From Actinospica acidithermotolerans (GTDB lineage: Bacteria > Actinomycetota > Actinomycetes > Streptomycetales > Catenulisporaceae), in assembly GCF_018139625.1 (NCBI RefSeq), contig NZ_JAGSOH010000076.1, positions 1 through 37,550 of the forward strand: a stretch of DNA of 37,550 nucleotides. Direction: 5' to 3'. The notes below the pieces were generated by a model. The model was not told the DNA's origin. It ran no database searches and saw only the letters and a list, made by a program, of their open reading frames with translations. Made by a program: the position numbers and the translations under genes. Shown piece after piece: positions 1 through 37,550 of this stretch; position 1 is the first letter of the stretch, and every line of letters begins with the position of its first letter.

Positions 1-1071
1 GTGGCGGGGTACGCGGTCGGGGCGGGGAATCCGGCGTACCTAGCGTCGGCAGAGGCGGCGGGCCCGGCCGGTGAGCACGCGGAAGCCGTGCGGGCGCTCG
101 TGGACGCGGGGGCGTCGATTCAAGGGATCGCGCGGACCGATGAGTTCGCGTACAGCATCGTGGGGGCGAACGCCCACTACGGGACACCGCCGAATCCGCG
201 GGCGCCGTCGCGGATGCCTGGCGGCTCGTCGAGCGGGCCGGCGTCGGCGGTGGCGCTGATCGAGGCGAGCGTCGGGCTGGGAACGGACACGGCCGGTTCG
301 GTGCGGGTTCCCGCGTCGTGGCAAGGGCTGTGGGGGTTGCGGACGACGTACGGAGCGGTGAGCCGCGAGGGAGTGCTGCCGCTGGCGCCGAGCTTCGACG
401 CGGTCGGGTGGCTGACGCGGTCGGCGGAGTTGCTGGAGCGCGTCGTGCGGACTGTGTTCGCAGCGACGGAGACGAGCGGGACCGGCGTCCCACCACTCGG
501 GGAGGTCGTGGTCTGCGAGGACGCGCTGGCGCCGGCGGACGCGGGGGTTCGGCAGGCGTTCGGTGCGGTGACGCGCGGGCTCGGGCGGATGCGCGAGGTG
601 GAGATCGGCGGCCTGGACGCGGCGTATGCGGCGTTTCGGGTGGTGCAGGCGGCGGAGGCCTGGCGGGTGCACGGCACGTGGGTGAAGGAACACCCTGACA
701 CGCTGGGCGCCGATGTCGCGGCGCGGTTCGCATGGGCCTCGGCAGTGGACGCGTCCGCCGAAGACGAGGCGCGCGCGACGCTGCGAGGCTTCCGCGAGCG
801 GGTAGATGACGTGTTGGGCGACGACGTGCTCGTTCTGCCGGCGACCCCGACGGCCGCACCGCTGCGCACGGCGGACGCGGCGACGCTCGATGCCGTGCGC
901 ACGGCGACGATTACCCTGACCTGCCTGGCGCCGATCCTCGGACGGCCCGCGATCTCGGCACCGCTGCTGGAGAGCGACGGCGCGCCGGTCGGGCTGAGCC
1001 TGCTCGGGCCGCGCGGCTCGGACGTCGAACTGGTGCGGCGCGCAGGCGCGTTGGCGAAGGAGAGCAGATGA
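1..1071 (+). CDS. Amidase-signature hydrolase, 5' truncated by the window edge
   Basis: An amidase-signature (AS) family hydrolase, probably cytosolic, that cleaves an amide or ureido C-N bond. Visible are the glycine/serine loop GGSSSG (residues 74-79, holding the cis-Ser) and GTDTAGSVRVP (94-104, with the likely nucleophile S100). The third member of the Lys-Ser-Ser triad normally sits in a K-D-x-x-D-V-A-G motif. The first codons here read V-A-G-Y-x-x-G-x-G-N, the continuation of that motif, so the GTG at base 1 is almost certainly an internal valine and the true start lies upstream. The stop overlaps the next start (ATGA), giving coupled translation with a PucG-type aminotransferase. From that context I infer a role late in ureide breakdown, for example on oxalurate. 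Other AS enzymes (allophanate hydrolase-like, AtzE-like) remain possible. Family certain, substrate unknown. Confidence 0.85.
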   Translation: MAGYAVGAGNPAYLASAEAAGPAGEHAEAVRALVDAGASIQGIARTDEFAYSIVGANAHYGTPPNPRAPSRMPGGSSSGPASAVALIEASVGLGTDTAGSVRVPASWQGLWGLRTTYGAVSREGVLPLAPSFDAVGWLTRSAELLERVVRTVFAATETSGTGVPPLGEVVVCEDALAPADAGVRQAFGAVTRGLGRMREVEIGGLDAAYAAFRVVQAAEAWRVHGTWVKEHPDTLGADVAARFAWASAVDASAEDEARATLRGFRERVDDVLGDDVLVLPATPTAAPLRTADAATLDAVRTATITLTCLAPILGRPAISAPLLESDGAPVGLSLLGPRGSDVELVRRAGALAKESR

Positions 1072-2375
1072 CTGAGATGCCCGCGAGGGCGGCCGACGTG
1101 GTCACGGCCCGGCCCGCGACGGCGGTCGACGCCGCCGACGCCGCCGCGGCCCCGCCTCGCCCGCTCGATCCGCCGCCGCGGCTGCTGATGGGGCCGGGGC
1201 CGGTCAACGCGCATCCGCGCGTGCTGCGGGCATCGTCGGTGCCGCTGATCGGACAGTACGACCCGGCGATGACGGCGTACATGGCGGAGACCTCGGCGCT
1301 CTACCGGACCGTCTTCGGCACGGCCAACCGGGAGACGCTGCTGGTGAACGGCACGTCGCGGGCCGGGATCGAGGCGGCGCTCGTCTCGCTCGTCGCTCCG
1401 GGGGAGCGCGTGCTCGTGCCGGTCTTCGGGCGCTTCGGGCACCTGCTCGTCGAGATCGCGAAGCGCGCGGGCGCGCAGGTGCACACGATCGAGGCGGAGT
1501 GGGGGACGGTGTTCGATCCCGCCGCGATCGCGGAGGCGGTCCGGCGGGTCCGGCCGCGGCTGCTCGCGATGGTGCACGGCGACACGTCGACGACGATGCT
1601 CCAGCCGCTGGACGGGCTCGGCGCGGTGTGCGCCGAGTACGACGCGCTGCTGTACGCGGACGTGACGGCGAGCCTCGGCGGGAACGTGTTCGCCGCGGAC
1701 GCGTGGGGGATCGACGCGGCGACAGCTGGCCTGCAGAAATGCCTCGGCGGCCCCTCGGGAACGGCGCCGGTGACGTTCTCCCCCCGCGCGGTCGAGGTTA
1801 TCGGCGGACGCCGCCAGATCGAGGAGGGGCTGCGCGAGGCCGGAGACGTGGAGAACGAGCTGCGGATCGGATCCAACTACTTCGATATGGCCATGCTGTT
1901 CGACTACTGGGGCGACCGTCGGCTGAATCACCACACCGAGGCCACGAGCGCGCTGTACGGCGCGCGCGAATGCGCGGCGCTGTTGGTCGAGGAGGGGATG
2001 GAGGCGGCCGTGCGACGGCACGAGCTGCACGGATCCGCGCTGGCCGCCGGAGTGCGGGGCCTCGGCCTGGAGGTGTTCGGCGACCAGCGGCATCGGATGA
2101 ACAACGTGGTCGCGGCGCTGATCCCGGACGGTGTAAGCGACGCCGCCGTGCGCGGCGGAATGCTCGACGAGTTCGGCATCGAGATCGGCACGTCGTTCGG
2201 CCCGCTGCGCGGCCGCGTCTGGCGGATCGGGGCCATGGGCTACAACGCGCGCAAGGACGCGGTCCTCACGACGCTGGCCGCGTTGGAGCAGGTGCTGCGC
2301 GGCGCCGGGGCGAAGGTCCCGGTCGGCGGCGGGGTCGAGGCGGCGCGCGAGGCATATCAGGGGGCGGCGGCATGA
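1068..2375 (+). CDS. pucG: (S)-ureidoglycine-glyoxylate aminotransferase (class V, PucG type)
   Basis: A class V, PLP-dependent aminotransferase. PucG moves the amino group of ureidoglycine to glyoxylate, giving oxalurate and glycine, downstream of allantoate amidohydrolase. The fold begins with LLMGPGPVNAHPRVL (about residues 40-54). The PLP-binding lysine is the K of GLQKCLGGPSG, a typical AGT/PucG Schiff-base context, and an acidic D with T lies in LYADVTASLGG. The first 35 or so residues are an Ala/Pro-rich extension not needed by the fold, so a later start is possible, but the ATGA overlap with the amidase favours this one. Its own stop overlaps the allantoate amidohydrolase start (ATGA). 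Serine-glyoxylate or alanine-glyoxylate aminotransferases are the alternatives; the surrounding ureide genes decide for PucG. Confidence 0.85.
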   Translation: MTEMPARAADVVTARPATAVDAADAAAAPPRPLDPPPRLLMGPGPVNAHPRVLRASSVPLIGQYDPAMTAYMAETSALYRTVFGTANRETLLVNGTSRAGIEAALVSLVAPGERVLVPVFGRFGHLLVEIAKRAGAQVHTIEAEWGTVFDPAAIAEAVRRVRPRLLAMVHGDTSTTMLQPLDGLGAVCAEYDALLYADVTASLGGNVFAADAWGIDAATAGLQKCLGGPSGTAPVTFSPRAVEVIGGRRQIEEGLREAGDVENELRIGSNYFDMAMLFDYWGDRRLNHHTEATSALYGARECAALLVEEGMEAAVRRHELHGSALAAGVRGLGLEVFGDQRHRMNNVVAALIPDGVSDAAVRGGMLDEFGIEIGTSFGPLRGRVWRIGAMGYNARKDAVLTTLAALEQVLRGAGAKVPVGGGVEAAREAYQGAAA

Positions 2376-3613
2376 GTGCGGCCCGGAACGTCATCGAACG
2401 CTGCGACGAGATGGCCGCGATATCGGCGCTGCCCGAGACGTTCATCGAGCGCACTTACCTGACCGTCGAGCACAAGGCCGCGAACGCCACCGTCGCCGAG
2501 TGGCTTTCCGAGGCCGGTCTCGCGACCTGGCAGGACGCCGCGGGCAACGTGTGCGGACGGCTGGAAGGCGCGCGTCCTGGCCTGCCGGCGCTGCTGCTCG
2601 GTTCGCACCTCGACACAGTGCCGCGAGCCGGGCGGTACGACGGCGTGCTCGGCGTGATGATCGCCATCGAGGTAGCCGCGCGCATCCGGCGCAGCGGCAA
2701 CGCGCTTCCGTTCGCGGTCGAGGTCATAGGCTTCGGCGACGAGGAGGGCACCCGCTTCGGCGCCACGCTGCTGGGCAGCCGCGCGGTGGCTGGGACCTGG
2801 AACCACGCATGGTGGCACTGCACGGATGCGGACGGTGTGTCGCTGCACGAGGCGTTCGCCGCGTTCGGACTCGATCCGGAGGCGATCGGACGCGCGGCGC
2901 GGCGGCCCGCGGACGTGATCGGCTACCTGGAGGCGCACATCGAGCAGGGGCCGATCCTCGAGCAGCGCGGCCGGGCGCTCGGTCTCGTCACGACGATCGC
3001 GGGCGCGCGACGGATGCTGGTCACGGTCACCGGCCGGGCCTCGCACGCCGGGACGCCGTACGCCATGCGGCGCGACGCCCTCGCGGGCGCGAGCGAGGCG
3101 ATGGTCGCGGTCGAATCGCTGGCCCCCGGCCTCGGGCTCATCGCGACGATCGGCAGGGTCGGAGCGCTGCCCGGTGCGGTCAACGTCGTGCCCGGCGCGG
3201 CGACGTTCAGCCTCGACGTGCGCGCGACCTCCGACGATATCCGCGACGACGGCCTGGACGTCCTTCTCGCCGCGATCGGCGACACGTGCGAACGCCGAGG
3301 GCTGAGCGTCGACGTCGAGCACACGCACGCCGCGGAGACAGTGCACTGCGACGAGAGGCTGCGGTCCGCCCTGTCACGGGCGATCAGCGCAACGGGCGAC
3401 GCCGATCCGCTCGACCTGTTCTCCCCGGCGGGCCACGACGCGATGGCGCTCGCCGCGCTCACCCGCGTCGGCATGCTCTTCGTGCGCTGCGCCGGCGGCG
3501 TCAGCCACCACCCCGACGAGTCAGTGCTCGAGGAAGACGTGTCACACGCGATCGACGCGATGCACGCGGCGGTGCTGAACCTCGCGGAGGAGTACGCGGC
3601 GGCGCCGCAGTGA
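2372..3613 (+). CDS. allC: Allantoate amidohydrolase (peptidase M20 family)
   Basis: A 413-residue M20-family metallohydrolase that removes ammonia and CO2 from allantoate to give ureidoglycine. The binuclear metal site is readable: H79 (GSHLDTVPRAGRYDG), bridging D90, E124/E125 (FGDEEGTRFG), H189 (EAHIEQGP) and a C-terminal histidine in SHHPDE. The dimerisation insert lies between about 205 and 315, and SPAGHDAMALA is the usual M20 amidohydrolase signature. The ATG at 2372 overlaps the pucG stop. An open frame extends far upstream but lies inside pucG and has no family similarity. N-carbamoyl-amino-acid hydrolases and ureidoglycolate hydrolase share the fold, but operon position between pucG and uraD supports allantoate. 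The stop overlaps the GTG of the regulator. Confidence 0.9.
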   Translation: MSAARNVIERCDEMAAISALPETFIERTYLTVEHKAANATVAEWLSEAGLATWQDAAGNVCGRLEGARPGLPALLLGSHLDTVPRAGRYDGVLGVMIAIEVAARIRRSGNALPFAVEVIGFGDEEGTRFGATLLGSRAVAGTWNHAWWHCTDADGVSLHEAFAAFGLDPEAIGRAARRPADVIGYLEAHIEQGPILEQRGRALGLVTTIAGARRMLVTVTGRASHAGTPYAMRRDALAGASEAMVAVESLAPGLGLIATIGRVGALPGAVNVVPGAATFSLDVRATSDDIRDDGLDVLLAAIGDTCERRGLSVDVEHTHAAETVHCDERLRSALSRAISATGDADPLDLFSPAGHDAMALAALTRVGMLFVRCAGGVSHHPDESVLEEDVSHAIDAMHAAVLNLAEEYAAAPQ

Positions 3614-4638
3614 ACGACGCCGGGCTCGGGCAGCGGATCGACCGGCTCTACGCCTCGCTCTCGCCGCAGGAGCAGCGCGCCGCCGACGTCGTGCTGGATC
3701 GCCTCGACGACCTCGCCGTCTACAACGCGTCGGAGATCGCGCAGATCAGCGGCGTGTCGAAGGCGACCGTGTCACGGCTCGTGCGGCGGCTCGGTTACGA
3801 GGACTTCGCTCAGGTCCGCGCACAGGCGCGAACACTGCGCAGCCTCGGCACACCCCTTGGAACCTCGTCAGCATACGAAGCCTCCGCCGACGCGTCGACC
3901 GTCGCCGGAGGCTCGTCCACGCTCGCCGCGCATCTGGCCTCGTCAGCATACGAAGCCTGCGCCGACGCGTCGACCGTCGCCGGAGGCTCGTCCACGCTCG
4001 CCGCGCATCTGGCCTCGTCAGCATACGAAGCCTCCGCCGACGCGTCGACCGTCGCCGGAGGCTCGTCCACGCTCGCCGCGCATCTGGCCTCCGAGCTGCG
4101 GAACCTGGAGTCGATGCTGCTTCGCACCCTCGCGGACGGCCGGGCCGAGAAGGCCGCCGCGCTGCTCGCCTCGGCCGAGGCGGTCGCCGTCATCGGCCGC
4201 CGCAACAGCTACCCCGTTGCCCTGCACCTGCGGCAGCAACTCGCCCAGATCCGCGGCCGGGTCGCGCTGCTGCCGGTGCCCGGCCAAAGCCTCGGCGAGG
4301 ACCTGGCGGCCCTCGGACCGAGCGACGCCGCGGTGCTCGTCGGCTTCCGGCGCCGTCCCCGGGGATTCGCCCGCCTGGTCGAAGTATTGGCCGCACGCGG
4401 TGTGCCGGTCGTGTTGATCGGCGACGAGTCACTCGAACCGTGGCAGGATCGGGTGGCGCACTTCCTGCCCGTGCCGCTCGACGCGCCGTCGCCGTTCGAC
4501 AGCTACGCCGCCGCGATGAGCCTGGTCAACGTGCTGGCCACCGCGACGCTCGCGCGGCGCACGCGGCAGGGGCGCACCCGCGTCTCCGTGATCAGCGGAC
4601 TGTATGAGGAGCTCGACGAACTGGAGGAGCCCTGGTGA
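3610..4638 (+). CDS. MurR/RpiR family transcriptional regulator with internal triplication
   Basis: A 342-residue RpiR-type regulator: an N-terminal helix-turn-helix domain (about 1-77, with ASEIAQISGVSKATVSRLVRRLGY) and a C-terminal SIS domain (about 165-335) that in this family binds a small effector. GTG start overlapping the allC stop (GTGA). It sits inside the ureide operon and is therefore the likely local regulator, with a purine intermediate as a plausible ligand; that is inference. The odd part is three tandem 25-residue copies (SSAYEASADASTVAGGSS plus seven more residues) between the two domains. Removing two copies gives about 292 residues, the usual family length. The protein is thus normal at both ends but has a linker expanded by 50 residues. 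Confidence 0.9.
   Translation: MNDAGLGQRIDRLYASLSPQEQRAADVVLDRLDDLAVYNASEIAQISGVSKATVSRLVRRLGYEDFAQVRAQARTLRSLGTPLGTSSAYEASADASTVAGGSSTLAAHLASSAYEACADASTVAGGSSTLAAHLASSAYEASADASTVAGGSSTLAAHLASELRNLESMLLRTLADGRAEKAAALLASAEAVAVIGRRNSYPVALHLRQQLAQIRGRVALLPVPGQSLGEDLAALGPSDAAVLVGFRRRPRGFARLVEVLAARGVPVVLIGDESLEPWQDRVAHFLPVPLDAPSPFDSYAAAMSLVNVLATATLARRTRQGRTRVSVISGLYEELDELEEPW
3863..4087 (+). repeat. Three 75-bp in-frame tandem repeats within the RpiR regulator
   Basis: Copies at 3863-3937, 3938-4012 and 4013-4087. By eye they are identical except for one base in copy 2 (TCC to TGC, Ser to Cys, around 3959). The 75-bp period keeps the reading frame and adds 25 residues per copy. Near-identity, including third positions, implies recent duplication by slippage or unequal recombination. 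Confidence 0.95.
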
Positions 4639-5126
4639 TCCTCGACGCGCCCGAGTCCGACCTGCGCGAGTTGCTGCGCTCCTGCCTGGCCGTGCCGCGC
4701 TGGATCGACGAGGTGGCGTCGGCCGCGCCCTTCGCCTCCGCGGCCGAACTCCTGGACCGCGCGGCGAGCGCGGCCGATCCGCTCCAAGCCGCCGAGGTCG
4801 AGCTCGCATTGGCCGACCACCCGCGGATCGGCGAGCGCCCGACGGGATCCGGCAGGTCGGCCGCGTTCTCCCGATCCGAGCAGCAGTCCCCGGACGCCGG
4901 CGACGCCGAGCTTGCCGCGCGGATCGCGCAGGGCAACGCCGCGTACGAGGCCCGCTTCGGCCGCGTCTTCCTGATCCGCGCGGCCGGCCGCACCCGCGCC
5001 GAGATCCTGGCCGAGCAATCGCGCCGCCTGGCGCTCGACGACGAAGACGACCTGCGGATCGTCGCGGCCGAACTGCGGGAGATCGCGCTGCTCCGGCTGA
5101 CGCGGCTGATCGGGATGGGAGCGTAG
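4635..5126 (+). CDS. uraD: OHCU decarboxylase
   Basis: A 163-residue 2-oxo-4-hydroxy-4-carboxy-5-ureidoimidazoline decarboxylase, the stereospecific last step of urate oxidation that yields (S)-allantoin. The family hallmark A-D-H-P-R-I-G is at residues 60-66, with H62 the catalytic histidine. The Q-x-x-S/E pattern around SRSEQQSPDAGD and the helical segment ending FGRVFLIRAAGRT also match. The start is a GTG that overlaps the regulator's stop (GTGA), so translation is coupled. uraH follows four bases later. Length is normal for the stand-alone bacterial enzyme. High confidence. Confidence 0.93.
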   Translation: MILDAPESDLRELLRSCLAVPRWIDEVASAAPFASAAELLDRAASAADPLQAAEVELALADHPRIGERPTGSGRSAAFSRSEQQSPDAGDAELAARIAQGNAAYEARFGRVFLIRAAGRTRAEILAEQSRRLALDDEDDLRIVAAELREIALLRLTRLIGMGA

Positions 5127-5130
5127 CCAG

Positions 5131-5469
5131 GTGCGGAGCCACGTCACGACGCACGTGCTGGATGCGGCGAAGGGCGCACCGGCATCAGGCGTCCTCGTCA
5201 CCTTGGAGCAGCACGGCGGCGATGCATGGCACGTCGTCGGCACCGGGACCACCGACGCCGACGGCCGGATCAACGAGCTCGGCCCGGACCGCCTCCCCGA
5301 GGGCCGCTACCGCGTCGGCTTCGACACCGGGACGTACTTCGCGGCCCAGGGCACCGACACGTTCTATCCCGAGGTCACGATCGTCTTCGAGCTCGCCGAC
5401 GCCGCCGCGCACTACCACGTGCCCCTGCTGCTGAGCCCGTTCGCCTATTCGACCTACCGCGGCAGCTGA
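5131..5469 (+). CDS. uraH: 5-hydroxyisourate hydrolase (transthyretin-like)
   Basis: A 112-residue transthyretin-related protein that opens the ring of 5-hydroxyisourate to OHCU. Both signature ends are present: N-terminal THVLDAAKGAPASGVLV with the catalytic histidine, and the C-terminal YRGS tetrapeptide that separates hydrolases from the vertebrate hormone carrier. R in the INELGPDRLPEGRYR region is also typical. GTG start, four bases after uraD. It ends the forward operon; only 20 bases separate it from the stop of the convergent uricase, and I see no clear hairpin in that gap, so the two transcripts may overlap at their 3' ends. Confidence 0.94.
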   Translation: MRSHVTTHVLDAAKGAPASGVLVTLEQHGGDAWHVVGTGTTDADGRINELGPDRLPEGRYRVGFDTGTYFAAQGTDTFYPEVTIVFELADAAAHYHVPLLLSPFAYSTYRGS

Positions 5470-5489
5470 CGCGGGCCGGGCGCGCTCAA

Positions 5490-6398
5490 TTAGACCAAAC
5501 CGGTGAACGACTCCCACGCGGGACCCGCGTCCTCGGCGTCGTCATGCATGACGGTGGCCTGAATGAGGCCGTATGGGCGATCGGCGGCGTGGAAGATCTC
5601 GCCCCGGTTCTCGATGCCGAAGCGGGCCAGATCGTAGGCGAAGTGGTGCTTGTTCGGGGCCGAGAGCCGGATCTCTGCGACCTCCGGGCATGCTTCGAGG
5701 ACCGCACGGCCCATCGCGTAGAGCGTCTGCTGCAGGGCGAGCGAGTGCAGGTTCGCGAAGGTGGCGACCAAGGCCTGGCGGATACTCGCGTACGCCTCAT
5801 CCCAGTCGACCTCCAGCGTCGAGAACCGCCACCCGGCCACGAGCGACGTGGCCATCACGCGGTCGGCCGCCGGTTCGAGGACCGTGTACGGGTCCTGGAG
5901 GAAGCCGCGGAACTCGGAGCCGGTGGACTTCAGGATCGTCAGATCCTTGACGCCGCCGACGACCCAGGTGCGCTGCGCGGCTCCCGCGCCGGACACGGTG
6001 ACGGCGACGGTCCGCACCTCGGGGCCGCGGCGCACCCACGTGTGGTCGTGCTCGGCGCCGTCGGCCGTGGTCACGCGCTCCCACGCGTACTCCTCGATCT
6101 CGACGCGGGCCGTGTCGACCGGCTCGATGTCGTCCACGAAGTGCCTGGCCAGCGTGAGGGCGTACTCCTCGGTCGTGTCCCACGCGGCCTGCTTCGCGTA
6201 CGCGTAGACGGTCTGCTTCTGGCTGTCGGTCGGCAGGACGGCCGACTGGTCGCCCTCGATGTGCGCCGCGTCGAACCAGCCGCGGAGCGCGGTCGAGACG
6301 TTGAGGTCGCGGATCTCGTGGCGCGGCGTGTCGCGCTGGATCCGCACGACGCGGCTCTCCGCCTTGCCGTACCGGTTGGGGCCGAGCACGATCGCCAT
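5490..6398 (-). CDS. uox: Urate oxidase (uricase)
   Basis: A 302-residue cofactor-free urate oxidase converting urate, O2 and water to 5-hydroxyisourate and H2O2. Both T-fold repeats are present. Catalytic-pocket residues recognisable from known uricases are K12 (NRYGKAESRV), T57 (LPTDSQKQTVYA) and the histidine of the PNKHHF segment. VKDLTILKSTGSEFRGFLQD is the usual second-domain motif. The start ATG at 6398 shares its first base with the allantoinase stop (TGATG), so the two are co-translated. The H2O2 it makes could be handled by the catalase-peroxidase about 6 kb away, though nothing in sequence links them. Confidence 0.95.
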   Translation of the reverse strand: MAIVLGPNRYGKAESRVVRIQRDTPRHEIRDLNVSTALRGWFDAAHIEGDQSAVLPTDSQKQTVYAYAKQAAWDTTEEYALTLARHFVDDIEPVDTARVEIEEYAWERVTTADGAEHDHTWVRRGPEVRTVAVTVSGAGAAQRTWVVGGVKDLTILKSTGSEFRGFLQDPYTVLEPAADRVMATSLVAGWRFSTLEVDWDEAYASIRQALVATFANLHSLALQQTLYAMGRAVLEACPEVAEIRLSAPNKHHFAYDLARFGIENRGEIFHAADRPYGLIQATVMHDDAEDAGPAWESFTGLV

Positions 6399-7759
6399 CA
6401 GCGGTGGCTTCCTCTCTCCAGTAGCCGGCCGCGCGGTGTCGGGGGCTGATCCGGCGACGGTCCGAACACCTCGGCGCCGGCGAGCCACGTCCGCCGCACG
6501 GCGCCGATCAGCCGCGCGCCGTCGTACGCGCTGACCGGATTGCGGTGCAGCAACGCGCTCGCCGCGACCCGGACGGGTTCGTTCGGCGCGAAGGCCACGA
6601 GGTCGGCCCGCGCCCCCTGCTCGATCCGGCCGCGATCGGCGAGGCCGACCAGCCGGGACGTGCCCGCGCTCATCCATTCGAGCACTGACCCGAGCGGGAT
6701 GCCGCGCGACGCGGCGGCCGTCCACACCGCCGGCAGCGCGACCTGGAGCCCGGCGATCCCGCCCCACGCGCGTTCGAAGTCCCCGCCGCCGGCCAGCTTG
6801 AGCTCGGCGGTCGCGGGAGAGTGGTCCGAGGCGATGATGTCGATGACGCCGTCCTGCAAGCCCTGCCAGAGCAGGTCGCGGTTCTCGGCGGACCTGATCG
6901 GCGGGCAGCATTTGAATTGGGTGGCGCCCGGCGGGATCTCCGCCTCGGCGAAGGCCAGGTAGTGCGGGCAGGTCTCGACCGTGATCCGCACGCCCTCGCT
7001 CCGCGCCTCCGCGATCCTCGGCAGCGCCGCGGCCGACGAGAGATGCAGAATGTGGACACGCGCTCCGGTCGCATGAGCAGCCTTGATCACGTTCTCGATC
7101 GCCGCGACCTCGGCCGTGTCCGGTCGGCTGGCCGCGAAGCTCCCGTAGCCGCGCCCCACCACGGTCGCGGACGACGCCTCGGCGAGCACGTGCGGGTCCT
7201 CGGCGTGCACGATCAGCAGGCCGTCGAAGTCCTTGATCTCCGCCGCCGCGGCCGTCAACTGCTGCGCGCTCAGATGCTCGAACTCCGGCACCCCGGAGGG
7301 CGACAGGAACGCCTTGAAGCCGAAGACCCCGGCCAGATGGAGCGCCGCCAGGTGCCCGAGACTCTGCGGCACGGCCCCGCCCCAGAAACCCACGTCGACC
7401 GAGCACGCGCCGTCCGCCGCCTTCCGCTTGACCGCAAGGGCCTCCGGGGTGGTCGTCGGGGGAACGCTGTTCAGCGGCATGTCGATGATCGTGGTCACGC
7501 CGCCCGCCGCGGCCGCGGCGGTCGCGGTGGCGAAGCCCTCCCACTCGGTGCGGCCCGGCTCGTTGACGTGCACGTGCGTGTCCACGACGCCGGGGATGAG
7601 CACCTCGTCGCGCGGCAGTACGACCTCGCGGCGCGCATGGACCGGCGCATCGACGGGGAGCACGGACGTGATCCGTTCGCCGTCCACGACGACCGCGCCG
7701 GGCTTCGGGCCCTGCGGTGTGTGGACGGCTTCCGACCTGACGACGAGATCGTGAGACAT
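6398..7759 (-). CDS. allB: Allantoinase
   Basis: A 453-residue cyclic amidohydrolase that opens allantoin to allantoate. Binuclear-metal residues: H62 and H64 in DTHVHVNEPGR, the carbamylated lysine K149 in GFKAFLS, H185 (IVHAED), H239 (HILHLSS) and the aspartate of IIASDHSP. HVHVNEPGRTEWEG is the allantoinase form of this motif; dihydropyrimidinases and dihydroorotases differ there. ATG start. It is followed without a gap by uricase and preceded by 68 bases and the IspH-like gene on the same strand, so a four-gene transcript with the MFS transporter is possible. A separate promoter in the 68-base gap cannot be excluded. Confidence 0.93.
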   Translation of the reverse strand: MSHDLVVRSEAVHTPQGPKPGAVVVDGERITSVLPVDAPVHARREVVLPRDEVLIPGVVDTHVHVNEPGRTEWEGFATATAAAAAGGVTTIIDMPLNSVPPTTTPEALAVKRKAADGACSVDVGFWGGAVPQSLGHLAALHLAGVFGFKAFLSPSGVPEFEHLSAQQLTAAAAEIKDFDGLLIVHAEDPHVLAEASSATVVGRGYGSFAASRPDTAEVAAIENVIKAAHATGARVHILHLSSAAALPRIAEARSEGVRITVETCPHYLAFAEAEIPPGATQFKCCPPIRSAENRDLLWQGLQDGVIDIIASDHSPATAELKLAGGGDFERAWGGIAGLQVALPAVWTAAASRGIPLGSVLEWMSAGTSRLVGLADRGRIEQGARADLVAFAPNEPVRVAASALLHRNPVSAYDGARLIGAVRRTWLAGAEVFGPSPDQPPTPRGRLLERGSHR

Positions 7760-7827
7760 TGCACTTCACGGTACCCAACCGGTCGTTTCACGCGCGCGAC
7801 ACGCCGGTTACGTCCGCTGTACCGGCG

Positions 7828-8952
7828 TCAGGAGAGCAGCCCGGACCCCCACCAGCCGGTCGCGTCCTGGACCACCGTGCCCGGCCTCGTCCCCTGGCTC
7901 AGCGAGGACGGCCGCATCGGCTCGGTCCGCGTCGCGCGGCGCCGGGCGGAGAGCTGGCCGAGGCCGCCGAACAGGTCGATCGCCTCCGCCACGCGCTTGT
8001 CGGCGGTGACCGAGCCGACCGGGATCAGGCCGATCGAGCGGTGCGCGAGCTGCTCCGGCCGCAGGTCGACCGGATCGGTGACGCGCACGCAGGGCACGCC
8101 GAGCGCGTCCACGACCGCGGCGACCGTGGGGTCCGTCGGCTCGGCCGGTTCGCACAGGACGAGCACGCACTCGCTCGCGGCCGCCACCGACCGGACCGTC
8201 TCGTACCAGTCCGACCGGCCGTAGCAGTACTCGTCGGGGTGCTGGCCGCGCAGCCGGGGGAAGCGCTCCCGCAGCCCGCGCACGATCGGCATCGCCGACT
8301 CGATGCGCGTGCCGGGCACGATGACGAACGAGAGCGCGTTCGGGTTCACGTCGTCGAGCGCGATCGTCGCGGGCTCGCGCACGACCTCCGCCCGGCCCCC
8401 GGCGCCGCGCGCGTCCGCCGCCAGCTGCTCGGCGAGCGGGTTGTCCGGCTCGGCGACCAGCACGATCGTGTCGCCGCGGTGCGCGAAGTCGAGGACTGAC
8501 GCGTGCGCCGAGCGGCGGTGCGGGCACATGGCCGTCGCCGCGGTCGCGGTGGCGCAGGAAGGCTGTTCGGCGACCAGGATGCGGCGGGTGTGGATCACGG
8601 AGGTCCACTCGCACAGCGCGCGCAGCACGGCGTCGAGCGCCGCCGAGTCGTCGGCGGGCAGGGCGGCCGCCAGCCCGGTCGCGTGGCCGTCCCGGTCGAG
8701 GTAGCTGACCGCGGCGGTGATCGTGGTCCGGGTGTGCCGGCGGGCGTCGACGTCCGAGTCGAGCAGCACGTCCCGGCCCGGGAGCCCCGCCCCCGGGCGC
8801 AGCCGCTCGGCGAGCGTCGCGGCGAACGCGGGCGCCGCCGGGCAGCGCACCGAACCGCGCGTCGGATGCTCGAAGCGGGTGAGCACACTGATGCGCTCGC
8901 GGGCCACCAGCGGACCCCGGGCGAGGGTCTGCACGAGAAGGGTCCTGTTCAC
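7828..8952 (-). CDS. Divergent IspH (LytB)-like protein of unknown function
   Basis: A 374-residue protein whose C-terminal two thirds align by eye with IspH, the [4Fe-4S] HMBPP reductase of isoprenoid synthesis. Around residues 143-150, C-P-x4-A-H matches IspH CPLVTKVH. LSFVIVPGT, LRERFP and EYCYGRSDWYETVRS (about 207-255) match the IspH stretch around its third cluster cysteine. Candidate cluster cysteines are C37, C143 and C243. Residues used by true IspH on substrate seem lost: the HPEVEGT loop reads EPDNPLAEQ, the TTLS loop reads VPGTRIES, and the NSSNS loop reads EPAEPTDP. It is therefore probably not a housekeeping IspH. GTG start three bases after the MFS stop, same strand as allantoinase and uricase. 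Role unknown; an Fe-S redox or sensory role in ureide use is inference only. Confidence 0.7.
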   Translation of the reverse strand: MNRTLLVQTLARGPLVARERISVLTRFEHPTRGSVRCPAAPAFAATLAERLRPGAGLPGRDVLLDSDVDARRHTRTTITAAVSYLDRDGHATGLAAALPADDSAALDAVLRALCEWTSVIHTRRILVAEQPSCATATAATAMCPHRRSAHASVLDFAHRGDTIVLVAEPDNPLAEQLAADARGAGGRAEVVREPATIALDDVNPNALSFVIVPGTRIESAMPIVRGLRERFPRLRGQHPDEYCYGRSDWYETVRSVAAASECVLVLCEPAEPTDPTVAAVVDALGVPCVRVTDPVDLRPEQLAHRSIGLIPVGSVTADKRVAEAIDLFGGLGQLSARRRATRTEPMRPSSLSQGTRPGTVVQDATGWWGSGLLS

Positions 8953-8955
8953 CGT

Positions 8956-10479
8956 TCAATCCTGACGGACGGGGACTCCCTGCTGGTAGGACCAAGAGAG
9001 TGACAGTGCACCGGCGGGCGAACCGGCACCGCGGCGCACGGTCCGCGACAGCCGCACGATCTGGACCGAGCCGAGCGCGAGCAGCAGGTAGGGGAAGCAG
9101 AACGCGACCTTGAACCCGTCCAGCGCGGCCGCCGCGGACGCGGCGTGCTCGGCGCCGGTCGCGTCCACCAGGATTCCGGTGGCCACGAGCGTGATCGCCG
9201 AGGCGATGAACGTCCCGATGTTCACCATGCCGGACGCCGTGCCCAGCTGCTCCGGCGGGCTGGCGCTGCGCGCGACGTCGAACCCGATCATCGACCCGGC
9301 GCCGTTGCCCGCGTACGCGAATACGAGCACGATGAGCAGCCACAGCGGCGCGCGCCCCGGCCACAGCAGGACGGCCGCGAGCGCGAGCGCGGTGCTCGCC
9401 GCGACGCCGAGGGCGAGCGGCACGCGCAGCTCGGGCCGCCGCGTCAGCAGGATGCCGAAAGCGAAGCAGCAGGCCATGTTCGCGCAGATCAGCAATGTGA
9501 GAAGCGCGCTCGCCGCCCCGGAGCCGACGCCCTCGCCCTGCACCAGGAAGGGGTAGCCCCACAGCAGGCCGAACACCGCCGCCGGGAAGCCGGTGGTGAA
9601 GTGGATCCACAGGCCCAGCCGCGTCTGCGGGCGCGACCACGCATTGCGCATCTGGTCCCGCAGCCGCGCGGCGTGCCGGGTCACGTGGGCGGCCGAGCCG
9701 TGCGGGGTGTCGCGGACGATCGCGGCCGGCAGCACCAGCACGCACGCGCCGATCGCCGCGACGGCGAGGAACGTGCCGCTCCACCCGAGCTCGCGCAGGG
9801 CCCAGGCGAGCGGCCACGCGCTGGCGATGCCGCCGGCCGCGCCCGCGAGCGAGGTCAGCTGCGTGACCAGGGCGACGCGGCGGCTCGGGAACCACGCGAC
9901 GACGATCCGCAGCACGCTGATGAACACCATCGCGTCGCCGCAGCCGAGCAGCCCGCGCGCGAGGAGCGCGAGCCCGAACGAGTCGACGGCGGCGAACGCG
10001 GCCTGCGCGACGCAGATGACGCTCAGTCCGGTCATCAGCAGCTTGCGCGGGCCGAAGCGGTCGACGAGCAGGCCGACGGGTATCTGCATCGCCGCGTAGA
10101 CGAGCAGTTGCAGCATGGAGAAGGTCGAGAGCGACGCGGCGTTGATACCGAAGCGCTGCTCGGCATCCGGCCCGGCGACGCCGAGGCTGCTGCGGTTGAA
10201 GACGGCGACGAAGTAGACGGCGACGGCGGCGGACCACATGATCCACGCGCGCGTCGGGACGCGGGCCCCGGCCGGGGGTGCGTCGGCGGTGGCGGCGGCG
10301 CTCGCCGCGAGGTCCGCGGCCGGATCGGCGAGATCCGCGGCCATCGCGGCGGCCCGGATCGCGTGCTCGGCGGCGGCACGATCGTCGGCGACGCGTCCGG
10401 CGGCCGCGGAGGCGGTCGCGGCGGACGGGCCCAGTGGTGGAACGGGGACAGGGGCAGCGGCTCTGTCTATGGCATCCAT
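8956..10479 (-). CDS. MFS transporter, candidate purine/ureide permease
   Basis: A 507-residue major facilitator superfamily protein. About 70 N-terminal residues are Ala-rich and poorly ordered, then come about twelve membrane segments. The loop 2-3 signature is DRFGPRKLL. A cytoplasmic loop around DTPHGSAAHVTRHAARLRDQM separates the two halves. The start is uncertain: the ATG at 10479 has no strong ribosome site, and a start nearer the first membrane helix (VPTRAWIMW) would also give a complete transporter. The next gene starts three bases after its stop, so it is co-transcribed with the IspH-like gene and perhaps allantoinase and uricase. Uptake of urate, allantoin or a related compound is inferred from that context. 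The divergent LacI regulator is a likely controller. Confidence 0.8.
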   Translation of the reverse strand: MDAIDRAAAPVPVPPLGPSAATASAAAGRVADDRAAAEHAIRAAAMAADLADPAADLAASAAATADAPPAGARVPTRAWIMWSAAVAVYFVAVFNRSSLGVAGPDAEQRFGINAASLSTFSMLQLLVYAAMQIPVGLLVDRFGPRKLLMTGLSVICVAQAAFAAVDSFGLALLARGLLGCGDAMVFISVLRIVVAWFPSRRVALVTQLTSLAGAAGGIASAWPLAWALRELGWSGTFLAVAAIGACVLVLPAAIVRDTPHGSAAHVTRHAARLRDQMRNAWSRPQTRLGLWIHFTTGFPAAVFGLLWGYPFLVQGEGVGSGAASALLTLLICANMACCFAFGILLTRRPELRVPLALGVAASTALALAAVLLWPGRAPLWLLIVLVFAYAGNGAGSMIGFDVARSASPPEQLGTASGMVNIGTFIASAITLVATGILVDATGAEHAASAAAALDGFKVAFCFPYLLLALGSVQIVRLSRTVRRGAGSPAGALSLSWSYQQGVPVRQD

Positions 10480-10552
10480 GGCGCCCGCATCTTCTCATGC
10501 ATCGGACGTCATACGTTTTCAGGTTCGCGGAGTGGGACGGGATGCAGCGCTT

Positions 10553-10564
10553 TGCAACGATGCA
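10553..10564. promoter_or_regulatory. Candidate LacI-family operator
   Basis: TGCAACGATGCA is a 12-base palindrome apart from the A/A positions flanking the central CG, the layout typical of LacI-family operators. It lies in the 123-bp divergent spacer, 39 bases before the LacI gene and 74 bases before the MFS start, well placed for control of both. Confidence 0.45.
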
Positions 10565-10602
10565 CCCTAAGCTGGTGGCCACGACGAGAGGAAGGGGTGC
10601 CG

Positions 10603-11646
10603 ATGGCGGCGCCGACGCTCAAGGACGTCGCCCTGCGCGCGGGCGTATCCGTACGAACCGTGTCAAACGTCGTCAACGACTACGTGTACGTCGCGGACGA
10701 CACCCGCGCCCGGGTCCAGGCGGCGATCGACGAGCTCGGGTACCGCCCGAACCTGCTCGCCCGCAACCTCAAGCTCGGCCGCACGAAGATGCTCGCGCTC
10801 GTCGTGCCGGAGCTCGACGTGCCCTACTTCGCCGAGCTCGCCCGGCTGATCATCCATGAGGCGCGCACCGCGGGCTACACCGTGCTGATCGACCAGACCG
10901 ACGGCGACGAGCGGCGCGAACGCGAACTCGTCACCGAGGACGCGCGCGGGGTGAACTTCGACGGCGTGATCGCCAGCCCGCTGTCGCTGACCGAGGAGGC
11001 GCTCGAGGGCCGGCGCGCCTCCGCGCCGGTGGTGCTGCTCGGCGAGCGGCTGTTCGCGGCCGGCGTCGACCACGTGGCGATCGACAACGTCCGGGCCGCC
11101 CGCGAGGCGACCGAGTACCTCTTCTCGCTGGGACGCCGCCGGATCGCCGCCATCGGCGTGCAGCACGAGAGCACCGGCACGGCGAAACTGCGCACGATCG
11201 GCTTCCGCGGGGCCTTCGCCGCGGCCGGCGCCGTCGTGGACGAGGACCTGCTCGTCGAGGTCGGCCACTACCACCGCGAGGACGGCGCCGCCGCGATGGC
11301 CCGGCTGCTCGATCTGCCCGAGCCGCCCGACGCCGTGTTCTGCTTCTCCGACCTGCTGGCGCTCGGCGCGCAGCGGGTGGCGCTCGCACGCGGCCTGTCC
11401 GTGCCCGAGGACCTCGCCGTCATCGGCTTCGACGACATCGAGGACGGCCGCTACGCCACCCCGACGCTCACGACGATCTCTCCCGACAAGGCGGTGATCG
11501 CCCGATCCGCGGTGCGCCAGCTGATCGCCCGCATCGACGCCGCGGACGAGGCCGCCGAGCCGGCGCAGAGCGTCCAGATCGAGGCCCCCTACCGGCTCGT
11601 GGTGCGGGAGAGCACTCAGGGCCGTATCTCCACTGGCGGATCCTGA
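10603..11646 (+). CDS. LacI family transcriptional regulator
   Basis: A 347-residue LacI/GalR regulator. The N-terminal headpiece (PTLKDVALRAGVSVRTVSNV, followed by the hinge helix RPNLLARNLKLGRT) is canonical; the C-terminal periplasmic-binding-like domain includes IGFDDIEDGRYATP near the end. The start is the ATG at 10603, preceded by GAGGAAGGGG; the open frame continues upstream but lies in the divergent spacer and MFS gene. It faces away from the MFS/IspH-like/allantoinase/uricase run and is probably its regulator, with autoregulation through the palindrome at 10553-10564. The effector cannot be read from sequence. LacI regulators usually sense sugars, so one guarding ureide genes would be unusual. 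Confidence 0.9.
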   Translation: MAAPTLKDVALRAGVSVRTVSNVVNDYVYVADDTRARVQAAIDELGYRPNLLARNLKLGRTKMLALVVPELDVPYFAELARLIIHEARTAGYTVLIDQTDGDERRERELVTEDARGVNFDGVIASPLSLTEEALEGRRASAPVVLLGERLFAAGVDHVAIDNVRAAREATEYLFSLGRRRIAAIGVQHESTGTAKLRTIGFRGAFAAAGAVVDEDLLVEVGHYHREDGAAAMARLLDLPEPPDAVFCFSDLLALGAQRVALARGLSVPEDLAVIGFDDIEDGRYATPTLTTISPDKAVIARSAVRQLIARIDAADEAAEPAQSVQIEAPYRLVVRESTQGRISTGGS

Positions 11647-11693
11647 GGACGGGTCTAGCGTGGAGTGGAGGAGGCGCAGAGAGGAGCGCGGAG

Positions 11694-11897
11694 ATGAAGG
11701 CACACGTCGGCGACAAGCTCGTCATCATGTCCCGTCACCTCGACGAGGCGGTGCAGGAGGGCGAGATCATCGAGGTGCACGGCGAGGACGGCACCCCGCC
11801 GTACCTGGTGCACTGGTCCGAGGGCGAGCACGAAGGGCTCATCTTCCCCGGCCCGGACGCCAAGATCGTCCCGGGGAGGCAGGCGAGCACGGCGTGA
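11694..11897 (+). CDS. DUF1918 family protein
   Basis: A 67-residue protein of the actinobacterial DUF1918 family, recognisable from MKAHVGDKLVI at the start and the conserved PPYLVHWSEGEHEGLIFPGPDA block. It is probably a small cytosolic SH3-like barrel; function unknown. The ATG is preceded by GGAGCGCGGAG. A -10-like TAGCGT at 11656-11661 could start transcription shortly after the LacI gene. Its stop overlaps the next start (GTGA), so it is made together with the DUF1876 protein, a pairing common in actinomycetes. Confidence 0.85.
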   Translation: MKAHVGDKLVIMSRHLDEAVQEGEIIEVHGEDGTPPYLVHWSEGEHEGLIFPGPDAKIVPGRQASTA

Positions 11898-12199
11898 CCG
11901 CGGTCGAATCCGCGAATCCGTCCCGCTCCGCCAAGTCCGAGAAGCACCACTGGCAGCTCGAGGTCGACCTGGTCGAGCGCGACGAGTGCACCGAGGCCCG
12001 CGCGAGACTGTTCGTCAACGGGCGGCTGCTGACCGGCCGCGGCGAGGCCCGCCGCAAGGCGACCGACTTCGACGTGCCGGAGATCGGCGACGAGCTGGCG
12101 ATCGGCCGGGCGCTGATCGACCTCGGCTCCCGCCTCGTGCAGTCCACCGCCGCCGACATCGAGGCGATCGAGGGCAAGCCGGTCATCCTGTTCGTCTGA
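11894..12199 (+). CDS. DUF1876 (Rv1738-like) family protein
   Basis: A 101-residue protein of the DUF1876 family, the group of mycobacterial Rv1738, a dormancy-regulon protein with some structural likeness to ribosome hibernation factors. The core HHWQLEVDLVERDECTEARA, then GEARRKATDFDVPEIGDELA, then the ALIDLGSRLV helix match that family. The GTG start overlapping the DUF1918 stop is chosen over longer frames that run into the LacI gene. A role in hypoxic or stationary-phase survival is inferred from the family. A strong hairpin follows 19 bases after the stop. Confidence 0.85.
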   Translation: MTAVESANPSRSAKSEKHHWQLEVDLVERDECTEARARLFVNGRLLTGRGEARRKATDFDVPEIGDELAIGRALIDLGSRLVQSTAADIEAIEGKPVILFV

Positions 12200-12218
12200 C
12201 GGCCCGCAGAACGCGAAG

Positions 12219-12258
12219 CGTCCGGGCCGGCCCCGAGGAGGAGGGGCCGGCCCGGACG
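12219..12258. terminator. Bidirectional terminator hairpin
   Basis: A perfect 16-base stem (CGTCCGGGCCGGCCCC, 12219-12234, pairing with 12243-12258) around an 8-base loop, between the convergent DUF1876 and katG genes. No T-run, as is common in GC-rich actinomycetes. Confidence 0.85.
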
Positions 12259-12279
12259 TCGTTCACCTATCCGGACGGC

Positions 12280-14944
<2,665 letters not shown>

Positions 14945-14950
14945 GCGGCC

Positions 14951-14980
14951 ACCCTATCCACGTAAAGGCGAAGAGTTCAA
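14951..14980 (-). promoter_or_regulatory. furA-katG promoter, probably leaderless
   Basis: On the minus strand TTGAAC (14980-14975), an 18-base spacer, TAGGGT (14956-14951), then six bases to the ATG of furA. The predicted transcription start is the A of ATG. Confidence 0.6.
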
Positions 14981-14993
14981 GTAAACGAGAGGT

Positions 14994-15004
14994 GCAAGTC
15001 TTGC
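14994..15004. promoter_or_regulatory. Inverted repeat upstream of furA, candidate Fur-type operator
   Basis: GCAAGTCTTGC is a perfect 5+1+5 palindrome 14 bases upstream of the furA -35 box. Its place fits autoregulation, but an operator overlapping the -10/-35 region would be more usual and I cannot confirm the match to a known Fur box. Confidence 0.4.
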
Positions 15005-15059
15005 GGCGTTCCGGGGAACGCGCGCCCGCCTCGCCACACCCCGACGCTACGGCCCCGAG

Positions 15060-15980
15060 CTACTTCCCGACACCCTCGAGCGCGCCGAGCACCGCGGCGT
15101 CGAGCCGGATGCCGGCCGCCGCGATGTTCTCCGCCAGGTGCGCGGGATCGGTGGTCCCGGCGATCAGCAGCGTGCCCTCGTAATACGCGAGATGCCAGGC
15201 GAGTCCCACCTGCGCGGCCGTCACCCCGAGCCGACCGGCCGCCTCGCGCACCGCCGGCAGGTCGACCACCTTCGGGTGGTTCGGGAAGGCCGAGCCCAAG
15301 GGGCAGAACGGAACCCACGCCACGCCGTGCGCGCGGCACACGTCGAGCACGTCCTCGAACGTCCGGTCCACCAGGCTGTGCGAGTTCTGCACGCACGCGA
15401 TGCCCAGCGGCAGCGCCTGCCGCAGCTGCGCGGCGCTGACGTTGCTCAGCCCGATGCCCTCGATCTTGCCCTCGTCGCGCAGTGCGGCGAGTTCGGCCAT
15501 CTGGCTGTCGAGATCGACGATCTGGCCGCCCTCGGCCAGGATGCCCGGCTGCATGTCCAGCCGCCGCAGGTTCACGACGCCCAGCCGCTCCGCCCCGAGA
15601 CGCGCGAGATTGGCCTCGACGCTCGCCCGCAGCTGCTCCGGCCGCTGCGCCGCCACCAGCCTGCCGTCCGCGTCCCGCTCCGCCCCGACCTTCGTCGCGA
15701 TCACCAGATCCGCCGGATACGGATGCAGAGCCTCCCGAATCAGATCGTTCGCGTTCTCCGCCCGCGTCCCGTAGAACTCCGCGGTATCGATGTGGTCGAC
15801 GCCCAGTTCGAGCGCCGTGCGCAGCAGGGCGACCGCGCTCTCCCTGCTCGGCTTGGGCCGCGCGAAACCCTCCGCCAACTGCATCGCCCCGAACCCGACC
15901 CGGGCCACCCGACGCCCGGCCAGCACGCCGGTGTTCCTCTCGCTGTTCCTGCCGCTGGACCCGCCATTGCCGCTGCTCAC
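15060..15980 (-). CDS. Aldo/keto reductase family protein
   Basis: A 306-residue NADPH-dependent aldo/keto reductase (TIM barrel, cytosolic). HIDTAEFYG gives the catalytic Asp and Tyr, and VIATKVG the catalytic Lys. The fourth tetrad residue is normally His in an LHR-like motif; here the strand reads VVNLRRLD, so Arg seems to replace His. IEGIGLSNVS and the C-terminal nucleotide-binding stretch (LLIAGTTDPAHLAENIAA) are normal. The N-terminus has a Gly/Ser/Asn-rich stretch (SSGNGGSSGRN) before the barrel. GTG start (CAC on the plus strand at 15978-15980). Divergent from a TetR gene across two matching palindromes and so probably controlled by it; substrate unknown. Confidence 0.88.
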   Translation of the reverse strand: MSSGNGGSSGRNSERNTGVLAGRRVARVGFGAMQLAEGFARPKPSRESAVALLRTALELGVDHIDTAEFYGTRAENANDLIREALHPYPADLVIATKVGAERDADGRLVAAQRPEQLRASVEANLARLGAERLGVVNLRRLDMQPGILAEGGQIVDLDSQMAELAALRDEGKIEGIGLSNVSAAQLRQALPLGIACVQNSHSLVDRTFEDVLDVCRAHGVAWVPFCPLGSAFPNHPKVVDLPAVREAAGRLGVTAAQVGLAWHLAYYEGTLLIAGTTDPAHLAENIAAAGIRLDAAVLGALEGVGK

Positions 15981-16026
15981 GTTTCCGCTCCCGTCTGGAG
16001 ATGGCTATCGTGGTGCGTGAGAGTTA

Positions 16027-16044
16027 ACCGGAGGAGCCTCCGGT
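16027..16044. promoter_or_regulatory. TetR-type operator 1
   Basis: ACCGGAGGAGCCTCCGGT: a perfect 8-base inverted repeat around a 2-base centre in the AKR/TetR divergent spacer. Confidence 0.75.
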
Positions 16045-16063
16045 AAGGCCAGCGTAGCAGAAA

Positions 16064-16077
16064 CGGAGGTGCCTCCG
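16064..16077. promoter_or_regulatory. TetR-type operator 2, overlapping the Shine-Dalgarno
   Basis: CGGAGGTGCCTCCG repeats the core of operator 1 with its centre 35 bases further on. Its GGAGG (16065-16069) is 12 bases before the TetR ATG, so one sequence may serve as both operator and ribosome site. Confidence 0.65.
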
Positions 16078-16081
16078 GTTC

Positions 16082-16750
16082 ATGGCGGACACCCGAACCA
16101 CCACGAGCGGCGGCGGCAGCGGTGGCAACCGCAGCGGCAGCGGTGGCCGTGGCAACAGCAGCGGCAGTGGCGGCAGTGGCGGCACCGGCGGCGTGCGCGC
16201 CGACGCGCAGCGGAACCGGCAGCGGCTGATCGAGGTCGCCCGGCAGGCGTTCAACGCGGGGGAGGGCAAGGTCTCCCTGGAGGCGGTGGCCCGGGAGGCG
16301 GGCGTCGGCATCGGCACGCTCTACCGCCACTTCCCGACCCGCGAGGCGCTCGTCGAGGCCGTATACCGTGCCGAGCGCACCCGCCTGTGCGACACGGCGG
16401 CCGAACTGCTCGCCGAACTGCCGCCCGACCGCGCGCTGCGCGCCTGGATGGGCCGCTTCGCCGAGTACATCGCGACCAAACGCGGGCTGGGCGACGCCCT
16501 GCGCGCGCTGGTCGCATCCGGCACGATCACGAAGTCCGAGGCCCGCGAAGAGCTGTCCGCCGCCGTGCGCCGGATCCTCGACGCGGGCGCGGCGGCCGGA
16601 ACGCTCAGAGCAGACGTCGAGGCCGAGGACGTCGTCGTCAGCATGGTCGGCATCGTCTCCGTCTGCGCGCTCCCCGAGCAGCAGGATCAGGCGACGCGGC
16701 TGTTCGACCTCCTGATGGACGGCCTGCGCACGGCACCTGCCGCGCCGTGA
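16082..16750 (+). CDS. TetR family transcriptional regulator
   Basis: A 222-residue TetR-type repressor. The DNA-binding domain is NRQRLIEVARQAFNAG, then VSLEAVAREAGVGIGTLYRHFPTREAL (about 40-90), followed by an all-helical ligand-binding domain. The first 37 residues are a Gly/Ser/Asn/Arg repeat-like tail (GGGSGG, GSGGRGNSSGSGG). The ATG at 16082 lies just after an operator containing GGAGG; a GTG at 16193 would drop most of the tail and is an alternative start. Two palindromes of the same sequence lie directly upstream, supporting autoregulation and control of the divergent aldo/keto reductase. The ligand is unknown. Confidence 0.9.
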   Translation: MADTRTTTSGGGSGGNRSGSGGRGNSSGSGGSGGTGGVRADAQRNRQRLIEVARQAFNAGEGKVSLEAVAREAGVGIGTLYRHFPTREALVEAVYRAERTRLCDTAAELLAELPPDRALRAWMGRFAEYIATKRGLGDALRALVASGTITKSEAREELSAAVRRILDAGAAAGTLRADVEAEDVVVSMVGIVSVCALPEQQDQATRLFDLLMDGLRTAPAAP

Positions 16751-16790
16751 CGCGGTGCCGGGCGCCCGAGCTCCGAACAGCGAAACGCCT

Positions 16791-16820
16791 TTGACAGCCC
16801 GAAATCCGCGATCGGAGACT
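16791..16820 (+). promoter_or_regulatory. Promoter of the GNAT gene, probably leaderless
   Basis: TTGACA (16791-16796), an 18-base spacer, GAGACT (16815-16820), then six bases to the ATG at 16827. A CGGAGA just before the ATG could instead act as a ribosome site on a longer transcript. Confidence 0.5.
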
Positions 16821-16826
16821 GACCAC

Positions 16827-17522
16827 ATGACCGCCGCTCCCCACGACGTCCACGTGCTCGACCGTCCCGTCGCGGCCTCCCTGGACGGCCACCACGCCCC
16901 CTTCGCGCGCCGCCACGGCCGGGCCGTGCGCTACCGGACCGACGCCGCCGTCTTCGCAGCCCTCGACGACCCGGCCGACCCCCGCGCCTGGGAGGACGCC
17001 GTCCACCTCGTCGAGCCGGACACCCCGTTCGTCGTCCCCGGCGCCACCCGGTGGCCCGACGACTGGCACGCGGTGCGACTGCTCGAAGGCGTGCAAATGG
17101 AGGGCAGCGGCGTCGGCCCGAAGCCGGACCCCGAAGCCGTGGTCCTGGGCGCCGACGACGTGCCCGAGATCCTCGACCTGATCGCCCGCACCGACCCCGG
17201 CCCCTTCCGCCCCCGCACCATTGAGCTCGGCACGTACCTGGGTATCCGCCGCGACGGCGCCCTGGTGGCGATGGCCGGCGAGCGCCTGCACCCGCCCGGC
17301 TGGACCGAGATCAGCGCCGTCTGCACCGACCCCGCCCACCGCGGCCAGGGCCTGGCCGCCCGCCTGCTGCGAGCAGTCGCCGCCGGCATCGTCGCCCGCG
17401 GCGAGACCCCGTTCCTCCATGCCGCCGCGACGAACGAGAACGCCCTCCGGCTGTACAAGAACCTGGGCTTCACGCTGCGCCGCCCGATGCCCTTCGCGAT
17501 GCTCACGTGGGGTGAGGGCTGA
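16827..17522 (+). CDS. GNAT family N-acetyltransferase (FR47-like)
   Basis: A 231-residue protein with a C-terminal GNAT domain. The acetyl-CoA pyrophosphate-binding motif is RGQGLAARLL, preceded by the strand TEISAVCTDPAH and followed by FLHAAATNENALRLYKNLGF, the classic motif B region. The N-terminal half (about 1-115) is a less conserved substrate-binding part. Substrate unknown; small amines or N-termini are possible. The ATG at 16827 is preferred over an upstream in-frame start at 16755 because of the promoter geometry. Its last codons (F-A-M-L-T-W-G-E-G-stop) form the first copy of the tandem array at 17489-17758. Confidence 0.88.
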   Translation: MTAAPHDVHVLDRPVAASLDGHHAPFARRHGRAVRYRTDAAVFAALDDPADPRAWEDAVHLVEPDTPFVVPGATRWPDDWHAVRLLEGVQMEGSGVGPKPDPEAVVLGADDVPEILDLIARTDPGPFRPRTIELGTYLGIRRDGALVAMAGERLHPPGWTEISAVCTDPAHRGQGLAARLLRAVAAGIVARGETPFLHAAATNENALRLYKNLGFTLRRPMPFAMLTWGEG

Positions 17523-17758
17523 GTTGTCCGGTGCCTTTCTTTCGTGATGCTCAGGTGGGTTGAGGGGTGAGCTGTCCGGTGCGCTTCGTGATGCTCACGT
17601 GGGGTGAGGGCTGAGTTGTCCGGTGCCCTGTCGCGACGCTCAGGTTGGGTGACGGCTGAGCTGTCCGGTGCCTTTCGCGATGCTCAGGTGGGGTGAGGGG
17701 TGAGCTGTCCGGTGCGCTTCGTGATGCTCAGGTGGGGTGAGGGCTGAGCTGGCCCGGT
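17489..17758 (+). repeat. Six-copy ~44-bp tandem array that begins in the 3' end of the GNAT gene
   Basis: Units start at 17489, 17533, 17581, 17625, 17670 and 17714, with lengths 44, 48, 44, 45, 44 and 45. Each resembles the last nine codons and stop of the GNAT gene plus about 12 bases (GTTGTCCGGT or GCTGTCCGGT). Units 2-3 and 5-6 match as dimers, suggesting duplication in steps. Length changes that would break a frame show the later copies are not coding. From 17759 to 17872 I see no further structure. Confidence 0.9.
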
Positions 17759-17872
17759 GCCGGCGGGGTTCGGGGTTCGCTGGATGCTGAGTCGCGCGGT
17801 GTTCGGGGGCTTGCTTCACCCGCCCGCCACCCCGGTGTGGCGCGCTGCGCCGCGATCGTGTACCTATCTGCC

Positions 17873-18346
17873 ATGCCCATGCACCCCGGCGCTGGATCCG
17901 CGTCACCGTCCGCCGCGTCCTCGGCCGCCTCGTCGACCGCGGCGTCCGTCATCCTCGTCGGAGGTGGAAGCGCCCAGCTGAGCGAGCCCGCAGCGGCCCG
18001 CGACCTGTATGTCAGCCCGCAGTTCGTACGTCGGCGGGCACGGGCCGAGGCGAGCGGTGTGCCGTGGTTCGTCGTCAGCGGCCGCTGGGGGCTTCTCGCC
18101 CCCGGCGATGTCCTGGCGCCCTACTCCTTCTCCCTCGCGGAGCAGTCGGTGAACTACCAGCGAGCCTGGGGCCGCTTCGTGGCCGAGCAGCTCTGCGCGC
18201 TCCGCCCGCTCGGCCGCGGCGACGTCGTGGAGATCAGCGCCGGCTCCGCCTACACCGCCGCGCTCACCGCCCCGATCGAGTTCCTCGGCGCCCGGGTACG
18301 CAGGGCGACCGTGGGCGCGAGCGATGCGGGCGACGAGCCGCGATAG
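17873..18346 (+). CDS. DUF6884-like (YaaA-related) protein
   Basis: About 157 residues. After a low-complexity Ala/Ser N-terminus comes a single domain: SVILVGGGSAQLSEPAAARD, LYVSPQFVRRRARAEASG, then PWFVVSGRWGLLAPGDVLAPY and a C-terminal Rossmann-like end (GDVVEISAGSAYTAAL). This pattern (strand, Y-x-S-x-x-F-x-x-x-R, then S-x-x-x-G-L-L) resembles DUF6884/YaaA-like proteins, some of which are linked to oxidative stress or DNA repair. The cysteine and lysines often found in the first strand (VGCGKKK-like) are replaced by VGGGSAQ, so it may be a diverged member. Starts at 17873 or 17879 are both plausible. Function unknown. Confidence 0.65.
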   Translation: MPMHPGAGSASPSAASSAASSTAASVILVGGGSAQLSEPAAARDLYVSPQFVRRRARAEASGVPWFVVSGRWGLLAPGDVLAPYSFSLAEQSVNYQRAWGRFVAEQLCALRPLGRGDVVEISAGSAYTAALTAPIEFLGARVRRATVGASDAGDEPR

Positions 18347-18353
18347 TCCGAGT

Positions 18354-18905
18354 TCAACGCGCGGGGACCACGGACCCCGACTCGCTCGTCGGCAGCGGCT
18401 CGCTGTACCGGAATGCGTCTGCGGCCAGCGCCGGCTCCGCCTTCGGGAAGATGAAGGTCCGGTAGCAGAAGAACCGGAACGCCATGCCGAAGCCGACCGC
18501 GAGGACGAATTCGCTGAAGAAGTTCTGCACCTTGCCCGTCATGTGCAGCACGTAGAAGGTCAGTGCCACGATCCCGGCCTGCATCGCGATCGCGATGCTG
18601 TTGATGGCCGCGAACAGCACCATCTCGCGCACGCCGCCGCCCTCGCGTTCCTTGTACGTCCAGAAGCGGCTGCCCAGATACGCCACGCATGTGGCCACGA
18701 CGTTGCCCACGACGTACGCGGTGAGATGTTCGTCGCGTTCCACCTGCAGGTAGAGGAGGTCGACGAGGACCGTGGTGACGTAGGAGACGCAGCCGACGAC
18801 GCCGAACTTGGCAACCTCGTGGACCAGGTGCTCAACACGGCTGTACACGTTCCTGACCAGTGCCACTGCGGGTCGCCTGCCTGACGTCTCGGGAGCGGTT
18901 GGCAT
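18354..18905 (-). CDS. GtrA family membrane protein
   Basis: About 183 residues with four predicted membrane helices: KFGVVGCVSYVTTVLVDLL, YVVGNVVATCVAYLGSRF, MVLFAAINSIAIAMQAGIVA and FVLAVGFGMAFRFFCYRTFIF. These, with the SRFWTYKER loop, are typical of GtrA/DPMS-like proteins that help move or bind lipid-linked sugars for cell-envelope glycan synthesis. The ATG at 18905 is preferred; an upstream in-frame start at 18995 adds only an Arg-rich stretch. No glycosyltransferase neighbour is visible. It converges on the DUF6884-like gene with 7 bases between stops. Confidence 0.85.
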   Translation of the reverse strand: MPTAPETSGRRPAVALVRNVYSRVEHLVHEVAKFGVVGCVSYVTTVLVDLLYLQVERDEHLTAYVVGNVVATCVAYLGSRFWTYKEREGGGVREMVLFAAINSIAIAMQAGIVALTFYVLHMTGKVQNFFSEFVLAVGFGMAFRFFCYRTFIFPKAEPALAADAFRYSEPLPTSESGSVVPAR

Positions 18906-19162
18906 ACCGACACTAACGGACCGGCACCCCCCGGCGCCGCGGCCGCGGCCACGTCGTAGCAGAGCTATGACAACGTCACGTGGTCTTTTGAGCAAGGCAA
19001 AGTTTCGGCCTGAATCCGGGGCCGGAACCGCGGCCTGAATCTCGGGCTCAGCGCGATCCCGGCCGCGTCGATCAGACCAATGACAGAGTATTGCGTCGCT
19101 GCGTCACTCCGTCTCGGCGGGTGCGCCTCACGGAGCGCCGCCGATCCCGGAGCTCTGGAAAC
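18906..19162. other. Intergenic spacer between GtrA and GH5 genes
   Basis: Contains the GtrA promoter region and the 3' end of GH5. A direct repeat CGGCCTGAATC occurs twice around 19008-19043. A weak bulged hairpin (GGCG...GCGC with GCGCCGCC, about 19116-19143) may end the GH5 transcript. No gene seen. Confidence 0.4.
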
Positions 19163-21100
19163 TCAGAACTTCTGGCTCGCCACCCAACTCGCCAGTTCCG
19201 ACTGGGCCGTGGCCAGTTGCGTCGCGGTGGCGGTCGTCGACCCGTTGGTGACGAGCGCGAAATGCACCGTCCCCGATGCCCCGGGGTCGGACAGCAGCAG
19301 GCGCTCGGCGCCGCCTCCGCCCGGGAGCGCGGCGACTGCGACTGCGTGGCCCGCGACGTCGTTGCTGGCGGAGTACGTCGGCGGGTCGAGGACGGATCCG
19401 AGGTCGGAGACCACGGTCGTGTTCGAGGCCGTGAACGACAGCGGGAGGTTGATCTGCGTCGGCGCGCTGCCGCCGTTCGACTTCCACACCAGCACGCTGT
19501 ACTGGCCGCTGCCCACGAGCGCGGAGACCGCGGTCATCGACGAGGGCACGGGATTCCAGGTCATCGTCGTCGAGCCGTTGGGGGAGCGGTCTTCGTAGGT
19601 GAACGCGAGCGTCGTGCCGGCCACGGCCTCGGGGTAGACGCGGTCGAGCAGCTTCGAGGAGTAGCGCAGGTCGACGGTGCCCGAGCTGTCCATGTCGACG
19701 ACCGAGTAGTCCTCGCCGTTCCAGGCGTCGCCGCTGGTCTCGACCTTGCTGGAGTTGCCGTTCATCAGCTCGTCGTGCCGGCCGTTGTAGATGTCCCACT
19801 GCCACTCCGTGCCCGACAGCACCGAGCCCGAGGACGCCGCGGCGTCGGTCCACCAGTTCGCGCCGTCCACGCCCGAGTCCAGCGCCTGGTACATCGCTTT
19901 GAGTACGCTCGGGCTCTTGTCCGACGTGTATCCGGTGACAGGGCTGCCGAACTCGCTGACCATGGCCGCGGTGCCGAGCGCCGAGGCGTTGCCGCGGATG
20001 GTGTTGAACTCGGAGATGTACTGGCCGTCCGACGCGTCGCCCAGCAGCAGGATGCCGGAGAGCGCCGCCGCGTCGTAGAAGTGCGCGTTGAAGACGTAGT
20101 GCGTGCCGATCGAGCCGATGTTGGTCAGGCCGCCGGCCTGCTGGTAGGCGGAGATGTCCGTGTTCCAGAAGACGTTCGGCTCGATGTAAGCCTCTTTGGC
20201 CTGCCAGCCCGCGTCGTCCATCTCAGCGCGGAACTTCTCGTAGAACGGCCACAGGACGCCGCTCTCCCAGCTCGAGCTGGTCTGGCCCGAGTCGTACTTG
20301 CCCGCGTACGGCTCGTTGTACGGGTCGACGCCGAGTATGTGGTCGAACTCGGCCGTGCTGAGCGCCGACTTGATGTACGCGAGCGAGGTCTCCGCTGTGG
20401 ACAGGTATTCGGACTGCACCGAGATCTGGCCCGCGGTGGTCGTCAGGGTCCTGTTGTGCCAGAAGTCGTACATGGCGTCCTCGACCGCCGCGTTCGAGGT
20501 GAGGTTCTGGCCCCAGGTCACGCAGATTCCGCAGTTCTCGGTCGGATAGCCACCGTCCGCGATGACCCAGTCCGGAGCGCCGTCGCCGGTGTACCAGCTG
20601 CCCGAGTTGAAGATGTAGCGGGAATACAGATCCTGATGGAAATCGACGAAGACGTAGATCCCCTCGTCGAGGAAAGCCTTCATCTGCGCGACGACGTCAG
20701 CTAGGTAGGTGTAGTCGATCTGGCCGGGTTCCGGCTCGACGTAGGCCCAGGTGACAAGAAATCGCACGGCGTCGGCGCCGGTCAGCTGGCGCATCGCGGC
20801 AGCCGACTTCTCGGCGTCGGCGACGCTCGCGAAGGGCAGTCCCTCGTTCTCCGCCAGCTTCGATTCACCCGAGACGTTGAATCCGCGCAGCACCACCTCG
20901 CGGCCGTATCCGTCGACGTATTCGCCGTTCTGCACGGTGAGCACGGAGTCGGCCGCGTCGTCGAACCACTGGGTGCCGATCGCGGCGGCGCGAGCGGGCG
21001 CGGGATCAGCGAGGGACGCGCCGAAGAGCAGGCCGGTCGCTCCGGCGAGCAGCAGGGCTGAGAGCGCTCTCAACGGACGCCGGGTCCTCCGGTCCACCAT
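19163..21100 (-). CDS. Secreted glycoside hydrolase family 5 (endoglycoceramidase/cellulase-like)
   Basis: A 645-residue exported glycosidase. Sec signal peptide: MVDRRTRRPLRALSALLLAG to about residue 38 (APARA/AAIG). The GH5 barrel follows: GREVVLRGFNVSGESK, GIYVFVDFHQDLYSR (149-161), general acid/base E263 in DPYNEPYAGKY, HYVFNAHFYD, and nucleophile E383 in AMVSEFGSPV. YVFVDFHQDLYSR resembles endoglycoceramidase-type GH5 members rather than plain cellulases. A C-terminal beta-sandwich-like domain (about 490-645) follows. Start: GAAGGAG lies 6 bases before the ATG. A CebR-like palindrome sits inside codons 10-14, and direct repeats lie about 200 bases upstream. Probable substrate is a beta-glucan or glycolipid; not resolved. 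Confidence 0.88.
   Translation of the reverse strand: MVDRRTRRPLRALSALLLAGATGLLFGASLADPAPARAAAIGTQWFDDAADSVLTVQNGEYVDGYGREVVLRGFNVSGESKLAENEGLPFASVADAEKSAAAMRQLTGADAVRFLVTWAYVEPEPGQIDYTYLADVVAQMKAFLDEGIYVFVDFHQDLYSRYIFNSGSWYTGDGAPDWVIADGGYPTENCGICVTWGQNLTSNAAVEDAMYDFWHNRTLTTTAGQISVQSEYLSTAETSLAYIKSALSTAEFDHILGVDPYNEPYAGKYDSGQTSSSWESGVLWPFYEKFRAEMDDAGWQAKEAYIEPNVFWNTDISAYQQAGGLTNIGSIGTHYVFNAHFYDAAALSGILLLGDASDGQYISEFNTIRGNASALGTAAMVSEFGSPVTGYTSDKSPSVLKAMYQALDSGVDGANWWTDAAASSGSVLSGTEWQWDIYNGRHDELMNGNSSKVETSGDAWNGEDYSVVDMDSSGTVDLRYSSKLLDRVYPEAVAGTTLAFTYEDRSPNGSTTMTWNPVPSSMTAVSALVGSGQYSVLVWKSNGGSAPTQINLPLSFTASNTTVVSDLGSVLDPPTYSASNDVAGHAVAVAALPGGGGAERLLLSDPGASGTVHFALVTNGSTTATATQLATAQSELASWVASQKF
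21059..21072. promoter_or_regulatory. CebR-like palindrome inside the GH5 signal-peptide codons
   Basis: TGAGAGCGCTCTCA is a perfect 14-base palindrome that differs from the known Streptomyces CebR box TGGGAGCGCTCCCA by one symmetric pair. It begins 29 bases inside the gene, where a bound LacI-type repressor could act as a roadblock. Confidence 0.55.
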
Positions 21101-21292
21101 CGCAGACTCCTTCTTCACGGGGCAGCTGTACCGTTCGTACCGCCGGTCCGCAGGGGCGGGCAAGGAACCGGCGGTAAAGGCTGGGTCTGATTCCCGCGCT
21201 CGGCAGTCGGCTAGGACGATGACGCGGCCGCGCCGACGGGCCCGTCCTCGGCAACGTCGTGTGGGTCGGGGCGTCGGCGGGCGTCGGCGATC

Positions 21293-21336
21293 GTCAGGGG
21301 TCGTCAGCAGTAGCCCGCGGTTGTCAGGGGCCGTCA
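21293..21336. repeat. Two direct repeats 30 bp apart upstream of GH5
   Basis: GTCAGGGGTCGTCA (21293-21306) and GTCAGGGGCCGTCA (21323-21336), 13 of 14 bases the same, three helical turns apart, in the 267-bp spacer between marR and GH5. Possible activator sites; no known box recognised. Confidence 0.45.
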
Positions 21337-21367
21337 TAGCGGTCGTTCGCGGTCGCCCGCGAGCCCC

Positions 21368-21859
21368 TCAGCCGCTGCTGCTGCCCGCGCATGGACCCTG
21401 CGCGGCGAGAATGCGGTCGCGCACCCGGCCGAGCCCGCTGGCGACGGCGGCGCGCTCGTCCGGGGTGAGCACGTCTATCAGCAGGTTGCGCACGGCCCGG
21501 ACGTGGCCGGGCGCCGCCTGCTTGAGCACGTCGTAGCCCGCGTCGGTGAGCACGGCCCAGACCCCGCGCGGCCCGCCGCGGCACTCCCGGCGGCGCACGT
21601 ACCCGGCCTTCTCCAACTGCGAGATCTGGTACGTCGTGCCGCTCTGCGTGGTGAACAGGGTGTCGGCGAGCTCGGTCATCCGCAGCTCCCGGTCCGGCGC
21701 GTCGCTGAGCCGGGAGAGGACCTCGTACTGCACGTGGGTCAGGCCGGCCTCGTCCTTGAGCTGCTGGTCGAGCTTGCGGTCCACCAGGGCCGCGGCGGCG
21801 AAGAACGCCAGCCAGGCCTTCATCTCGTCCTCGGACAACCACTCCACCTGCTCAGCCAC
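21368..21859 (-). CDS. MarR family transcriptional regulator
   Basis: A 163-residue winged-helix regulator. The MarR core is LTHVQYEVLSRLSDAP, RMTELADTLFTTQSGTTYQISQLEKAGYVRRR (recognition helix), then the wing GPRGVWAVLTDAGYDVL and the C-terminal dimer helix. GTG start. It lies 42 bases downstream of ribA on the same strand and is probably co-transcribed with it. The only strong operator-like palindromes nearby are two copies of TTCAAATTTGAA ahead of ribA, so autoregulation together with ribA is the simplest reading. A weak TAGGCT near the marR start leaves room for a second promoter. Confidence 0.9.
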   Translation of the reverse strand: MAEQVEWLSEDEMKAWLAFFAAAALVDRKLDQQLKDEAGLTHVQYEVLSRLSDAPDRELRMTELADTLFTTQSGTTYQISQLEKAGYVRRRECRGGPRGVWAVLTDAGYDVLKQAAPGHVRAVRNLLIDVLTPDERAAVASGLGRVRDRILAAQGPCAGSSSG

Positions 21860-21901
21860 GACCCTCAGCCTACTTCTCTTCCCCGAAACCTCGGGCGCGG
21901 T

Positions 21902-22543
21902 TCAGCCCGCCACGCGGGAGGGCTCGGTCAGCGCGATGGTGTGGTGCGTGTGCTCGACCTTCGCGCTCAGGTAGCGCAGGTTGTCCGGCGTCGCGTGAAC
22001 GCCGGTCGGCACCGTCTCGGAGATCTTCACGCCGAGCTCGCGCAGCTGCCGCGCCTTGTCCGGGTTGTTGCTCAGCAGGTCGAGCTCGGTGACGCCGAGC
22101 GCCTCCAGCATCTGCGCGGCGGCGGTGTAGTCGCGGCCGTCCTCGGGCAGGCCCAGGGCCAGGTTGGCCTGGTAGGTGTCCAGGCCCGCGTCCTGCAGCG
22201 CGTACGCGTCGAGCTTGTTGTACAGGCCGATGCCGCGGCCCTCCTGGCGCAGGTAGAGCAGCACGCCTCCGGCGTTCTCGATCCGCTCGACCGCCTCGCG
22301 CAGCTGCGGCCCGCAGTCGCAGCGGGTGGAGCCGAACACGTCGCCGGTCAGGCACTCCGAGTGCATCCGCACCAGCGGCGCCGTCCCCTTCGAACGCTCG
22401 CCGAGCAGCAGCGCCAGGTGCTCCGCGCCGTCCACCAGGCCGTGGAACGTGACGGCCTCGGCGGTCACGGAGTAGCCGTCGGGGAAGCGAAGCGGAATGG
22501 TGACGCGGGTGCGGATGGTGGCTGCGGGGAGCTCGGTCGCCAT
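21902..22543 (-). CDS. ribA: GTP cyclohydrolase II, stand-alone
   Basis: A 213-residue GTP cyclohydrolase II, which opens GTP to the first riboflavin precursor. Zinc cysteines are C64, C75 and C77 in HSECLTGDVFGSTRCDCG. LRQEGRGIGL (98-107) is the catalytic/guanine-binding motif, and the C-terminal TPDNLRYLSAKVEH is typical. The ATG at 22543 follows AGGAGCACATC; a longer frame to 22627 would translate the operator region. It is not fused to RibB and has no other riboflavin genes beside it, so it may be an extra, regulated copy for a special pathway (flavin supply or GTP-derived natural products). Two MarR-type palindromes lie directly upstream. Confidence 0.93.
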   Translation of the reverse strand: MATELPAATIRTRVTIPLRFPDGYSVTAEAVTFHGLVDGAEHLALLLGERSKGTAPLVRMHSECLTGDVFGSTRCDCGPQLREAVERIENAGGVLLYLRQEGRGIGLYNKLDAYALQDAGLDTYQANLALGLPEDGRDYTAAAQMLEALGVTELDLLSNNPDKARQLRELGVKISETVPTGVHATPDNLRYLSAKVEHTHHTIALTEPSRVAG

Positions 22544-22571
22544 GATGTGCTCCTGACGAATGTCGGTCGGC

Positions 22572-22583
22572 TTCAAATTTGAA
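22572..22583. promoter_or_regulatory. MarR-type operator, proximal copy
   Basis: TTCAAATTTGAA, a perfect 12-base palindrome standing out as AT-rich, 29 bases upstream of the ribA start. Confidence 0.7.
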
Positions 22584-22607
22584 CTCGGGCTCGAGCGTAC
22601 GCCTGAT

Positions 22608-22619
22608 TTCAAATTTGAA
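22608..22619. promoter_or_regulatory. MarR-type operator, distal copy
   Basis: An exact second copy of TTCAAATTTGAA, 36 bases from the first. It lies between ribA and the divergent radical SAM gene and could affect both. Confidence 0.7.
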
Positions 22620-22671
22620 CAACCCATCCGCGGCCCGGGTTCTTCCCTGGCGCCTGATCGAACATGCGTTC

Positions 22672-22677
22672 TATAGT
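22672..22677 (+). promoter_or_regulatory. -10 box of the radical SAM gene, probably leaderless
   Basis: TATAGT ends six bases before the GTG at 22684, placing the transcription start on the start codon. No clear -35 box. Confidence 0.5.
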
Positions 22678-22683
22678 GGCGGG

Positions 22684-23910
22684 GTGAGATGGTCCGGCCA
22701 GCTGATCGACGCCGAGGACGGCGGCGCCCGCCAGGGCGCGCTGTTCGAGGCCGGCCCGGTGGTACGCACGTTCGACACCCCCGCGTTCCGCGGCTCGACC
22801 TTCTACGAGGTGCGCGCGAAGACGGTGCTCAACCGCGTGCCCGGCAGCATGCCGTTCTTCGACTGGACCGTGAACCCGTACCGGGGCTGCGGCCATCGCT
22901 GCGTCTACTGCTTCGCGCGTAAGACGCACACGTACCTCGACTTCGACGCCGGCCTGGACTTCGACACGCGCATCGTCGTGAAGGTCAACGCACCCGAGGT
23001 ACTCCGCCGCGAGCTCGCACGCACGTCCTGGACCCGCGAGCACGTGGCGATGGGCACGAACGTCGACTGCTACCAGCGCGCCGAGGGCCGCTATCGGCTG
23101 ATGCCCGGCATCATCTCCGCACTGGCCGACTCGGGCACACCGTTCTCGATCCTGACCAAGGGCACGCTGATGCTGCGCGACCTGCCGCTGCTCAAGCGAG
23201 CGGCGCGCGACGTGGACGTGGGCCTGAGCATGTCGATCGGCTTCGTCGACGAGAAGCTGTGGCGCGAGGTCGAGCCCGGCACCCCGAGCCCCGCCCGACG
23301 CCTCGACGCCGTCCGCACCCTCGCCGACTCCGGCATCGGCTGCTCGGTGCTGATGGCCCCGATCCTCCCTCACCTCGCCGACGACCCTGAGCAGCTGCGC
23401 GCCACCGTCGAGGCCATCGCGAAGGCCGGCGCCAGATCCGTCACCCCGCTGATGCTGCACCTGCGCCCCGGCGCCCGCGAGTGGTATGCAGCCTGGCTGA
23501 AGGAACACCACCCCGACCTGGTGCCGCGCTACCGGGGCCTCTACCGCCGCGGGTCGTATCTTCCCGCCTGGTACGGCGAGAAGGTCACCAGCCTCGTGCG
23601 CGAGTACGCGGCGGAATTCGGCATGAACCAGTCGGCCCGCGGCTCGAACCGCCGCGAGCCGGTGCAGGACGCGGAACGGGAACCGGAGACGCGGTCGCAG
23701 CCGAGGCGGGGTGCGGAGTCGAAGCGAGGTGCGGAGTCGGACCGGGCCGCGGAGTCGGACCGGGATACGGAGCCAAAGCGAGCTGGGGAGTCGAAGCGAG
23801 CCGCGGGGCCGGATCGGGGTGCGGAGTCGCCCGCGCGTCCGCACCCCACCCAACTGACGCTGTTCGACGTCGACGTCGACGTCGACGTCGACGCTGACGT
23901 CGACGACTAG
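22684..23910 (+). CDS. Rv2578c-type radical SAM protein (SplB-like) with clamp-like C-terminal motif
   Basis: A 408-residue radical SAM enzyme of the actinobacterial Rv2578c family, related to spore photoproduct lyase-type proteins. The cluster cysteines are C69, C73 and C76 in YRGCGHRCVYCFAR (CxxxCxxC). SAM-binding and barrel segments follow (VAMGTNVDCYQRAEGRYR, FSILTKGTLMLRD). Residues about 318-388 are a low-complexity Arg/Glu/Ser/Ala tail with degenerate repeats of the R-G-A-E-S-K type. It ends in Q-L-T-L-F (390-394), then a run of Asp-Val. QLTLF fits the consensus by which proteins bind the DNA polymerase sliding clamp. Start: GTG at 22684, with a -10 box six bases away. Substrate unknown; a DNA repair role is inferred. 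Confidence 0.85.
   Translation: MRWSGQLIDAEDGGARQGALFEAGPVVRTFDTPAFRGSTFYEVRAKTVLNRVPGSMPFFDWTVNPYRGCGHRCVYCFARKTHTYLDFDAGLDFDTRIVVKVNAPEVLRRELARTSWTREHVAMGTNVDCYQRAEGRYRLMPGIISALADSGTPFSILTKGTLMLRDLPLLKRAARDVDVGLSMSIGFVDEKLWREVEPGTPSPARRLDAVRTLADSGIGCSVLMAPILPHLADDPEQLRATVEAIAKAGARSVTPLMLHLRPGAREWYAAWLKEHHPDLVPRYRGLYRRGSYLPAWYGEKVTSLVREYAAEFGMNQSARGSNRREPVQDAEREPETRSQPRRGAESKRGAESDRAAESDRDTEPKRAGESKRAAGPDRGAESPARPHPTQLTLFDVDVDVDVDADVDD
23866..23907 (+). repeat. GACGTC hexanucleotide run encoding Asp-Val
   Basis: Seven hexamer units: four perfect GACGTC, then GACGCT, GACGTC and GACGAC, ending at the TAG stop. It encodes an acidic Asp-Val tail and is a likely site of length variation. Confidence 0.9.
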
Positions 23911-23927
23911 CGTCCGGCGCGGTCCCC

Positions 23928-24770
23928 TCAGCGCAGTCCCGCGAACAGGTCGTCCTCCGGCGTCGCCGCGCCGGTCTTGTCCTGGACCCGCACGAACGTC
24001 TCGTGCCCCATCAGCTGCGTGAACCGCTCCACGCCCATGTTCAGGAAGAAGATGTTCTCGCTCTGGCTGGCGTGCGCCTTCAAGGCCTCGAACTTGCGCG
24101 GCCCGAACTCGGTCACGTCCACCCAGGAGGTGATCTCCTCGTCCGGCAGGCCGATCTCCGGCATCTGCGCGGGCGCCCCGTCCTCGCCCTCCTCCGGCAG
24201 GTCCCAGTCCCCGCCGAGCTCCCGGACGATCCGCCCGAACTCGGCCATCATCGAGCGCGGGGCCGTCGTCCAGTAGACCTTCGCCGGGATGCCGGTCCGG
24301 GCGACCGCCTCCATCGTGATCCGGTGCGCCTGGATGTGGTCCGGGTGCCCGTAGAACCCGTTCTCGTCGTACGTCACGACGACGTCCGGCTGGTACTCGC
24401 GCATCAGCTCGGCCAGCCGCTCCGCCGCCTCGGGCACCGGCGTCCTCCAGAACGAGCCGGGCGCGTCGTTCTGGGCCCAGCCCATCATCCCCGAGTCCGC
24501 GTAGCCGAGCAGCTCCAGCTCGCCGATCTTCAGCACCCGGCAGGCCTCCTCGAGCTCCTCCCGCCGCAGCGCGGCGACCGCGGCCGGATCGTGCCCGGGC
24601 TCGCCCGGTTTCACCCCGCCGGGCCCGTCCCCGCAGCTCCCGTCCGTGCACGTCACCAGCACGGTCCGGATGCCCTCGGCGGCATACCGCGCGAGAATCC
24701 CCCCGGTGCCCGTCGCCTCGTCGTCCGGGTGGGCGTGCACCGCCATCAACGTCAGTGGCCGATCAACCAT
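23928..24770 (-). CDS. PIG-L (LmbE-like) deacetylase, mycothiol amidase type
   Basis: A 280-residue zinc-dependent N-deacetylase. The metal motif AHPDDE (residues 13-18; H14 and D17) and the second site GHPDHIQAHR define the PIG-L superfamily. In actinomycetes the close relatives MshB and Mca act in mycothiol biosynthesis and on mycothiol S-conjugates. The long insert with GDGPGGVKPGEPGHDP and the C-terminal SENIFFLNMGVERF fit that group, but MshB and Mca are not separable by eye. Start ATG at 24770 chosen by domain position; an ATG at 24779 adds three residues. It converges on the radical SAM gene with 17 bases between stops. Confidence 0.85.
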   Translation of the reverse strand: MVDRPLTLMAVHAHPDDEATGTGGILARYAAEGIRTVLVTCTDGSCGDGPGGVKPGEPGHDPAAVAALRREELEEACRVLKIGELELLGYADSGMMGWAQNDAPGSFWRTPVPEAAERLAELMREYQPDVVVTYDENGFYGHPDHIQAHRITMEAVARTGIPAKVYWTTAPRSMMAEFGRIVRELGGDWDLPEEGEDGAPAQMPEIGLPDEEITSWVDVTEFGPRKFEALKAHASQSENIFFLNMGVERFTQLMGHETFVRVQDKTGAATPEDDLFAGLR

Positions 24771-24886
24771 GAGCCGCATCCTACGTGCTGCCACCGACAG
24801 CCGCCGCCGACACCCGACGCGACCGGCCGTCTCTCCGCTGGGCAAGATGCGCGCTCGTCTCCCACAACGGCTATCGCGCGAGCGCG

Positions 24887-24917
24887 ACGCGGCCCGCGGA
24901 CAAGCCGCGGGCCGCGT
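24887..24917 (-). terminator. Hairpin terminator of the APC permease gene
   Basis: Perfect 13-base stem (ACGCGGCCCGCGG, 24887-24899, with 24905-24917) and a 5-base loop, 22 bases past the permease stop. No T-run. Confidence 0.75.
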
Positions 24918-24939
24918 GTTCGCCAGGATCGGGACAGAA

Positions 24940-26592
24940 TCAGACCGCTGCGGCTTCTTCCGCTGACGCAGCCGATGCGGCCGATGCAGCCGGCCCGGTC
25001 GGCTCAGCCGACTCCGCCATTTCCGCCGTCTCCGTCTTCTCCACGGCGTCCGCGAGGACCGTCGCGCCGATCTTCTGGTACCGCGCCGGGCTGACGGCGC
25101 GCAGCACCAGGCCGCCGACGATCCCGACGGCGCCGGTGCCGATCACCACGTACGGCGTGATCTGGTACACGGGGCTGGTCGCCGCCGCACCGGCGGCGAA
25201 GCTCAGGTGGCTGAACAGCAGGTAGACGACGTAGATCATGCCCAGCGCGCCGACGGCCGGCGCGAGCAGCGTGCGCCACCACGTGCGGGTGGCCAGGACC
25301 GGCGAGTCCGGCTCGTGCTTCGTCACATGGAAATACCAGATGACCGAGACCGAGCAGATGGCCTGCACGATCAGGATCGCCATCGTGCCCATGATCGCCA
25401 GCAGGCCGAACTGGAAGTAGTAGGCGACGTCCGGCGCTGACTTGGTCGGTGCCTGGAACCAGAAGAAGCCGAGCGTGATCGCGAGGGTCACGAGCGACTG
25501 CAGGATCGAGGCGACGTGCGGCGACTTGTGCTTCGGGTGGGTGCGGCCGAGGTGGCGCACGACCGGGTGCAGCTCATCCCGTCCGAAGGCGTAGAGGTAG
25601 CGCGAGGCAGAGTTGTGGAAGGCCAGCGCGCAGGCGAACGAGCCGGTCACGGTCAGCACCATGTAAACGTCCTTCGCCCACACGCCGATGAACTTCTGCG
25701 TGATGCCGAAGAACAGGTCGAAGGCGTTGCCCGTCGAGCCGTTCGAGATCGCGATCGCCTGCTCCGGGCCGTTGCCGGAGATCGTCATCCACGAGATGAA
25801 CGTGTAGAACAGGCCGAGCCCGATCACGACGATGAGCGTGGCACGCGGGATGATCTTGGTGGGGTTGCGGGACTCCTCGCCGTAGACCGCGGTGGTCTCG
25901 AAGCCGACCCACGACCAGAACGCGAAGAACAAGCCGATCGCCGCGCTGCCGCCGGCGACCGCCGTGAACGCGTTGCCCGGGTTCAGCGACCGGGTCTCGA
26001 GGCCGGACGAGCCGCCGCCGTGGAAGAGCACGGACAGGCCCAGCGCCGCCAGGATGAGCACCTCGGCGACCAGGAACACGCCGAGCACCTTGCCGGAGAT
26101 GGAGATGTCGAAGTAGCCCAGCGCCGCGATCACGACGATGCCGACCAGCGCGTAGAGCACCCAGCTGATCTTCGGGCCGCCGAAGGTCTCGACGTCGGTC
26201 TTGAAGAAGGACGCGAAGATGCCGATGAGCGAGCCCTCGAACACCATGTACGCGAGGGTCGCCATCAGGCCCGCGCCGAGCCCGGCCGCGCGGCCGAGAC
26301 CGCGGGTGATGAAGCCGTAGAACGCGCCGGTCGCCGTCACGTGTCTCGCCATCGCCGAGTAGCCGACGGTGAACACGGCCAGCACGGCGGTGGCGAACAG
26401 GAACGCGCCGGGAGTGCCGGCGCCGTTGCCCGAGCCGATCGCGATCGGCAGGTTGCCTGTCATCGCCGTGATGGGCGCGGCTGTCGCCAGCACCATGAAG
26501 ATGACGCCGATCATGCCGACGGCGTTCTTGCGCAGACTGCCGTGGGTCGCGGCCGGTGCGGCGGACTCCACGCTCGTGTCGAGTGTGCTCAC
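24940..26592 (-). CDS. APC superfamily permease
   Basis: A 550-residue amino acid-polyamine-organocation transporter with about 12 membrane segments. The first, GMIGVIFMVLATAAPITAMTG, carries the family's unwound-helix region, and FWSWVGFETTAVYGEESRNP is the helix 6 signature (G-F-E plus the conserved E-E-S-R-N-P loop). The tail is Ala/Glu-rich. GTG start preceded by GGAAAGG. It is divergent from an acyl-CoA synthetase across a 136-bp spacer holding an inverted repeat, so the two may be co-regulated: import of an organic acid or amino acid, then CoA activation. Substrate not determined. Confidence 0.88.
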   Translation of the reverse strand: MSTLDTSVESAAPAATHGSLRKNAVGMIGVIFMVLATAAPITAMTGNLPIAIGSGNGAGTPGAFLFATAVLAVFTVGYSAMARHVTATGAFYGFITRGLGRAAGLGAGLMATLAYMVFEGSLIGIFASFFKTDVETFGGPKISWVLYALVGIVVIAALGYFDISISGKVLGVFLVAEVLILAALGLSVLFHGGGSSGLETRSLNPGNAFTAVAGGSAAIGLFFAFWSWVGFETTAVYGEESRNPTKIIPRATLIVVIGLGLFYTFISWMTISGNGPEQAIAISNGSTGNAFDLFFGITQKFIGVWAKDVYMVLTVTGSFACALAFHNSASRYLYAFGRDELHPVVRHLGRTHPKHKSPHVASILQSLVTLAITLGFFWFQAPTKSAPDVAYYFQFGLLAIMGTMAILIVQAICSVSVIWYFHVTKHEPDSPVLATRTWWRTLLAPAVGALGMIYVVYLLFSHLSFAAGAAATSPVYQITPYVVIGTGAVGIVGGLVLRAVSPARYQKIGATVLADAVEKTETAEMAESAEPTGPAASAASAASAEEAAAV

Positions 26593-26632
26593 GGATCACG
26601 CCTTTCCAACATCCGTCCAGGGGGGTCGGTGC

Positions 26633-26655
26633 CGATCAGCGTGATGCGTTGATCG
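26633..26655. promoter_or_regulatory. Inverted repeat in the permease/acyl-CoA synthetase spacer
   Basis: CGATCAGCG (26633-26641) pairs with CGTTGATCG (26647-26655), with one G-T mismatch and a 5-base centre. Candidate shared operator, 41 bases upstream of the permease start. Confidence 0.45.
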
Positions 26656-26728
26656 ACGGGAACCGCGACATGGTTGTTAAATTCAGATCAGGCAAAACTC
26701 GCACTCGAGCCGCTGAGGATGGACGACG

Positions 26729-28435
26729 ATGGAGTCGACGACCGAGAAGTACCGTGCCGCGCGTGACCTGCTGCAGGAGTCGTCGCGGGATTACGCGGCG
26801 GCGGTGGCGCGGTTCTCCTGGCCGGACTTCGGGGAGCGGTTCAACTGGGCGGTCGACTGGTTCGACGCCGTCGCCCGCGGGGTCGAGCGGACGGCGCTGT
26901 GGATCGTCGAGGAGGACGGCAGCGAGGCGCGCTACTCGTTCGACGCCATGGCGCGGCGGTCCGACCAGGTGGCGGCGCAGCTGGCCGCGCACGGGGTGCG
27001 GCGCGGCGATCGGGTGCTGCTGATGCTGAACAACCAGGTCGAGCTCTGGGAGTCGATGCTCGCGGTGATGAAGCTCGGCGCGGTCATCCTCCCGACCACG
27101 ACGGCGTTCGGGCCGGCCGACCTGGCCGACCGGATCGCGCGCGGCGGGGTGAAGCACGTGCTGACGAACGCGGCGGACGCGGGCAAGTTCGCGGGCGTGC
27201 CGGGGGAGTACCGGAGGTTCGCGGTCGGCGACGAGGGCGAAATCCCGGAGGGGTGGATCGACTACCGCGGCGCGTACGAGCTCGATGTCCCTCCGGCTGC
27301 GCACCCGGGCACGGCGCCCTCCGACCCGCAGCTGCTGTATTTCACCTCGGGCACCACCAACCGGCCGAAGCTGGTCGAGCACACCCAGGTCTCGTATCCC
27401 GTCGGGCACCTGGCCACGTCGTTCTGGGTGGCCGCGAAGCCCGGCGACGTGCACCTGAACATCTCCTCGCCGGGCTGGGCGAAGCACGCGTGGAGCTGCT
27501 TCTTCGCGCCGTGGATCGCCGAGGCGACGATCTTCATCTACAACTACAAGCGCTTCGACGCCGTCGCGCTGCAGAACCAGATCCGGCGCGCCGGGGTGAA
27601 CACGTTCTGCGCGCCGCCGACCGTGTGGCGGATGCTGATCAAGGCGGACCTGTCCGGCGGGCCGGGCGCGCTGCGCGAGCTGCTGTCGGCCGGCGAGCCG
27701 CTGAACCCCGAGGTGATGGACCAGGTCCGGGAGGCCTGGGGCCTGACGATCCGGGACGGCTACGGGCAGACCGAGCTGCCGCTCGCGGTCGGCAACGTGC
27801 CGGGGATGCCGGTCAAGCCGGGCTCGATGGGGCTGCCGCTGCCGGGCGTGCCGATCGTGCTGGTGGACCCGGTCACCGGCAAGCCGGCCGACGAGGGAGA
27901 GATCTGCGTCGACCTGGCGAAGCGTCCGATGAGCCTGATGACGGGCTATCAGGGCGATCCGGAGCGCAACGCCGAGGCCATGGCCAACGGCTACTACCAC
28001 ACCGGCGACGTCGCCTCCCGGGACTCCGACGGCTACATCTTCTACATCGGCCGCACCGACGACGTGTTCAAGGCCTCCGATTACAAGATCTCGCCGTTCG
28101 AGCTGGAGAGCGTCCTGATCGAGCACCCGGCCGTCGCCGAGGCGGCCGTGGTCCCGGCGGCGGACGAACTGCGGCTGGCGGTGCCCAAGGCGTACGTCGC
28201 GCTGGCCGCCGGCTACGAGCCGACCCGTGAGACGGCCTTCGAGATCCTGAAGTACGCGCGGGAGCACCTGGCGCCGTACCAGCGGGTGCGCCGGCTCGAG
28301 TTCTTCGAGCTGCCGAAGACGATCTCGGGCAAGATCCGGCGCGTCGACCTGCGCGGACGCGAGGAGCGCGCGCAGCTCGGCGGGGAGGAGCTGACCGAGT
28401 GGCGCGAGGAGCAGTTCCCGGAGCTGCGCGGCTGA
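26729..28435 (+). CDS. Acyl-CoA synthetase (ANL superfamily, medium-chain/acetyl-CoA synthetase-like)
   Basis: A 568-residue AMP-forming ligase that activates a carboxylic acid to its CoA thioester. The P-loop YFTSGTTNRPK (204-214) has N where most members have G. SSPGWAKHAW and DGYGQTELP (adenine-binding and Mg-contact motif) follow, then YYHTGDVASRDSDGY and GRTDDVFKASDYKISPFELES, and the C-terminal catalytic lysine in KTISGKIRR. The region near 340-360 is most like MACS-type enzymes acting on short or medium-chain or aromatic acids. The ATG at 26729 follows GAGGATGGACGACG. Divergent from an APC permease, which may import its substrate. Substrate unknown. Confidence 0.88.
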   Translation: MESTTEKYRAARDLLQESSRDYAAAVARFSWPDFGERFNWAVDWFDAVARGVERTALWIVEEDGSEARYSFDAMARRSDQVAAQLAAHGVRRGDRVLLMLNNQVELWESMLAVMKLGAVILPTTTAFGPADLADRIARGGVKHVLTNAADAGKFAGVPGEYRRFAVGDEGEIPEGWIDYRGAYELDVPPAAHPGTAPSDPQLLYFTSGTTNRPKLVEHTQVSYPVGHLATSFWVAAKPGDVHLNISSPGWAKHAWSCFFAPWIAEATIFIYNYKRFDAVALQNQIRRAGVNTFCAPPTVWRMLIKADLSGGPGALRELLSAGEPLNPEVMDQVREAWGLTIRDGYGQTELPLAVGNVPGMPVKPGSMGLPLPGVPIVLVDPVTGKPADEGEICVDLAKRPMSLMTGYQGDPERNAEAMANGYYHTGDVASRDSDGYIFYIGRTDDVFKASDYKISPFELESVLIEHPAVAEAAVVPAADELRLAVPKAYVALAAGYEPTRETAFEILKYAREHLAPYQRVRRLEFFELPKTISGKIRRVDLRGREERAQLGGEELTEWREEQFPELRG

Positions 28436-28515
28436 GGACCCCGCGCCCGCCGCCGCGCCGGCCGCGTCCGCGTCCGCTTTGAGCGATCTTGGCGCCGTTC
28501 ATCGCTCGGCCGGGT

Positions 28516-28521
28516 GACAAT
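28516..28521 (+). promoter_or_regulatory. Weak -10-like hexamer of the DUF445 gene
   Basis: GACAAT ends six bases before the GTG at 28528, the same geometry as the other leaderless candidates here. No -35 box at the right distance. Confidence 0.35.
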
Positions 28522-28527
28522 GCTGCG

Positions 28528-29793
28528 GTGAGAGCACTGTCACCGGCCGAGGCCGAGAAGCGTCGCGGACTGCGCCGGATGAAGACCGTGGCGACGGCCG
28601 CGCTGGCCGTCGCCACCGTGGTGTACGTGGTCGCACGCTGGCAGAACGGGCGCGGCGCGGTCTGGGCCGGGTACGTCGAGGCGGCGGCCGAGGCCGCCAT
28701 GATCGGCGCGCTCGCGGACTGGTTCGCGGTCACCGCGCTCTTCCGCCGTCCGCTCGGCCTGCCGATCCCGCACACCGCGATCATCCCGCGGCGCAAGGAG
28801 GTGCTCGGCCGCTCGCTCGGCGAGTTCGTCGGCGAGAACTTCCTGTCCGAGCCGGTGGTGCGCGGCCGGCTGCGCGCGGTCGGCCTGTCCTCCCGGCTCG
28901 GCGCCTGGCTCTCCGTCCCCGAGCACGCCCGCCGCGTGGCCCACGAGACGGGCGGCCTGATCCGCGGCGCGCTCACCGTGCTCAACGACGAAAAGGTGCG
29001 CCAGACGCTGACCGACGCGCTCACCCGCCGCCTCGAGGCCGTGCCCGCCGGCCCGCCCGCCGGAAAGCTGCTGGCCCGGTACACCGAGGCGGACGCGCAC
29101 CAGCCTGTCGTGGACCTGCTCGCGCAGCGCGCCGTGGACTGGCTCGTCGACAACCCGGAGGCGATCGAGTCGGCCGTGGAGAGCGAGGCGCCCGGCTGGA
29201 CCCCGCGGTTCATCGACGAGCGGCTGGCCCGCCGCGTGCACCGGGAACTGCTGCGGGTCGCCAGGGCAGTGCGCGACGACCCGCACCACGCCGTGCGCCG
29301 CGCGATCGACGGCTACCTCGCCAACTTCGCCGAGGATCTGGCGAAGGACCCGCAGGTGATGGCCCGCGCCGACCGCTTCAAGAACGAGCTGCTCACGCAC
29401 CCGGCGACGCAGGAGGCCGTCGTCTCGGCGTGGGCCGCGCTGCGCAGGATGATCCTCGAGGGCTTCACCGACGAGGACGGCGACCTGCGCGCCCGCCTGG
29501 CCGAGGCCGCCCGCTCCTTCGGCGTGCGCCTGACCGAGGACGCGCAGCTGCAGGCGCGCGTCGACGGCTGGGTCGAGGGTGCCGCGGTGTACGTCGTCTC
29601 CACGTACCGCAGCGAGATCACGGCCTTGATCACCGACACCGTCAACGCCTGGGACGGCGAGGAGACCTCGCGCAAGATCGAGATCCAGATCGGCCGCGAC
29701 CTGCAGTTCATCCGCATCAACGGCACCGTCGTCGGCGCGCTCGCCGGCCTGCTGATCTACACGCTGACCAGGCTCTCCGACCTCGGGCACTAG
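28528..29793 (+). CDS. DUF445 family membrane protein
   Basis: About 421 residues, DUF445 (YjiN/YheB-type). N-terminal membrane helix VATAALAVATVVYVVARW, a second membrane-near segment AAEAAMIGALADWFAVTALFR, then a long helical soluble part with the family signature LPIPHTAIIPRRKEVLGRSLGEFVGENFL, and a C-terminal membrane helix (VVGALAGLLIYTLT). The repeated amphipathic helices resemble those of proteins that arrange membranes or septa, but function is unknown. The GTG at 28528 fits the promoter; an earlier in-frame start at 28489 is possible. Convergent with the next gene. Confidence 0.87.
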   Translation: MRALSPAEAEKRRGLRRMKTVATAALAVATVVYVVARWQNGRGAVWAGYVEAAAEAAMIGALADWFAVTALFRRPLGLPIPHTAIIPRRKEVLGRSLGEFVGENFLSEPVVRGRLRAVGLSSRLGAWLSVPEHARRVAHETGGLIRGALTVLNDEKVRQTLTDALTRRLEAVPAGPPAGKLLARYTEADAHQPVVDLLAQRAVDWLVDNPEAIESAVESEAPGWTPRFIDERLARRVHRELLRVARAVRDDPHHAVRRAIDGYLANFAEDLAKDPQVMARADRFKNELLTHPATQEAVVSAWAALRRMILEGFTDEDGDLRARLAEAARSFGVRLTEDAQLQARVDGWVEGAAVYVVSTYRSEITALITDTVNAWDGEETSRKIEIQIGRDLQFIRINGTVVGALAGLLIYTLTRLSDLGH

Positions 29794-29836
29794 CCGCCTG
29801 CCACTCCCGGACGGCCGTGCCCGACAGCCGGAGCGG

Positions 29837-30802
29837 TCAGCCGGCGAAGCGCTGGTTCCAGAGGGTGAAGCGCTCGACCGGGTCGCCGTCGATGGACCAG
29901 GGCCAGGCGGTCACCACGCCGCCGAGCCGCTGGAAGACCGGCGCCGCGTTCTGCGGATAACCCGTGCGCAGCAGCGCGTAAGCCAGCAGGTTGAGATCGG
30001 CGATGGCCGCGGCGTGCTTGAAGGCGCCCGGCTGCAGCCACTCGACCCGCGCACGATCGAGCAGGGCGGCGACGGCGGGCTGGCGGAAGGCCTCGTCGGC
30101 GGTGATCGCACCGGCGCCGCCCGCGTCGAGCGTGCGGCGGTAGCGGCGCAGCTCCGCCTCCAGCGGAAGGGCGGCCACCGGCGACGCGGGCGGAGCGGCT
30201 TCGGTCACCGCGTTGACGAAGTCGCGCACGGCCGTCTGCGAGCCGCACTCGTCGGGGGAGAGGTAGCCGAGCAGTTCGAGATGGCCCGCGCGGCTCCACG
30301 GGTCGCGGGCGCGCAGTTCGTTCCAGACCGGCTGCACGTCGGGCCACGGCCGGCGCTGCTGCCGCATGATCGCCAGCGCGGCGATCCACGGCATGCTGTC
30401 CGCCTGGTTCAGTGCGGCGGCGGTGTGGCAGTCGTCGAGCGCGGCCGTGAGGTAGGCGGGCGCCCCGCCGCCGACCGCGCCGGCCTCCCGGGCCGAGGCC
30501 AGCCGCGCCAGTGCGGAGAGCACCAGCGCGTCCGGCTCGTTCGGCGAGTGCCGGCGCCAGTGGCGGGCGACGTTCTCGGCCTGGCGCGCGATCACCTCGA
30601 ACCGGAACGCGCGCCGGTCATGGTCCGTGTCACACTCCTGCAGCAGTTCTTCGACCACGGCGATGTAGTGGTCCACCTGGTAGTTTCCGCGCACCGGCAC
30701 GGAAATGACCTTGCACGTCTTCGCCAGCACCTGATCATCGAGTTCCGGCGAGAGACGCGGAGCCAGGATCTTGCTGCGGCGGCTCAAGATCGCCATCGAC
30801 AC
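29837..30802 (-). CDS. Uncharacterised 321-residue helical protein
   Basis: Not recognised as a named family. The sequence is soluble and mostly helical, with repeated Trp/Ala-rich helix pairs such as ALDDCHTAAALNQADSMPWI, RDPWSRAGHLELLGYLSP and LLAYALLRTGYPQNAAPVF that look like tetratricopeptide-type solenoid units. The N-terminus (ILSRRSKILAPRLSPELD) is basic. No signal peptide or membrane helix. Start at ATG 30802, after GAGAGGTG; a second ATG two codons on is equally possible. The divergent DUF1990 gene shares its upstream region. A protein-protein interaction role is a guess from the solenoid-like pattern only. Confidence 0.7.
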   Translation of the reverse strand: MSMAILSRRSKILAPRLSPELDDQVLAKTCKVISVPVRGNYQVDHYIAVVEELLQECDTDHDRRAFRFEVIARQAENVARHWRRHSPNEPDALVLSALARLASAREAGAVGGGAPAYLTAALDDCHTAAALNQADSMPWIAALAIMRQQRRPWPDVQPVWNELRARDPWSRAGHLELLGYLSPDECGSQTAVRDFVNAVTEAAPPASPVAALPLEAELRRYRRTLDAGGAGAITADEAFRQPAVAALLDRARVEWLQPGAFKHAAAIADLNLLAYALLRTGYPQNAAPVFQRLGGVVTAWPWSIDGDPVERFTLWNQRFAG

Positions 30803-30944
30803 ACCTCTCGGCTACGGAGGAGTCGATGTTATCCAGGCCGGAGGGGTCAGAAGGCTACGTGTCGATATCAATCTCAGCCTCCGGTGATACTGCTCAGTAG
30901 CATTTCTGCTGCGCCAGCACCGCCCTGATGTGTGACACGTGCTT

Positions 30945-30950
30945 TAGAGT
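30945..30950 (+). promoter_or_regulatory. -10 box of the DUF1990 gene, probably leaderless
   Basis: TAGAGT ends six bases before the GTG at 30957. No matching -35 hexamer is evident. Confidence 0.5.
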
Positions 30951-30956
30951 AAGCGT

Positions 30957-31463
30957 GTGAACCGATTCACGTATCGGGAGGTGGGGGCGACCCGAGAAGG
31001 GGGTGCATTGCCCGAGGGCTACAACCACCTTCGCCGGCGGATGCGTATCGGATCGGGGGCGCGGGCGTTCGAGCTCGCCGGCGCCGCCGTGGTCGAGTGG
31101 CGGATGCACTCGGGGATGCATGTACGCCCAAGGGCGGACCGGCCACGGGCAGAGCCGGGGACGCGCGTCACGCTCTTCCTCGGGATCGGGCGGCTGAGTC
31201 TCACCGCGCCGTGCGAAGTGGTCTGGACGGTCGATGAGCCGCGCCGCAGAGGGTTCGCCTACGGCACCTTGCCCGGGCATCCGGAGTGCGGCGAGGAGTC
31301 GTTCGTCGTGGATTGGGCCGAGGACGATTCAGTCTGGCTGAGCATCACGGCGTTCAGCGTCGGTGGCAGGTGGTTCACGCGGGCGGCAGGTCCGCTCGTC
31401 GTGGTTTTTCAGAATGCTTATGCACTCGCCTGCGGTGCGGTTCTGCGTAGGCTCGTAGGCTGA
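30957..31463 (+). CDS. DUF1990 family protein
   Basis: A 168-residue protein matching the DUF1990 pattern: FTYREVGATREGG at the start, IGSGARAFELAGAAVVEWRMHSG, then APCEVVWTVDEPRRRGFAYGTLPGHPECGEESFVVDW and a C-terminal AFSVGGRWFTRAAGP. These proteins are probably small lipid- or ligand-binding folds; function unknown, some lie in cell-envelope contexts. GTG start with a leaderless-type -10 box. Alone in its transcription unit and divergent from the 321-residue solenoid-like gene. Confidence 0.88.
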   Translation: MNRFTYREVGATREGGALPEGYNHLRRRMRIGSGARAFELAGAAVVEWRMHSGMHVRPRADRPRAEPGTRVTLFLGIGRLSLTAPCEVVWTVDEPRRRGFAYGTLPGHPECGEESFVVDWAEDDSVWLSITAFSVGGRWFTRAAGPLVVVFQNAYALACGAVLRRLVG

Positions 31464-31493
31464 TTCGCCTCGCTCGTTCCCGGTCCTGAGCGC

Positions 31494-31530
31494 CGGCCGG
31501 GAGTCCGTCGCGGGAACGGGCCCCCGGCCG
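31494..31530. terminator. Possible terminator with two competing hairpins
   Basis: CGGCCGGG (31494-31501) pairs with CCCGGCCG (31523-31530). An alternative stem pairs CGTTCCCG (about 31475-31482) with CGGGAACG (about 31511-31518). Lies between convergent DUF1990 and protease genes. Confidence 0.5.
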
Positions 31531-31545
31531 AGGTGTGGCTGCGGC

Positions 31546-33009
31546 TCAGAAGCCTCCCGTCCCGTTCGGGGTGCCGAGGCCGGTGGGGCCGTCGTAGCCG
31601 GGTTCGGCGGTGCAGAGGTAGGCGGGGGTGCAGGTGCTCGTCGAGCCCGAGGTGACGTCGTTGAGATCGGCGGTGTGGCTGTACGGGTACGAACCGTATG
31701 TGATCGACGACGTGTTGTTCGCCAGGGCGTATACGGATGCGATGATCGGGGACGCGGCGCTGGTGCCGCCTACCTGGACCCAGCCGTCGGCGCCGGTGAC
31801 CAGGCCTAGCGAGATCAGGAGGTCGCACCACGAGCTGGTGCCGCAGCTGTTGGCCGTGTCGTAGACGGCGACGCCGGTGGCCGGGTCCGCGACCGCGGAG
31901 ACGTCGGCGACGATCCGGTTCGAGCAGCCTGCGGGGAGGTTGAGGCTCTTCTGCCAGGAGGGCTGCGTCTCGTACGCGGAGCAGCCGGAGCCGGTACCCT
32001 CGGTGGACGAGGTCGACCAGACCGACTCGGTCCAGCCGCGGGCGTTGGAGGCCGTGCTCAGGCTGGTGCCGCCGACGGCGGTGACGTAGGGGGACGCCGC
32101 GGGCCAGATCACGCCGTAGCCGCTGTCGCCGGAGCTGGCGGTGATGGCGATGCCGGAGTGGTTGAACGCGGCGTCGTCGGTGGTCTCGCTGGACGACTCG
32201 GAGCCGCCCCAGCTGTTCGAGATCGCGACGACGCCGCTGGTCGCGGCCGCGGTGTTCTCGGCCGTGTCGAGGTCGGATTCGTTCGCGGAAGCGGCCTCGA
32301 CCAGCAGGATGTGGCAGCCGGGGCAGATCGCGGAGACCATGTCGAGGTCCAGCGACTCCTCCTCGGACCAGCCGTAGTCGGTGGACGGCAGCGAGGTGGT
32401 GGAGCCGGTCTCGCTCTCCTGCTTGAAGCAGCCGGTCGCCGCCGTGCACGCGGGCAGGCCGTAAGCGCTGCGGTAAACGGCCAGGTCAGAGGCGGCGTTG
32501 GGATCGTTGTACGCGTCGACGATGGCGACGGTCTCGGTCGAGCTGCCGCTCGCGGTCAGGTTGTACGCGGACCGCAGCTGGGCAGGCGTGTAGCCGGAGC
32601 TCGTCGAGGTGCCGGTGGTCTGGTATCCGGCACGGGACGACGCGCCGTGCCGGGTGCCCCTGGCCTTGGCCGTGTAGCCGAGGCAGTGCATCACGCCGGG
32701 GGACGTGGCGGCGTTGCAGCCGAAGGGGAGGGGGCCGGTGGCGGAATCCGCGGAGGTCGTGGACGCCGTGGCGGTCGTGGAACTCGCGGCGGCCGCCGGG
32801 TTGGACGAGCGCGCCGGCTGCGTCTGCGCGTGCGCCGACGACTGCGCCGATGCCGGCGCCGCGAGGCCGACGCCCAGCCCGAGCAGGGCGAGCGCGAGCG
32901 CTGCGACGGTGGCGATCAGGCGGCGGGGAAACGGGATCTGACGGTGGGTGGCTCGGCCGGGCTTCGATATCCGAACTGGTCGACGGTCCGTGGGTCGGGT
33001 GGGCTGCAA
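31546..33009 (-). CDS. Secreted sedolisin-like (S53) serine-carboxyl protease lacking a long pro-domain
   Basis: About 487 residues. After a basic N-region comes a strong hydrophobic core (LIATVAALALALLGLGVGLA) and an ASA-type cleavage site, so it is exported. The triad is the Glu-xxx-Asp pair near 217/221 in WSEEESLDLDMV and the Ser near 418 in GGTSAASP; the oxyanion Asp is near 296 in SSGDSG. The 180-200 residue Pro-kumamolisin domain usual in sedolisins is not visible; only a Ser/Thr/Ala linker separates signal and catalytic domain. Start: TTG at 33009 has GGAG seven bases upstream and gives a normal signal peptide. The in-frame ATG at 33153 or GTG at 33165 would add about 50 residues before the signal peptide and is less likely. 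Confidence 0.8.
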   Translation of the reverse strand: MQPTRPTDRRPVRISKPGRATHRQIPFPRRLIATVAALALALLGLGVGLAAPASAQSSAHAQTQPARSSNPAAAASSTTATASTTSADSATGPLPFGCNAATSPGVMHCLGYTAKARGTRHGASSRAGYQTTGTSTSSGYTPAQLRSAYNLTASGSSTETVAIVDAYNDPNAASDLAVYRSAYGLPACTAATGCFKQESETGSTTSLPSTDYGWSEEESLDLDMVSAICPGCHILLVEAASANESDLDTAENTAAATSGVVAISNSWGGSESSSETTDDAAFNHSGIAITASSGDSGYGVIWPAASPYVTAVGGTSLSTASNARGWTESVWSTSSTEGTGSGCSAYETQPSWQKSLNLPAGCSNRIVADVSAVADPATGVAVYDTANSCGTSSWCDLLISLGLVTGADGWVQVGGTSAASPIIASVYALANNTSSITYGSYPYSHTADLNDVTSGSTSTCTPAYLCTAEPGYDGPTGLGTPNGTGGF

Positions 33010-33247
33010 TTCGGTTCTCCGGTTCGGTTCCGTGCGTCCGTACGCGGCGACGGCGCGGACGCGAGTGGTGGTCGTATCCGTGCGTACTCTGATGCGCAGC
33101 GTCGAACCGGGCGTATCGGACGTCAAGGCCTCCGGCCGTTCCAGGCCGCTCATCGGTGAAATCACCCGCCGCGTGGCATGACAAGACGCGGACGTGGAGA
33201 GATATTTGACACTAAACGGTCCTCATCCGTCGATCTTGGAGAGCCCC

Positions 33248-34810
33248 ATGTCCGCGACTTCCGCACCTCCGGGCGCCGCCACCTCGAGCAAGGGATTGAA
33301 GGCGAACGCCCTCGGGCTGGCCTCCAGCATCGTCATCGCCACCGCCTCGGTGGCCCCGGCCTACAGCCTGGCGGCCTCGCTCGGCCTGGTCGTCGCCGGT
33401 GTCGGCGCGCAGGCGCCGATCGTGATGCTGCTCGCGTTCGTGCCGATGCTGTTCATCGCGTTCGGCTACCAGGGCCTGAACGAGATCGACCCGGACTGCG
33501 GCACGACGTTCACCTGGGGTGCGCGGGTCTTCGGGCCGAAGACCGGCTGGATGGGCGGCTGGGCCATCATCGTGGCCGACGTGATCGTCATGGCGAACCT
33601 GGCGCAGATCGCCGGGCAGTACGGATTCCAGCTGGTCGGCGCGTACGGGCTCGCCGCCAGCACCGGCTGGTCCGAGGTGGCGGGCATCGTCTGGATCGCG
33701 CTGATGACGCTGATCTGCTACCTCGGCATCGAGGTCTCGGCCCGGATGCAGATCGCACTGCTGTCCATCGAGCTGCTCATGCTGGGCGTCCTGTCGATCA
33801 CCGCGCTGGCCAAGGTGTACTCGGGGCACGGCATCCACGGCTCGCTGCACGTGTCCGCGTCGTGGTTCAACCCCTTCAACATCGGCTCCTTCTCCGCGCT
33901 CACGCTCGGCCTGCTCACGGCCATCTTCATCTACTGGGGCTGGGACACGGCCGTCTCCGTGAACGAGGAGACGCGGGACCGCTCGAAGACTCCGGGCCGC
34001 GCCGCCGTCCTGTCCACGGTGCTGCTGCTGGTCACATACGGCCTGGTCACCGTGTCCGCGCAGGCCTTCGCGGGGGTCGGGACGACGGGCGCCGGCCTCG
34101 CCAACGCGAACAACTCCGGCGACGTGCTCTCCGGCCTCGGCGGCGAGGTCTTCGGCACGGTCGGCTTCGGCTGGTTCCTCAGCAAGCTGCTCGTGCTGAT
34201 GGTGCTGACCTCGGCGTCCGCGTCGACCCAGACCACGATCATGCCCACCGCGCGCACGGCGCTGTCCATGGCCGACCACCGCGGCATCCCGTCCGCCTTC
34301 GCCAGGATCCACCCGCGCTTCCGCACGCCCACGTGGTCCACGGTCGGCATGGGCCTGGCGTCCATCGCCTTCTACGCGCTGCTGTCGAAGATCAGTACGA
34401 ACGTGCTGTCCGACTCGATCTCCTCGCTCGGGCTGGCCATCGCCTTCTACTACGGCCTGACCGGCTTCGCCTGCGCCTGGCACTTCGCGCCGCAGGCCTT
34501 CCGGTCCACGCAGCGCACGCTCTGGCTGCGCTTCGTGCTGCCGCTGCTCGGCGCGCTGATCCTCTTCACGTTCTTCGTCTACGGCGCGTACCAGTTCTGG
34601 AACCCGGCCTACGGCTACACGCAGTGGCACATGCCGTTCCCGCCGCACTGGATCATCGGCGGCGTGTTCCTCACCGGAGTCGGCGCGCTGGTCCTCGGCA
34701 TCCCCTTGATGTACATCTACCGGGCCCTGCGTCCCGCCTTCTTCCGCGGCGAGGTGATCCGGCGCGGCACCTGGCCCGAGTCGGCGGAGCCCGCCGACCA
34801 GCGGGAATGA
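33248..34810 (+). CDS. APC superfamily permease
   Basis: About 520 residues, the second APC transporter of the window. Helix 1 includes VIATASVAPAYSLAASLGLV; helix 6 includes FIYWGWDTAVSVNEETRDRSKTPG, the family's helix 6/loop signature; a central TSASASTQTTIMPTARTALSM segment matches helix 8. The ATG at 33248 has GGAG eight bases ahead and is preferred over an in-frame ATG at 33194. A TTGACA at 33206-33211 could be its -35 box, but the hexamer 17 bases on (GTCGAT) is a poor -10. Solute unknown, probably an amino acid or amine. It is single and divergent from the protease. Confidence 0.86.
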   Translation: MSATSAPPGAATSSKGLKANALGLASSIVIATASVAPAYSLAASLGLVVAGVGAQAPIVMLLAFVPMLFIAFGYQGLNEIDPDCGTTFTWGARVFGPKTGWMGGWAIIVADVIVMANLAQIAGQYGFQLVGAYGLAASTGWSEVAGIVWIALMTLICYLGIEVSARMQIALLSIELLMLGVLSITALAKVYSGHGIHGSLHVSASWFNPFNIGSFSALTLGLLTAIFIYWGWDTAVSVNEETRDRSKTPGRAAVLSTVLLLVTYGLVTVSAQAFAGVGTTGAGLANANNSGDVLSGLGGEVFGTVGFGWFLSKLLVLMVLTSASASTQTTIMPTARTALSMADHRGIPSAFARIHPRFRTPTWSTVGMGLASIAFYALLSKISTNVLSDSISSLGLAIAFYYGLTGFACAWHFAPQAFRSTQRTLWLRFVLPLLGALILFTFFVYGAYQFWNPAYGYTQWHMPFPPHWIIGGVFLTGVGALVLGIPLMYIYRALRPAFFRGEVIRRGTWPESAEPADQRE

Positions 34811-34845
34811 TCAGCCCGCACTAAGGCTCCCTTAAAGCTGGCTCC

Positions 34846-34874
34846 TTGACAGTGACACTGGTCTAGTCCATTCT
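34846..34874 (+). promoter_or_regulatory. Chitinase promoter with DasR-type dre element
   Basis: TTGACA (34846-34851), a 17-base spacer, CATTCT (34869-34874). Within it lies ACTGGTCTAGTCCATT (34857-34872), matching the Streptomyces dre consensus core A-C/G-TGGTCTAGACCA-C/G-T at most positions. DasR, the GlcNAc-responsive GntR repressor, binds such sites on chitinase genes. It would block RNA polymerase directly here. Confidence 0.8.
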
Positions 34875-34880
34875 CGCCCT

Positions 34881-34892
34881 GAAGGATCCTTC
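34881..34892. promoter_or_regulatory. Palindrome at the predicted chitinase transcription start
   Basis: GAAGGATCCTTC, a perfect 12-base palindrome that begins at the expected start site. May be a second regulatory site or a small 5' hairpin. Confidence 0.4.
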
Positions 34893-34973
34893 GTTTCGGG
34901 CGGCGTCGAGCCGTGCGCCTCCTCCCGCGCACGGCCTTCGCCGCATCCCACCCATCCCGAAGGAGCAGATGGA

Positions 34974-36281
34974 GTGCGCAAGAACAGTGGTATACGCACA
35001 CGTGTGCCAAGGGCCGGACTGGCGGCCGCGGCCGCGGTGAGCCTGGTGGCCGGCGGCGTGCTGGTGGCGACCGTGGCGACCGGTTCCGCGCAGGCGGCCA
35101 CCACCGCGCTCGGCAGCAACTGGTACGCGTCGGCCCCCTACGACATGCCGCTGGACAACAACCCGCCGGACCTGACCCAGGTCATGTCGGCGACCGGCGA
35201 GAAGGCCTTCGTGCTGGCCTTCGTGCTGGCCGAGAACGGCAGCGCCTGCGCCCCGGCGTGGGACGGCGGCTCCTCAACCGTCTCCTCCGGCGACTCGGTC
35301 GGCACCCAGATCAACGCCCTGCGGGCCGCGGGCGGCGACGTCGCGGTCTCCTTCGGCGGCTACAACGGCACCAAGCTCGGCCAGGTCTGCGGCACCGCCG
35401 CGGCGACCGCCGCCGCCGAGCAGCAGGTCATCACCGCCTACGGCCTGCACGCCATCGACCTGGACCTGGAGGAGCCTGAGTACGAGAACACCTCCGCGAT
35501 CGCCAACGAACTCGGCGCCGCCCAGATCCTGCAGGCGAACAACCCGGGCCTGTACATCTCGGTGACCATCCCGGGCACGTCGGCGGGCACCGGCTGGTTC
35601 GGCACCCAGCTGCTGGACGAGGCCAAGACCCTCGGCTTCACCCCGAACGCCTTCACCATCATGCCGTTCGACGGCGGCTTCAGCGGCGCCTCCTCGCAGA
35701 TCTCCGCGCTCCAGGCGTTCAACAGCATCCTGACGTCGACGTTCGGCTGGAGCTCGGCCACCGCGTACGCGCACGAGGGCATCTCCTCGATGAACGGGCG
35801 CACGGACTCGGCGGAGTACTTCTACCAGTCCGACTTCCAGACCGTGCTGACCTGGGCTGAAGGAGTCGGCCTCGGCCGCTACTCGTTCTGGTCGGTCAAC
35901 CGCGACCGCGAGTGCAGCCCGCCGGACAACAACGGCACGCTCTCCGGCAGCTGCTCCAGCGTCACGCAGAACAGCTGGGACTTCACCAAGTACGACGCCG
36001 AGTTCGCCGGGGCCACCCCGCCGGTGACCACCTCGGCCTCGGCCAGTGCAAGCGCCTCGGCCTCCGCCACGGCGACGGCTACGGCTACGGCTTCCGCCAC
36101 GGCGACCGGCACGGGCACCGGCGGCGGCGGCTCGTGCGCGACGGCCTGGAGCGCCTCCACGTCCTACTCCTCGGGCAACGAGGTGTCGTACAACGGCCAC
36201 AACTGGACGGCGAACCAGTGGAACTACAACGAGGTCCCGGGCGGCGCGTCCGGCGCCTGGAACGACGACGGCGCCTGCTGA
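34974..36281 (+). CDS. Secreted chitinase, GH18 with C-terminal chitin-binding module
   Basis: A 435-residue exported chitinase. Signal peptide: residues 1-41 with hydrophobic core AGLAAAAAVSLVAGGVLVAT and AQA cleavage site. GH18 barrel: AVSFGGYNG (124-132), then the catalytic D-x-D-x-E in AIDLDLEEPEY (D162, D164, E166 as proton donor). A Ser/Ala/Thr linker (about 349-385) leads to a CBM5/12-type module starting CATAWSASTSYSSGNEV with the aromatic Trp/Tyr binding residues (HNWTANQWNYNEVPG). GTG start after AGGAG. Its promoter carries a dre-like DasR site, so induction by chitin breakdown products is likely. A strong hairpin follows the stop. Confidence 0.93.
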   Translation: MRKNSGIRTRVPRAGLAAAAAVSLVAGGVLVATVATGSAQAATTALGSNWYASAPYDMPLDNNPPDLTQVMSATGEKAFVLAFVLAENGSACAPAWDGGSSTVSSGDSVGTQINALRAAGGDVAVSFGGYNGTKLGQVCGTAAATAAAEQQVITAYGLHAIDLDLEEPEYENTSAIANELGAAQILQANNPGLYISVTIPGTSAGTGWFGTQLLDEAKTLGFTPNAFTIMPFDGGFSGASSQISALQAFNSILTSTFGWSSATAYAHEGISSMNGRTDSAEYFYQSDFQTVLTWAEGVGLGRYSFWSVNRDRECSPPDNNGTLSGSCSSVTQNSWDFTKYDAEFAGATPPVTTSASASASASASATATATATASATATGTGTGGGGSCATAWSASTSYSSGNEVSYNGHNWTANQWNYNEVPGGASGAWNDDGAC

Positions 36282-36307
36282 CAGAACCCGTCGGCAGAAT
36301 CTAGCCT

Positions 36308-36352
36308 CCGTGGCCCGGCCCCGCTCCCGCCAGAGCGGTCGCCGGGCCACGG
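36308..36352 (+). terminator. Rho-independent-like terminator after the chitinase gene
   Basis: Outer 12-base stem CCGTGGCCCGGC (36308-36319) with 36341-36352, inner CCGCTC/GAGCGG stem, then TCCTGTTT. Confidence 0.85.
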
Positions 36353-36466
36353 TCCTGTTTCACGACACTGCGTCAGCGCCATAAGGACTCGTACGCAGCC
36401 GCCCGGTCGGCGGCCGTCGCGGCGCAAGTCCACGTACATTGCGACACCGAAGCTCTGATCGCCAGG

Positions 36467-36496
36467 GATCAGGCCACCGGGGATCAGTTCACCGGG
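36467..36496. repeat. 15-bp tandem duplication across the LLM stop codon
   Basis: GATCAGGCCACCGGG (36467-36481) and GATCAGTTCACCGGG (36482-36496) are adjacent and 13/15 identical. The second holds the last codons and stop of the LLM gene. A CTGATC at 36455-36460 can pair with the first copy's GATCAG. Confidence 0.7.
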
Positions 36497-37455
36497 GCCT
36501 TGACCAGTTCGACGGCGCGGATGCGGTCCGGGCGGTCGGGGGAGGCGGGGGCGAGCATGAGCTCGTCGGCGCCGGTCTTCTCGGCGAGCTGCTCCAGGAA
36601 GGCCTGCGCCTGGTCGGGAGTGCCGACCGCCGTGTAGCGCATCATGTCCTTGACATGCTCCCCGGAGGGGGTGCCGAGCACGACGTCGATCTCGGCGTCG
36701 GTGAGGTCGGCCGCGGGCTTGAGGAAGCGGCGGGCGCGCCAGCGCAGCGAGGCCTGGTGCTGGGCGCGGGCGGCGTCCTCGTCGTCGGCGGCGATCAGGT
36801 TTGCGGCGACGATGAGGTACGGCTCCGGGTTGAGCTCGGACGGCCGGTACTCGGAGCGGTAGGTCTGGACGGCCGCGAACAGGGCGGCGGGCGCGAAGTG
36901 CGAGGCGAAGGCGTAGGGGAGGCTGAGCGCCGCGGCGAGCTGGGCGCCGAACAGGGACGAGCCGAGGATGTAGAGCGGCACGTTCGAGCCGTCGCCCGGC
37001 GTCGCGCGCACGCCCGGGATGCGGGTGTCACCGGTGAGGTAGCCCTGCAGTTCGAGGACGTCCTGCGGGAACGTGTCGGCCGAGGACGGGGTGCGGCGCA
37101 GCGCGCGCATCGTCGCCTGGTCGGAGCCGGGTGCGCGGCCGAGGCCGAGGTCGATGCGGTCCGGGTGCAGCGCGGCGAGGGTGCCGAACTGCTCGGCGAT
37201 GACCAGCGGCGAGTGGTTCGGCAGCATCACGCCGCCGGCGCCGAGCCGGATCCGCTCCGTGTTCGCGGCCACGTGCGCGATCACGACGCTGGTCGCGGCC
37301 GAGGCGATCGCCGGCATGTTGTGGTGCTCGGCGTACCAGACGCGGTGGAAGCCGGATGCCTCAGCGGCGCGGGCGAGCGGAACGGCGCCGTGCAGCGCGT
37401 CGGACGGGTGCTCGCCGGGACCGACGGCGGCGACATCGAGCAGGGAGTACTTCAC
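36484..37455 (-). CDS. LLM class flavin-dependent oxidoreductase
   Basis: About 323 residues of the bacterial luciferase-like monooxygenase superfamily, TIM barrel, using FMN or F420. [24 protein letters not shown] is the N-terminal signature, with the EHH flavin-pocket histidines. Then [42 protein letters not shown], the standard MsnO8/CE1758-type family core. Start is uncertain: GTG at 37455 gives V-K-Y-S-L-L-D, the usual N-terminus, while the TTG at 37467 or a start beyond would add residues. No ribosome site is seen for either. Substrate and cofactor unresolved. Upstream to the window end (37456-37550) I see no further gene. Confidence 0.86.
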
Positions 37456-37550
37456 GTACTCGGCCAACAGCGGAAGATCAGGGCGTATTCCGCGGGAGCG
37501 GAGCAGGAGGTGGACGGGGATGGAATGGGGGACCGGGACGGGATCAGGAG

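Follow-up and report, generated by a model that had tools for sequence, protein, structure and literature searches.

A gene on the minus strand of the 37,550-nucleotide stretch of Actinospica acidithermotolerans DNA analysed here (the window) encodes a protein that resembles IspH (LytB) and has lost the active-site residues tested. IspH, whose Fe-S cluster is unusual in being open, is a drug target. The window protein belongs to one divergent actinomycete family, here called pseudo-IspH, which comprises 15 loci including the window. Our leading reading is that this family is paired with NsdA-type regulators and probably acts as an Fe-S sensor, and that the window gene is an orphan of it with an internal deletion; we hold this tentatively, a little short of an even chance. 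The features referred to below, in positions of the window, are as follows.

7828..8952, minus: pseudo-IspH gene (GTG start, 374 aa; PF02401 29.9 bits; divergent-family member; GC3 0.97)
8587..8952, minus: N-terminal domain, residues 1-122 (from hhalign; distant kin of the HpnG/PNP-like phosphorylase domain)
8554-8556 and 8524-8526, minus: first two cysteine codons of the gene (C133 and C143)
8524..8556, minus: C133..C143 junction, the site at which most of IspH domain 1 has been lost (from alignments; residues 134-139 have pLDDT <50)
8224..8226, minus: third cysteine codon (C243; Cys in 14/14 aligned family members and 29/29 canonical rows)
8956..10479, minus: MFS transporter (PF07690 125 bits; 3 bases upstream of the pseudo-IspH gene)
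6398..7759, minus: allantoinase AllB (TIGR03178 534.9 bits, cut-off 357.85; 68 bases downstream of the pseudo-IspH gene)
5490..6398, minus: uricase, 302 aa (by sequence recognition; 79% identical to an ORF beside allantoinase in genome G009, locus L123)
5131..5469, plus: probable HIU hydrolase (transthyretin-like; open frame, recognised by eye)
4635..5126, plus: OHCU decarboxylase UraD (PF09349 129.3 bits)
3610..4638, plus: RpiR-type regulator (by recognition)

The IspH-like gene and its family

The original prediction, made from the sequence alone, described the C-terminal two thirds of this protein as IspH-like, and profile, sequence and fold comparisons all agree with it. The Pfam profile PF02401 (LYTB) matches residues 138-325 with an E-value of 4.5e-7 (29.9 bits, cut-off 24.5) in an alignment that spans positions 83-263 of the 267 in the profile, and PDB chains of E. 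coli-type IspH are matched by phmmer over residues 134-319 (E 1.4e-12 to 3.6e-12). The NCBIfam cut-offs for IspH are not reached (NF002188, 40.4 against 420; TIGR00216, 21.5 against 187.85). A structural model of the protein, built with the family alignment (pLDDT 83.2, pTM 0.79, residues 134-139 below 50), has IspH structures as its best matches (Z 13.1-14.2 over 204-223 residues), while the next match, an unrelated one, reaches Z 7.0. In these searches, for which the N-terminal domain was modelled only within the whole protein, high Z values were obtained for IspH only. L041, the one full-length family member modelled (pLDDT 85.7, pTM 0.82), keeps the whole IspH fold in its predicted structure (Z 24.8, rmsd 3.1, 294 residues aligned). 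The lower Z of the window model fits an in-frame deletion that has removed most of its IspH domain 1, a domain present in the other 13 aligned members. Likeness to IspH/LytB (PF02401, TIGR00216) covers the fold of the C-terminal two thirds, the order of strands and helices and three cysteines, which the prediction had also picked out and which the alignments place at C133, C143 and C243.

The host genome (7.9 Mb in 422 contigs, the window being contig C396) carries two canonical ispH genes besides the window gene, on contigs C95 (321.5 bits) and C210 (298.2 bits), so that the window gene is not the housekeeping copy. The view of the gene as a degenerate, non-housekeeping relative of IspH is thereby upheld. 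An assembly frameshift was considered and rejected, as the frame is open and homologous on either side of the junction, and homology and GC3 speak against a chance ORF on the wrong strand, although long spurious ORFs do occur in the window. The in-frame deletion, seen in assembled sequence and not in reads, could still be an assembly error. Scans for promoters and terminators over positions 7500-10800 found nothing, where shuffled sequences lead one to expect 0.1 and 0.7 hits.

Three surveys, covering 14 genomes of the taxonomic family, 394 of the class and 345 of the order to which the best distant match belongs (profile of four members), returned 13 loci in 12 genomes that have key losses in common with the window protein. 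The ten best new loci of the order survey scored E 5e-104 or better and the next, of canonical type, 2e-88. A pattern scan of an 84,980-species collection with five rows (C-terminal part) gave nine stretches at six loci; one of these (L096) was new and the others were already in the set (L093=G006:C662, L094=G582:C459, L095=G638:C24, L097=G640:C12 and L098=G007:C16). Because the scan pattern requires CYAASDR, members like the window protein (CYGRSDW) or those of the CDAASDR group are out of its reach. A pattern scan of genome contigs with the window protein alone returned 283 stretches and no relative among them. The 14 non-window loci are a lower bound, since lower-scoring matches of the order survey were not read singly for lost motifs. 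Hosts include Catenulispora pinistramenti, C. rubra, Actinomadura rubrisoli, A. rudentiformis and two MAGs.

The family alignment has 14 rows, namely the window protein and 13 members; L096 lies outside it and by eye shows similar marks (PGM, CYAASDR). The genes of L078 and L080 were placed from match coordinates, and the L080 row starts 42 bases after its likely start. In the IspH tree a branch with support of 100/100 separates the family rows from the rest; as this tree is unrooted and the window branch is long, descent from within canonical IspH is not derivable from it. Pairwise dN/dS values for four family pairs (0.31, 0.31, 0.33 and 0.53) suggest purifying selection in the members of those pairs. 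The window protein carries the marks of the family, i.e. the N-terminal domain, Gly at position 168, the loss of E126 and the three cysteines. The domain of about 120 residues at its N-terminus, the in-frame loss of most of domain 1 between C133 and C143 and the fact that the whole family has many of the residue losses in common go beyond what had been predicted.

Active-site residues and the N-terminal domain

Residues were tabulated for 14 family rows and 29 canonical rows (L035 was dropped because no motif was found in it; L008, L011 and L036 are absent). The E. coli numbering, the residue roles and the list of diphosphate-pocket residues (H41, H74, S225, N227, T168, Q166 and S269) are those given in PMC8837944. 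All 29 canonical rows keep C12, H41, N42, H74, C96, H124, E126, T167, T168, C197, S225, N227 and S269, and S226 is Ala in 6 of them. Set against IspH/LytB, the 14 aligned family members have without exception lost E126, H41, T168 (replaced by Gly in every row) and N227 (Asp in 13). S225 is gone from 13 of the 14, being kept in L084, and T167 from 10. Other positions are partly kept: H74 in 12 rows, S269 in 9, H124 in 8, and T167 and Q166 in 4 each. The changes to Asp introduce negative charge at the site of diphosphate binding in IspH, which would exclude diphosphates from the pocket.

The window protein goes further than the rest of the family. At the catalytic positions it has Leu for E126 and Asn for H124; in the pocket, H41 and H74 are deleted, S225 is replaced by E, N227 by T, T168 by G, Q166 by V and S269 by V, and T167 is also gone. 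The prediction had noted by eye that the substrate-binding loops were replaced, and this reading stands up to the profile and structure checks against IspH, in which the similarity is real and the substrate residues tested are gone: the HPEVEGT-type loop has become DNPLAEQL, TTLS has become PGTR, and NSSNS has become PAEPTDP.

The cysteines are kept. C96 and C197 are present in all 14 family rows of the site table and C12 in 13; in the family alignment the three cysteines are invariant in 14/14. The gap at the C12 column in the window row results from the deletion, and the first cysteine was thus assigned from other alignments. In IspH one cysteine from each domain holds the cluster, according to PMC8837944. 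Given one cysteine per domain and the loss of most of domain 1, a proper cluster site may be beyond what the window copy can still form. In the model C133 adjoins the low-confidence stretch, and the cluster site of the window copy may be gone.

The aligned family members have about 120 extra residues at the N-terminus, which IspH/LytB lacks. By hhalign this region matches two kinds of sequence: the N-termini of canonical N-extended IspH proteins, with a probability of 98.6 across 95 columns, and the phosphorylase portion of proteins in which IspH is fused to a phosphorylase, with 95.2 across 48 columns; 20 column shuffles all gave 0.6 or less. From these alignments, the family N-terminal domain is probably a worn-down phosphorylase domain. 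The canonical N-extended IspH proteins of actinomycetes (found in terpenoid clusters, e.g. L013/L044) share a related N-terminal domain; apart from the host genome of the window, it is among them that the class sample has its best match to the window protein. Unlike the family, they keep every tabulated active-site residue, and L044 adjoins dxs, gcpE and polyprenyl synthase genes (by eye). The fusions tested by profile, L021 and L031, combine LYTB with PNP_UDP_1 (L021 is HpnG-like); they differ from the family in their longer phosphorylase domain and their canonical IspH active site. The IspH-HpnG/PNP fusion looks common in actinomycetes (L021 and L031, and by eye L020, L024, L027, L030, L033 and L034); in PMC4746011, a UDP/PNP phosphorylase fusion stands among those found only in single species.

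NsdA-family regulators and the role of the family

The recurring neighbours of pseudo-IspH genes encode NsdA-family TPR regulators (NF053720, 230-387 bits), proteins unrelated to IspH that include NsdA/SCO5582 and NsdB/SCO7252. An NsdA gene lies within 1 kb at 11 of the 13 loci from the family and order surveys, or at 11 of 14 when L096 is counted. The exceptions (L083, L084 and L096) are the locus of G582, where an NsdA match is absent genome-wide, the second copy of G640, and L096 itself; at L081 the two genes are separated by a short called ORF. Each of the other 11 genomes has 6 to 21 NsdA matches, which puts the chance of such a neighbour at 0.3-0.9% per locus; the counts draw on at most 67 scored candidates per genome and are possibly low. 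The probability of at least 11 of 13 would be about 2e-24 if the loci were independent; related strains make them non-independent, and the kin groups G367/G639/G635 and G679/G676 reduce the set to about eight separate positives. The NsdA gene is in tandem at five loci and convergent at three, and three loci have an NsdA gene on each side. Such variation in orientation speaks for a conserved partnership rather than a simple operon.

The regulators also group together. In a tree of 43 NsdA proteins (15 linked, 20 unlinked and mostly higher-scoring, and 8 of the 12 rows from the host of the window), all 15 linked rows fall in one 18-row subclade (100/98) with three unlinked ones. One linked row, L079b, lies about 3 kb from its pseudo-IspH gene, the nearer one being L079a. 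None of the 8 rows tested from the window's own genome belongs to this partner subclade (the 4 lower-scoring of the 12 are outside the tree), and none of that genome's 12 NsdA genes is on the window contig C396. A separate locus of the same genome, L124 (G000:C307:32492-41181), has two NsdA-family genes about 6 kb apart, which recalls the NsdA/pseudo-IspH/NsdA triplets; no IspH-like match was found between them. A table in PMC9739823 marks NsdA and NsdB of Streptomyces as negative regulators, and a title in its reference list has nsdA disruption activating silent antibiotic synthesis.

Beyond NsdA, the surroundings differ. L077 has mevalonate genes and a polyprenyl synthase gene near its pseudo-IspH gene; L078 and L080 have dxs, gcpE, a polyprenyl synthase gene and a second ispH of canonical type (by profile in L080, by BLAST clustering in L078). 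Type I PKS genes are found at L043 and KS/SDR multidomain proteins at L075 and L076 (by profile), and the neighbours at L041 are an acyltransferase (profile) and a ketosynthase (by eye).

Several side observations on these loci deserve mention. At L077:1051-9296, mevalonate-pathway genes, an aminotransferase gene and the polyprenyl synthase gene stand directly before the pseudo-IspH gene, a setting in which a working IspH would be of little use. L083 (the same locus as L094) and L096 share carbonic-anhydrase-like and methionine-synthase-like genes, both recognised by eye, which may represent a second conserved setting of the family. At L042:11717-14456, a family 2 encapsulin shell gene (SrpI-like, with a cNMP domain) is followed by a class V aminotransferase-fold gene, perhaps a cysteine desulfurase cargo, and the pair adjoins the pseudo-IspH/NsdA pair.

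In the sensor reading, members of the family would bind a site-differentiated Fe-S cluster at whose open iron either a redox signal or some small ligand different from HMBPP would now be received, and pseudo-IspH would pass this signal to the nearby NsdA-type regulator. Several points weigh on the other side. The adjacency might reflect no more than the control of an enzyme gene by NsdA, many members keep part of the old pocket, and the isoprenoid genes near three loci (L077, L078 and L080) would suit an enzyme too; moreover, 3 of the 14 loci have no NsdA gene nearby and L081 has an ORF in between. In a more specific form, the IspH-derived Fe-S sensors would partner a subclade of NsdA-type secondary-metabolism repressors and report redox state or isoprenoid supply, with the window copy as a shortened, partner-free offshoot that has come under an operon of the purine region; we regard this form as rather unlikely.

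The strongest rival, which we consider possible while doubting it, is that the family consists of Fe-S reductases recruited to the tailoring of terpenoids or polyketides, with the NsdA genes as ordinary cluster regulators and the window copy as a stray or relic. The terpenoid neighbours at L077, L078 and L080 and the PKS-type ones at L041, L043, L075 and L076 are what such a role would lead one to expect, and the retention of H74, S269 and H124 in 12, 9 and 8 of the 14 rows also counts in its favour. Yet E126, H41, T168 and N227 are gone from every row, and no obvious new catalytic set has taken their place beyond Gly168, an SD(R) motif and the Asp at 227 (13/14). In addition, the contexts change from locus to locus, whereas NsdA stays close in 11 of 14 in variable orientation. 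Among the matches listed in the open-access literature, a set that leaves subscription papers mostly outside, we found neither an active-site-dead IspH family nor a link between IspH and NsdA.

The window copy and the urate region

The window copy itself could be a decaying relic, without most of domain 1 or a partner and kept by mere chance between two working genes. This is compatible with either reading of the family, and we judge it unlikely, though by no means negligible. No branch of the tree is longer than that of the copy (3.27 of drawn length, where most other members have about 1), a length that is probably inflated by missing columns; it has lost most of domain 1 together with H74 and S269, and there is no partner-subclade NsdA among the 8 genes tested from its own genome. 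Two genomes of the same genus, G002 and G003, have matches only at canonical-type scores. Against decay stand the frame that stays open across the deletion, the 3-base spacing from the MFS gene, a GC3 of 0.97 that is as high as in the neighbouring genes (0.90-0.99), and a confident model (pLDDT 83, pTM 0.79), even if the family alignment helps the latter. The copy may be repurposed or on its way out.

Its surroundings were what gave rise to the proposal that it is a new accessory factor in the use of purines or ureides. The layout behind the proposal is as described: the gap to the MFS gene measures 3 bases, and the gene shares a strand with allantoinase, supported by the TIGR03178 match, and with uricase, recognised by eye and by its 79% identity to the G009 ORF. 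The 3-base gap makes it probable that the window copy is expressed with the MFS gene. The plus strand also holds an amidase-like gene cut by the contig end and AllC (both by recognition), and an aminotransferase gene. Within the RpiR-type gene, an insert at window positions 3863-4091 (+) contains about three copies (98% alike) of a 75-base repeat; by eye it lies between the two domains of the regulator and is not seen in the visible part of the G009 orthologue.

The functional part of the proposal did not hold. The urate-region proteins (amidase, aminotransferase, AllC, RpiR, UraD, uricase and AllB) have no tblastn match at any of the 14 non-window loci, within flanks of 0.6 to ~10 kb per side; the shortest are those of L096 (6.6 kb in all) and one side each of L083 (0.6 kb) and L078 (1.2 kb). 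The queries also included MFS, LacI, KatG, Fur and AKR, the HIU hydrolase was not among them, and the comparison concerns the neighbourhood and not whole genomes. Apart from IspH-like matches, the comparison returned an aldo-keto reductase in L080 and nothing else. There is, then, no conserved link between the family and uricase or allantoinase genes in the flanks covered.

Moreover, both neighbours of the window gene occur elsewhere without pseudo-IspH. Orthologues of the MFS gene lie among other genes in G003 (68%) and G002 (73%), neither of which has an allantoinase over the family cut-off; in G003 some 4 kb separate it from KatG-Fur, and a stretch of 19.5 kb there has neither an IspH-like nor a urate match. 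In turn, G009 has an AllB-uricase-UraD-RpiR block that is 69-79% identical to that of the window, and the 2.3 kb upstream of its AllB contain a Rieske oxygenase gene and no IspH-like match.

A purine role for the window gene is unsupported. That this species nonetheless recruited the gene to the use of purines or ureides, as an accessory factor or redox sensor specific to the lineage, is improbable: its tight coupling to the MFS gene, its place just before allantoinase and uricase on one strand and its intact codon bias fit such a recruitment, and the absence of urate genes from 0.6 to ~10 kb around all 14 other loci, along with relatives that have the urate block or the MFS gene and no pseudo-IspH, tells against it. 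That the gene is a housekeeping or otherwise active HMBPP reductase can be set aside almost entirely, as its LYTB domain above the Pfam cut-off is outweighed by the two canonical copies, scores far under the NCBIfam IspH cut-offs and the absence of the active-site residues and most of domain 1.

Returning to the reading of an orphaned member of the NsdA-paired family, the window copy would have come to lie behind the MFS gene in the urate region by rearrangement, and what it does now, if it does anything, may have nothing to do with purines. The analysis takes away support for the proposed new purine factor. It also bears on annotation: since the window copy passes the Pfam LYTB cut-off, such genes may be called HMBPP reductase and so mislead pathway reconstruction. 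For the family, the pairing with NsdA offers a cheap and concrete test of the signal for these abundant actinomycete regulators, and could help to wake silent antibiotic clusters.
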